Part shown: piece by piece, positions 1 through 64,000 of the stretch | How the letters are laid out: every line of letters begins with the position of its first letter | Numbering within the stretch: position 1 is the first letter of the stretch | NCBI GenBank assembly: GCA_025738555.1 | Contig: JAOVFP010000001.1 | Coordinates: 5,518,001 to 5,582,000 of the forward strand | Direction: 5' to 3' | DNA length: 64,000 bases | DNA from: Cyathus striatus | Taxonomy: Eukaryota; Basidiomycota; Agaricomycetes; Agaricales; Nidulariaceae | Notes under the pieces: generated by a model | The model's input: only the letters and a program-made list of their open reading frames with translations | Told to the model about the DNA's origin: nothing | Database searches by the model: none | Program-made: the position numbers and the translations under genes

Positions 1-366
1 CTGACCTCGAATTTATCAGTTATGCATTCGATGTCGATCCCCACTCACAACTTTTTTCAAACAAACGAGCATTCGCGTTCCCCGATGCTGGAATTCCAGA
101 TGGGATACAGGTCGATAGCCAAGGGAATGTGTACGCTGGTTGCAACGATGGAGTTCATGTATGTTGAGTTTTCCTTTGGTTGCTGATTGGCTTACATTTT
201 TTGAAAGGTTTGGAATTCGAAAGGGAAATTACTCGGAAAATTCTTTGTCGGGGCGGGAAATGTGGCAAATATGGCGTTCGCCGGGGATGGAAGACTGGTC
301 ATTTTAGCGACAAATGCCTTGTTGGTAGCAAAAATTGCTGCCAAGAGTGCTTTGTTCACTTTGTAG
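1..366 (+). CDS. SMP-30/gluconolactonase-like protein, C-terminal part
   Basis: The window opens inside a gene. From base 3 a frame reads through to 158, then a GTATGT...AAG intron (159-207), then a second exon 208-366 ending in TAG. The last ~105 residues contain IPDGIQVDSQGNVYAG and CNDGVHVWNSKGKLLGK, typical of the last beta-propeller blades of the SMP-30/gluconolactonase/LRE family, and the GNVANMAFAGDGRLVILA blade near the end. Members hydrolyse sugar lactones or related esters; fungal homologues are often secreted. The catalytic metal ligands would lie partly upstream, so activity cannot be judged here. Family call is by recognition of the blade pattern. Confidence 0.75.
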
Positions 367-416
367 GTTGAAATTGCAACGCGAACACGAACACGGTGCA
401 TCATGGTCTTGTATAT

Positions 417-1385
417 ATGATTACTGATAATCAATGTATGTACACACGATCAGAGGCAGCAGTGTGTTTAATTGAGAATTGAGGGATAGCGTTGGTATGC
501 TCTGCTCACCGCTGTGCTGAAAGGCCATCTTGGAGACGTATTCGACATTCGACCTAGGTAAAAATATATAAAGGTTTTGGTTCCTCAAAAGAATAAATTG
601 CTATTCGAACATGAGGTCTGCGATCGTGCGAGTCTGCGACTGGGACCTACTGACTCCTGAGACATGCATAGCGATGACAACAAAGCCACACAACGCGTCA
701 AGTGTTATAAACAGGTCAGCCCCGTTTACCCCTCTGTTTCCTCCATACCACCACCTCGTAAACACTCACCCCTCTCTCATAAATTCGTTAGCTTATGTGT
801 TATATTTACAGAACCGTACCTCAAGCAAACTTCAATCATCAGCCTCAAGCAGCAGTGAGTCCACGTCCACGACACTCATTTGACTGGTTGTCTGTGGGGA
901 TTTCTCAATGCGCTCTCTTATCACAACTTCCTCTATCCTTTCGTTCAGCTATTATGACTAACGTGTTGTAGAGCACGCAGTTTGCCTGCGATGCGAAACT
1001 CATGTTTTTCATTACCGTTACACATTTCATTCCTACTGTCACTTACTCTCACAATTCTCACACATACCGCATTCCTTACCTACATAAATTGTCATACCTA
1101 CTCTCAGTGAATTCAGGTTTTTGCTTCCCCCTATTTCAACTCGAATCGTACCTCACTAGAACTGGCGGATGGACGGATGTCCATCAACTTGCAACATTTC
1201 TTTGTGTTGAGGATATCACCAAGCTAATATTCTCCTCTACAGTGTTTTGCTTTCAGGGATATCTCAAGTAAGCCTCAAGCTCACTAGCCTTGAGTAATCA
1301 GTCTACTAGTATCGATGGGACATATAATTTTGGTGGCTGACATGATTGCCGGCATCATGTAAGTCTTCATTTGAGTTTTTCCTGA
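417..1385 (+). repeat. RX repeat family, copy 0 (3' truncated)
   Basis: This matches the 5' half of the copy at 44060-45495. Shared parts are the inverted repeat TGATTA-CTGA-TAATCA, the block GACAACAAAGCCACACAACG, a TATAAA box at 706-711, a CT-rich stretch, a GTGAGT donor near 857 and an exon-like end GATTGCCGGCATCATGTAAG at about 1345. It stops after that donor, so the GC-rich 3' domain is missing. A separate 270-bp element interrupts it at 969-1242. No long ORF is present. Confidence 0.6.
969..1242. mobile_element. Small insertion inside RX copy 0
   Basis: Comparison with the copy at 44060 shows extra sequence between GATAACGTG and the CTTTCAGGGATATC acceptor. The insert starts TGTAGAGCACGCAG and ends CTCCTCTACAG, giving a short inverted TGTAGAG terminus. 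A diverged relative is at 46727-46995 (same start TGTAGAGCAGG, same end CACAG, and shared blocks such as CTTACCTACATAAAT). It looks like a short non-autonomous element; class unknown. Confidence 0.45.
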
Positions 1386-1682
1386 TGCATGGGGGATTGT
1401 CATGAATTGAAGAGTTGGACCTGTTGATACATGGATGGTAATGAATATATTATGAGATAACTTCTATGTTCCTTTAAGTTTAACTATTCACTGGCACCTC
1501 TAAACCCCTTGGTATTTCCATTTCGTCCACATAACATAAACTTGCGATGCCATCTTCTACTAAGTATTTCCATTGCCAATTACGGTTGAGCGCTCAGCAC
1601 ATGGCTTACATGCATCAACACATGCTGTACATCTGATTGGTTGACTCATGATGCATGATGCATGAAGCTGTAAGGTCATAAT
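1386..1682. other. Spacer, nothing recognised
   Basis: AT-rich sequence with several ATGCATGATGCATG-type runs near 1650. No gene or repeat was recognised. Confidence 0.4.
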
Positions 1683-2387
1683 GGGTGACTTCCCGCTGCA
1701 TTTAGAATCCTAGAATAAATTTCTAAACACCTTAAGCGAGATTGGCCGTACTGCCGTTGTCCTAATTTGTCTTAGCTGACAGCTGAGCTTAAAACTGACC
1801 CCATCCTAGATGCCAATCTACAGGAGGCTTCCCAACCCCCCCTTCCAGTTCTAAACAGCACATTTTCGACCCCCGACGTCAACTGTCCCTGCAGGACCCT
1901 TTCATCTCAAGATTCCCAGCACTGTATTCCCTCCTCCATAATAGTGAAAACTGTAGCTTTGACAACAAGTTTCCAAAGTTTCCATTGAGATTATTTGTTG
2001 CAATAAAATATGTAAAATTCTACTTATATTTAACCTAATTGCCGATCAGATTTTAGAGAAAACAATTGAGATTGTTAATGAACTTTCATGAAGTTCTGAC
2101 AGTTATGTACAAGACACAACTCAAACTCCAGAGAAAGAAGTATATAGTATTGCTATTAACATGTATAATGATGTAGATATTCATACCTTACATTGTGATA
2201 CATTCTTGAAGCTGTACATTCGTGATATCCATAGTAATAGTCAATGTACTCAGGAAGGAGGTGTGAAAGTAGCATATGATAAGATAATGATCACGCTCAG
2301 GGATTTTGGAATTGATGTTTGTGATCTGAGAAAAGGTTGCATTACAGTTAGAAACTCAAACCTATTTTTTTTTGAATGCCACTCACT

Positions 2388-2734
2388 TGAAAGGCTGTTG
2401 TGTTTCAGCAGCCTCACTGGTGGTTGAATCAAACATAACGTGACTGGTTCAAGGTATCTTCGTTGCACGTAGTAAGAATACAATATAGTAGATAGAAATA
2501 ATAGAAACACACCTTCATTGCATGTAGTAAGAATGAGCAATGAAGATGGGGAGAAAGGGTTTATATATGAAAAAAGTAGAGAAAAGCAGAAGTGATCGAT
2601 GAGTCACGACTGCCCAGTGGGCCATCACATTGGGATGATGTTTGGTCTTGGATGATACTTGAAGAGTGGCATGTGTTGGCATGTCGGTGGTGAGACTGGA
2701 AGTGAGTATTGGATATGTGAGTGCCAGGCTTACA
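2388..2734 (-). repeat. 3' LTR of Gypsy element 1
   Basis: 347 bp, nearly identical to 8504-8851, with TG...CA ends. Flanking target duplication is TCACT (2383-2387) versus TCGCT (8852-8856). On the minus strand it follows a purine tract (G-run plus AAGAG) at about 2735-2765, the expected polypurine tract. Confidence 0.9.
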
Positions 2735-2765
2735 CTCTTCCCCCCCAAAAAAATTGTTCCCCCCT

Positions 2766-5700
2766 TCAGAGAGCTCCATTCTCTGCTTCCCAGATGTTGA
2801 GTGCCACAGTGTCATTGATGTTGTGTTTAGGCATCCACTGGTCATGTTCTTTCCCAAATCTGATCCAACGAACAAGGTATTAGCTCCCTCGACCTTGGCG
2901 CCATGTGTTGACAATGCGGTCAATAACATGTTCTTCGTATCCATTGACGAGAGTGGCAGGTGGTGGGACTAGTTCGTGGCTGGGGAAAAGAGCTGGGTCA
3001 TTGGCAATGAATGGTTTGAGTAAGCTGGCATGGAATCCAGGGAAGGTCTGGGGGTCATTTGGGAGCTGGAGGGTATGTTCTGATTTCTCAGGGAAGGTGT
3101 GGATGACAGTATAGGGTCCTTCATGTCTGGGCATGAATTTAGCTATGTGTTTGGTCTGTCATTTATAGGTGTGTCGCCAGTTGGATGTGGAGAGCATGAC
3201 CTGGTCCCCAACATTGTAGATGACTTCAGGGCCTCAATGTTCATTTGCATGATATGCCTGTCAGACTTTGGCAGCCAGAAAATTGTCTTGGGCATCCTGA
3301 ACATCTGTTTGGAGTTGTTTGATGAGTTTGTGCACCTGTAGTTCATGTGCTGAAGCATCCATAGGCGGGGAGGGGGCTAGAGGAGGAATGAGTCTTGGAG
3401 AGTGTCCAGTCTTGAGCTGGAAGCCAGAGAACCCAGTGGATGAGTTTATTGTGTTCATGATTGCAAAACGAACACGGGGTAGCTGTGCTAGCCATCCCTT
3501 CTGGTCCACATCCACATGGTAGCGGATAAGTTGGTTAATGGTCTTGTTAGTTCATTCGCTGCTTCCATCAGTCTCAGGGTGATATGCCATGGACATCTTC
3601 AGCTGAACTCCGGTAAGCTTGTGGAGTGTCTTCCAAAGATCCGAGATGAATAGTTTATCTCTGTCAGAGACAAGGTGGAGCATCAACCTGTTTTCACAGT
3701 ACCATTCATTGAATAGCACCACTGCAATTTGTGCAGCTGTGAAGGAAGAGTGAATGGCAGTGATACATATGTCTGCTCCAAGGGCATCAGTCATAGTGAG
3801 GATTGTGTCCTTGCCGCCTTCCTCAGGTAGTGGTCCAATAAAATCTAATGCAACAGTGTCGAAACGTGTGTCTGGAACAGGGAGGGGATGTAATGGACTA
3901 GCAGGTTTTGTAGTACGGCCCTTGTTGCATTGGCATTCTGTGCAACCTGGGATATAGGCAGCCTCCAAGTCCCTTCACATATTTGGCCAATAGAAGGATT
4001 CGCGCAGGGAGGCATAGCTTTTGTCAAACCCAAAGTGTCCAAGCGAGTCATGAGCAAGGCGATAGAGAGCTTCACAGACTGGGGTATTTCATGGGATAAC
4101 AAGACGGCAGCCTACATATAGTAGGTGAGTGTCTTCATCTTCCCTGGTGCCCTCAATGCTGCCAGCCGCAATATTGGATAGCAGTTGTTTGCAGAAGTCA
4201 TCAACCAAATATCCAGCTCGAATGTTGTCAAGGAGAGAGGGGTCCATGGAGATGTCAAGTACACTAGCAGTGAGAGTGGAGAGAGGTGGAGAGTGGGTAT
4301 ATGCAAGTGCACACACAGCTATTGTGGGAAGAGGGTCCAGGTCTGGCATGTGGGATAGGGCATCAGCCACATCGTTGTCTTCACCACAAATGTATGTGAT
4401 GTCATAGTCATAATCAGCTAAAAACATAGACCAGTGCATTTGACGATGAGACATGTCCTTCTGGGACTGGAAATACTCCAATGTGTGATGGTCAGTGAAA
4501 ATGTCAAAGTGTACCCCAAGGAGGGAAGAGTGCCACTTCTTTAGTGCTTTGACAATAGCAAGAAGTTCCTGTTCATGGACAGGGTAATTCTTCTCTGCAT
4601 CATTAATCTGGTATGAGTCATATGTGACTGGGCAAGAGGTTTCCCAAGTCTCTCCAAAGCTGAGAACTGCACCTGTGCAACATTTGCTTGCATCTGTAGT
4701 GACAAAGATGTGTTTGCTGGTGTCAGTATAGTCTATTGTTGTGAGACAGTCAGAGCTTGTCACTATCCTCTTGATCGCATCAAAGGCAGCCTGGTGTTCT
4801 GAAGTCCAGGGGGGGAAGGATAAGTTGCAAGCTGCAGTGGTGAGTGGTGTGAGAATGCTAGTGTATTCTGCCAAGGCAGGGAGGAAGGCTGCGATGTATC
4901 GGGTGAGTCCTAAGAATCCATGGACATTTGTAGCAGTTGTTGGCTGTGACCAGTGGACAATGCAATCAATCTTTTGCAGGTCAGGTTTGATACCAGTGCT
5001 CGAAATGACATGTCCCAGGAAACTCAGTTCAACCGAAAACAGTACAGTCTTCTTGACATTGCAGTAGAGCTTGGCAGCCCAGAGTGCTTCGAGAACTTGG
5101 CAGCAGTTGATCTCATGTTCCTCAATTGAGTTGGACCAGATGATGATATCATCGAGGTAGACATGGCAGATCTCACCTATGAGGTCTTGGAGGGCAGCAG
5201 TCATGCATCGTTGGTGAGTGGAGGGAGCGTTACAGCCTCCCTGAGGCATAACTAGCCACTCATATAGACCCCATGGTGTGCAGACAGCAGTAAGGTGTAC
5301 ATCGTCAGGGTGAACACAGGTCTGGAAGAATGAGTTTGTCATGTCTAATTTACCAAAGATTTTTCCTCGTGCACAGTCAGCCAGGATGTCATCTACTTGG
5401 GGCAAGGGGAAGTTGTCCCGAACAGTGTTCGAGTTGAGGTCACAGTAGTCATTCACCCAACAAGGGTCAACAGTGAGATCTGGTACACCATCCATGTGTT
5501 TGGGTACACAAAAAGCTGGTGAAGAGTAAGCAGAAGAGGATGGGCACATGCGTCCTGCCCGCAGATGTTCATCCAATAATTTCTTCCAAGATTCTCGATA
5601 TTGCTTGGGAGGGGAATAGCCTCAGTTACAAGGTATCTTGGAAAGGTCCTTGAGATGTATGTGATGATAAATGTCTTCAGGTAGATCCTCCCCGGCATTG

Positions 5701-8460
5701 TCAGGTAGACAATCAGGAAAACAGTCTGCAAATTCTGCCTTCAGCTGGCTATCCTTATCAGTGAGTAGCTGTTGAAGAGAGAGTGATTCTATGTGATCAC
5801 AGACAAGAGCAATAATGGTCTGGGGCAAGAGATATCCTGCCAAGACAGCAGGCTTCTCCCAAATGTGAGGAGGATGAACCTTCTTTGGGGTAGGTGGAGG
5901 AGTGATCCTCTCTGGTTGCCATGTACAAGGGGGAGGAGAGGGAGGAGTGAGTAAATCATATCCTGTTCGCTTGTCAATAGCTGTTCATGTGTTCACATCA
6001 ATCACGACATGTTCAGCAGCAAGGAATGTCATTCCTAATATTAACAGTACAGGGAGACCAACATTAACCTTCGCCTTAACTGTACTCAACTTCCACATCC
6101 CATTCCCAGATGTCAAGACTATCTTCACATACTCTGAACATTGCAAGGGTTCTTGAGATAGGGAGGAAAGATTGTCCTCCATGACAGGAAGAGGATATCT
6201 TCGTAAGCCCAGCTCATCAGCAAGCAAGGAGCTAATTACTGTGGAGGGACATCCAGTGTCAAGTAGTGAAGAGACAGTGATAGGGAACTCAGAAATGGAA
6301 GGGCCAGTGATATCAAGGTTGGCATAGAAATGTGGAATGGAGAATGAAGATGAAGGGAATATGTACAAGTCTGTATCATTGTCCTCAACAACAGAGACCT
6401 GTGTAGTGCCAACAATTATCTGTGGAACAGCTGTCCTCGCCATGGCTTCAGTGAGTGGAACATAAGAAGATGGATCCAGCCAGGTGTTTGTCTTCTTCAT
6501 GGGACATGTATCTGAATGATGGCCAGCATAGAACATCTGGCAACATCCACAACCTTCATGTTCATTGAGAAGCTTCTTCTCCATGTCTGTGAGCTTGGGG
6601 AGATATGAGACCTTCTTTTCCGTTGTGGAGGTCGATGTGTTTTTGGTGGGAGGGTCCGAGAGCCTTGATTGTAGGTCCTTCTTCTCCATGCATCTTGTAT
6701 TGTGTACAGACTGAGCTTGGTCAATGAGGCATTGGGTATGACACCGTTCCCCACGTAAGCAGTTGTCACATTCAGCAACTTCCTGAGCCCATTCAGCAAA
6801 GTCGGAACCAGTGCACAAGAGATCTTCATCCTCAATAGAAATCTTGAGATCATTGGCCATGTTCGCTTCAATGTGAGCCTTGAGTGTGGTGAGGCGACTG
6901 AGCACATGGGTGGGGGAAGTGGTGGTCAAGATGGCATTCAAATTCTCAAGCTCAATCTTCCAGTCCATGAACCATTTAGAACCTTGGGCAGATGAGAGGA
7001 TCTCGTTTCGAATTTTCATAGCCCAGTTCCTTGGGAGCACCAGTGATACACCTTAAAATATTTAATGGTTAAATCTCTTTATTTGTCATATAATATTAGA
7101 ACTCAGTATTAGTAATGCACATCATGAGTACAAGGGTTGGGGCGAGTCCTGAGTTGCCAATCAAAATGTTCTATTTTGAATATATTACTAAGGGAATGGA
7201 ACATCTGAGAGCTGGGGTTGAGTCCTGTACTGCCAGCAGAAATATCTAATTGATATATACTAAAGGAAATATAACCAGATGTGTGTTATCTAATTACTAG
7301 AGTCCAAAAGACTATGTACATGCACCCAGTACTTGATTGAAACTTAGCTAAGGAACGTGTTCCGCATTCTTGTCACGTGATCAAACACGAGGTGTTAGAA
7401 CCGTTATCTCCGAACTGGTTATTGCAGCTACGCATAGACCGGAACAAGTCATGTGACTTTGTACTTGTACTCTGAGAATATCTCACTGTTTTAATCTACC
7501 ACATGGAATTCCACATGTATGGTTGCTCTCGCATGGTCAATATGTTAGAAATATCATTATGTTGTCATATAGAGTAGTCTAGAATAGTTCCTTTCCATAT
7601 ATAGGTACTGTACAGTTTTATTTGTAAAAAGATATATAAGGAGGACAGGAATGAGGAGGAAAAGCAAGCAATCCCAGGAGAAATCCTAGGCTTCTTCCAC
7701 TCTAGGAGTGTAATAAATTGGAATAGAAACAATCTGAACAGTATTTGAACTGAGTAGTTTTGAATTTGAAAGAATATTTAATCTATAGTTTCCTACCTTT
7801 ATACTAGTTTATACATTATCTGTGTTTTCTCTCCCTTGAACTTAAAGCCTGTGGTTTGCAATGATTATTTGAGTATTACAATATATATTAGTAGTATTTA
7901 AATACAAATCACAAATTTGGTGCATCACCAGCTTGGAAAGTTCCAACAAGTATGCATCGAGAGTGAGGCCATCGATGTGTGAGGTGTCACCATTATACCA
8001 AGCAACCAGGTGGGGCTCTAGCATGGCATTGGCTACAAAGGAAACAACATCTCCCGGCTTCTTCTCAGCATGCTTGGCAAAGCATCAACAGGTGATCCCC
8101 CAGTTGTAGAAAACAAGAGGATTGATATGACCAGCGGTGAGCATAGGGCATTCCTTTGGTTTGTTGGATACCTTTACTTCCGCAAGTGTCCTGGTGTCGA
8201 GCTCCATGGTGTGGAAGAGAGGAAGGATAGTGGTAGTGAATAAGCAGAGAGGTGTGGGTTCCGAGTTGGAGTCTGTGTGACAGGGCATTCCAAAAGGAGA
8301 AGTCAACATTGGTGATGGTGGCTGTGATGGGGATGATGAGTCTCGATCAGATCCTGAGGAGTCTGGTGTCGAGGGTGTGGTATGTATGTGTAGAGGAGGT
8401 AGGTCTGGTCTTGTGGCTCTCCATCTAGCTTCACTCCTGGTGACGAGAGGTGTTGGTGTG
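2766..8460 (-). pseudogene. gag-pol of Gypsy element 1
   Basis: All parts lie in one minus-strand frame once the insertion at 7044-7927 is removed. In order: gag with ILSSAQGSKWFMDWKIELEN; a zinc-knuckle variant C-x2-C-x6-H-x4-C (near 6515-6560); protease motif LLDTG and ILGM; reverse transcriptase with YLDD (about 5145); RNase H (TDASK, ELLAI, TDHHTLEYF); integrase with LDFIG, SDRD and ETDGSSE; and a chromodomain (VIDRIVNTWRQ and YLVRWIRFGKE) at about 2800-2920. In-frame stops include TGA at 8082, 5985, 5622, 4089, 3969, 3549, 3258, 3210 and 3135, and TAA at 2880. Where the family consensus is clear (for example SSE-stop-TN, NM-stop-RDLE), the lost residue is Arg. It cannot make a full polyprotein. 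Confidence 0.88.
7044..7927. mobile_element. LTR-like insertion (possible solo LTR) in gag
   Basis: The gag frame is cut between codons reading ELSKLV and LPRNWAM. The 884-bp insert begins TGATACACC and ends GGTGCATCA, imperfect inverted termini of LTR type, and is bordered by CCAG on both sides (CACCAG if the overlap is counted). Inside are a TATATAAGGAGG box near 7630 and a TAATAAATT signal near 7710, as in an LTR. No second copy was found in the window, so a solo LTR is inferred. Confidence 0.6.
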
Positions 8461-8503
8461 GAAGGGGTGTATCAAGACAGATTGATTGAAGTCAAAAAAA
8501 AAG

Positions 8504-8851
8504 TGAAAGGCTGTTGTGTTTCAGCAGCCTCACTGGTGGTTGAATCAAATGTAATGTGACTGGGTCAAGGTATCTTCATTGCACATAGTAAGAATACAAT
8601 ATAGTAGATAGAAATAATAGAAACACACCTTCGTTGCACGTAGTAAGAATGAGCAATGAAGATGGGGGAGAAAGGGTTTATATATGAAAAAAGTAGAGAA
8701 AAGTGGAAGTGATCAACGAGTCATGACTGCCCAGTGGGCCATCGCGTCGGGATGATGTTTGGTCTTGGATGATACTTGAAGAGCGGCATGTGTTGGCACG
8801 TTGGTGGTGAGACTGGAAGTGAGTATTGGATATGTGAGTGCCAGGCTTACA
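8504..8851 (-). repeat. 5' LTR of Gypsy element 1
   Basis: 348 bp, partner of 2388-2734. On the minus strand it contains a CATATATAAACCC TATA box about 180 bp from its start. Confidence 0.9.
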
Positions 8852-9123
8852 TCGCTTAAGGTTTAGAAAAATAATCTAGGATTCTAAACACAGTGGGAAG
8901 TCACCCAATAAGAACTCACACATACACATTACCATGCAGGTGCCTATCTGCTTCCTCTCAACTCGGGATTCTCTCTAGTCTACTAGCTTTATTTTCCTGT
9001 AGCCTGTGTTCTCAAACTGTTTTCAGATTCTTACCTCATCTGTTCCGGTGAGTATTCAGAGTCCCATGCTACTATATGTCATTTACTCTATGTGACTTCA
9101 GTTGTCAGCTCCGGCTTCCGACC

Positions 9124-12100
9124 ATGCCAGATCACGAATGTAAATACTGTGAAGAACCAGCAACAAAGCAATGTTCAGGATGTTCTAAAGTCTGGTATTG
9201 TGGCTCTTGTTGCCAGAAGCTAGATTGGGATTCCCATATATTCGATTGTAACCCGCAATGTCCTATCAACACCACTCACCACCTTGCTCATGCCGCACAA
9301 CATCATATTCGTCTGGAGGATCAGCAAACTCTTAATGACTTCGGTTTTTCGAAGGCATTTACATCTCACAACATGAGCATGCTCATGGGGCTATATATCA
9401 GGCTCATATGCATCATTGAAATCCCTTCGAAGTCTCTGCATAAATGGAGAATTGAAGGCAGATTGATTCCAGAAATCAAAGCTGTGTATAGCAAGATCCC
9501 TGTCAATAACAGAGGGGAATACTATGTGTGGTTCCTAAAGAATCAATGGATATTAGACAATTCAGTTCCTGCTCCTGGTGACCCAATGCTAGACATGTTT
9601 CACCATGGTTGGGAGTATGCTGGGGGTGAGGGAACTGTTAACTCTGCAGAGGAAGGCAAAAGTGCGATTAATACATGGCCACCTGAACGACACACTGTTA
9701 GGATTTCGTTACTTATCTAATCTCTTATCTAATCTTATCTATGTCACGTGATTAGTCACATGACCTACAATGCGAACACCATGCATATCAACATATGTTA
9801 CTCATCATAACTGTGGGCACAGTTGCACAGTTCGGCCATACGTAGTACATGAGTTCTTAATGTAGAAGCATAGTAAACATGTGTTGTAGTGTAGGCTAAT
9901 TACATGCAGTTACTTCATGGTTCTTTTCTATAAATACAGTCTTTCTAGTCAGTAGTTTGTTATTCTTGTGCTAGTTTATTCCAGATTAGCAATAAGACTC
10001 ACTTCTCTCTCACATTTGAGTGTTTAAGTTTGGCTTCGAGTATTTTGCTCATCTGTCGCTAACAAAAGCACAAGAATCTACTCATTCCTCGACCCCGAAC
10101 TTCTTCTTTCTCTCGCTGAACCCTGGCAAAACTTCTTTCTACACCTCGTTCCCTGTCTTGGACCTCTTGGACCAGATGTACACTCCATTCGATAGACTTG
10201 ATCGTTGTACTTGGAAGTACGAGAGGACTGGTGTAACATTGAGCCCGACACTGTCCGAATTACTGATCATCTAAGGCCCTCTGCCTTAAGTTTGGCATGA
10301 CGCTGTCGTTCAAGGTAATAGATACCTTAGGTGTTCGGCAGGAAGTGACTTTATTCGTACCTAGCACCTGGGGGTCGAGGGATACCGATCATATGTATTC
10401 CTGCAAACTCCTATGATATGGGATGTACAGTAAAGACTGTAAATGGGCAATGAACTGTGGGGCTTTGCTAGGTTTGCTTAGAACTTGGCCTGTGACTGGT
10501 GTGGTACAGCAAAGGCTGTAAATAAGAGATGAACTGTGGGAGTTTCTAGAGTATACGGCTAAAGCTGTATATGGTAACAACAACTGCTAGAAACACTAGG
10601 AAAGCTTGTATGTACAGCGAAGGCTGTATATAAAGATTGGTGCTGTGGTGAAGGTCGAAACGAAGTTGAGGGCCTTGGTTGTTTCTGACTGTAGCTTGGT
10701 GGCTGCAGCGCATAAACTAATATGTGCTGTTACTGAATAGATATGATAAAAAGTGACGTTGAGATTCGATACGTTGAGTTGAGCTGCGTTACGTTGAGTT
10801 GAGTTGAGTTACTTTGATATTACTGTGAATTTATTTATATGGTGAGTTGTGCTGTGTCATTTACGTTAATAATAGAACTGAAGAAAAGCACAATAGATTC
10901 TGTATCTAATGTGTAAGAATAACTACTGGGGATGGACTGGTGAGTAAGATCCTAGCTAGTGACAGGCTATTTGGTAATGGATAAAACTACTTTCTAAGGC
11001 TCAATTCCTCTCCCCTTTTATGCTCTTTTCCTCCTACTGCTGACTAATCCTATCCAAAACCAATCCTGCATTGTCCTTCAAATTTGGTAATGGTGGATCC
11101 ATTGTCTTGAGGTGGAGGCTGCGCAGAACAATGGTGTTCAAGGAGATGAGTCAGGTCTTGAACAATGGTGACAGAAATAGTATCACATTGTTCTGGTGAT
11201 GAACAATGGAATTCTATTTATAGATCCCAGCAAACAATGGGCATGAAGACAATGGGTGAATAGGAGGACATTGTTCTGCACAATGGGTGCAAAAGAACAA
11301 TGGAGTCCTATTATTAGAAACAATGGCATAACCTTGGTAAGCGAATGCATAGGCATTGTTCTGAACAATGGGTGTGAGGAACAATGGGGTTCTATTATTA
11401 GAAACAATGGCATGTCCTTGGTAATCGAATGCATAGGCATTGTTCTTGAACAATGGGTGTGAAGAACAATGGTGTCCTATTATTAGAAACAATGGCATGT
11501 CCTTGGTAATCGAATACATAGGCATTGTTCTTGAACAATGGGTGTGAAGAACAATGGTGTCCTATTATTAGAAACAATGGCATGTCCTTGGTAATCGAAT
11601 GCCTAGGCATTGTTCTTGAACAATAGGTGTGAAGAACAATGGTGTCCTATTTTTAACGGTATCGATTATTGGTCACCAAGAAGTTGGGTATTGGCTTGTG
11701 TTTTCCATATGTTTGTTTCTTGAGAAGCAGTGCCTCATGAGAATTATTTGGTAGTGTATTTGGAAAGATCCAGATGATGTGGATTCCGGACATCGGGCCA
11801 TATAGCCATATGTGTGTGTTTATGACTAATCAAGTTTCACCCACAACAACGCCAGTGACTGGGGAGGCTACCATGTGTTGCCCCAGCTGGTTCTATCTGC
11901 AAGAAAGTGTGTGTGAAACTTAGGACGTCTCGCTAGTTTCTGAGCATCCTCAAAAGCTTCTGATACTCGATCTATCACAGTGGCACCAATTACTCGTTCC
12001 CAAACCCTTCGATCCCTCCAATCCCGATCCTATCACATTCCATCCACATCCATACCTCTTTACACTCCTCGATCTCGCCCTACTCCCTATTCCCGTCCTC

Positions 12101-15100
12101 AAACTCCAAGAGCCGTGTTGGTGGACTCCGACGACTTGGATTTTGATCCTAACTCCTATCTTTCCCTTCACCAAATCCTCGACTACACACCACCATCACT
12201 TCACCCCAGACTTCCTACTCCTCCTCCTCCTTGAAACCTTAGAATTGTCACCGAACCCGGACACAACAATAGTCTGAGATTTAGCACCCCAACACATTAC
12301 ATATCCCCATTTGAACGAGATTTCTATTCCCCATTAGGATACAAAACTCTCATTAATACTGTCTGTAATGACGGAAAAGAACTCCCCTTCCCCAAATACC
12401 CTGATAACCCTGATCTATAATGATCTCCGCCGAAATTATCCTTGGCTTTATCACAGCCATAGTAATGGTCTTTATGAAAGATGAAATAGTAACCAGATGG
12501 ATGAACATGACTCCTGCCAACAAGCAGTTAGTCACAGAAAGTGTTTCTGCAATGACTTAAGGAGTCATTAAGGAAATTAGAGATGGAATTAAGGAGGATC
12601 GACTGGAACCAAAGGAAAAGGTCAAAATCCCGGAAGATTATGAAGGAGATCCCCATACGGTTAATAATTGGATTAGACATATGATGCTATACTTTCAGGA
12701 AAAGAATATTACAAACGATTGGAAAAAGATAACAATCACTTTACCAAAAGTAAAAAAAGGAAAAGACAATAGGGCCCAATGATGGGCAGACATGTTTTTA
12801 GGAGATTTGATCTTGTTCAATGAAGAATGAGCTCAATGGAAATTATTACATGACGGAAAGGAACCCACTCTTCAGAACACCCAGAAAGTCGATATCCCAG
12901 CAACAGAAACATCCCCAGCAATTGTTCATGATGCATTTAAAACAAGTTGTCCATTTGCCAATTGGAACACGTTTGTTGAAAGACTTCAATTCTTCTTTAT
13001 ATCCACGGAAACTCAGAATAACGTGATCGAACAAATCAACAAAGTCATACAAGGAACATGACCTGTTGAAGACTATACAATTGATTTCATGCAATGGATG
13101 AATTTAACTGGATTTGACAACACAGCTTTAGTAGACAAATACCAACGCGGAATGCATCCATTACTGGCTAGAAGACTTATGGAAGTCGGAGGACTTAAGG
13201 TCACTGACAAACTTATCAATTGGGTTGACAAAGCCGCTGAATATGAAAGGAACCACCAAGAGGCTAATTTTGGACGTACTCAGCAGAATTCTCACCAACA
13301 GAACCAGAACTTCAGATGACCTCAAAATAACTCTAACCCTGGAACTCAACAGAACCAGAACACGCAGCAGAAGACACCCGATCACTCCAATCTCACGGTA
13401 TCACAAGGTGGTAATCATATGGATCTCAACCAACTTAAAAAAGAAGGTCATTGTTTTTATTGTAAAGAGAAAGGACATATGTCCAACACATACCCCAAGA
13501 AACCACGCAGTCCTTATGTACAATGTAATATAAACATGGACAATTCTATACCTGTAGCCTCCACTAGCGGAGTAGTAGAACTACCAGATGTAACTAAATT
13601 ATCAGAAGAGCAACGTGCTCTCCTCATTGCTCAATTGGGTTTTCCCCAAGGCCAGCAGTGAGCACAAACTCGCCGGCCTCATTTTATGTACCTTCTAATG
13701 TAACTGTACCTACGGTAGATCTGGAATCGAAATACATATCATTACAGAAAGAAAGAACTAAACACACCTTCCCTAATCAGGAAGTAAAACCTGGAAACAT
13801 GTATTGGGTCGCACGGAGATTAAAAGACCAAACATCGGAACTTGCCCTTGCCACATTAAGTATTTGGACACACCCTAAATGAAGACTTGAAGTAATTCCT
13901 AAAACAATCATGGAATTAAATAATCTTTCAGATCAAGATGTAATTCCTGCATTGGAAGAATTAAAAAGACCTAAATGATTCATCTGAGGAATGAATGGAA
14001 ATCAAATGGATCTTGATTTAATGGTTACTACTCTAGACACACAAAGGACATACGGATTAAAAGCATTATTAGATAGTGGAAGTACTGGAACTTGTATTAG
14101 TCGAAGATTCATTGAAGAGAATCAAATCACGACTAAAAGGTATCCAAGACCTACACCTGTTTATAATGCAGATGGAACCCTTAATAGTGACGGATCTATT
14201 ATGGATTATGTTGAACTAAGAGTACGACTTGGATGACATGTGGAAATATTACAACTGGCAGTTATAAATCTAGGGAAAGCATCTATGTTCATAGGACATG
14301 ATTGGCTTCGAACTCACAATCCAGAAATAGATTGGAAAAATGAGACTATTAAATTCACACAATGTCCGATTGAATGTACCCCATTGATTAATACTATGGA
14401 CCCTGAAGAAGATGAATCTGATTTAGATGAACAGATCAATCTTGAAACAGATGATCATATTATCACAGTAAATATATTCAAACAAATCGAACTAAGAGCG
14501 TTTCAAACCACAGCTTCAAAGATTGCTGAAGCTCAAAATCAGCAAAAACCAAAAAAGCATTGGAAAGAAACTGTTCCGATGTATTATCATGAGTTCGAAA
14601 GAGTATTTGCAAAGGAATCATTTGATAAACTTCCTCCTCATCAACCATGGGATCACACTATAGAACTATTACCCAGAGCCACGTCATTCGATTGTAAAAT
14701 TTATCCGTTAAATCTGGATGAACAGAAACAACTAGATGAATTTCTCAATGAAAATCTTAATTCAGGACGTATCAGACCTTCGAAATCACCCTGGGCCTCA
14801 CCATTCTTTTTTATTAAAAAGAAAGATGGATCTTTATGACCAATCCAGGATTATCGAAAATTAAATGAAATGATGGTTAAAAATAGATACCCATTACTGT
14901 TAATTCAGGAATTAGTAGATAAACTTAAAAAGGCACGATACTTTACTAAGTTAGATATCCGATGGGGCTACAATAATGTCTGAATCAAAGAAGGAGATGA
15001 GCAATACACTGCTTTTCGAACCAATTGAGGACTATTTGAACCTTTAGTCATGTTTTTCAGCCTTACCAATTCTCCGGCAACATTTCAGACAATGATGAAT

Positions 15101-18100
15101 GATATATTCAGGATGGAGATTAACAAAGGAACAGTGATTGTATACATGGATGATATTCTCATATTTACGGAAACATTAGAAGAACATAGAAAGATGGTAA
15201 AATGTGTTCTTAGGAAACTAGAACAACATGAATTATATTTTAAACTGGAAAAATGTTTCTTTGAAAAAGCAGAAGTTGAATACCTTGGACTTATTATTTC
15301 TAAGAATTCTGTACGAATGGATTCTGGGAAAGTAAAAGCCGTAGTTGACTGGCCAGTTCCAAATAATAAAAGAGAACTCCAACAATTTCTAGGATTTATT
15401 AATTTCTATCAGCGATTCATTCAAGGATTTGCAAAAATAGCAAAACCACTTCATGAATTAACCAGAAAAAATGAATGGAAATGGGAACTAAATCAGGCTT
15501 TAGCATTTTCCAAACTGAAAGACAAAATTATATTAGCACCTATCCTTGCAATCCCAAATGATGATGGAAAATACTGTGTTGAAGCTGATTCCTCTGATTT
15601 CGCAAATGGAGCTATTCTATCCCAGGAACAGATAGATGGAAAATGGAAACCAATTGCATTTTTATCACATGCTTTAAGTCCAACTGAAAGGAATTATGAA
15701 ATCTATGATAAGGAAATGCTTGCAATCATGAGAGCACTTGACACCTGGAGACAATATCTTCTAGGAGCACGACAAATCTTTGAAATCTGGACAGATCATA
15801 AGAATCTTCAATATTTCAGGAAACCACAAAAATTAAATCGCCGACAAGTGAGATGGTCAACTGAATTATCTGAGTTTCACTATACATTACATCATAAACC
15901 CGGAAATCAAATGACAAAAGCAGATCTACTATCTCAAAGAGCTGGACACAAACAAGGAGAACATGATAACGAAGATATTATTCTTCTTAAACCGGAACAC
16001 TTCAGACAGACTTATGAAGTTCACGGTGAAGATGAAGATATAATGGAACAAGTTCGAAAGTCCAGAAGAAATCGAGATAAAGAAGTCATTAAGATGCTTG
16101 ATTTGAAATCAAAAGATTGGAATGAATCCCCAGAAGGAATAATCACATGGAAGGATCGAGTTTACATTCCAAAAAATGCCAAATTAAGGGAACGTATAAT
16201 TAGATTATATCATGATTCAGCTATATCTGGACATCATGGAGAATATAAAACCCAGGAATTAATCACAAGAAACTATTGGTGGCCTAGAATAAGATCTGAC
16301 ATAATCAAATACATATCTGGATGTGAGGCATGCCAAAGGACAAATATTCATTGATCAAAACCAATTGGACTATTAAACCCAAATAGTATTCCTGAAGGAC
16401 CTTGGCATATGATATCAATTGATTTTGTCGGACCACTTCCCTATTCCTGAGGATTTGATTTTTTAATGGTAGTCATTGATCGATTTACAAAAATGGCAGT
16501 GTTCATTCCATGTAATAAAGAAATCGACAGTCCAGGCATTGCAGAACTATATTTAGAAAAAGTATTCAAAAACTTCGGTATGCCACAACGTGTCATAAGT
16601 GATCGAGGATCACAATTCACATCTCATTTCACAAAGGAATTTACAAAACGATTAGGTGTTAAGATGAATTTATCAACTGCATATCAACCCCAAACAAATG
16701 GACAAGTAGAAAGAGTAAATCAAGAGATCGAACAATATCTCAGGATTTATGTAAACTACAACCAAGATGATTGGGCTGATAAAATAGCAGTAACAGAATT
16801 CAATTACAATGACACAATACACAGATCAACAGGATATATGCCATTCTTTTTAATGTATGGACATCATCCTTATGGTGGAATTAGACCAAATGGAACATCT
16901 CGGATAGTTGGTGTAGAAGAATTTATTACCATGATAACAAAGGCCAGAGAAAACACTAAGGCAGCTCTTACTCTATCAAATGAAGCCATGAAAAGAGGAT
17001 ATGATAGAAATAGAAATGAGTCACCTGAATATAAACCTGGTGACCTTGTTTACATGGAAGGAATTAACATTAAATCTGATAGACCGGTTGCAAAATTAGA
17101 TGACAAACGATACAGACCCTTTAAGGTAATAAAGAAAGTAGGACTTGCTTCTTATGAAATACAATTACCGAAAACATGAAACCAAAAACATCTGACATTT
17201 AATACACAACTTCTCATGAAATATATCCCTGCCCATTATAAATCACAACAGAAACCGAAACCTCCACCTACTGTTGTGATTGACGATCAGGAACAATATG
17301 AAGTGGATACAATTTTAGCCTGGAAAATAAATCAGAAAAAGGTTTTATACAAGATCAAATGGAAAGGCTATTCTTATGATCATTGTACATGGGAACCAAT
17401 TACATCATTAACCGGATCTAAAAGTTTATTAAATAAATTCCATTGGGAAAATCCAGAATGCCCAAATGTATAAATATCATGAACTCTTTCATAAATTAAT
17501 AACCATTAAAACATGCTCTCTAACAACATCACTCTTTTGATCTATGTTATTGTCATCTTCATTCTCTGTATGGCTGTATTCATACTTGGCCATTATATTC
17601 CTCAAATCATACTCCGAATTCAAGAATGACCCCCACGACCAGAAGAATCAATTGAAATGTCATGAGGACATGACTCTTAAAGGGGGGGTAATGTTAGGAT
17701 TTCGTTACTTATCTAATCTCTTATCTAATCTTATCTATGTCACGTGATTAGCCACATGACCTACAATGTGAACACCATGTGTATCAACATATGTTACTCA
17801 TCATAACTGTGGGCACAGTTGCACAGTTTGGCCATATGTAGTACATGAGTTCTTAATGTAGAAGCATAGTAAACATGTGTTGTAGTGTAGGCTAATTACA
17901 TGTGGTGACTTCATGGTTCTTTTCTATAAATACGGTCTTTCTAGTCAGTAGTTTGTTATTCTTGTGCTAGTTTATTCCAGATTAGCAATAAGACTCACTT
18001 CTCTCTCACATTCGAGTGTTTAAGTTCGGCTTCGAGTATTTTGCTCGTCTGTCGCTAACATGCACATGCTTTCTCTTTTGTATGCTGATTTTGTCACAGC

Positions 18101-18366
18101 TTCATCCAAACCCAATCCAACCTGAATGGATTAACTTTGGGTTTTGTACATATAAGCAACTAGAAGAAGAAGTACACCTTGGAGGTTGCTATCGAATGCT
18201 GCTGCATAATTGCACCTTCAACAAGTTCTGTGATGCATTTATAAATGCCACATTGTTCCAACAACTCAAAGTTTTAGGACTTTCCAAGGATCTTCCTCCA
18301 CACTTAGAGTATTTCCTAGGGAGTCAGTTAATGCATTACTCTGCACACCTGATGGCATGGTTGTAA
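9124..18366 (+). CDS. MYND zinc-finger protein, split by a retrotransposon
   Basis: The reading frame starts at ATG 9124 and runs to 9695. It resumes in the same frame at 18066 and ends at TAA 18364-18366, 291 codons when the element at 9696-18060 and one target duplication are left out. The N-terminus is a complete MYND finger: C6-x2-C9-x7-C17-x2-C20-x5-C26-x3-C30-x7-H38-x3-C42. MYND fingers bind proteins, and many Agaricomycete proteins join one to a poorly known helical region; the rest here ([19 protein letters not shown] and [17 protein letters not shown]) fits that pattern. A GTGAGT...CAG intron may lie in the 5' UTR (about 9050-9103). As it stands the protein is truncated within the LTR (frame ends 9720). 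The clean join suggests a young insertion. Confidence 0.75.
9696..10064 (+). repeat. 5' LTR of Gypsy element 2
   Basis: 369 bp, same length as 17692-18060, starting TGTTAG and ending CTAACA. It holds TATAAATA at 9929-9936. About 13 differences separate the two LTRs, about 11 of them CpG transitions. Confidence 0.93.
9929..9972 (+). promoter_or_regulatory. LTR TATA box and predicted transcript 5' end
   Basis: TATAAATA at 9929-9936 places the start of transcription near 9961. The 11 bases ATTCTTGTGCT at 9962-9972 are the exact reverse complement of AGCACAAGAAT at 10067-10077, two bases after the LTR end. Confidence 0.6.
10067..10077 (+). other. Primer-binding site, probably self-primed
   Basis: AGCACAAGAAT follows the 5' LTR (ends 10064) by two bases and pairs perfectly with the predicted first 11 bases of the element's own RNA. 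In the Tf1/sushi group reverse transcription is primed this way rather than by a tRNA. No tRNA-type TGG primer site is present here. Confidence 0.6.
10415..10650 (+). repeat. Degenerate repeats in the leader of Gypsy element 2
   Basis: Four diverged units of about 65-70 bp each contain TACAGYAAAGGCTGTAAAT or a close variant followed by a GAACTGTGG-like string. Further on (about 10755-10815) GTTGAG/ACGTTGAG short repeats occur. No coding potential. Confidence 0.5.
11120..11650 (+). repeat. Tandem ~86-bp repeats rich in AACAATGG
   Basis: Between the 5' LTR and gag, about four to five copies of an 86-87 bp unit follow each other, each with GAACAATGGGTGTGAAGAAC and GGCATTGTTC. The string ACAATG or its complement CATTGT appears about 25 times in 530 bp. 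Frames seen on the minus strand here come from the repeat and are not taken as genes. Confidence 0.85.
11980..13661 (+). pseudogene. gag of Gypsy element 2
   Basis: The first part (11980-12420) begins with GTG where ATG is expected, reads TRSQTLRS...[16 protein letters not shown], has a TGA at 12232 and ends at TAA 12418-12420. The second part starts at ATG 12420 in another frame (TAATGA overlap) with a hydrophobic stretch [13 protein letters not shown], then gag core with [12 protein letters not shown] and [21 protein letters not shown] zinc knuckle C-F-Y-C-x4-H-x4-Y (about 13450-13492) has lost its last Cys. Stops in the second part are one TAA (about 12555) and TGA at 12781, 12828, 13061 and 13316. 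It ends at TGA 13659-13661. Confidence 0.8.
13637..13643 (+). promoter_or_regulatory. Candidate -1 frameshift slippery site
   Basis: G GGT TTT in the gag frame fits the X XXY YYZ rule. The pol frame is open from 13598, gag stops at 13659-13661, and a -1 shift here leads straight into pol. A downstream pseudoknot was not modelled. Confidence 0.5.
13643..17473 (+). pseudogene. pol of Gypsy element 2
   Basis: One frame carries every domain. Protease has [12 protein letters not shown] (about 14070). Reverse transcriptase has YMDDILIF (about 15145). RNase H has [20 protein letters not shown] and [10 protein letters not shown]. Integrase has an HHCC finger (about 16230-16340) and catalytic region IDFVG, SDRGSQF and [13 protein letters not shown] chromodomain ([25 protein letters not shown]) lies at 17285-17410. 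Ten in-frame stops interrupt it and all are TGA (for example 13880, 13976, 14234, 14837, 16352, 16448, 17177). Several sit where relatives have Arg, for example DGSL-stop-PIQDYR and FRTN-stop-GLF. There is no indel, so decay was by transitions only. Confidence 0.9.
17513..17629 (+). CDS. Small hydrophobic ORF downstream of pol
   Basis: Between the pol stop and the polypurine tract a 38-codon frame begins [20 protein letters not shown] and continues as one predicted membrane helix. It ends at TGA; if that TGA came from CGA like others in the element, the frame would continue about 18 codons to TAA. No known gypsy gene matches. It could be chance, but the gag second part also starts with a hydrophobic segment. 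Confidence 0.35.
   Translation: MLSNNITLLIYVIVIFILCMAVFILGHYIPQIILRIQE
17692..18060 (+). repeat. 3' LTR of Gypsy element 2
   Basis: 369 bp, matching 9696-10064, preceded by the polypurine tract. TATAAATA lies at 17925-17932. The right half of the MYND gene follows directly. Confidence 0.93.
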
Positions 18367-19951
18367 TATATTATGTACTGTAATTAGAACTCAAATGTGA
18401 TGTATGGACATGGTAAATTACAAGGGGAAAAAGTAATACTAAATAATGTATTGCAATTACAACTTTGAACCACTCAACAAATGCAACTGACACCTAGGAC
18501 GTATACACTATAATGCTGCTGTAGATCTCACCGTCACCTTTTGAGTGTGACGGCGGCTGATGGCGGGAATGGTAATACCGACACTTCCAAATTCAGATAC
18601 TTACAATGCATGAATTTGTTTCACCGTGGAGATATGATATCAGGGTGTTTTCAAAGTGTTTCATGTTGACATTAATGAATTGTGTGTTGCGATCTGCTTC
18701 TTTTCTGCATCTTTCGAAGCCTTTGCTTCAGATATCATATTGCATGTTTTCTTTATGTTCTTCCTTATGTTCTCATATGTTTTCCGCATTTTCCTAATTT
18801 CTATAAATACATTTCTACTTCATCAAAACTGAATAGGCCACTTTCATGCCACATTTTTAGTGTGTATTTTTTGTATGTTTTCCAATTTCCGAAATATCCA
18901 TAGTAGTTGTATACTTAATGTGAACACCTTTGTATGCAATCTGTTCGTCTCGATCCAAAGCATCCGAGGAGTACTGTAACATGCCCGATTGATGCCTGAG
19001 GCCTGAACGCCTGCTGCGTCGGGATCCGAAAAGCGTGATTACATAATCCTTTCACATCGGTACGATCATACCAATGCGGCCGTAACATATGGAGATTTAG
19101 GAAATAAAATAAAATAGCAATTCAGTGCTCTCCTGCTGAGAAATGTGACATAAATTCAATGAATCATACCTATACTTTATGATATAATAATAAATGTACT
19201 GTTATAAATCCAGTTTTCCACAATTTATAGTTTTGGTCTGACGAAAATGTATAAGCCTTTAGAATTCAACCAACTGTACCTTTAGATTGCAACCATTTAT
19301 ATGACTGGATGGCGTCCAATTTACTTGACAAAGACATTTGTATACATTTATAAGCTTCAAATATTAAGAAGCTTGTGCTTTGTTATGCATACTTGATTTA
19401 CATACAAGCCTACAAACAAATTCTGCACCTGGTTTTCCACAAATGTGATCTTTTACAGAAATAAAAACAAAAACCAATTGTAATAGCAAGTATTCTATAA
19501 AATTATATATATAGATATAGATATTACCTAGGTAGTAAACAGCAGAATTAACTAAACTGGAAATTTTCATGTACATTTCGGTGTAATAATGCCCAAGGAA
19601 CCTGTATTTATGCGGATGGTTGTGGCCATTAGCCAGTGCGCGAAGGTTTAGATTGATATCGGAATGTGGCTTCTTCCGTTAATTAATTTTATTGAGACAA
19701 TTGATTAAATGAAAGAAGTACTTAAGCAGACTGCTGCATAAGGCATGGCATTGGAAGTTGATGGCGGGATGATGGCGGGATGCAGCTGCGCCTCATTGTC
19801 TGACTAACATGTTGCCATGGACTGCCTCATATATCAGCTTCCCTAGAGACGTGAGAATCAGCTCTTCCATTCTGGTAACCTACGGTAATTTACAGCAGCC
19901 ATACATCACGATGTATTGTAAACTACCGTAGATAATATATAAATTTTACAG
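18367..19951. other. AT-rich spacer
   Basis: No gene is supported. A GC-richer patch around 18520-18600 (GACGGCGGCTGATGGCGGGA) and a GATGGCGGGATGATGGCGGG doublet near 19760 stand out. It may hide upstream exons of the fragment that follows. Confidence 0.4.
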
Positions 19952-20501
19952 TATTGCCTGTATGGGCTCATCAATTGCAAAAATGATGATGATAAAAATG
20001 AGTTGAAAGCAGTTTATAATGCGTATTTCTCTGCTTCAAACGGGGACCCAGTCACACTTCACCAGGCATGCATACAGGGGAAGCTTTTCGACCATGTAGG
20101 AAGTGTGGTGAAGAAGTTGCCGAAGAAGTTCAAAAAGTTGATGAAAAATATGTATCCTCTACCAAACTACTAATTAACACTTCATGATTCTGGGTCCTTC
20201 ATAAGCATTTGATATTCATTCTACTCATCTTTAGTAGTCGATTCTTTCCTTATTCCAGGCATGTAGCTTATTGAAGTCTGGAACTATAGACTACTTTGTA
20301 AAATATAAGTATTTCTTGTACTACTGTGCATTACCACTTCTGAAAGTTTACTTAACCTATGTATTTGACAGTGGGTTTGGACGAGCGAAAAAAGCAATGC
20401 ACGCAGTGAAAATACCAATAGATGCCGGTACCGCACGCCACACTCCCAAGAAAACAAATGATTCCTTCAATGGCAAGGCATTGGTATGCTCTACTTGTTA
20501 A
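19952..20501 (+). CDS. Unknown protein, 3' exons only
   Basis: Two exons can be read. 19952-20151 follows a TTTTACAG acceptor and gives 66 codons including SNGDPVTLHQACIQGKLFDH and a Lys-rich VVKKLPKKFKKLMKN. After intron 20152-20266 (GTATCC...TGTAG) the frame continues 20267-20501 with KSGTIDYFVKYKYFLYYCAL to a stop just before an RX repeat. No upstream start was found and no family was recognised. It may be a gene whose 5' part is lost, or chance reading in AT-rich DNA. Confidence 0.35.
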
Positions 20502-20541
20502 CAAAATAGTGTTTTATATTATATTTCCGTAAGAGACTAAC

Positions 20542-21270
20542 CCATGATTGCCGGCAGCATGTAAATCTTCATCCTTTTCTGTTTTACTTATGGCTAATGC
20601 ATTGTACATCAGGTGAACGGAAGACGAAGAAACTCGCAGGAGTATAAGGTATGTACTCCCCTGTTCTTCGCACAAGATAACTGGCTAACACAAGTTCGTC
20701 CTGCAGTAAAAGAAGTAGAGGTCAGAAGAAGAAGCACATCATATTGTGAGTCGTCTTTATCCCCTTTCCTTAATGCACAATGATAACGCGTCGCGATTCA
20801 GATCACACCGAACCGCACTGTTATTTTTTTTACGCTCGCCATGGCCTCGTCGACTTGGTTCAGTCCCTTGCGCTATCGCGTCCCGTTACGACGGCACCTG
20901 GGTGGGGGGTTGTGTAGCTCCGAACGAAGATGGTCCCTCGTTGTGGCGTATTCGCCTGGTCACGACCCGCCTCCCGCCTGAGGTACGAGGGGGATTTCTC
21001 AGTTGTTTAATGTGGCTGCAGTGTCCGCGCGGGGATAGCTACCCTTAGCCGCCATCGCCCTGGATCCCTGGATCAAGATGGTACCGGTGAAGCAGCGTGC
21101 GGGCGCGCTTGTGAAGAGGATGCTTATACTGGGGGCATCCGTTAAGGTAACCCAAAGGTAGGTGTTTCTACTCGGTTGTAGGTGGGAATGCATTTATGCA
21201 TCTCTTCCTCGTGCTACATTGAAGCGGTCACCGGGCTTGCATAAGCTCCAAGTTAACCAAAAGCACGTTA
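20542..21270 (+). repeat. RX repeat family, copy 1 (5' truncated)
   Basis: It starts inside the third exon-like block (ATGATTGCCGGCAGCATGTAA), continues through the splice-like blocks, the GC-rich domain (about 20830-21060) and the 3' end AACCAAAAGCACGTTAAAT. Single-base indels break the short frames that other copies keep. Loss of the 5' part without the 3' part would fit target-primed retrotransposition. Confidence 0.75.
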
Positions 21271-21959
21271 AATTTTTATTACATTTGTATTGGTATGATT
21301 TGTGCTGAGAGTTGTTAAGTACGTTGGACTGCTTTGGGCCACAAGGAATATAAAATATATGAATAATATATCAAAACCGGGAATGGAATACAAGGAGCGA
21401 TAATGTAAATGTGAAGAAAACGAGACTTAATAAAATGTTCTCTGTTAACGAGTTTTGAAATGCGATGAAATGAGTGGTCTCTAACTACCCCGAGAGAAGT
21501 ATTCCATGCGAATCAGAGATGCCATTTTCTCCTCGAAAGGAGATTTAAATACAATTTACAAATGAGAGGCGGTCCGTGCAACGCGTCCTCTTGCGTCACT
21601 GACCCCAAGGAAATTACTCAAGAAATAAATAAGCGATCAAGTGTGTCTACATAAAACATAATCCATAAGAAGTGAAGCTTGAAGCGCAAAGTCTGCACAA
21701 TCCAAAAACGCGAGCCGGATCCAAGGAAGTTGGGGCGCAGTCCCGAGTGCCTAGAACTATTTGCAATTCGTCCCTGCTCCTCCTGCACAGAGCGGTCCAC
21801 GACACGTCGGTCGCAGCTCCCAGATCCCTAAGATCAACCATACGTTCCTGCACCATACAAACTCTGCCTATGTAAAGTAAGAAAATGTAACCGTATTAGC
21901 GAAAGAAACGAAAACAAAGAAAAACCCTGTAGCCTCGCTAACCCATTCAACCCCACACC

Positions 21960-23765
21960 TATAACCGGGAACCTGTAAAAAATGAAATCATGATCATTTT
22001 ATCCATCCTCGGTCGCTCGGTCTTGAAGCATTCCGTGGCTGCTGACTGGGATTTACTGCCCAGTCCCCTCGCGCCTACTATAGACGATCGGCATGGGTTG
22101 ATCTAAAACCCATGTACCGTTGAGCCCAGTACATGGGGACCACTCCACTACGAGGGACCACGAATCAGTGGCTCGCCTGCCCCCGCCTGTGCTCCGAATA
22201 CCACATTCAGGCGAGATATATTTAGATCCATTTGTTCGACATCTGAGGTGCGATGCGTGAGCAATAGGTCGTAAAGAAACGATGACGAAGGCTTACTATT
22301 TCTCCATTTTCTTCCCCCTCTATTTTTCATTTCCTCTGGAATTGTAATGTGTTAGCTATATATGAGCGGTATTGGGAAGGATGAAGAAAGACTGACTTTA
22401 TCTCATTTTCTTGAAGCGGTCCGTGGCTGCTGACTGGGATTTTCTGCCCAGTCCCCTCGCGCCTACTATAGACGATCAGCATGGGTTGATCTGAAACCCA
22501 TGTACCGTTGAGCACGGTACATGGGGACCACTCCACTACGAGGGACCACGAATCAGTGGCTCGCCTGCCCCCGCCTGTGTGTGCACTCAGGACATCACAT
22601 TCAGGCGAGATCTATTTAGGTCCATTTGTTCGATATCTGAGGTGCGATGCGTGAGCAATAGGTCGTAAGGAAACTGATGACGAAGGCTTACCATTTCTCC
22701 ATTTTCTTCTTGGGCTCTCAAGGCTTGTCTCTTGAAGACATCTACAGAGATGACAGGGTTAGCCTGGAGCCACAAGACTACTAGAAACTGACATACCACT
22801 TGAGGTATTCTTGAGGTACTAAGGACCTGCATAGGGGACATATGAGCAAGCTGCGACAAGATGAGAGATGTGGGTGCATACCAGGTTGAGATATGGAAGA
22901 AAGAGAGAGAGAGAGGGTGACTCTTTATAGATAATTCGTGCGATGTGTGGCATTGTTGTCTTCTTCCATTTTGGCTCAGACGTTTGGCCTTGTAGGTCCC
23001 AAGTAGGTTCCGTTGTTAACCTCATGTTCGAACAGCAATTCCTAAACGGAATACTCTCTTCAGGAGACGCGGTGCTACCACATGGTCCTCCATCAAGGTG
23101 GGCGATGGTCTCCAATGGTCATCGCGATGTTTCCATAGTAAGTAATGGGGCAATGTGGCGAGGGTGGTCTCCTTCAAGTTTGCAATAAAATCGGGTGTAA
23201 TATAATGTCTAGTACTTACTACAACGGTGAGCAGAGGCTGCAGAGCAGACAGACGCCACCTTTTCAATGAGTCAATGACCAAATGGCCATAACACCGGAC
23301 TCCACCAGCGCATACATTGATTATCAGCAATCAATTAATCATGGACCGTCAAGGACCTACAAGTGATCGAGAAAATGGCAACAACAACACGAGTCGAGGC
23401 AATTGTTGCCCCGACTCATAGTCAGCTATCGTAAAACAAGAGTACGTACAGTGTTATTACAATTGAAGACAAAGCCGTTGTTCATTAATTCGATGAACGA
23501 AAGACTGTCCCCGCGCGGCTGAAGTGTTACGCAGAGTTATTCTCGCCAAGTCACCACTATAATCTATTTGCAACAGTGTTGAGTTCCTTTAATGCTCACT
23601 GATCTCCATGATAGTGGCGATATTGTGGTGATGCGCTCAGCCGACGATCAAGATGAGTCACCTATCCGCCCGATTTGAGCACTGTCCATTTTATCGCGCC
23701 CACGAACTTAACAGAACAAGCAATTTTATTCTTCAGATTTTACCCCTCTCCGGTATCGGATTGGA
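21960..23765 (-). repeat. RX family, subfamily A, minus-strand copy
   Basis: Reverse complement matches 57700-59150: upstream block with TCTCGATCACTTGTAGGTCC, the TGATTA...TAATCA inverted repeat, a TATAAA box (plus 22924-22929), a CT repeat, and the hairpin domain. The hairpin domain is present twice in tandem (22021-22330 and 22411-22730). Homology ends near 21960 inside the 3' domain. Confidence 0.75.
22021..22730 (-). ncRNA. Duplicated hairpin domain of RX-A, possible structured RNA
   Basis: Each ~310-bp unit, at a 390-bp period, can form strong hairpins: GACTGGG/CCCAGTC, CATGGGTT/AACCCATG and GTACCG/CGGTAC. The pairing arms are kept in both units while loops change. No open frame spans the unit. 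Transcription is suggested only by the upstream TATA box and splice signals. Confidence 0.4.
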
Positions 23766-24075
23766 AGGTATTGGGAAGGAATATCTTCTTGGTAATAAGA
23801 TGCTATGGCTCAAAGGATAACTGAATATCTAAAAGGGCCCAGTTCGTCGGCTTTAATATCTTGTGGCGCCGATGAATCGTTAAGATTGTACTGTCGCAAG
23901 TGAACATATCGCAACTGTACTAAGTAGCTGAGTAACATTAGGAGTCTTAGATAAGAATAATACAATATATTTCACATTTGGCAGCAGTTTTCCGAAGACA
24001 AATTGATGAAAGTTGATACAGAGTAGATACAAGTAGAACCTAGTAGAACCTAATAATAATGAATCACTGCAACGT
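23766..24075. other. Spacer downstream of the GH55 gene
   Basis: AT-rich 3' flank; a short direct repeat GTAGAACCTAGTAGAACCTA lies near 24032. Nothing else seen. Confidence 0.4.
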
Positions 24076-27000
24076 TTATGAGGGACTCCATGATGTCACG
24101 GTGGACGCAAAGCCATTGACATTCTTCGACTGATTTATAATTCCGTTGCTGTTGACACTAAGTTGATTTGTGGTCGCAACCGTTGATAAACTGTAGATGT
24201 TAACAGACGACGTAGAGTCGATGTTAGCAATTTGAGCTTGGCAGTTGTTACTTGTCAGGCATGTTTGAACGTAATCCTGAAAAAAAGAGATGGTAATTAG
24301 TATAACAGGAAATGCTTGCCTACAGCTAGCGTAACGTACTTGGAAGAAGCTGTAGAGACCAGCGCCAAAGATTAAGATATTCTGAGAGTTCTTCACCCAG
24401 AGTGCCCATGCAGAGGGATTGCCACTGTATGGTGTAGGATCGTTGAAAGCAGAGTTGATGAGGAATGGTGCAGGTGAGACTGGATTGGGTTGGAAGTAGG
24501 GCTGTAAAGTGGTAATTGTAAGATCTTATGCCAGCTGAAGTCAAATTAAAATGAACGAACAGTTTCCGTTTGGATTAATCCCATGTAGTGGTTCTTTGCG
24601 TTAACCAAGCTATATTGATATAGAACATGGTGCTCAGCTGGAGGCAAACAGCGTCAAGGCACCATAGAGCTTAAATAAACTATAAACTAACCTGCGGTCC
24701 CGATAAGCCAAACAGGCCCTTGAGATTCGGATAATATTCCTCGGCCAGAGTAAGTTGAAATTTGGGATTTACCATCGCCATCAAGATCGTGGTCGGCATT
24801 CCACACCCAGGTACTCTCGAGATATGCCGAGGATGAGGTCGTAAGGTGAATAGCAAGGAACGCTGCGAAACAATTGTTTCCCCCGGCACCAGATGTAGGG
24901 CACTGTGCGGCTTCGAGATTCGTCCCAGCAGCTAAAAAAAGTTAGCATTAGGAATTCTATGTTCTAAAGACGGATTTATGTTACTAACCTCCAGCAAGCC
25001 TGAAAGGAAAGGAATCAGCCAGATGTATAGTAAAATTATGATGTTATTGAATACCTAACGTGAGAGCTGAACATCGCAGTACCGCCCTGTTGACCCGAAA
25101 GCTCCTGCACGTTCCATTCCAAAACGATCGCACCAGCGGCTGATGGAAAACGCTAAGCACCGAAGTCCGCATAATATACTTGAAGACACCCACCAGGGCC
25201 GACCGTAGTGAAAAGCATGTCGCTAATCTCCATGATACCCTGCGAGCCAGCATCTCCAACACGAACAACGACCTGAGGATTGTTGAAATCCTGGAAAGCT
25301 GATCCTTTACCCGCTATCACGGTCCATGCCTCACCGACAATTTGCGTTCCAGCGGGAATAGTGATCGTAGACGTTACGATATATGTTCCAGCGTCGAAGT
25401 AGATAATTTTGCAACCAGAAAACTAAATGGAAGCACAAAGAGACACCGAAGTCAGTACGTCTTCTGGTTTGGAAGTGGAGATATTACCTTAGCGAAGATG
25501 TTCTTTAGAGCCGCCGTATCGTCGGTCTTTCCATCACCCTTGGCTCCTTGGTCTCGTACACTGACAAACTGGCTCACAGCGTAGTTTTCGTACTGGGGTT
25601 GCGCGCGGTGGAATATTTGACCAGCACTGTTCAGCAAGCTCGAAGCCTTGTTCGGGGCCGGAATAGACCCTTGAGTGAATACGCCATTTGAATTAGTGCC
25701 TTTGTACACGTTTCCTTGTCCCCATGAACTGATTGTTGTGGTTCCTCCTGCCAGGACGGTAGCACCTCCAACGACTCCCACTGCAACGGGGACGTTGTTG
25801 AGCTTGATGTTGTTCAGAACCAAAGAGCCTCCAAGTTTTCCATTGCTAGCAGTCGATGTGCGGAGGAAGATGGGCGTATTGGTGGCAGTTCCATCAATAA
25901 TTGCGAGTGCACCAGTAGTCTGTGAGTCCTGAGTTAAACCACCTGTTGCAACGTCAAAGCCAACCTAAACGAACGTTATCAGTGAATGTCATGTCTAACG
26001 AGTTGCTCGATGCCTTACTTGACAGTTGTTGAAAGCTACACTCTGGTACGTCCAACCCCAATTCCAGAGACTGTAGACTCCAGTTTGAGCATTGTTGATG
26101 GTGATATTCTTCACGGTAAACCTGTTTCCATAATTAGACGAAATAACGTTATCTCTGATGACGAAGACTCACTGTTGATTTCCGCCCCAGATACCAAATT
26201 TGCCTCCGTTGAATACCATGTCGCCCATATATCCGCCGCTACCGTTCTCCATCCAAATACCTTGATGGGCAGTATTTGCAGCGGTGGACATTTGGAACAC
26301 AATATTTAGAAGTTGGGTCGCTTGCGAGACTTGCCAGTGGATACCAGTACCTTGGGAATTCGTGGCTGGCACCCTAGTAACATCGATTACAAAATTTCTA
26401 ACCACGCGGAAGCTACGTTTATATGTGTAAGATAAGAATAGACCATGGGTATGACATGACTCACAAATTGTTCTGGTTGACCCAGTATTGTGCACCGCCG
26501 CCACCAGGAATGTAAGGGTCGGCGTCTGATAGGCGTTAATTAGTTGCCACCGTAGCAGATTAGATAAATGAGGGCACCAATGACTGCCATGCCAGCAAAG
26601 CTCGCTGCAGCAAGGAGAGTGGGGGGTTTTCTGGCATCTCCGATAAGCTGTGTATAGTAAAAGGGAATGATTGGTGTCGTGATAAGATAGGTTCTATATT
26701 AAAGCTGTTAGGATCTCTCCAAGTTTCAGTAATCTATATAGCTACGTACCCTTGCGGAAAGAAAACGACGGCGGGAGATACACTGGAATAAGTGAATAAG
26801 TACGGCGAGTGTTGAAGGGAGAGACCTTGACATACGTTGACGAATCGCAGCCTAGACCGCAGCGGTTTTGGGAGCTGATCGCAGCACTAGAAGCGCATGT
26901 TAGCCTCAGTGATGCCATGGGTATGAAAGAAATGCGTACTTGATAGCTGCAGTGTCATCGTGTACACCGTCACCAACGGCTCCGAAGTCCTTTCGGTACC

Positions 27001-27245
27001 ATTAGTCTGTGCTTTAGAAATAAGCCTTCAAGTGCGTACCTTCACGTTCCGGAAGACCTTATAGTTGGTGGGATCGGGATTGAACGCAGCGATGCCTTGA
27101 TGCTTGATGTTCTGCATCCAGAACGGATCATTGGGACCAGCGGTACCGGCACCAAGGGAGTGCTGCATGTCGATCCGAGTCCGGCAACAGAGGCTCCAAA
27201 GCTGAGGAGGGTGCTCAGTAAGACAAAGAAGCTTATCGAGAGCAT
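24076..27245 (-). CDS. GH55 exo-beta-1,3-glucanase, possibly frameshifted
   Basis: Exons on the minus strand: 27040-27245, 26940-26989, 26836-26886, 26750-26782, 26578-26693, 26465-26525, 26173-26412, 26019-26121, 25488-25964, 25194-25422, 25055-25139, 24989-24999, 24692-24931, 24561-24637, 24340-24501, 24076-24276. They sum to 2342 nt, one short of 781 codons. The protein starts with a signal peptide (MLSISFFVLLSTLLSFGASV). It carries the two pectate-lyase-like beta-helix starts of GH55, DFGAVGDGVHDDTAAIN and DQGAKGDGKTDDTAALK, and the family TAAEHH segment. GH55 enzymes release glucose from beta-1,3-glucan outside the cell. A missing base near 27145 puts signal peptide and mature protein in different frames (STPL then GAGTAGPNDPFWM). 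Everything downstream is open, so a sequencing error or a recent allele is possible. An internal ATG (MQHSLGAG) would give a form without a signal peptide. Confidence 0.88.
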
Positions 27246-27284
27246 GGTAGAGTGGTGTGGTGGCTTCGTTCGTGGGATGCCTGG

Positions 27285-27292
27285 ATTATATA
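27285..27292 (-). promoter_or_regulatory. TATA box of the GH55 gene
   Basis: TATATAAT on the minus strand, about 40 bases before the ATG at 27245. Confidence 0.5.
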
Positions 27293-27299
27293 CGAGACG

Positions 27300-30200
27300 A
27301 CATCCCAAATAAGGCTGCTAGCCCATCAGAGCCGGGTGTCTCAAGGCCCATACAAAAGTGTGTTGCCACATGAAAGGTGCAGAAATGGTGTTCTGCTGTC
27401 CTGAATACGATTAAGCACTTACCTCTGAGAATAGAAAATGCAATTAAGCGGGGAATTGCAACCATCAGATGCTCAAATCTCCGGATTGTGTACAAAAGAA
27501 CAGATGCAAACAGAACTCACTGGATTCGAGTCAGATGTTTCCATCGGGTATGTAGTGTGCAGACCTACTACGTGGTCAGAGCAAGAGAATGGCGAGGTGA
27601 GCAGCCCTTTACGGAAAACTGTTCCGAAGGAGAAGGCGTGGAGTGGAAACTTGAAGGAGGGGTTATTTTAATCGACAATCGCCTGACGTCGCTCGCGTGC
27701 CAAACGCGTGACCACAAAGCCAGCCATTCTATTCGGGTTCATGTTGAGCAGATATCCGTTTCATCCGTGAATATTGGCCTCCATCGGTGGTAGTTAAAGT
27801 TAACAATCATTTTTTCGTAACTTTGTAGAGATTATTCAAAAAGGATTCAAACTTACATAGATGTCAGGTTGCCTAGAAAAGTCACTCAAGTGAACTAAAG
27901 TTGGCATCTCCGAGTCCTAGTAGTCGACTGGGTGAACGCGGAACTCAAGTTTCTGGTTCTTACCATGTTCACTGAGGCCACGCGACAACTAAAACTAGTG
28001 TTCTCTGCTCATGAACGATCTTTCATGATGAAAGGATATGGTAGGTAGGGAGTCAGGTGGCCTGTGATGCAAATACTTCCCACCACATTCGACGACGAGA
28101 CATGGACAAGACCTAAACAAATGCATCATGTGCCTCTGGGAATACGGTCCTGTAAATCCTTCGAAGTGTACACGAGGTTACGAAGAAAAGATGTTTATCA
28201 TAAGAATCTATGCATACCTCTTTCTATCTTTTTTCTAACAAGTAATCAGTTAGGTGGTGCAATTAGACTATCGGATTGTGCAAAACGGTTCACTTCACAC
28301 GTAAGACCGAAGGATACTTGGATACCAAAAAGACACGTCCTTGTGGAAAACCGCGCCGTATAAGGTGGAATAATGCTTATTTGGGTTCCAAGCAAGGTGG
28401 AACAGACCGATGGTCTAAACATAGTAGTGAATATATCAAAGAAGATACAAGGTGGTTGCGATTTCCGCGTGATCCGCCAACCTGCGGTCGTGCGTACATC
28501 GAATCAGCAACTCTCGTCCTTCTCGGTGTCCGGAGAAATAACTTCGTACCGTACTTCAAAAGCATGTGTAACCAGAAAAAAATGCGTACCAGGTGATTAG
28601 TTGTCTATACAGATGCGTGTATGGTTGCACTGTGTAGACCATGAAGGTCATGTTGTTGGGAATGAATGAAGAACATGGGACGCATATGATCCGAGTTAAG
28701 AATCACCGAGTTCACGGTAGGAAGATATTTTCAGCTGAGTGGGGCGGCGCATGTTCGGGATTAATTCTAAAAGCCAAGCTCAACCATGAACATCGAAACT
28801 TTCCATTGCAGCGGAAAAAACTGGAAGAAAACTTAGTTAGGAACATGACGAAGACGAAGAGTTCTAATGGATGCTTGCGGTAAATTTTTAAATCTTGCAT
28901 TCATTTTAATTACAGGCAGAAAGTGATCATAACTTTGAATTCGTAGAACTCGACGCCCATAATTACGATCGATCGAAAATGTTTGTGTTTTATGTTCCTT
29001 GGAGTATGGCTCAGTCTCAAGGCGAGAACAACTTTCCTGCGTCTGGAATGGAATATCGGCTTGAATATGGATGCCGGTATTGTTTTTGCTGAAGATGTGA
29101 AATAAGACGACAAGGTGATGCAAATGGAAGCTTCAAATGATACCAATCGCTGTTCATACCTCTGGATAGTTTTGTAGGGAAGATCTTTCACATGGACATG
29201 TTTTTGCATCTTCAAAATTTCTACAACAACTGGAACAAAGTTCCAAAGTTCTCCAAAGCTCAGAAGCCAAGAGGGGACCTGGGGTAATATCAAAATGGAC
29301 GTCATCTCCACATTGCACAAGAAAACATGGGGTCAATTGGGATGGTGCCAGACTAGCAGTGGGTTTTGGTTCTCCTAAGACTCCGCGGCCCAATGCAATG
29401 GAGACACATGTGATCGATGACATTCTCGACGAAAATAGGCGTTTTAATGTTTAGAAAGTATGAGTTTTCCGGGTATTTTTGGAAAGAAAGGAGATATGTG
29501 GACACATCTCCGAGGTCGCATGCGAGGCTTGAATGTAAAACTGAATGTCGGTATCAGTAGAAGAGAAGAAACATAATGTATAGGAAGATTTACCTGTCGT
29601 CTTCACTGGGATTTCAATGGTGGCACTTACATAGATCTAATTCGACAGTCTCTAGGAAGGTAAGGCTTGTGCACAGTTCGCCTCCATCTTGCACGAGTAC
29701 GAACGAGAGGCCGTATGGCGTGAAACAGGTTACCAGAAAGGGAGTGCGGTGAAAGGTTAAAGCTGTGGGTAGGGCCTGGGGATACGCTGACTAGGTCTAG
29801 CCAGCGACCATGTCATAACTGGTGATATTAGCACCAGAACTCATATATAAGAAATTATTCATCTCCGTGAGGTCCATGAAATTTGTACGGCATAGTTTGT
29901 AACTTTGAAGCGCATAAGATTTGGATATTTGGAGTTAGTAAAATTAGACCGCTGTCAAGCCGTTGATACAATTTGTTACATTTACATACCTGAATAAGTT
30001 GCAAGCAAGCAAGTAGTCTTAACAATCATAATGGTACTTAGACAATGGGAGAAAGAACAATGATGTCAAATTTTGGTGTGTTCATTGTCCCACTCGACGA
30101 GCAGAATGCTTACATAAACATTTTCAACCTTGTTCACGCGAGTTCAGCCCTGCAGCTGCTAGCGCTTAACCACTTCATGAGCCCCCCGCTGGCGACAGCG

Positions 30201-30302
30201 ACAGCGACGACGAGTCCAACCGTCGGCCGTACCACAACACTACTCTCGCTATCATCTACCGCTCGTTGCTACACCATCGATCTACCTGGAGCTTGATCAA
30301 CT
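27300..30302. other. Large intergenic region without a supported gene
   Basis: Open frames here are short and show no recognised motif. One stretch, minus 29423-29157, could be an exon: it starts with ATG, runs 89 codons and ends at a GTATGA donor, but no convincing second exon was found. Confidence 0.35.
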
Positions 30303-33300
30303 ATGCCAGTCTCTGACTCAGAGGGGTCGGTTGTCGACCTATCATCCGCGGAAACCCACTTCGAACCACAAGACGGAGACACAGATACGTTATGGGAGGT
30401 CATCGAAATCACAGCAGAGAAGGGGAATATGTTCAAGGTCAAATGGGCGGGCATCGACCCCCAGACGAACAAGCCTTGGGGTCAGAGCTGGGTCCCCAAA
30501 CACGACGTTACCGATGATCTCGTGTTAACTTGGAAAAGGAAGAAGAAAAACGCAAAACCGAAGAAGGGGAAAGCTTGTATGTGCATCATTAGCGCTTATT
30601 TTCACAGCTTATCATGTTTACATTGGAGTCTACAGCTGTTGCCAGTACTAAGCGCGATTCCACGGCATCCAAGAAATCCATCGCGTCTCGTGGATCATTG
30701 GCGTCGGAGGGCTCAAAGCAATCAGGATCTACCGTTACGGTTACAGCTCGTCCAGTCTCGAGAGCAAAGAAGAGACCTATTTCAGATCCTGTACCCAGGC
30801 CGAAGAAGCGCACTCTGCAAGACACTATCTCAAATGGACATCGTATGTCTATGGATACAACATCCACCGCACCACCGCGAAAAAAGCGGAAGGTTATGGC
30901 TCAAAATTCAGACGAGGAGGGTGAACAGACGCAGACTGAAGACGACGAGGAGTCCTACCCTGTTCAGAAGAACAATTCGAAGGCCATAAGGCAGGAAGAA
31001 GATGAAGAGGAGCAGGAAGAGGAGCAGTGGCCGGCGGAAGTGGAAGTGGAAACGGTGGATTTGAATATACCTCCAACTAAACCCCGGGCATCAAAACAGT
31101 TGAGCGCAGTAAATCTACAGAAGGGGAAAGGAAGGTCAAGGTCAAAGTCAAAGGCAACATCGAGAGCCTCAACTTCCAGCCACGTCCACCGCTACTCAGA
31201 TCATCCTCCACCTCCCACTACTCTCTCAAAGTCGCTTGGGAGAAAACGAGCACCAGAATCCGATTCAGAAGACTCCGATCTACCTCCCCCACCTCCAAAG
31301 GTAACGAAACGCAGCTCAAACGGAGCCTCCTCCGAAGCCCCTTCCAAGGGACGTAGCTCAGTCAAGGACGCAGGGACGAAGTCCAATACCAAGTCTATTC
31401 CATCCCGAAGCTCACCTTTACGGATGACCAAACCTTTACGGATGACCAACGACTCACGCCGCTCGTCAGCAAACCACAAACACGCCGTTTCGCCATCGCG
31501 GGACGTAGGATCAGGATCAGAAGAGAACGCAGACAAGGACGATGACGATGACGATGACGGGGCCCCCACCGTGCGTTACTCACCAGTTCTATCCACATGG
31601 GCACTAAATCGACTGGCATTATTCGACGCTGAAATTGAACAGATTGTCCGTGACGAATCACCCCCGCGTTCAGTTATAGATATGGACACAGACGAAGACG
31701 ACGAGCGTCCCACCCATGAACCACAGAAGGATAAGGTGCCCCTTTTCCTCCCCGGGTCAAGGGAACCATCTATAGTTCCTGTGCTCTCACTTCCTACGAA
31801 CGGAACTCGCTCGCCGCCGCGTACTGTCTCATTGCGTGGCGGTGATTACGTTATTGACCGATCGTATGAATTAGAGGTCATACCAGAGACTGAATCATCC
31901 TTATTCAATTCGCAATCTCAAGAGAAAGAGCGCGCAGTACCTGTATCACCCAGTAGAAGTCCAGTCAAGTCACGTATGAAGCCTCGCCTGATAGGATCGT
32001 CGAGCGGGTCCAACTTGTTGATAATGGATGATTACCAGTATGGGAGTGTCGCCTCCGACAAGTCAACGCACGGAGACGGATCTCCTGGCCCCGTTGAGAA
32101 GACAAAGTCTAAGAAGCCTCTGAAGCCGATACCGGTCATATCTCCCTCGAAGTTCACCCCCCATCTCTCATCTTCACTCGCCGTCGAACCAAACTCCACT
32201 ATCGAAACCCCTCCGGAGCTGCCTAGCTCAATTGAGACCATTGAGTCATTCGACTCCCCCGATAAGAACCACCGCCTGAGGGAAATGGAAAGCAGGCTAG
32301 AAGATGCAGAGGAGGCACACGAGAGTGTGTTGCGTCGTGGAGCAGAGCTGGCTGAAATCGCTCTGGAGCGCCAGAGGAATGAGCGGGGGCAGGAGAGTGT
32401 TAGGGTGTCTTTGGACGAGGTGTCCAAGAGGCGGAAGGGAAGGTCGACGGGGACATTGAAGATTTTCCCTACTCTTGTTCTGGAAGATGGAGCTATGGAG
32501 CGGGACGAGGGGAAGCAAGTATCAGATCACGAGGAGGAAGATGACAAGCACGACGATCAACACAGGTCAAGCTCTCCCAAGATTGATGCAAATGTCGTGC
32601 AAGAGCTGGAAGATGCATTCGTCGATTTGAACGGTGGAATGAATATCGACGTGGACAATCACGACGAAAGCATGTGCACGCAGGAAGTACCCATGCAGGA
32701 CAAGGGCGAATCTGAGGTGGATGATACGACGCAGGATGAAGACTGTGAAGAAGCGGACACCGGCATCGAGAATGAGAGCATGTACATGCGGGAGGTGCTT
32801 TTAGAGCGGGGGTTACTTAGAGAGGAGGAGGAGGAAAACACGCAGGATATAATGCAGGATCTGAATTTGCAGCGACGGCAAGAGGAGATGGATGCAGAGA
32901 ATGCGAACCTGACGCTACCGGAGTCGCAGGTGCCTCAGGCTACGCCTACATCAGGGTATATGGGCGACAACAGCAGGCGTGCAGATGACGTGTCAAAGCA
33001 GGATGTAACCCAGGTTCGTACTATGTTTTGTTATGCTTTACAATACTGACGCTCATATGTAGTCATCACTGCCTTCGCAATATGCCCTACCGGCCTCGTC
33101 TCCCCCTCCATCAGAATCCGCGCCGAATATCCAGTCTCCACAGCGTGTCCGATCTCTTTCACCCGCTGGTTCTCAAGCTAGTCAGACGTTACAGTCTCAA
33201 ACACCACCTACCATCGCATCATTCGAAGTCGCAGAACCCACGTCGGTTGCTACGTATAACGCCAAGCTGGCTATAGAGGAGCACAAAAACAAGCTCCTTG

Positions 33301-34217
33301 CGATGGAGCGAGACGTTTTTAAGAAAACATTGGATCAAATGCACCTAGCACGTTCTACGGCTGAGGAGGAGATGGAGATGCAGCTTGATGCTTCTCGTAA
33401 TTTGCTAAATTCCGAGAGGGCCAAACATGAAGCTGAGCTTATAACTCTCAACAATGTCATTGAAGAAGCCAACAGGGATCGGATGTATGCCGAGAACGAT
33501 TGCAAGAGTATTCGCGATGCATATAATCGGGCTGACAGCTTCGCAATGTCGTTGCGGAAGGAGAACGCAGAGCTCGAGGAGAGGTCCGCCGTCGCAGAGA
33601 ATCAGGCAAAAGTTGGGGTTGCGGCTATCCGGAAGACATTCGAAATGCGGGTGAAGCAACTTGAGGACGACGCCCGAATGTGGAAGAAGACGGCGAATTT
33701 CCTTATGGAGAAGGATATGCGGACGAACGATGAGATACGTCGTCGGGCAGCAGAGCATCCTCAGTTGGAGTTGCAAGTGAAGGAGCTGGAAGAGAGGCTT
33801 GAAGGTGCGGTCAACAATATACATGGTCTGGCTAAGCAGATCTCGGAGAGAGAGGTCAAGATCACGCACATCGAGGCTGAGCGCGACAAGTGGAAGCAGG
33901 AGGCGGAGAACTTCTACGAGGAGCTGGAAGACTTGAAGTCAAAGGTACGGAAGTTTGAATGGAGCCCTGATGAACCAATGATATATATCTGTGAATGCGA
34001 GACGGAGGATTTCAAGCCTTGCGGAGCTCTGCTATTTACCAAAGAGGTACGTTACTCTACATGGCTAGCTCAGCTATTTCTGACTCGTTGTTTGTACCAG
34101 GAACATGTACAACATATGCGTGATGCGGGACACTTCTCTGTGGACGCATCAGGTCCGCATTTGGAACAACAGGATACGTGCACTCGTGGCGACGGGGCCC
34201 TCGAGCCACTTCATTAG
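30303..34217 (+). CDS. Chromodomain protein with coiled coil and C-terminal zinc-finger-like end
   Basis: Exons 30303-30576, 30636-33013, 33063-34046 and 34101-34217 give 1250 residues. Residues about 31-79 (WEVIEITAEKGNMFKVKWAG, then QSWVPKHDV) are a chromodomain, a module that usually binds methylated histone tails. Residues about 90-950 are low-complexity, Ser- and acid-rich, with a classical nuclear signal PPRKKRKV and an Asp run DKDDDDDDDG. A long coiled coil follows (about 965-1180, including ELQVKELEERLEGAVNN). The end has C-x7-C-x12-H-x5-H (CETEDFKPC ... HVQHMRDAGH), an oddly spaced C2H2-like finger. The acceptor for intron 1 was chosen to keep frame. A nuclear chromatin role is inferred; no orthologue name is claimed. 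Confidence 0.75.
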
Positions 34218-34930
34218 CTGAGCCTAGCGAGACACTAACCATGGTAACCAGTTTTCCTTTTGTTTAAAATTTTGGTGTATCAAAAGTTTTGTATTATTTT
34301 TGTGGTTTACAAGTTTCAAATGCCATTAGTGGGTTGTAGGGCATACCGTCTTATTCCGGGGGCCATGCCCGGGTAGTTGTCGTTGCTGACGTTCGGGAAG
34401 GATATCCACGAGCTTCAACGTCAAGACGATGAGTCACATATCCAACCAGGGAATTTCGATGAAGTCTTAACGTGCTGTGTTATTAACTCGTCTCGGTTTC
34501 TAGTGGTTGACATCTTCAATAAAACTGATGGTCGGTATTTATAAATGAAACAATGCGCAGGAGATCTTGGTAAGTCCAACTGCCGATATCAGGCTCTCTT
34601 CCGCTGACGACTTTCGCCTGACAGTATGATAATGATTGTGGTATGCTATTTCTGGGTTGGCATAGTTGGATGGATTGTTGAGATCAGATGTCAACGATTC
34701 AAAGCCACCAACCATAGGTTCCGAAGCTCTATGTCTGTGGTGACCAGGCCTTTCGCTATTCTAGAGTATGTTTGGTAGTTGTGCAACGACACACAGTAGT
34801 AAAAGCCTGTGCATCTTAATTGATGGGACTGTACGTTCAATGTTCAAAGTAAGTTGTCGTGGTCATTATTCATTGCATCACTAGATAGGTCTATGATTAG
34901 CCACAAGTGACAATGTTACGCTATTCAACG
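34218..34930. other. Intergenic
   Basis: No gene or repeat recognised between the chromodomain gene and the promoter of the repeat-precursor gene. Confidence 0.4.
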
Positions 34931-34938
34931 TATAAAGG
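34931..34938 (+). promoter_or_regulatory. TATA box of the repeat-precursor gene
   Basis: TATAAAGG about 250 bp upstream of ATG 35182. The spacing implies a 5' UTR of roughly 220 bases; a 5' UTR intron is possible. Confidence 0.4.
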
Positions 34939-35181
34939 CTGAACGTACGTACCTCTATCCCCCAGCAGTGCCTGGTGCATTTCTCCTATCCGTTCATCTT
35001 TATCAGCTGGTATTATCCGTCCCCCTCTTACTTCATACGATTACTGATAGACGTTCGTTCTTTCATAGACATAGGGCCGGTCCCTTCGCAATCCACTTAA
35101 AACTTTGTACGTCTACTCCCATTCTCAAATGCACCGCCTAACCATGCCTTCCATTAGATATATCAATCTATCTCAAACAAC

Positions 35182-37223
35182 ATGCGTTCTTCCGTCCTCG
35201 CTTTTGTCGTCTGTGCTATCTACGCTTCTCGTGTAGCAGGTGCACCACTGGTCGTGTGTATCCCGTTTATGCACTATCGTTCCTGTGGAGCTGACTATCC
35301 ATCTAGAACCTAAACAATGCTGTTGAAGCCCGATCTCCTGGACGCGGGGGTCGCTTGAATCTTCATGTTGGGCTTCCTCCCATTAACATTGGTTCGCCTC
35401 CTGTAAGTTTGTTTTCTACATGATCACTGGTGTCATGTAATACTAACATGGTATACTTTTTAGCCTCAGCAACGCTCTTTTGACAACATCGAGGCCCGTT
35501 CTCCCCACGGAGGTCGCCTGAATCTTCATGTTGGTCTTCCTGCCATTAACATTGGTTCCCCTCAGGTAAGAATTGATTTGGTCATATAACTGCTGCGATG
35601 CAATCATTTTAACATGTTATCTCTAGCCTCAGCAACGCTCCCTTGACGATATCGAAGCTAGAGGACGTGGTGGATCCAATCGTCACGTCGGTGTTCATAC
35701 TTGCTTTACGCCTGCTTTAATGCTGAATACTTTATAGCACAAACGAGCTGTCGCTGACACGGAAATCGAAGCACGCACTCGAGGTAGTCTAATAGGCGTA
35801 GGCCCCATGCCACACCTTCACATTGGTATTCCCAACTTCGATCTTCATCCTCAAGTTAGTCTCTCTCTCACTTTTATACCCGACGCACGCATTAAATAAT
35901 GCACAAAAACTTTTAGCCTAAGATAGCTCGTTCTTTTGATGGCTCTGAAGAGCTTGAAGCCCGAACTCCCCGTGGTGGCTTCCGGGGTTTGGGCCGCCGT
36001 CCAGGTAGCGCACCTGTAAGCACCTTTGCTAATTGCTAATTATCATGCTGAATGCTTTGTACCCAGCCTCAGGAGCGCTCTTTTGACGACATGGAAATTG
36101 AGGCCCGTTTCCACAAACTAAGCGGATTCCGCATGCCAAAACTACACCTCCCGAGTTACGATATCAGCTCTCCACCTGTTAGTGTTCTCACTTTTCTAGT
36201 ATATATGGCCCAGTCATAAATTTTGCTTGAAACCCTGTAGGTTCAATCTCGTTCCTTTGACGAAGAGCTCGAAGCACGAACTCCCCGTGGTGGCTTCCGT
36301 GGTGGATTCCGAGGTATGGGACGCCATCCCAGTGCACCCGCCCCCGTCAGTTTCCTCTTAGTCTAATGTTCACGATAGTACTGAACACTTTGTAGCAGCA
36401 GCCTCAGGAGCGCTCTTTCGGCGACATGGAAATCGAGGCTCGTTCCCCCAAACTGCTAGGTGGCGTCCGCCTTCCAAAATTGCATATCCCTATTCCTACC
36501 TTCGATCTTCAATCCCCACAAGTAAGTCTTGCTCGGTTTGATACCTATGTCAGATTCATATATCTTTGTATCAAAACCTGTAGCCCCAGTCTCGTTCCTT
36601 TGACGAAGAGCTCGAAGCACGAACTCCCCGTGGTGGCTTCCGTGGTGGATTCCGGGGTATGGGACGCCACCCTAGCGTACCTGCGCCTGTCAGTTTCCTC
36701 TTTGCTCGATGCTTACAGTCATACTGAACACTCTATAGCAGCAGCCCCAGGAGCGTTCGTTCGACGACATGGAAATCGAAGCCCGCTCTCCTAAACTGCT
36801 ACGTGGTGTCCGCTTGCCAAACTTGCACATCCCTATTCCTACCTTCGATGTTCCAAGCACACCAGTAAGCCTTGCCCACTCTGATATCCATGCCGCACCC
36901 ATATATAATGCTTCCTATAGCCTCAGCTCCGCTCCTTTGACGAAGAGCTTGAAGCACGAACTCCCCGCGGTGGCTCCCGGGGTCGCAAGGGAGGGCATCC
37001 CAGCGCACCTGTCAGTATTTTATTTTGCAGAAGCTCAACGTCTTTCTGAACGATCTATAGGTCGAGGCTAGGGCTCCAAGAGGACGTGGGGGACGTCACG
37101 GCGGTCGTCGTGGTGGTTTCAAAATGCCGATGGCTGCAGTAAGTCTTCACACAATCGTTAATGGCCACTATTCAACTTACATATAATTCGCAGCCCCCTA
37201 CTGACGCACCTGCTGAGCAGTAA
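35182..37223 (+). CDS. Secreted cassette-repeat peptide precursor (KEP/RiPP-like)
   Basis: Fourteen exons, every intron phase 0: 35182-35253, 35307-35402, 35464-35565, 35627-35686, 35738-35854, 35917-36015, 36067-36177, 36241-36345, 36396-36521, 36584-36688, 36739-36864, 36921-37010, 37061-37138, 37194-37223 (438 residues). Exon 1 is a signal peptide (MRSSVLAFVVCAIYASRVAG). Each of exons 2-13 holds one EAR, usually ending an acidic spacer such as ERSFDDMEIEAR. Exons 6, 8, 10 and 12 continue with Gly/Arg-rich cassettes (TPRGGFRGGFRGMGRHPS). Exons 7, 9 and 11 carry amphipathic ones (SPKLLGGVRLPKLHIPIP). Exons 2, 3 and 5 have LNLHVGLP or LHIGIP. Dibasic KR/RR occur in exons 5, 6 and 13. The plan resembles secreted fungal precursors cut by Kex2-type proteases into many peptides; products could be cyclic peptides, antimicrobial peptides or signals. 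Function is inferred. Splice sites were placed by eye; intron 1 and intron 4 donors are the weakest. Confidence 0.8.
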
Positions 37224-37406
37224 AGCTTTAAAGGATTGATGGTAGATAAATAGTATTCTCATGTAAAATATATTTGAATTACCGGTGGGGATGCAAAATT
37301 GAATGTATGTCCAGATGAACGTGTTAAGACATCTTGGAGTGACAAATGCCATTTTGCGACGATTCAGCGTGATTGCGATTGTATATATTCAACAAAAAAC
37401 ATTAGT

Positions 37407-37506
37407 TGTCGGTAGCTGGAATCGAACCAGCGGCTCCTCGGATTCATGTAGAATTCGCCTTGGGACACTCCACAACGAGGTGATTTAACCCCTAATCGAT
37501 ACCGAC
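37407..37506 (-). tRNA. tRNA-His(GTG) with a 28-nt intron
   Basis: The minus strand folds as a full cloverleaf: acceptor GTCGGTA/TACCGAC, D-arm GATT/AATC, anticodon stem CCTCG/CGAGG, T-arm GCTGG-TTCGATT-CCAGC and discriminator A. With the intron in the usual place after base 37 (plus 37442-37469) the loop is TTGTGGC, so the anticodon is GTG. The B box GGTTCGATTCC is perfect; the A box is atypical (C at position 9). An adenosine discriminator fits eukaryotic tRNA-His. Confidence 0.8.
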
Positions 37507-37756
37507 ATGACATTTAACCGGTAATGTGTCTATTCGAAGTGAGGATAAACTTACATACTACTAAGTACTTGCTCAGAAGATGTGATCCAAAAATCATTCC
37601 CATAAATTTAAAGTACATCATGCGTCGCTTTACCATTGCTATAATGCTAATAATGTAAAGTACTAGTAATCGTGTCGTAAAAGGCAGAAGAGCAAAAATA
37701 TTTCGAAGTTCGTAAGTACACACACGTTGAAAGCAAAAATAAAATAGTAGAAAATA

Positions 37757-38601
37757 TTATATGGTCTCGTTATGCACTACACTACCCTTCTCCGAGCTTG
37801 TCTTTTCCACTGTTTCTGTCTGAGATGTCCGGGGTGCGGTTTCTTCTACTGGGAATGTCTTGGTGGACTTTGTAGATGCGTAGAGGAGGGTGAGCGCTGC
37901 AACGGTGATAAAGAACCATCCAGGCCAGATGCATCCCAACAACAATTTAACTAAACCCCGTATCAGTGCATCCAATCTCTACGACAGGATGAAAGAATGA
38001 CTTACGATACCACTGATCCTTATACACACTCGAACTCCCCAACTTCTGCTCCAACGCCTTGATAATATCATGCGACAACTCAGTCGGCCCCAAAAATGCA
38101 CGAACTTTCGCCTCGCGCGTGTTGAAAAATAGTGTATAGGGGATGTTACATGCCAAAATCCATATCGAAAAGAACAAAAGGATGAGTCCTTGGATGCGCA
38201 GTGTGCGGACGGCGAAGGGGCGAGTGCGGGGTGTTATCATGAGTAAGACGAATTTGGAGATGAGAACGGCGGTGAACGCTGTTATGGCTGTTAAGACTAT
38301 GCCGACGTTTAGTATATCTATAAGGGGTATGTTAGGATGCATGTGGTGGTAGAGAGAGGGAACAGTGTACCGCTGGTATTAATGGTGATAACGGTAGGAG
38401 AAGATACTTTAGACTTAATGGCGCTCTTTTGCTGGTTTGATTTGACCAGCGCGTTAAGGCCTATCAAAGTAACGTCAGTACCTGCAACAACAAAGTGAAA
38501 AAAAGAATGGACGCACCGACACATGCAGCAAGGACAGCAAACACCCAAGCCACAACAAGGACCGTAATACGAGTCTTGAAAAGCGGTCCAGACGACATCA
38601 T
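37757..38601 (-). CDS. Four-helix membrane protein, paralogue 1
   Basis: Exons 38517-38601, 38371-38460, 38006-38317 and 37757-37950 give 226 residues, all introns phase 1. Four hydrophobic helices are visible: one at the N-terminus (VLVVAWVFAVLAACV), two in exon 3 (around GIVLTAITAFTAVLI and LILLFFSIWILACN) and one in exon 4 (GWFFITVAALTLLYA). The tail is hydrophilic. It shares exon lengths, intron phases and motifs GLNALVKSNQQ and GSSSVYK with the gene at 42425, so the two are duplicates. The family is not identified; the layout recalls small fungal tetraspan proteins. Confidence 0.75.
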
Positions 38602-39952
38602 CGAAATAAATCACGTAAAGAAAGGGAAGTCTGAATGAAGCCTCGCAAAAAACGTATCGGGCAAGGGGGAAGCAAAGACAAAAGCTCAAATTTCCCCACC
38701 ACACTTCCCTCCATTTAAGCCCACCCCTCTCACCATAGCTCGTCACCCAGAATGTAATTCAGGTCGAATCTGGGAGATCTGGAGATCAAGAAAGAAACAA
38801 GCGAGAGAGGGTGCATAATTGCGATCATGGGAACCCCGCACCATATGTAACAGCATCACGCGCACACTTTCCAAGCTTCTTTTCTGTCTTTTTTTGCTCC
38901 CACCATGGGTCCAGTAGTTCTTCAAAAGACGCAAAGGCGTTCCACATCTAAGCCTGTGATTTCCCTCTCCCCGCCCATGGCTACTTGGCTTTCATCACCC
39001 CTTTTCCACTGACACCGTGTCATATTAATACCACTCATTTCGTGCATGAAAATCACTGGTTGAAGTGAAGCGTGGCAAGCGAGTTCCAATGCGGAACCAG
39101 AAAGGAACTTCTCCCCATTCCATATGCTCAGGAACATGCTTTTAATCGCACAGCGATGATTCGGCGCAGTTGTACTGAACGCAGCGCAGAGCGAATATTG
39201 CGCTTATAGCCGTCTGCAGCCTGCAGCTACTTGTGGCCTTCCAGGCTCCCCCCAAGTAAGCACTTCCCCGCACTTGATCCCCATACCCCACACGCGTGAA
39301 GTTTTTCCCCTCGATCTGCGGTGTCTTACTGGAGCTGCGCTCATTGGTTGGGGGTGATCGCTGTTGATGGGGAGGCCCGGACTCCTATGCTGGTCTTGTT
39401 GCAGGAAGTACACAACGCAAATTCGTCCAGGGAACATAACTTGAAGAAGGCAAATTCGCGTACGGCTGCGTACGGTTATTGATGGCACTCTGCTCTGTCC
39501 ATGGGAATCCATCAGCTTTCACAAGAAGATTTATCGAAGAACCTTTCACTTGCTTACTTACCAAGGGTTCTATCTTTATTACTCCCCACACAATCGTTAT
39601 ATCTACGTGCGCGCACCGCTGTTCGCCGTTTCCTGAAAATTGCTTTTTTCCATCAAATTACAATGTGCATGGGGTGTGGGCGCTGGTAACCTGAAGCGAG
39701 GGAAGTTGGGTTTTAGATGGGTATCGAAGGCGAACTGTGCGTGGCCGTGGACAGGTACGACTGTGCCGACGGAGGTTTACCTTCTGTTCTTGACAAATCG
39801 TTCTTGCTATGGTCTTCTTGTCATACTTTGAGGTTGCGTATCCGTTTTTCCGCTCGTCCAACGAGCTCCCGCCATAACTTACTTACACTCTACCTCCCTA
39901 CCTCCCTACCTCCCTTCCTCCTATCCGCAACACCGCATCCTACTAGATCCTA
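38602..39952. other. Intergenic
   Basis: No gene supported. A C-rich stretch TCCCTACCTCCCTACCTCCC lies near 39893-39912. Confidence 0.4.
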
Positions 39953-40547
39953 AGGTAGGGCTCAGATAGACCCAGTACCCTTATGTAATCATATTACATA
40001 AGCGCCAAGACTGGCCAAATCTGAGGCTGAAAAAATTTCTGAAAATATAATGTCAAAAAAAATTGAAAATGTTACTCAGGGAAGTATAAGTTACCTTCAA
40101 GTCTCCCATACAAAGCATTTAGAAGTAGTTTATAACACTTGTGGTACATCTAGCCAACCGAGCTGCTCTCACTAAGAGTGGAAGGAGTATCTCCTGCTCT
40201 CCAAGGTCACGTATAAGTGTGACATTGTGTGACATTTTGGTGACATGTCACAATATGTCACGGAGTGTGACGGCCAAATCTGAGAACTCAAAAATATAAA
40301 ATGCTATCATTCACACAGAAATGTAATAAATATACATTTTCTACAATAAAAATTCTTTGCCTATCTGGTCCCCCAAAATAAACTTTATTTAATTTTTTCT
40401 TTCTGGGATTTAGAGATTCAATCATCATAAACACATCCCAGGGGAAATAAATGCATTAGAGTGAATTGTGGTTGAGCAGATAGCCGTCTATGTTGGTGAA
40501 GGCAACTGCTTATGTAAGGGGGTGCTGGATTTATCTGAGCCCTACCT
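39953..40547. mobile_element. MITE with ~40-bp inverted repeats and TA target
   Basis: AGGTAGGGCTCAGATA... at 39953 recurs inverted ending at 40547 (...TATCTGAGCCCTACCT). TA flanks both ends, as for Tc1/mariner-type insertions. The 595-bp interior is non-coding and holds a TGTGACA/TGTCACA cluster near 40220-40270. Confidence 0.75.
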
Positions 40548-42359
40548 TACCTCCCGCTCCAGGACCCATCTCCCTTCAACCTTCTTCAGAATCTGATCAG
40601 TAGTGATACCCAGCATTCTCGAAAAATACCCACCCACCGTCCAAATTTTCAAATTTCCAAACCTCGAGGCATGAGCCAAGTCAAAATTTACATTTACCTC
40701 CTCTCTTTCACTTACTTTATCAGACTTTTCCCTGAGCGTGAAGGGTTCGAGTTATAACAGGTACGCGGAATCAAGTTTGTCGTACATACAAAAGAGGATA
40801 CTTTGAACCTGACTTGGAATCTGGATCTTCTGGGCATTCGAATTGCATTACATTTCCCAAGTTGCATTTCCTCTTGTCCAAACCATATCTTTCAAATCCA
40901 GCAGATGCGGATGCGGTTGCTTCAGGGGAAGAAGGGAGGCTTAATGCTTAATAAAAGGAGTCAGCGGGTCCTTTCTGATCTTTGTATTTCATCTTACTAT
41001 CATTCGAATCTGATGGGTTATGGTGATAAGCATTTTATCCGCACCTGTATACGTAGAGTATGTAGGCGCCCCCTCTATCTTCTGTGATTGCGCTGATAAT
41101 AGATTTTTCTAATATTGCATTTGTGGAAGAAGTATGGCACGATATGTTTTTTGAGTTTTAGTTAAGGTGAAACCCGACGGTGGAATCCACTTACCCGTAC
41201 GTATGTCAAAGAGAAGTGTGGAGAAGAGGCGGGCGGACCTTATCCCGCGCTCACCCAAAGCACGTAGTCCCTCGAAGGAGTTCTGCTGAAATAGGTTTAG
41301 CTCCGGAACATACTCCACTCCTCTCATAAAGTGTAGACAAACAACCTATGTTACCGTATGATACTTGGAATAGTTCGACACTGGGCTTGCTTGGCTCTTC
41401 TGGCTTCAGTAGTCTCCGACTCTCCGTAAGGTCAATCTGCTAACATACTATACATAACATGCAAAGTTAGGTATCGTATGTAGAAACCATAGAAAACCTA
41501 CGAGGACGTACCTTCCTTTGCTCGAAATGAATCCGGTGCCTGCTTCACGTAAGTACTCCCTTCACACGATGGGAACGACCTATGAGATCCAAGACCACAT
41601 GCTTCGAAGAATATCCGCTTTAACATTGTGATTTCACGTATCATCACTGTGGTTCGCTGGTATTTATAGAAGTGATTAGTGGATCGAATTCGAAGAGCAG
41701 AAGTTGAAAGAGGTGTGTCTGGACAGAGGATAGCTGATAGAGATCGCTGTATGTTTTAGATTCGAATTGCGTTATCATATCTGTTCAGCGCTGGAATGCA
41801 GGTGCAATAAAGCTAAAGCTACACAGCATCGGTAGAGAGAAATCACCTAAAGGAAAGAAAAGCCAAGGTCTATTTACATCTATTTTGCAAAACCTTCCCA
41901 CAGGCTCCTCGTGCACACTCTCACCCAACTTCCAACTTCCACGATGGATTCCACGTATCGCTTTCATTCTCGCTCTTTCCTTCCCAACGACTGACACCGA
42001 ACCGAGGTACCTCGACGTCTCGTAACCCACGATTCTATGAGCAGCAGCACCACTCACTGCGCAATGGCATCGGACATCACATGCTCTTTCATTGTCAAAA
42101 ACGTATATTATGACAGATCTATAAACGCTGGGTGACTTCATAGCCTTCAGTCATCTTCCGGATTTCGCACTGCCGGAAAATCTTACGTGACGCGTTAGAA
42201 GCTCCTCGGTACTCCCATAATTTATAGCCATACTGCAAGGGGCTAAAGAACTCTATGGGACTGGGAAAAACGCGTAAAGTAAAGAAGCAATGTAGAATCT
42301 GTTCAGATTCGGGATAGTCAATTTTCTTTTCCGAGCCTCTTCTGAAGGTGCTCTGAGGC
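40548..42359. other. Intergenic
   Basis: Short frames only; a 118-codon minus frame (41785-42141) has no recognised motif and is not called. Confidence 0.4.
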
Positions 42360-42366
42360 TATAAAA
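42360..42366 (+). promoter_or_regulatory. TATA box of membrane-protein paralogue 2
   Basis: TATAAAA 59 bases before ATG 42425. Confidence 0.5.
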
Positions 42367-42424
42367 AGTACACTCCCCACCAGCTCTGAGCTCCTCCTCT
42401 CGCCCCTCACTCCATACGTACACT

Positions 42425-43308
42425 ATGGCACTAACAATCCGCGACAGACGCTCTGCCCCACTCTGGGGTCTGCGCTTGATCACTCTGTTGCTCGCGTGGG
42501 CATGGGCTATTATCGCTGTTGGAGTCGGTACGTTCTATCTGAGTATCATAAAAGATCTGTTGGCTGATAAAGATCACAGGTCTGAACGCACTGATTAAGT
42601 CCAACCAGCAACAGACCAGGCTGAGGAATCAAGTGCCAGCGGGGACAACTCTCGATATTAACGTTAAAGGTTCGTCTTTCTCTCCCCTTCCTTCCCCCTT
42701 ACTCACCCTACCCCACAGATGTATTCAACACAGGCGTAATAGTAACAACAATAGCAGCATGCATAGGCGTCCTAACCACCGTCCTCCTCCTCCTCCACCT
42801 CCATCGTCCGACACTCCTCACATCCTCACTCAAAATCCAAGGGTCCATCCTCGCATTCTTCACAGTATGGTTATTCGCTGTACAAGTAGCATTTACGCAC
42901 TTCTTCCGCACACGCAGTGCAGGCGTGCGAGCGTTCATAAATGGCCAGGAGTTGCCTAGCAGCATCGTGCAGAGCGTTGAGAGAGGATTAGGGTCAACGA
43001 GTGTGTACAAAAGGATTTCGTACTGTAAGTCTTTGTCTTCTCGCCTCTTATTTCCTCACTTACTAACCAATCACACAGTGCGCCTAGTCGCAATCCTACC
43101 ATGGTTTACAATCCTCTTCTCCCTCCTTGCCACTACAATGCTCTTTAAAGCAGCCTCCCGCGCCCGCAGGGCGTCCACTGCCGTCTCTCCCACGAGTGCC
43201 ACCGAGACACGCGGGACAAATTCTGGCGAGGGGATGGTGGAAAAGGATAGGGGCGTGTCGACTGAGAGGGAGAGGACTGTTTCTACGGAGAAACGTGCTG
43301 ATGCTTGA
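42425..43308 (+). CDS. Four-helix membrane protein, paralogue 2
   Basis: Exons 42425-42527, 42580-42669, 42719-43024 and 43079-43308 give 242 residues with three phase-1 introns at the same places as in the gene at 37757-38601; exon 2 is 90 nt in both. Helices: LITLLLAWAWAIIAVGV, GVIVTTIAACIGVLTTVLL, SILAFFTVWLFAVQVAF and VAILPWFTILFSLLATTML. A polar loop contains GLGSTSVYK. The C-terminal tail is charged and rich in Thr/Ser/Glu. Function unknown; the pair probably arose by an inverted local duplication. Confidence 0.78.
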
Positions 43309-44059
43309 GGTTGAGGTTGAGTATGCGAGAAAGAGAGATTGCTGAAGGGAAGTTTGTGGTTTGTTTTAAGGTTGATACCTATTGGGTACTTACGATTTCG
43401 AACGAGTGATGTACGATATAATGATGATTTTGAATCTTTTTGGTATAGGTTCTTCGATTCGAGATTGTTCTCTGAGAAATATATTGTGGTTCTATACGAG
43501 TTTGAGTGTAAGCTTGGGAAGTAACTTACTTGGATGATTATTTCATAGAACTTGTTCAGTGTCTACATGCCGAGCCAAGTTTTTCCGTAAGCGCTTGTAC
43601 TTTTATAGCGCCTAAACATCGCATGATTTAACGATGTCTCGTTTTGACAATAATTGTATGTAACTTGTAAGTTGTCACAATGTAAGTGGTTGTATGCCAA
43701 ACTTCATTTCTTAGACCACCATTTTGACGCACATATATATAGGCATTCACTAGATATTGAATGAATGCAGTTTGAGAGTTGAGAGTCGAGTTCGAGTCTC
43801 TGAGGTTCCAATTCTTCGTTCTCCACCTAGTTCATGCAAATGATGCGAACGCATGGCATGGTCGTATTAAACAGTTAGTTGACAAGCTCTGGTAATGCTC
43901 ATTAGCCCTCATTGCCTAGTCATTTCTAGGTTCCGCCTGGGATTACGAGAATTACTGTAGTTGAAACTTGCGTAAATTTTATTTGGAACAACAATTAGTA
44001 TCTTGTTCTGTAGTTGTATAAGCAATTACTAATTATTACTTGTGGGTCCCTGCAGACCC
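43309..44059. other. Spacer leading into RX copy 2
   Basis: AT-rich; the part from about 43860 resembles loosely the upstream block of RX-A (GGAACAACAATTAG...TTGTTCTGTAGTTG), so the repeat may begin earlier than called. Confidence 0.4.
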
Positions 44060-45495
44060 ATGATTACTGATAATCATTGCACGCACCAATAGATACTGTA
44101 CCAGTGCCACATGCCACGGGCAATTGTTCAATTGAGAGGGTAGCGTTGGCCGTATGCTCACTCACCTCTGCGTTGGGGGGGCATCTGGGAGGGCATATTC
44201 GACAATCGACCTAGGCCAAAATTATAAATATTTTGGTTCCTCAGGAGATTGGGAACTATTGGAATATGAGGTTTGCGAGTCTGCGATTGGGACTAGTACT
44301 GAGAGCCTGAGTCTCCGAGACAAGCATAGCGATGACAACAAAGCCACACAACGCGTCTAGCGCTATAAACAGGTCAGCCCCGTTTACCCTCTGTCTCCTC
44401 CAAACCACCACCTCGTAAACACTCACTCCTCACTCATCTATTCGTTAGCTCATGTATCATCATCACAGGCCCTCAACTCAAGCACAATTAAATCGCCAGC
44501 CTCAAGCATCAGTAAGTACATGTCTACGACGCTCATATTTAACTTGATGGCTGACTAGGTAGTCTTAGTGCAGAGGTTTGTCAACACCCTCTCTTATCAT
44601 AACTTACACCATCCTTTCATTCAACTATCATGGATAACGTGTCGCGCTTTCAGGGATATCTCAAGTAATTCTCAAGCTAACCAGCCTCGCGTAATCAGTC
44701 TATCGAAGGGATACGTAGTCTTGGTGGCTGACATGGTTGCCGGCATCATGTAAGTTTTCATCCTTTTTTTGTTTACATGTCGCCAATGCGTTGTATCTCA
44801 GGTAAACGGAAGAAGAAGAAACTCAAAGGATCATAAGGTAGGTATTCCTCTGTTCTTCGCTCAAGACAACTGGCTAACACTTCGCCCCGTAGTAAAAGAA
44901 GTCGAGGTCAGACGAAGAAGCACATCACATTGTGAGTCGTCACTATCCCCTTTCCTAAATGCACAATGCTAACACGTCGCGATTCAGATCACACTGGGCC
45001 ACTTTTTTTTTTTACGCTCGCCATGGCCATGCCGACAGTTGGTTCAATCCCTTGCGTCATCGTGCCCCGTTACGACGGCACCTGGGTGGAGGGGTGGTGT
45101 AGCTCCGAACCAAGATGGTCCTTCGCTGTGGTGTAGGCGCATAGTCACGACCCGCCTCCCGCCTGAGGCGCGAGGGGGATTTCTCAGCTGCTTAATGTGG
45201 CTGCAGTGTCCGTGCGGGGATAGCTACCCTTAGCCGCCATCGCCTGGATCCCTGGATCAAGACCGTCAAGTTTGCAAGTTGATTATGCCAGTGAAGCAGC
45301 GTGCGGGCGCGCTTGTGAAGAGGATGCTTATGCTGGGGGTATCCGCAAAGGTAATGATAACGGTAGGTGTTTCCTTCCCGGTTGTAGGTAGAGATGCATT
45401 TGTGCATATCTTCCTCGTGCTACCTTGACGCGGTCACCGGGCTTAGACTTGCGGCTTGCATAAGCTCCAAGTCAACCAAAAGCACGTTAAAATTT
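44060..45495 (+). repeat. RX family, subfamily B, most complete copy
   Basis: Order: inverted repeat TGATTACTGATAATCA; CACACAACGCG; TATAAA at 44364-44369; CT-rich start region; introns with donors GTAAGT (about 44511), GTAAGT (44750), GTAGGT (44838) and acceptors CTTTCAG, CTCAG, GTAG and TTCAG; GC-rich domain 45005-45250; 3' end AACCAAAAGCACGTTAAAAT. Splice-like sites lie at the same places in copies 52165 and 55685. Short frames end in GGFLSCLMWLQCPCGDSYP (stop 45233) and in a 47-codon frame from 45287. Confidence 0.8.
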
Positions 45496-46726
45496 ATTGC
45501 ATCTGTATCCTTATTTACACTGAGGACTTACATCTCCTGAATTGCTAATGTATCGTTGTCAGTACTGTGTTTGAATTGTACATACCTTCTGAGACTACAA
45601 ATCATCTGCGACAATTTCCTTTTTTATCTCTTTATCCTGTAAGCTCATAGCTAAGATTATACATAATATGCCAATACTTTCACTCGCTCAATGGTCGTAA
45701 AATATGGACTATAGGGCCAACTTCATGAATACGTAACCACTAAGTAAGCTTTGCTTGGTTTCTTTAGACTTTACATGCTACTTTTGATATTCCCTGTCAT
45801 ATAATAATATATAGTCCTTTCGAAGCAAATATGCTATTAAGTACTACAGTACCAAGTAGTCGTGGTCCTACTAGCTCTGACTACTACATCGTGATATTTT
45901 GTGGCAGTCGGTATTGGTTAGTCGTGGTCTAATGGCTTTGACAACCCCTGAATCTGTCTTCCTTGTATTGCATCTTTTTTATTATTACTTACACCAAGGA
46001 TTTACGTATTATTCCTCCAAGTCGCGTTCTCCCCCTCCTACGGCGCTGAGAGACCTGAACAGATAATTTATCATTATTTCATTTCATAAAATCCATCTCT
46101 TTTAATTGTGAAACACTTAGAGTTTTCCTCTAGAACAACAATTATCTTGGTATTTTACTTGCCCCCATCGTTTGTGGGTCCTTGACGCTGGGGCTTCGTT
46201 AGGCCTTACATGTCACTTGTGGTATCTCCTGTCCACCTAATGGCTCAGTGACTACTCCTGCACCGTTGGTTTTAAACAGTACTTATGTCAGAGATATTTA
46301 ATTGTAAGCTTTTATCATTATCACTTACATCTTGATATATGGCTTTATTTCATGTTAAGTAATATTGGGTAGTCGTGGTCTAATGGCTCTAACAATTTCC
46401 TCTGCATAGCGTTGGTTTTGATTACAACTTTTTATTACTAACATAAATTGTCTCCGAGTCTCATTGTTGTCCTTTGCTACTAGCGCTGTGAGACTAGAAC
46501 ATATATATACTTTGATTATTGAATCTCAAAAGGGAGTAGTGGTGTAACCAACAACAATCACAATCCATTACTGAGCGAGATCTATACTGGTGTACGTTAA
46601 ACCGTAATAAAGGCTCGAATGTTCAGCTACTATTATTTTTGCGAAATATAAGACATTTGCAGTGGAAGGACAGATAAAGGATTTGTGGCCTAGAAAATTG
46701 GACAGAACTACTATGGACTTTGAACT
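45496..46726. other. AT-rich tail with tRNA-like A-box motifs
   Basis: GTCGTGGTCYAATGGCT-type motifs lie at about 45856, 45916 and 46367. A fragment AGAACAACAATTATCTTGG...GGGTCCTTGACG at 46131-46182 matches the RX upstream region. No gene seen. Confidence 0.4.
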
Positions 46727-46995
46727 GTAGAGCAGGCATTCTGCCTGCATGGTAAAAATGCGGTTTTCATCTCCGTTACCTCACTCCCACATACTGTCAT
46801 TTACTCATCATTACCTCGTGTCGCTTACCTACATAAATGTCGTACGTACGCTTTGTGAATGTTAGCTTCGCATTTCCCCCCTTTCTCTCTCTCAAATGCA
46901 CGCTCACTGGATCTGAAGGGTCGGACGGATGTGCCGCCCACTCGCATTATTTCTTTGTCGAGAGGATACCCCCAAGCACATATCCTCCTCCACAG
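46727..46995. mobile_element. Relative of the insertion at 969-1242
   Basis: Same ends (TGTAGAGCAGG...CACAG) and several shared internal blocks in the same order, with many changes. Confidence 0.4.
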
Positions 46996-48371
46996 AACAC
47001 TGAAATGCTACACTGGATGGCTTTCACGGTTAGTAGAGAGGAAAGGATTTGAACATAATTAAGGAAATCTAAGATAGTGGCTTCCTTGCCATTTCAAGCT
47101 GTAATCAACGATGTGAAGGCAAGCTCAATAAATACAGGATTTTTTTTTTAAAAAAAAAGAGAAGGCAAGCTCGTTTGAAACCATAGAAATTAGCGAGAGT
47201 GTTCCAGAAAATGAAAATCGTTATACGTTCTTCAATTAGTACCTGCGGTAAGAATTTATGCAAAACGTTACTCCATCTTGTGCAGAACAGAGAGTAGAAG
47301 CCGCATACAGGATTCTGACTTGCTATCTTGTTATCCAGACAGTCTCCTCCAAACTGGAAGACTTCAGCCTCTGTACCGTGGACCACTCAGTAGCCTATCG
47401 ATTACTTAATTACATCTACTAGTCCAAGTCTGAACCTCTAAGGTAAGGTATGACCTCGCCTACTAGCACTAGTACACAAGTATTAGTACTTACTACAGCA
47501 AGGTCGTTGTTGTTTTTTATCATTTATGCGATGGGTTGCCTTGGGTTGCCGTGCCACAAATCTAAACCATATCCCCCCCACCTACCCCCCTAACACATGC
47601 CTTTGATCGAAAAATCTGACACCCCTTGCCTCAAGCCTCAGTCTGAGATGAAATATTGAACCTATGTACCATCAGTGCTTGATTTTTGATCATCTCTACT
47701 GGGTGCCTCCGGAGTTCTTCCAGGAGTTAGTAGAACACACACGCAAAATACATTATATTAGCCATGTCTACTGCCGGAATGGTTATCAACAATATCTATA
47801 TAATTTTCCAACTCTCCCGGATGGCTATGAACAGGAAACTCCTTTGAAATGATTAGTCTCTTAATTCAAAGCTAAACATTCATGCAAGCACCTCGTCTAA
47901 ATCGAAAGAAGATGTTGTCTGCCCATGCATCATGGTGGTCTCCAATGGGATTGTTTCATTTGCTATTTCGCGGAAGCGCTCTCGATGATTAAGTCTGTGT
48001 TAACTTCATTAACTGAAGTTAAAGATATTAAAAAATAAAAACAAACAGCGCTAGCATGGTATTTGCATATACTGTCCACCTGATTAGATATTGCAAGTAG
48101 AGAATGTAGATTACGTACTTCTTCCACGGAGAAAATAAATGCCAGCACTTAAATAAGTGCCCGATAATGCTGTACGCTGATCTCATGTAAGTTTAGAAAC
48201 TTTTATAAAAGAGATAAAATACCGCAATAATAGATGCGACCGCAGAACACCTGAATCATGATATAAGTTTTGTATTGAATGAAATGGCAGTACCACTTAA
48301 CCACATGAGGAAGCCACTTGCTATTGTCCATACTATAAGTGTTCGAATCAACTGCAACGTGTTGGAGCTAT
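46996..48371. other. AT-rich region, no supported gene
   Basis: A 62-codon frame at 47664-47852 (YWVPPEFFQELVEHTRKIHY) reads like protein sequence but lacks exon partners or a known family. Confidence 0.3.
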
Positions 48372-49753
48372 TTAAAGTGCTATAAGCGACATGTCTTGAT
48401 TATTTAGTTTCAATTGTACTTGCAATTGTGATGCCTGGGAGCGACGTTTGTAAAGCTGGTAACATGTTGTTCCAGCTATAATTCCATCCGAGATAATACG
48501 GAACACGTATAAAGGATATAACAAAGGCTAAAAAGGTGTTAGTAATCCAAATAGTTGAGAGGCGGCACTTATATTCTACTTACAATGTTTCTTGACGCGG
48601 TCGGGGAGCATCTTAATCTCGTCCTATAATAACAGAATAATCAATGCATAGAAAGCTTGGAGAAGGTTGGTGAACTTACAACCCAATCACGTATGCTTCA
48701 ATGATCGAGTTCAGTCAATCATCTAGTTTACGGAACTTCGTTCTTCCTCACCTAAGTTGAATCCTAAGACCAGCAGCAGAGTTAAGGACAGCCATTTCGC
48801 ACAATATAAGATGCTACACACCCCAGCCAGTTAAAAACGGTATGAACTGTGTTGTTGAAATTACTGACAGATCAATTCAGAATGATGATTAAGGTCATAC
48901 CGAAAGGAGAACAAGTTTCTTATTACGTAGCACTGAAAACGAAGCAATTAGGTCTTGCCAAGGACATAAAAGAAAATAGTAATCTTACGCTGCAACATAC
49001 GCCATTGGAAGAAGCTATATGATGTGAATTAGTTTCATATAGTATATTTAAAAGAGTCTATTATACCACTCTACTAGCAAGCATGTTAATTCCTATCATT
49101 AAGAGAAGAAGATAAGCAATGCAAAAATACTATATAAAAATCACCACGTACGGTTGGAATTCCCTGACCCTGTTAAGATATAAGATACACACTTGATTTA
49201 AGACAAAACCACAGTCATCTTTATACGTTAAACTTACTAATATAGACCTAACCGTGTGGGTTAGAGGGATATGTAACAGCTAAGGGTTCTCGAGAACCAT
49301 ACCAATCATTGCATAAGTAGAACCTTGTACGATCATCAAATCCGCGCCGTATAATGTAATGCCACATAGTAGCAACCAGTAAGCAAGTATTAACGGTTTC
49401 CGACTGTTGATCATCTCTCCATGAACTAGAACTACACATATTTTGGTCAATGCCATACCAGTGTCACTATCCCCACCTAATGGAAGGAGATTATTAGCAT
49501 TAGGAGACCAGTATTACGACATATAATACCAAACGTTTCATCCAGACCCGATCCTTTGGATATGAGGAGAAATAAGACAAGGATTGGCAAAAAGTAATCC
49601 CATACAGGCTGTTTTATTATTTCACTAAAAATTATATGGTTTTGAAACTGAAACTCACAAGAAAGACAAAGAACCTCCAATGAAAATCACGCCATACGTG
49701 ACATGAACATTATAGTTCGCCTGTACGACTAAGAGCTGGCCTTCTTGGTACAT
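48372..49753 (-). pseudogene. Intron-rich multi-pass membrane protein, probably decayed
   Basis: On the minus strand several exon-like blocks follow GT-AG borders. 49659-49753 starts MYQEGQLLVVQANYNVHVTY and ends in a hydrophobic helix. It joins in frame to 49509-49608 (FLYGITFCQSLSYFSSYPKD), a pattern common in Agaricomycete integral membrane proteins with unknown-function domains. The last block (about 48372-48527) gives PLYVFRIISDGIIAG and a basic/polar tail to TAA. The middle exons could not be joined into one open frame, so it is either damaged or my splice choices are wrong. Confidence 0.35.
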
Positions 49754-50559
49754 TTTAATCAAATAATACCAGTAATGTGCCGAATGATAGTTGGGGGTTG
49801 TGGCACGGAGCGGTATTTTAGAGAAGGAGACTGAGATAATAGTACATGAGGTGTAGTCGATAGGCAGTTAAGTATGTTCATAATCGGTTGTGACCGGTTG
49901 ACCGGTGAGTACTTGAGTCCGTAGTTCTTATATTTGGGTCACTGGTCGTCAAGCTGCCAAGCTTCAAGTTTAAACCAGGAACGGTTCGGAGTTTTAACGC
50001 TTTGTTCCTGTGGTCTAGTCCCAAGACGGCGACAGTTCTTCCGTTATGCATTAATCTGATATTTTAACAATTCAAGTGCTATCCGGAGAACTCTCGATAT
50101 AACTTTCATAGTGCCGCTGGAGGCAGTATAGTGCTTGCTTGCTTTAGTTGCGTCCAAGTCATCAGGCAATAGTTTCTTAGTCTCAAACCCGTGTTACTGA
50201 CCCTGGATGAGTGTGTTACGGAGCCTGGACAATGCAGATATTTGCCTTGGCAACGCATCAGCTCAAGAGGTAGTCCTCCAATTGGCATTCAACCCTGGCA
50301 GACCAGGAGACTCTTAACCTCGATCGTCAACGGGAGAGGCTGTCTAGAGCGACTATTGGAGTGTCGTTTACATCCCGATCCAAATCCGAAAGCAGTCCGA
50401 AATTTGCGTGGCGCAGCAAAGGGCTCATTGAATGTGTGTTCTACACACTTGCGCCGACCGCGAACTCCAAAACCACCCAATCCCGCAATCCTCAGGCCTC
50501 AATCAGAGCCCTTTTGGACTCTGTAAGTTAGTTTCCAGGTCCCTGGATCGACGGGGAAA
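49754..50559. other. Spacer
   Basis: A 111-codon frame (50191-50526) and its antisense are not convincing. It may contain the rotted 5' part of the RRM-like copy that follows. Confidence 0.3.
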
Positions 50560-51165
50560 GATTTGAAAGCCGTGTTTGTACCATATTCATGGCGTGATCG
50601 AGGCAGTTCAAGTAGGTAGGTTCTTTTCGTCATACAAACGTCCTCTAATTACTAATTCACAGTCAAAAAAGCTTATGGTAACTCGATGGGCAATGCAGTG
50701 GACACGCATACCTTGTCTTGGTATACTTCATTTCGAGAATCGTTCCCAGCGATTTGTAGCACGTGTATAACAAATATTGGACTCGGAACATCTTCAACAG
50801 TCGCTATACGGACCTTAGACTTCGTCGCAGATGCCATGTTCGGACCAATTGGATTCAGAGGCGCCAGAGGACAATAATCCTCCCCGTCTTTGCCTTCGTT
50901 TATTAGCTGATAAAGTACGTGACTGACATGACATTACAGACAAACTCTGCACTCATCCTAGTGCTCTTCACTTCATCTTCGCCGGGTCCACCCATCCTCA
51001 CTCATAGAAATGTACAGAACCCTCGTCGTCCAATATGTCGCACTTGTCCGCTCCTGTTCGCCCGCCATGGCCGATCATGTGCTCAAAACGCTCCGTACAA
51101 CGTTAAACCCTCCTTTGGTTGCCTACGACAACTTGCTGAGTCTACCCAAGGTGGCTGAGGCCTAA
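50560..51165 (+). pseudogene. RRM protein copy 1, decayed
   Basis: Fragments align with the copy at 54361: HGVIEAVQV just before an intron-like GTAGGT...CACAG, then a block matching GHAYVAYT, and at the end RRPICRTCPLLFARHG in one frame with the parallel frame giving MADHVLKTLRTTLNP. Frames shift repeatedly. Confidence 0.45.
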
Positions 51166-51376
51166 GGGGCGGAAGGCGGTCGAGAGGATGCTGGGGAGTA
51201 TTTTGGATAGGATCGTAGATGAGGTTGGGGTAGGGAGTCATATGGTAGATAACTTGTTTTATTAGAAACTTCAAATTCGGCATTAGCTGCACTTCTTAAG
51301 TTATAATGGATTGGGTATAAAATTTCCCTCTATCCTTTAAAATGAAGTAAAATGAAGTAAATGCATCCAACACCCC

Positions 51377-51897
51377 TATAAGACTAACTTTATGGTCATA
51401 TCTATTACCACTAGGTAAGTCTGACTTGTCAACTCGACTTGAATACTGACAGCAAGTAGAATTTCTCACTAACGACTCTGGTCTCATCCTCATGCAATGT
51501 TACTCTACAAATGAAACTCACAAAAATAAAACCTCTATCGAGTTCGAAGTACAGTCCACAGTAATTATAGGGTGGTTGTGGCGTAGTGTTCACCACGGAA
51601 GCAACTGGTAAAAAGTGACATAATTTTAAGCCCTTAATATGAACAAGTTATAAGACTAACTTTGTGGTCATATCTATTAATACCGCTAGGCAAGTCCGAC
51701 TTACTTGGATACCGACCGGAAGTAGAATTTTCCATTAACGACTTTGGTCTCATGACATATTACTTTACGAAAGAAACTCTCCAAAAAGAACTTTCTATCA
51801 AGTTCGAAGTACAGTCTAAATTAACTACTGTTAAATCACTTCTCTCTCACTTGTGTTGAAATGATTATAGGGTGGTTGTGGCGTAGTGGTTATAACC
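51377..51897 (+). repeat. Tandem duplication of ~250 bp before RX copy 3
   Basis: 51377-51597 and 51649-51897 share TATAAGACTAACTTTRTGGTC, GTAGAATTT, AACGACT.TGGTCTCAT, AGTTCGAAGTACAGTC and end in GGGTGGTTGTGGCGTAGTG. The end motif looks like a tRNA A box. Confidence 0.7.
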
Positions 51898-52164
51898 ATT
51901 CATGTTTTTATCTTTCCCCGGTGCCCAACTGCTCACTAGTACTCTGAATCATATCGTTTGCAGTATACCTCGAAGACGATAGGTAGATTACATCGATGGA
52001 GTTCCTGGTTCCGGATTCGAGTTCTACTAGCTTAATTGGTCCTGAGAAATATGTTTTACTCCCACTCTATGTCTGAAAACGTCGTAACCTGGTCTCCGGC
52101 ACTTACTGCTCAAACATAAGGTTTGCAAGAGACCCAGATTTATGGAACGAGCGGAGAATACAGA

Positions 52165-53265
52165 GGGAAGATGACAACAAAACCACACAACGCGTCGAAT
52201 GCTATAAACTGGTCAGCCTCGATTACCCTCTGTTTCCTCTGTACTACCACGACCTTCTAGTAATTACTGACTCTTCTTTCCTTTCTACATTGGCTCACGC
52301 GTCGTATTCACAGGCTCTTACCTCAAGTGATCCTCAAGCTCACCAGCCTCAAGTAGTAGTAAGTCCATTTCTATGGTACTCACCCTTGGTGCTGACTGCC
52401 CGGTGTCGTCAGATTCCTCAAGGCCCTTTCATTACAACTTCCGCTCTTTCTATTCTCATAGCTAATACATTATACTGCCAGGAATACCTAAAGTACGCCG
52501 CCTGAAGCCGTGAATCTATATCGAAGGACACATAATCTTGGTGGCTGACATGATTCTTGGGATCATGTAAGTCATCGTCATTTCTTCTATTACCCATGGC
52601 TAATCATAGCATTCCTCCACAAGGTCATATGGTATGTATTCCCCCATCTCCGTGCAAGACAACTGGCTAACACTTCGCCCCGCAGTAAAAGAAGTCGAGG
52701 TCAGAAGAAGAAGACTACCACATGTGAGTTTTTACCATCCCATTTCCTCAATGCACAATGCTAACGCGTCGCGATTCAGATACTTTTTTTTTAACGCTCG
52801 CCATGGCCATGCCGACAAGGTTCAATCCCTTGCGTCAGCGCGCCCCGTTACGACGGCACCTGGGTGGAGGGGTGGTGTAGCTCCGAATGAAGATGGTCCC
52901 TTGCTGTGGTGTAGGCGCCTAGTCAAGACCCGCCTCCCGCCTGAGGCGCGAGGGGGATTTCTCAGTTGCTTAATGTGGCTGCAGTGTCCGCGCGGGGATA
53001 GCTACCCTTAGCCGCCATCGTCCTGGATTCCTGGATCAAGTTCGCAAGTTTATTATGCCAGTGAAGCAGCGTGCGGGCGCGCTTGTGAAGAGGATGCTTA
53101 TGCTGGGGGCATCCGCTAAGGTAACGATAACGGTAGGTGTTTTCTTCCCAGTTGTAGGTGGGGATGCAGTTGTGCATCCCTTCCTCGTGCTACCTTGACG
53201 CGGTCGCTGGGCTTAGACTTGGAGTTTTTAACGGCTTCATGTCGACCAAAAGCACGTTAAAATAT
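52165..53265 (+). repeat. RX family, subfamily B, copy 3
   Basis: TATAAA at 52203-52208, the same splice-like borders as at 44060, GC-rich domain 52790-53035 and 3' end GACCAAAAGCACGTTAAAAT. A 125-codon frame (52634-53011) ends GGFLSCLMWLQCPRGDSYP, and a 48-codon frame starts at 53056. Confidence 0.8.
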
Positions 53266-54360
53266 CATTTTGTTTATATTTCCACATCAGTTTTTTGAGT
53301 TACCCATGTACTGTTGTTGTTGTGTTCGTCGTTCTAAATATACATACTGTATATACTATGTAATACTTATTCTCGTCCTCAGGGTTTTATACATCTAGTT
53401 TTTGCAACTCACTCAATCGTCTTAACGTTAAAAATGGTATCGGACATTGAGCAATAGGAATAAGCTTCCTTTTAGCTGCATAACCACTAAGCAAGTCTCG
53501 TGTGCCTGCTTTAGACCCACATGCCATTTCAAGTAATATTTCGTATCCCTTTCCTATAGTGACAATTCCCGCTTTGTAGCAGAGCCATCACTGGGTTCGT
53601 ATTAAGTATTCATGGTCTAATAGCTCTGGCTGGTCGGTCCTATGCTGGCAGCACATTGTGGTACTTATTATATAGTATATACTAGTAGTTTTTTATTGCT
53701 AACTTTTACCATTTGCATTATCATTGATACTTGCAATGTTCTTCTGTTCAAAGACTTCATGCATGGTTGCAGAAATTGGGAATGAAAGGTAGCTATCAGC
53801 CATGAGTACCTGAGTAATGATTTGCGTGGCAAAAGTTGCTACTACATGAATATTGAAGAGTTGATACAAGGCACTACTGTCCAGACAGTCTACCCCAAAC
53901 CATCTGTACTATGTGACACTCCATTGCATTCTGAACCGAAGCTTTCATTTATTTTTCGTCTATGCTTGCACATCTGTGCATATACTTGGGGATAATGGGT
54001 TAGTTACCGAGGTACTGGAAGACCATGCTTCAGTCAGGCCTTATATCTCGCGTAAGTGATCCTGAGCACAGTAAGCAAAACTAACAGTCTGAAACCAAGA
54101 TTGTAATATCTAACTGAAAAGCCACTGTGCCGGACATCAGAGCCCAATTATATTTGATGTGTCTGAGCGTGGTGATTAGACTTTCCATAAGAGTGCACCC
54201 AGTGGATTCGAACCACACTTTTACGGTGTATTATTTAACAACTATACAGCTCTGGTGTATGATTATAACGATCCAAAGCGATAGAAGAACCCTATTTTCG
54301 ACCTCAACCACTTCGGAAACTAAGTAAACCGAGTCCCGACGCGTCGAGAACGATCATTCA
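53266..54360. other. Tail of the repeat unit and spacer
   Basis: Matches 56990-57320 in part (AATAGGAATAAGCTTC..., CATGGTCTAATRGCTCTGG at 53605-53630), so the duplicated unit extends beyond the RX 3' end. No gene. Confidence 0.5.
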
Positions 54361-55570
54361 ATGTTCCCACGGTATCTTTTCAGATGGTGCGGCACCAAAC
54401 TCGCTCTCTCTTCCCCAGGCCCCTTCCCACTTTAGAGAACCCCTACCCCTTGCATCCAATGCTACCAACTCACCCCTCCCCTCGACCATATGCATATGTT
54501 CCCACCTACACATACCACACCGCCTCAAGCTCAAACCCCACTTAATCTCAACGCAACAAATCCAAACCCCACCCAACGCAATCCCAATACCAAACCTTCA
54601 CCGCGCAGCAATGAGCTTAACGAAATATTGCTATACGCATCTGCACAGAAACCCAAGCACATCATCTGTTGGTCAGGCCTGCTCCTAGATCCAGTAGGAG
54701 CACTGCACATCCGTTCCTTGGTTCCTGAAACGACTGAGGATGACTTGAAAGTTGAGCCGTATGGTGTTATCGAGGCAATTCAAATTTCTCTTCTTTTTGA
54801 CAGTTCCTACTCTTTACTGACATGAGCTAACAGGACGGCGATTTGATGAACAGTGTAATGGACACGCTTATGTTGCCTACACCGTACTCAATGAATCATC
54901 TGCAACATTCCTCTCACACGAACGTAACACATTTTACCTGCACGACCGCGAATTGAGTGTGGAACGTCACTGAGAGTGGCTGTACGAAGGACATTGTCGG
55001 AGACGTTGTATGTGACCAATTTGGATCAGGGCGTGATGGAGGACGATGTGAGGGCTACCGTTCTTTGAGGGAATTGGGGAGGGGATAGTTAAGGAACATT
55101 ATTTTGGTATTTTCTTCGCCTTCTCCTTACTTAACGCCCTTAGGCCATACAACCCTCAAATTCCACCATCACAAAGATGCAAACAAGGTAAAAAGATGCC
55201 AACGACCATTCACGCTCAACAACAGGCCCATGCACATCGCATATCTCTCAGAAGTGCTGCTGGTGAAAGACATATGGGCATAAACACATGTTGACATGCA
55301 GCGCCATTTGAAGAAGGAAACTTGGTTGTGAACATTAGGAGTTTTGTGGTGTATAGTTTTTCTGTTCCTTCTTTTCGCTTGTTCATTCTTTCGTTCTTTA
55401 ATCCCTTCATTTCCTCCATCCTCTTCCCATTTCTCTCTATCCTAACAACGCACAGAACATCATCTCCTCCAATACATCACCCTTGCTCGCATCTGTCTTG
55501 GCCCATCGAGCACTCAAAATTCTTCGCGAGAAGCTCGAACCGCGCTTTCTAGAGCATTATTTGAGATAGG
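54361..55570 (+). pseudogene. RRM protein copy 2, decayed
   Basis: Begins MFPRYLFRWCGTKL, like a mitochondrial targeting start, then hits a stop. Later LHIRSLVPETTEDDLKVE, VIEAIQI, an intron-like break, and FDEQCNGHAYVAYTVLNES read as the beta1-alpha1-beta2-beta3 part of an RNA recognition motif. Near 55490 the frame AHRALKILREKLEPRFLEHY appears. Stops and shifts prevent a full product. Same gene as at 50560 and 59875. Confidence 0.6.
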
Positions 55571-55684
55571 GTGGTAGATTTAACATTGTGAATTACTAGG
55601 GAATGGGTAGGATAGGTATAGGTACTTTGCTTTTTAAAAGGGAGTAATTCAATTTTGGACTCGCTTGTTCAATACTCTTTTCTT

Positions 55685-56950
55685 AAGTTGGAGATATTGG
55701 GTGGTTGTAGTCTAATAGCATTGGTTACAGCCATAAGGTTTGTAATTTGGACCCGGACTTACGGAACGGGCGTAGCATAGAGGGAAGAGGTCAACAAAGC
55801 CACACAACGCGTCGAGTGTTATAAACTGGGCAGCCTCGATTACCCTCTGTCTCTTCCATACTACCACGACCTCCTAATAACTACTCACTCATCTTTCCTT
55901 TCTACATTGGCTCATGTGTCACATTCACAGGCTATTTACCTCAAGTAATCCTTAAGTTCACCAGCCTCAAGCAGTAGTGAGTCTATTTTTGTGGTATTCA
56001 TATTCTTGGTGGCTGACTGGTCCGTGTCGTCACAGATTCCCTAAGGCCTTCTCATTTCTAGCTTCCTCTACCGTCTCATTCTATATTCAAGGCCAATACA
56101 TCACACTTCCAGGACGCCTCAAAGCAACCTCAAGTTCGCTAGCCTCAAGCAGTCACTCTGTTTCGATGGGACACACAATCTTGGTGGCGGACGTGATTGT
56201 CGGCATCATGTAAGTCTCACGCCGCTCTCTTTATTACCTATAGCTAATGCATTTCATCTCAGGTAAACGGAAGAACCTCAAAGGACTATAAGGTATGTAT
56301 TCCCCCATCTCCGTGCAAGACAGTGCCTAACTCTTCTCCCCCACAGTACAAGAAGTCGAGGTCGGACGAAGAAGACCACCATATGTAAGTCGCCGTCCCT
56401 TTCTTCAACGCGCATTGCTAACGCGTCGCGATTCAGATCACACTGAGCCGCATTGTTATATTTTTTTTTACGCTCGCCATCGCCATGCCGACAAGGTTCA
56501 ATCCCTTGCGTCATCGCGCCCCGTTACGACGGCACTTGGGTGGGGAGGTGGTGTAGCTCCGAACAAAGATGGTCCTTCGCTGTGGTGTAGGCGCATAGTC
56601 ACGACCCGCCTCCCACCTGAGGCACGAAGGGGATTTCTCAGTTGCTTAATGTGGCTGCAGTGTCCGAGCAGGGATAGCTACCCTTAGCCGCTATCGCCTG
56701 GATCCCTGGATCAAGACCGTCAAGTTCGCAAGTTTATTATGCCAGTGAAGCAGCGTGCAGGCGCGCTTGTGAAGAGGATGCTTTTGCTGGGTGCATCCGC
56801 TAAGGTAAATTTAATGGTAGGTGTTTTCTTCCCGGTCATAGGTGGGGATGCCGTTAAGCATTTCTTCCTCATGCTACCTTGACGCGGTCGCTGGGCTTAG
56901 ACTTGGAGCTTTCAGCAGCTTCATGTCGACCAAAAGCACATTAAAATATT
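55685..56950 (+). repeat. RX family, subfamily B, copy 4
   Basis: Head GGGTGGTTGTAGTCTAATAG (55699) with A-box character, TATAAA at 55820-55825, splice-like borders, GC-rich domain 56460-56700 and 3' end GACCAAAAGCACATTAAAAT. Here the blocks after the second intron read DYKYKKSRSDEEDHHM if spliced as predicted. A 90-codon frame (56415-56687) and a 47-codon frame (56740-56883) match those in copies 2 and 3. Confidence 0.8.
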
Positions 56951-57699
56951 TTCCATCTATATAGTATTTTTACATTAGCATTTTTAGTTTCTCATCTACA
57001 ATGTATCGTTATTGTGTAGGCCGTTATTCTAAATGCACATATATCATACATCTCAACCTTATTCATATTGATAGTAACTACTAAACATTTTGACTCTAAG
57101 TATCCGGATAATGCAGGGTCTTAGACAGCTAGTTTTCGCAACTCGCCCAATCGTCTAACGTTCAAAATTCTATTGGACACCAATTAATAGGAATAAGCTT
57201 CTTCTTAGTACATGTGACATGTAGTATATCATATTTACTGCCCTACAATGACAATTCCCCCTTTGCAGTGGAGATGCCACTGGGTTTACATTATGTAGTC
57301 ATGGTCTAATGGCTCTGGTTGCTCCACTGCTGGAAGCTTGTGGCAGTTATAATATCTAGTTCTTTTATTAAAAGCTTTTACTACATTAATACATTATTAT
57401 TGACACTTTTATGGTTCCAAAGTATATGGATTGAGTGACAGGCATGGGATATTAAGTATGGAAAATAGTTATCAGCTACGAGTACTTGAGTACCTTAGTA
57501 GTAATTTAGTGGATAAATTGAGCAAAACATTAGTTGAAATTCTGGACTAAGTCGATACACCTTCGCACGAGCCTAGTACCAGTGCCCAGACAGTCTGTAC
57601 ACTATACCATGTCACTCCCCCGTTTATTGGACCTCCTCAGCCCCCTGAGTGCCCTGTTAAAATCGATCTGGGCCCTTTTAGAGACCTACAAAAATATAT
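56951..57699. other. AT-rich tail and spacer
   Basis: Related to 53290-53640; CATGGTCTAATGGCTCTGG at about 57300. No gene. Confidence 0.45.
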
Positions 57700-59250
57700 A
57701 TCATACAGCTACCGGTGGGCACCGGGGGGCAAAACTTATCATTCTTTTCGTGGCCGCAATAAAATGGAGACCAGTGCGCAAATCGGGAGGATAAGTGACT
57801 CGTCTTGATCGTCGGCTGATCGTACCACCGCAATATCGCCACTATCCCGGAGATCAGTGAGCATTAGAGGAACTCAACAATCATGTTATAGATGGATTAT
57901 AGTGTTAATTTGGCGAGAATTGCTCCGAGTCCGCGAGTGCATAGCCCTGAACAACCCTTGCAGGGACTTCAGCCACGTGAGGACAGTCTTTCGTTCTTTG
58001 AAGTAATGAACAGCGGTTTCGTCTTCAATTGTAAAAACAATGTACGTACTCTTGTTTAACGTCAGTTGACTATGAGTCAGAACAACAATTGTCTTGACTC
58101 TTGTTCCGGTTGCCGTTGATTTTCTCGATCACTTGTAGGTCCTTGACGGTCCATGATTACTGATTGTGATAATCATTGTATCTACCGATAGAGCCCGGTG
58201 TTACGCCCATTTCGTCAATGAAAAGGTGGCGTCTGTCTGCTCTGCTTACCGTTGTAGAACAACTAGAGATTATATTGCGCTTGATTATATTGCAAAGGAG
58301 ATTACCCTCGCTAAATTGTCCCATTATTTACTATGGAAACATCCCGATGACCATTGTAGACCATTGGCCACTTTGATGAAGGACCATGCGGTAGCATTGT
58401 GTCTCCTGAAAAGAGCATTCCGTTTAGGAATTGCCGTTCGAACATGAGTATAACAACGGGACCTACTTGGGACCTACGGGTCCAAACGTCTGGGTCTAGA
58501 TGGAAGAAGACAACAATGCCACACACCTCACCAATTGTCTATAAAGAGCCAGCATCTTTTCTCTCTCTTTCCTCCGTACCTCAACCTGGTATGCCCCCGC
58601 TTCTCTCTCCTCCTTTCGCAACTTGCTAATGTGTCACTCGTACCTCAGGAATACCTCAAGTAGTATGTCAGTTTGCATGGGATTCCTAATCTCGTTGCTG
58701 ACACGCCGGTTGTGTAGATGACTTCAAGAGTCAAGTTTAAAAAGTCAAGGGGATTGAGATAAAGTCAGTATGTCCCAGTCCTTTCCTTTAATGCTCGTGG
58801 CTAATGCATTGAAATTACAGAAGAAATGGAAAATAGGGAATAAAAGCAAATGGAGAAATGGTAAGCTTTCATTATCTGTTCCTTTATGACCTATTTCTGA
58901 CGCATCGCACCTTAGATATCGAATAGACGAATAGGATAGGCCGGGTTGCAAGGATATTGCGGTCTCTCGTACAGGAGTGGTCCCCATGTACCGCCGGCCC
59001 CCGGGGTCCGTGGGTTTCAGATCAACCTAGCTGAACGTTGTACGCAGCGCGAGAGGACTGGGCTCAGTTGCTACGGCACCGCTTCAAGACCGACCGAGGA
59101 TGGATAAAATGATGATATGGAAGTTTTTTACAGGTTCCCGGTTATAGGTGGGGATGCGTTTGTACATCCCGTCCTCGTGCTACCTTGACGCGGTTGCCGG
59201 GCTTAGACTTGGGGCTTTCAATAGCTTCAAGTTGACCAAAAGCACGTTTA
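57700..59250 (+). repeat. RX family, subfamily A, plus-strand copy
   Basis: Matches the reverse complement of 21960-23765 from about 57700. Contains TGATTA...TAATCA (58153-58174), TATAAAG at 58540, a CT run, donor GTATGC (58588), one hairpin domain (58930-59090) and the same 3' end as subfamily B (GTGCTACCTTGACGCGGT, then GACCAAAAGCACGTTTAAAT). The last frame before it ends VIGGDAFVHPVLVLP, like the B copies. Confidence 0.78.
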
Positions 59251-59874
59251 AATTATTTTTTATCTGTCTGCTCGAATTCTTTGAGCTCATCGTATACTGT
59301 GCCGGAAATGTATATACATAGCTTTATTCCCATTGATAATGAAAATCCAATTGGCTTTAAGTACTCAGACGACAATTGTCTGTGAAATGAAATTTGATTT
59401 GCAGGCGAAACAAGCCTACATCTGTGGGATGTCGAAATTCATGGCGACTCAGAGTTTTCTCTTATATATATAAGGTGCCATCCTGCATCCATTGACCAGA
59501 ATCGACGATAAATCGTATTAGTTACGAGGAAGAATCTATGAAAAAATTAAAGACAAACGAATATAAGCTAAAGAGTCGAAATAATGCACATGGATTTGTC
59601 ATTGTGCTATACCTCCAGTCTGGGCTCGTTTCCAAGCACATAGCTGTATCCTCTGCACCATGGGTGACTCGTTAGCTTCGGGTTACTATGAGTAATTTAT
59701 ACAACACGTCTCTGCACTCAATATTACTGGGCAATTATTGTGATATACTTATTTCACTTGAAGCGGAGGGGTAGAGGTGGTAAGGATATAAGGGAGATCT
59801 AATAGTGTATAAGTTGGTCACAGTGTGAACCAAGTGCAGAAAGGAAATCGAAGACTCGATCACCGACACTTCTA
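59251..59874. other. Spacer
   Basis: No gene or known repeat recognised. Confidence 0.4.
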
Positions 59875-61198
59875 ATGTTCCCACGGTTTTTTTCCCTTCA
59901 TGATGTGCGTCCCCCACTTCACAGAACCCCCTCTTTTAACCCAAAGCACCTCAATAAGCACCTTTTTCGTAGATATGCCCACACCCGCACATCCCATACA
60001 GCCCCAAACCCACCCAGCGCAACCCTAGACCGCCAATCCACACCTCTCTCATCAACACGATCTCTATCCCAAGCTGAAGCCAAACTCCTGTTCAACAAAG
60101 CCTGCACGGTGCCGTGCCACAAATGCCCCAACGAAATAGGAGTGTACTCACCTGTGCAGAATCTCTGCCCGAACCTTTCGCATCTGGGAAGACATACAGG
60201 GTTGATACAGGATGTACTGAGCACATGTGGTGTTATCGAGGCTTTTTAAATAGGTGTGTCCTACTCTCCTTAGTTTTGTAATTCTTTTTCTTTCAGTACT
60301 AATACACTTGGTAGAAAGACGAGTCGATAGCCAGTGCAACGGACGCTGTACATACGTCGTGTTCACCACGTTGCAAGAATCCAATTCCAATCCATCGGAA
60401 GAGTCACTGCATGAGGTTTATGTCTCTGCAAGAATCGTCGCAGATGTTATAAGCGACCACTTTGGATCCATAGGTGATGGAGTTCGATGTGAGTATGTTC
60501 TTTGAGGGGATTGGGGGGGAGAAAGAGACTTTTATTGGTCTGTCTTGCTCCCCGTGTTGGCTACTTTCGTTGGCAAAGTACTGATACGATACAATAGACA
60601 AAGACGACCAGGATATGATAACCCTACGCGTAAGTTACGCAACCCTCAAGTACTTCCGTCACTATGAGGAGCGCCGCTGACAAGACAAGGAAACCAGAGT
60701 TGAATGCATATCGTTTGCAGATTGCGTACCAAACGGACGTGCTACGATTTCAGAAAGGAATAAGGGCTCAGACGAATATTGAAACATTGAAACGTTGACG
60801 TGCGGCGCCGCTTGACGGAGGAGATGGTAGTGAAAATAAAGAGTGTCGCTGTGTTTGGTATGTCTAGTTCGTTCTATTCCTTCTTTTGTTGGTTTATTCG
60901 TTGATTCAGTGCTTTTGTCGTCGTTCCTCTTTCTTCCCACCCTTAATTCATATACTCTGCCGAGTGTATGAATGTTGTCTTTGTTTGTTCGTTCATGCGT
61001 TCCCCACTTACTTTCGTTTATTCACCCCCCTCCTCCCCCTCCCTAGTCCGTCATCATTCCTATCAATACACATAATCCCCCTTCTCTAATATGTCACTCT
61101 TTTCGCTTCCGCCGATGACCCACCATGGCAACACCATGGCGCATCGCGCACTCAAAATCTTTCGCGAAAAGCTCGATTCGTCTGTGGTGGTCGCTTAA
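59875..61198 (+). pseudogene. RRM protein copy 3, decayed
   Basis: Starts MFPRFFSLHDVRPPLHRTPS and stays open 124 codons; Arg-rich, acid-poor start fits a mitochondrial presequence. It then reaches CGVIEAF and a stop, an intron-like gap, and a weak match to the FDEQCNGHAYV block (ERRVDSQCNGRCTYVVF). The end AHRALKIFREKLDSSVVVA stops at 61196-61198. Of the three copies this keeps the best N-terminus and C-terminus. Confidence 0.55.
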
Positions 61199-61549
61199 GC
61201 GAACCACCTAAGGCACCTGAGCGTGGACTCATGAGAGATAGAAGGAGGTCGAGAGGATGTTAGGGAGGTATTTAGGATAGGCTATAGACTTGAGAGTGGG
61301 ATCGGGGTAGAGCATGAGCAGATGGAGTAGGATACTCAATGTGGATACTTTGTTTTTTAAAGGGATCTACATAGATTCGTCACTTGCTGTATTGCTAAGT
61401 TCTTAAGGCGACAAAATGATATCGGGCGATTGTAGTCTAATGGCATTTGGCGCAATCACCTCTCAACGTTCTAAATAGCTCTCTTACTATATCTTTTTGA
61501 AGCACATTTTGCCGTGCATTTCTTAACAGTTTCCAGTCTCATGTCCGCT
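61199..61549. other. Spacer with tRNA-like motif
   Basis: GGGCGATTGTAGTCTAATGG at 61424 resembles the head of RX copy 4. Otherwise nothing. Confidence 0.4.
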
Positions 61550-61960
61550 ACCACACAAAAGACCGAACAGGACGCCTCCCCACCGACGCAGCAATCTGGA
61601 ACTCCATCCAAAATAAGAACATCATTAACCAACGAGCCCGCAACCTCCTATGGAAATCGCTCCATAGTATACACAAATGCGGTGACTTCTGGGAGAAAAT
61701 CAACGGATTCGAGCAACGAGCGAAATGCCCCGCTTGCGACATGTCAGAAACCCCTGAACACATCCTCACAGAATACCAAGCAACCGGACAGCACATTGTA
61801 TGACCCCTATGCCAAAAAATTCTTAGTAAAGTGGGCGTTGAATGATCCAACGCTACCTGGGGATCGATAATAGGATGTGGGCTTGCAAACTGGAAAACCC
61901 CAGACCAAGCTCAGCCGCCTCAATGCTGGATGACAGATGTAACTGTAAGTACAGACATAT
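61550..61960 (+). pseudogene. Fragment of a non-LTR-type RNase H / zinc-binding region
   Basis: One frame reads DAAIWNSIQNKNIINQRARN, then HKCGDFWEKINGFEQRAKCP and CDMSETPEHILTE. The C-x2-C ... H-x3-[C/Y] pattern is that of the zinc-binding tail behind RNase H domains found in many fungal transposon-derived proteins. The last Cys is Tyr, and two TGA codons stand where Trp is likely (HIV-stop-PLCQKIL; VE-stop-SNATWG), all G-to-A changes. No other part of the element is nearby. Confidence 0.6.
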
Positions 61961-62305
61961 GCATTGAAATATGCCATGATGAGTCACCGCTGGTTTTTTT
62001 ATTCCAGGTCACCCTGCGCTCTCTAAAGTCACCTTGTTGCATGCTTGCAAGGTACACTCTCGGATGAAAATTGGTTCGAGGTTGCACTTTCAAGTTTCGA
62101 CCTACACGCGCATATTTTCCACGGTCACCTGCTCCCCTGTACCTTTCTAAGTTATGTAAGACTAATAGTACTCTCCTGTAGTCCTCTCAAGTCTACGGTG
62201 GTAGGTCCCCTGTTATAACTCGATGCGGATCTAAGGGTCCTAAATTCCCAAAATGGGATTGCACGTGATTGGTTTGCAAGCCAGTTTGAGGCTTTGAGTG
62301 GTGCA

Positions 62306-63306
62306 GTTAGTGTAGGGGGCAAAACCTCCGGGAGGTTTCGCCTCGCCAGGCGAATGGCGAAACCCTGGCGTGGGAAAATGGCGATTCATGGCGAAGATGG
62401 CGATTGAGAAATTCCATAATTTCACAGATGTAGACTACTTAAGTACTCTATTGTAGTCCTTCGCTGGCTAGGTCTGTATCCGTCACAGTGTTGATAACAT
62501 TGGTTGTGGTGTTCGTTCCTCGAGCTCGGGAAAGTTCAGACTATAATGGGGGCATATGGAATTTGAATGTACGCTCATCGTCAGGAGCGTGACGTTGTTT
62601 GCTAGGTGCAACAACGCGCTGCTTGAAGGACCTTGTAACATTCGCTCACCATAGTTGTTTGAATCTCTTATTCCTGACGGTGCCTACTCTTATACTGGAA
62701 GCAGTCTTGTGGACAATGACAATAGTAACACTATAATTTCAAATTAATTAATACCTCATCCTCCTCAATGCCCTCTAAATTCCTCACTGTTACATCTATT
62801 TTCATCTCCACTGCGAGTCTCAACCGAAACCCTGCTGATGAAGAAAACTTTGACTTAGATATGAAGTCTCAATACGCCGATCTTGTTGGATAGACTTGTT
62901 ATGCGCACGCGTCAAACTCAAAGACTCAAAGCTCACGATGATGATTTCTGCACGAGGCCATAGCCACTTCCCACGGGGTGATGGGATAGGTTACTTTCGC
63001 GAATTGCTCGGAAGACAGCCCCTTGTTAAAAGACAAAAAAATTGGGAAAACTAGGCATTTCTATATCAGATGCGCTACTTACCCTTAAATTTTGGCATAC
63101 CCGGCAGGTGCGTTATGCGTTACTGCCGAATTGATTGTGTTAGTGCAGTACTTCGAGTCGATTACGTAATTACATGAAAATAATATACCGCCGGGTATCG
63201 CCGACCCTACCACACCCAGAGCTTTCGCCACCTGGCGATCGCCGGGCGGCGAAAGGTGGCGAGGCGAAACGGCGACGTTTTGCCCACATCATTAGGTGCA
63301 GTGGCA
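62306..63306. mobile_element. Fold-back element with GGCGAAA palindromes
   Basis: GGGCAAAACCTC...TTTCGCCTCGCC at 62318 recurs inverted at about 63255-63290 (GGCGAGGCGAAACGGCGACG then TTTTGCCCA). Outside it TGCAGTTAGTG and CTAATGATGT-like ends continue the inverted repeat. Both ends contain clusters of GGCGAAA/TTTCGCC hairpins. The interior (about 900 bp) is non-coding. Confidence 0.5.
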
Positions 63307-64000
63307 CATGGATGATGGAAGCGCGCTTATATTCTCCCGCGCGTGTATTTATGTATTCTATTCTACATGGTACATACATTGGTTTTGTAAATAAAATATG
63401 TAGCGTATCGTTGATGTTAAACCTACGAGTTAATTAATGCTGCCAAGGCAAACATTGAAAGCATAGTTGCTTTTAAATAAAATACAAAGAGCAAAATTGA
63501 TGGTGATAGCATTACATGTTATGACTAGTACACAGACTGAAAGAAGTTATATATATTAGTGTTAAGCTGATTACAAGCGCACGAGAGGCACAACTGGTTA
63601 AGTATTTTACTAGCTCGTTACGACGTATTTACAACATTCCGGCATAGTAGTAAATATGTACTACTGTCACAATAGTAGTGATAGTACATACTTACTGCAC
63701 ATATGTCATGGTCACGGTACAGTACAAATTTTAGAACTGACCGGCCGATCTTTTATGTGACATAATTTAAGTAGCGCACTTAACATACAAGCAAGAACCA
63801 ATATTACTTTAGCAAGTTAGTTGTCACTTTTACTTATACTAAGTACAGTGGAAGTAGCACTCAGATAAGACTAAAAACCAAGAAAAAACCCATATTTACT
63901 ACCTCACAACATGCGTAAACGTTACGGAGTGAATAAAGTGAAAAAAACGGAAGAGAGAGCTTTACAATTAAATCAACGACCTGTCCATGTTGTGTCCATG
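63307..64000. other. AT-rich end of window
   Basis: Nothing recognised; several GTACTACTGTCAC/AGTAGTAGTGATAG-like short palindromic strings near 63640-63690. Confidence 0.4.

Follow-up and report, generated by a model that had tools for sequence, protein, structure and literature searches.

The gene at 35182-37223 on the plus strand of the window (the whole stretch of 64,000 nucleotides of Cyathus striatus DNA analysed here) is probably best explained as a precursor that would be cut by a Kex2-type protease into about 12 peptides, which would then be trimmed and would play a defence-type role. The parts of this explanation carry different weight. Processing of the precursor into several peptides is very likely. 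An antimicrobial or defence role for these peptides is a tentative proposal that falls somewhat short of an even chance. The initial annotation had already suggested a secreted precursor of many peptides, with an acidic spacer and two or more kinds of cationic core, and both the layout of the gene and the charges of its predicted pieces argue for it.

Gene structure

GT..AG splicing predicted from the DNA alone gives 14 exons, a spliced length of 1317 nt and a product of 438 aa, in agreement with the 14-exon gene initially drawn over this interval. The gene (hereafter the main gene) runs from an ATG at 35182 to a stop codon that ends at 37223, and its 13 introns are 50-63 nt long, every one in phase 0. 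All exon coordinates given below refer to the plus strand. Exon 1 (35182..35253) encodes the signal-peptide-like segment MRSSVLAFVVCAIYASRVAGAPLV. This hydrophobic start, a putative secretion signal, matches four places in the host assembly (107 Mb, 24 contigs): the main gene and three paralogues, called par2, par3 and par4. The main protein matches no Pfam family above the cut-off (best E 0.18).

Exons 3 to 12 encode one cassette apiece, composed of a front site, an acidic spacer, EAR and a cationic core. Exon 2 (35307..35402), with the first EAR site and the GRGGRLNLHVGLPPINIGSPP core, and exon 13 (37061..37138), with a VEAR site free of any acidic run and an RGG-rich core, include EAR and a core but not the acidic spacer of the other cassettes. 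Exon 14 (37194..37223) supplies the PPTDAPAEQ tail and the stop. The front site is QQR in both exon 3 (35464..35565), which has the spacer SFDNIEAR and a Gly/Leu-type core, and exon 4 (35627..35686), which has the spacer SLDDIEAR, a short GRGGSNRH core and a weak GTCGGT donor. Two types of core then alternate over exons 5-12. The A-type, rich in Leu, Pro and His (for example, SPKLLGGVRLPKLHIPIPTFDL), occurs in exon 5 (35738..35854; dibasic HKR front, spacer AVADTEIEAR), exon 7 (36067..36177; SFDDMEIEAR), exon 9 (36396..36521; SFGDMEIEAR) and exon 11 (36739..36864; SFDDMEIEAR). The B-type (for example, TPRGGFRGGFRGMGRHPSAPAP) occurs in exon 6 (35917..36015; spacer SFDGSEELEAR, RGGF core) and, with the spacer SFDEELEAR, in exons 8 (36241..36345), 10 (36584..36688) and 12 (36921..37010).

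An upstream element, GGGCCGGTCCC, lies within A[CT]AGGGCCGGTCCCTTC at 35074..35084 (+), 108 bp 5' of the ATG. It is shared with par2 (L009:4316) and par3 (L030:4787), whose upstream DNA is also like that of the main gene; par4 has neither the element nor this likeness. The shared element may belong to a promoter or 5' leader that the three genes have in common.

Repeats, spacers and cores

The main protein contains EAR 12 times and the spacer start RS[FL][DG] nine times. In 20,000 shuffles of its mature part, EAR occurs 0.23 times on average (maximum 4) and RS[FL][DG] 0.08 times (maximum 3), so that both of these initially reported counts stand far above the shuffle maxima. The initial annotation had also counted 12 cassettes with acidic spacers. 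This is right for the EAR sites, but the acidic spacers number 10, since the first EAR comes after the signal region and no acidic run accompanies the last one (PVEAR). When the protein is cut in silico at both spacer ends, it yields 10 spacer pieces with a charge of -1 to -3 and, after the first EAR, 12 pieces with a charge of +2 to +4.

The repeats are DNA duplications (for example, 300 nt at 83% identity, spanning exons 8-9 and 10-11, with exon 10 the duplicate of exon 8 and exon 11 that of exon 9). The alternation of A-type and B-type cores would thus derive, at least in part, from duplication of a two-exon unit. Exons 8 and 10 are 89% identical and exons 9 and 11 are 83% identical, compared with 74% and 61% for the respective following introns. 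Across the two exon pairs, the codon differences are synonymous in 20 cases and nonsynonymous in nine, where random change would be expected to give approximately 2.5 to 4.2 nonsynonymous differences for each synonymous one. From the higher identity of exons than introns and the synonymous excess, the main gene looks constrained at the protein level. The constancy of its spacers is at least equal to that of its cores: the spacers differ by no codon, synonymous or nonsynonymous, in exons 8/10 and by four synonymous and one nonsynonymous in exons 9/11, while the core plus tail differs by eight and two, and by eight and six, respectively.

The description of the cores as 'amphipathic' is not borne out if helices are meant. 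For the 12 main-gene cores the helical hydrophobic moment has a median percentile of 42 against composition-matched shuffles, which is ordinary overall; two B-type cores reach percentiles 91 and 92 and the remaining 10 of the 12 lie below the 75th. Overall, amphipathic helices are thus not supported as a description of these cores.

Putative cleavage sites and proposed processing

The extended Kex2 motif LxxR has Arg at P1, Leu or another aliphatic residue at P4 and a variable P2 (excerpts of PMC8528282). The initial annotation recognised no match for the EAR spacer. The spacer is nevertheless not alien to Kex2 processing: [LIV]-E-A-R fits the extended motif, and the front edge of the spacer is dibasic in some cassettes and relatives. 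Each of the 12 EAR sites in the main gene has I, L or V at P4. Their P2 residue, Ala, does not belong to the five best alternatives named for this position in the excerpts of the same source (PMC8528282).

The preference at P4 is not confined to the main gene. We define an acid-preceded Arg as one with at least three D/E in the preceding eight residues and no K/R in the last three; Arg in the first 25 residues, par2 and the deposited Cyathus protein P0001 are left out of the tallies. P4 is L, I, V or M for 26 of 26 acid-preceded Arg in the main gene, par3 and par4 versus 9 of 98 other Arg, and for 71 of 85 versus 11 of 95 in seven proteins from other sources (P0002-P0008; see below). In these seven, the same aliphatic tally is far lower at the neighbouring positions (1/85 at P5, 3/85 at P6, 19 at P3 and 8 at P2), which places the signal at P4 of the Kex2 motif. 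Their back sites vary widely at P2 and P3 (LMER, LDAR, LIAR, LEMR, VFDR), and the common feature is therefore a protease-type motif and not one frozen word.

The front site is a single Arg in nine of the 10 main-gene spacers. HKR replaces PHAR/QxR in 1/10 spacers of the main gene and 3/11 of par3, and RR is found at the front edge of at least one spacer in each of P0002-P0007. The main protein holds one KR and two RR in all, of which only the KR (HKR, exon 5) is at a spacer edge; par3 has three KR and par4 has no dibasic site.

The best reading of these sequences is that the spacer would be cut at both ends by a Kex2-type protease of the secretory pathway, after (Q/H)xR or KR/RR at the front and after [L/I/V]-E-A-R at the back. 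Such double cutting would release about 12 cationic peptides of 11-31 residues. A Kex1-type carboxypeptidase would presumably then trim the basic C-terminal residues, and an STE13-type peptidase may remove leading X-Pro pairs, which follow the cut site in 9/12 cases in the main gene, 1/11 in par3 and 0/9 in par4. Until cleavage, the acidic spacer would probably hold the cationic cores neutral. At least two loci of the genome match the kexin P-domain (exons were searched apart, so that more may exist), and there are matches to DPPIV_N, a family that is not specific for STE13. Three kex2 genes are described in C. cinerea and other agaricomycetes (PMC9769878, Discussion, in excerpt), and the products of Coprinopsis repeat proteins made in Pichia have been read as possible single-Arg cleavage (Vogt et al., PMC9769878, in excerpt).

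Paralogues

The first paralogue, par2 (L009:4408-6455; C8:12407 to about 14455), lies 12 kb from a contig end with telomere repeats. When examined exon by exon it has RGG-rich cores in most exons. Its frame is broken as assembled, since exon 2 (L009:4634-4728) measures 95 nt by GT..AG splicing. The second, par3 (L030:4897-6396; C1:5507897 to about 5509396), is located beyond the window, about 45 kb upstream of the main gene, and has 11 cassettes with GRGGYNR-like cores (exactly GRGGYNR in 8 of the 11 cores tabulated). The third, par4 (L042:4567-5153; C18:331567 to about 332153 or slightly beyond), consists of one long exon with nine identical GRSGYNR cores and does not have the SFDD spacer start.

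The paralogues provide a natural contrast, as the core is held and the spacer drifts in par4 and par3. Pairwise comparison of the nine par4 core copies gives 79 synonymous and no nonsynonymous codon differences; for eight copies of the spacer the figures are 50 and 95. In par3 the contrast is weaker, with 153 synonymous and 38 nonsynonymous differences in the core and 110 and 165 in the spacer. All of these pairwise counts overstate the evidence because repeat copies are not independent. Counted by distinct types, the par4 core has eight extra codons and no extra residue, and its spacer 20 and 11. This pattern indicates that the product is the core, with the spacer serving as a loose tag for processing. 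The inference draws on par4 and par3, given that the main-gene spacers are at least as constant as the cores.

Likely relatives in other fungi

The closest match listed, P0001, is a Cyathus striatus hypothetical protein of 439 aa that is 95% identical to the main protein over 100% coverage and has the same layout. The gene, initially called 'undescribed', is so for its function within the literature searched; its protein had already been deposited. In one short stretch P0001 reads HPAHLRLS where the window (36584-36864) gives HPSVPAP, which points to a local difference in frame or splicing, either between strains or between annotations. The AlphaFold model of P0001 from its single sequence has a mean pLDDT of 41 and no confident fold.

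A phmmer search with the main protein finds P0002 (Flammula alnicola) at 8.6e-3. With P0002 as the query, P0001 (4.3e-10), P0003 (4.7e-10) and P0004 (1.2e-8) are obtained, and a profile of P0001-P0004 adds P0005 (1.2e-42), P0006 (2.6e-25), P0007 (Psilocybe cyanescens, 1.5e-10) and P0008 (5.6e-3); P0003 and P0004 are missing from the output of this search although they form part of its profile. The list is a lower bound, as the searches scored the 7988 and 7995 candidates that share most words. Among the matches listed, the likely relatives come from Flammula, from Psilocybe and from short JGI contigs. That the Cyathus genes are kin to P0002-P0008 is likely from the sequences and not proven, because acidic repeats can inflate scores and the link depends on P0002.

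The relatives have acidic [LIVM]xxR spacers in common and quite different cationic cores (for example, SPGVRSWLRNKFRG, EPGKFGAVFRVAKGLVRKHGHHAQ and EPFMGMNHAGRWLRKKFGHGH). By eye these cores look like host-defence peptides. Their helical moment against shuffles is mixed, with medians from 34 to 93, and an AlphaFold model of P0006 with five relatives (pLDDT 52, like that of P0001 too weak to use) has low-confidence helices in some cores. A search of the host genome for helix-type cores of the relatives, run without a positive control, found nothing. The C-terminal ends of P0002-P0007 resemble one another in an acidic tail (YDELD, FDELD or YDDLD), which the Cyathus proteins do not have. The main gene would represent one branch of a mushroom family in which the spacer code has been kept and the core changed.

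Comparison with known systems

In Candida, Kex2 releases several peptides from the single secreted polyprotein Ece1, as we propose for the main gene; Ece1 differs in having dibasic sites and one main active peptide. We know of no acidic spacer in Ustilago Rep1. This protein also comes from a basidiomycete and is a Kex2-cut repeat protein, but its peptides form surface fibrils (excerpts of PMC8528282). The K2PP effectors share the extended LxxR motif with the main gene and differ in that a single pro-domain is removed from the effector and there are no repeats (excerpts of PMC8528282).

Kex2-processed repeat proteins (KEPs) start with a signal peptide, to which the hydrophobic start of the main protein would correspond, and share with it near-identical units in tandem, intervening basic sites and possible STE13 dipeptides (excerpts of PMC6339444, PMC7329392 and PMC9769878). 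As expected of a KEP, much of the main protein is taken up by three or more similar repeats (12 EAR sites and 10 acidic spacers). However, single-Arg [LIV]EAR and QxR/HAR sites delimit the units; of the KR, RR or KK expected between repeats, the main protein has only the KR of exon 5 at a spacer edge, and par4 has none. The main gene looks functionally like a KEP but is not one by the published definition through dibasic sites, and is to be regarded as a variant of that kind. It also alternates at least two kinds of core, whereas only 79 of the 1193 KEPs surveyed had two or three motif types (excerpts of PMC6339444).

Insect apidaecin pre-pro-polyproteins likewise include many cationic peptides with a short processing spacer (RREAEPEAEP-like), have core variants within one precursor and are encoded by several genes, usually on different chromosomes (excerpts of PMC11549390). 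That the apidaecin spacer is acidic is our own reading. Apidaecins differ in their unrelated sequence, Pro-rich cores, conserved C-terminus, dibasic site and demonstrated antibacterial action (excerpts of PMC11549390). Inspection by eye shows no Pro-rich core with a PRPPHPRL end in the main gene.

The 2019 KEP pipeline cut fungal secreted proteins in silico at KR or RR, or else at KK (excerpts of PMC6339444). Since the main sites of this family are [LIV]EAR, members with few dibasic sites would probably be missed or wrongly divided by that method. The spacer is described nowhere in the titles and abstracts of the papers listed, and the family seems barely studied in mushrooms; the supplementary tables of the KEP surveys may mention it. 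A more speculative idea, to which we give roughly one chance in three, is that the Agaricales have a large unrecognised class of multi-peptide polyproteins with a single-Arg [LIV]xxR and acidic-spacer code, which is kept while the cores (RGG-rich, GRxGYNR, WLKSKF-like and His-rich) freely diversify, so that all of them make up a modular system of defence peptides. If so, genome mining based on dibasic sites has mostly missed this class. If processing is confirmed, a single extended motif would open secreted cationic-core mushroom peptides to mining and testing.

Possible role of the peptides

Action on other organisms appears the likeliest role, as the cores are cationic, diversified and placed between acidic spacers, as in apidaecin polyproteins. 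Caution against assuming antibacterial action comes from Coprinopsis, where pure cultures of six KEP knock-outs showed no visible phenotype and synthetic KEP-derived peptides did not inhibit five bacterial strains (excerpts of PMC9769878).

Signalling would also suit the short, constant cores of par3 and par4. A precursor of the pheromone kind would release one short peptide in many copies, to be read by the fungus itself or by a neighbour. This reading is rather unlikely. It would account for the identical par4 cores with their purely synonymous changes and for the mostly exact par3 cores, and the X-Pro pairs of the main gene resemble the STE13-like signature used in alpha-pheromones (excerpts of PMC6339444). 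However, the main-gene cores are long and fall into two or more kinds, X-Pro is missing from par4, and the Trp that ends the cores of alpha-like basidiomycete repeat proteins (excerpts of PMC9769878) is absent from the main gene, par3 and par4.

A repellent-like precursor, whose peptides would assemble as a coating on hyphae or fruit-body walls, is improbable. The precedent is Rep1 of the smut Ustilago, a Kex2-processed repeat protein with amyloid-like fibrils (excerpts of PMC8528282), and Gly/Arg-rich and Leu/Ile/Pro-rich cores could conceivably assemble, but the cores are clearly charged. We find it just as hard to favour an intact disordered secreted or wall protein in which the EAR repeats are mere leftovers of duplication. 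The constancy of the main-gene spacers agrees with an intact protein, and the poor AlphaFold model of P0001 would suit any disordered protein. Against it stand the position-specific P4 preference across divergent relatives, the exchange of HKR and RR at the spacer front and the contrast between core and spacer in par4 and par3.

A dikaritin-type RiPP precursor with cyclised cores is very improbable: each GRxGYN-type core of par3 and par4 has one Tyr (11 and 9 in total) and the genome includes UstYa (DUF3328) genes (32 matches), but none of these matches is near any of the four genes (the nearest on C1 is approximately 2.8 Mb from the main gene) and the mature part of the main protein holds a single Tyr. 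The search for nearby modifying enzymes that had been proposed found no RiPP enzyme by Pfam in 20 window ORFs, hand-picked from 130 unspliced ORFs of at least 75 aa to the right of 18 kb, a choice that may have overlooked enzyme exons if small or split. Within this scope, a RiPP cluster was rejected.

Other features of the window

A tRNA-like stretch with a GGTTCGATTCC arm and perhaps an intron is visible by eye at approximately 37405-37510 (-); ARAGORN with bacterial settings reports none there. Two open frames in opposite orientation, 37950-38378 (-) and 42625-43308 (+), encode what by eye look like related small membrane proteins, which share LGSSSVYK/LGSTSVYK stretches and have no Pfam match. 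Open frames resembling retrotransposon polyproteins, apparently from two different elements by eye, occupy 4089-17179. At 25455-26693 (-), a gene for a pectate-lyase-like enzyme is present in pieces (PF12708, E 2.8e-23).
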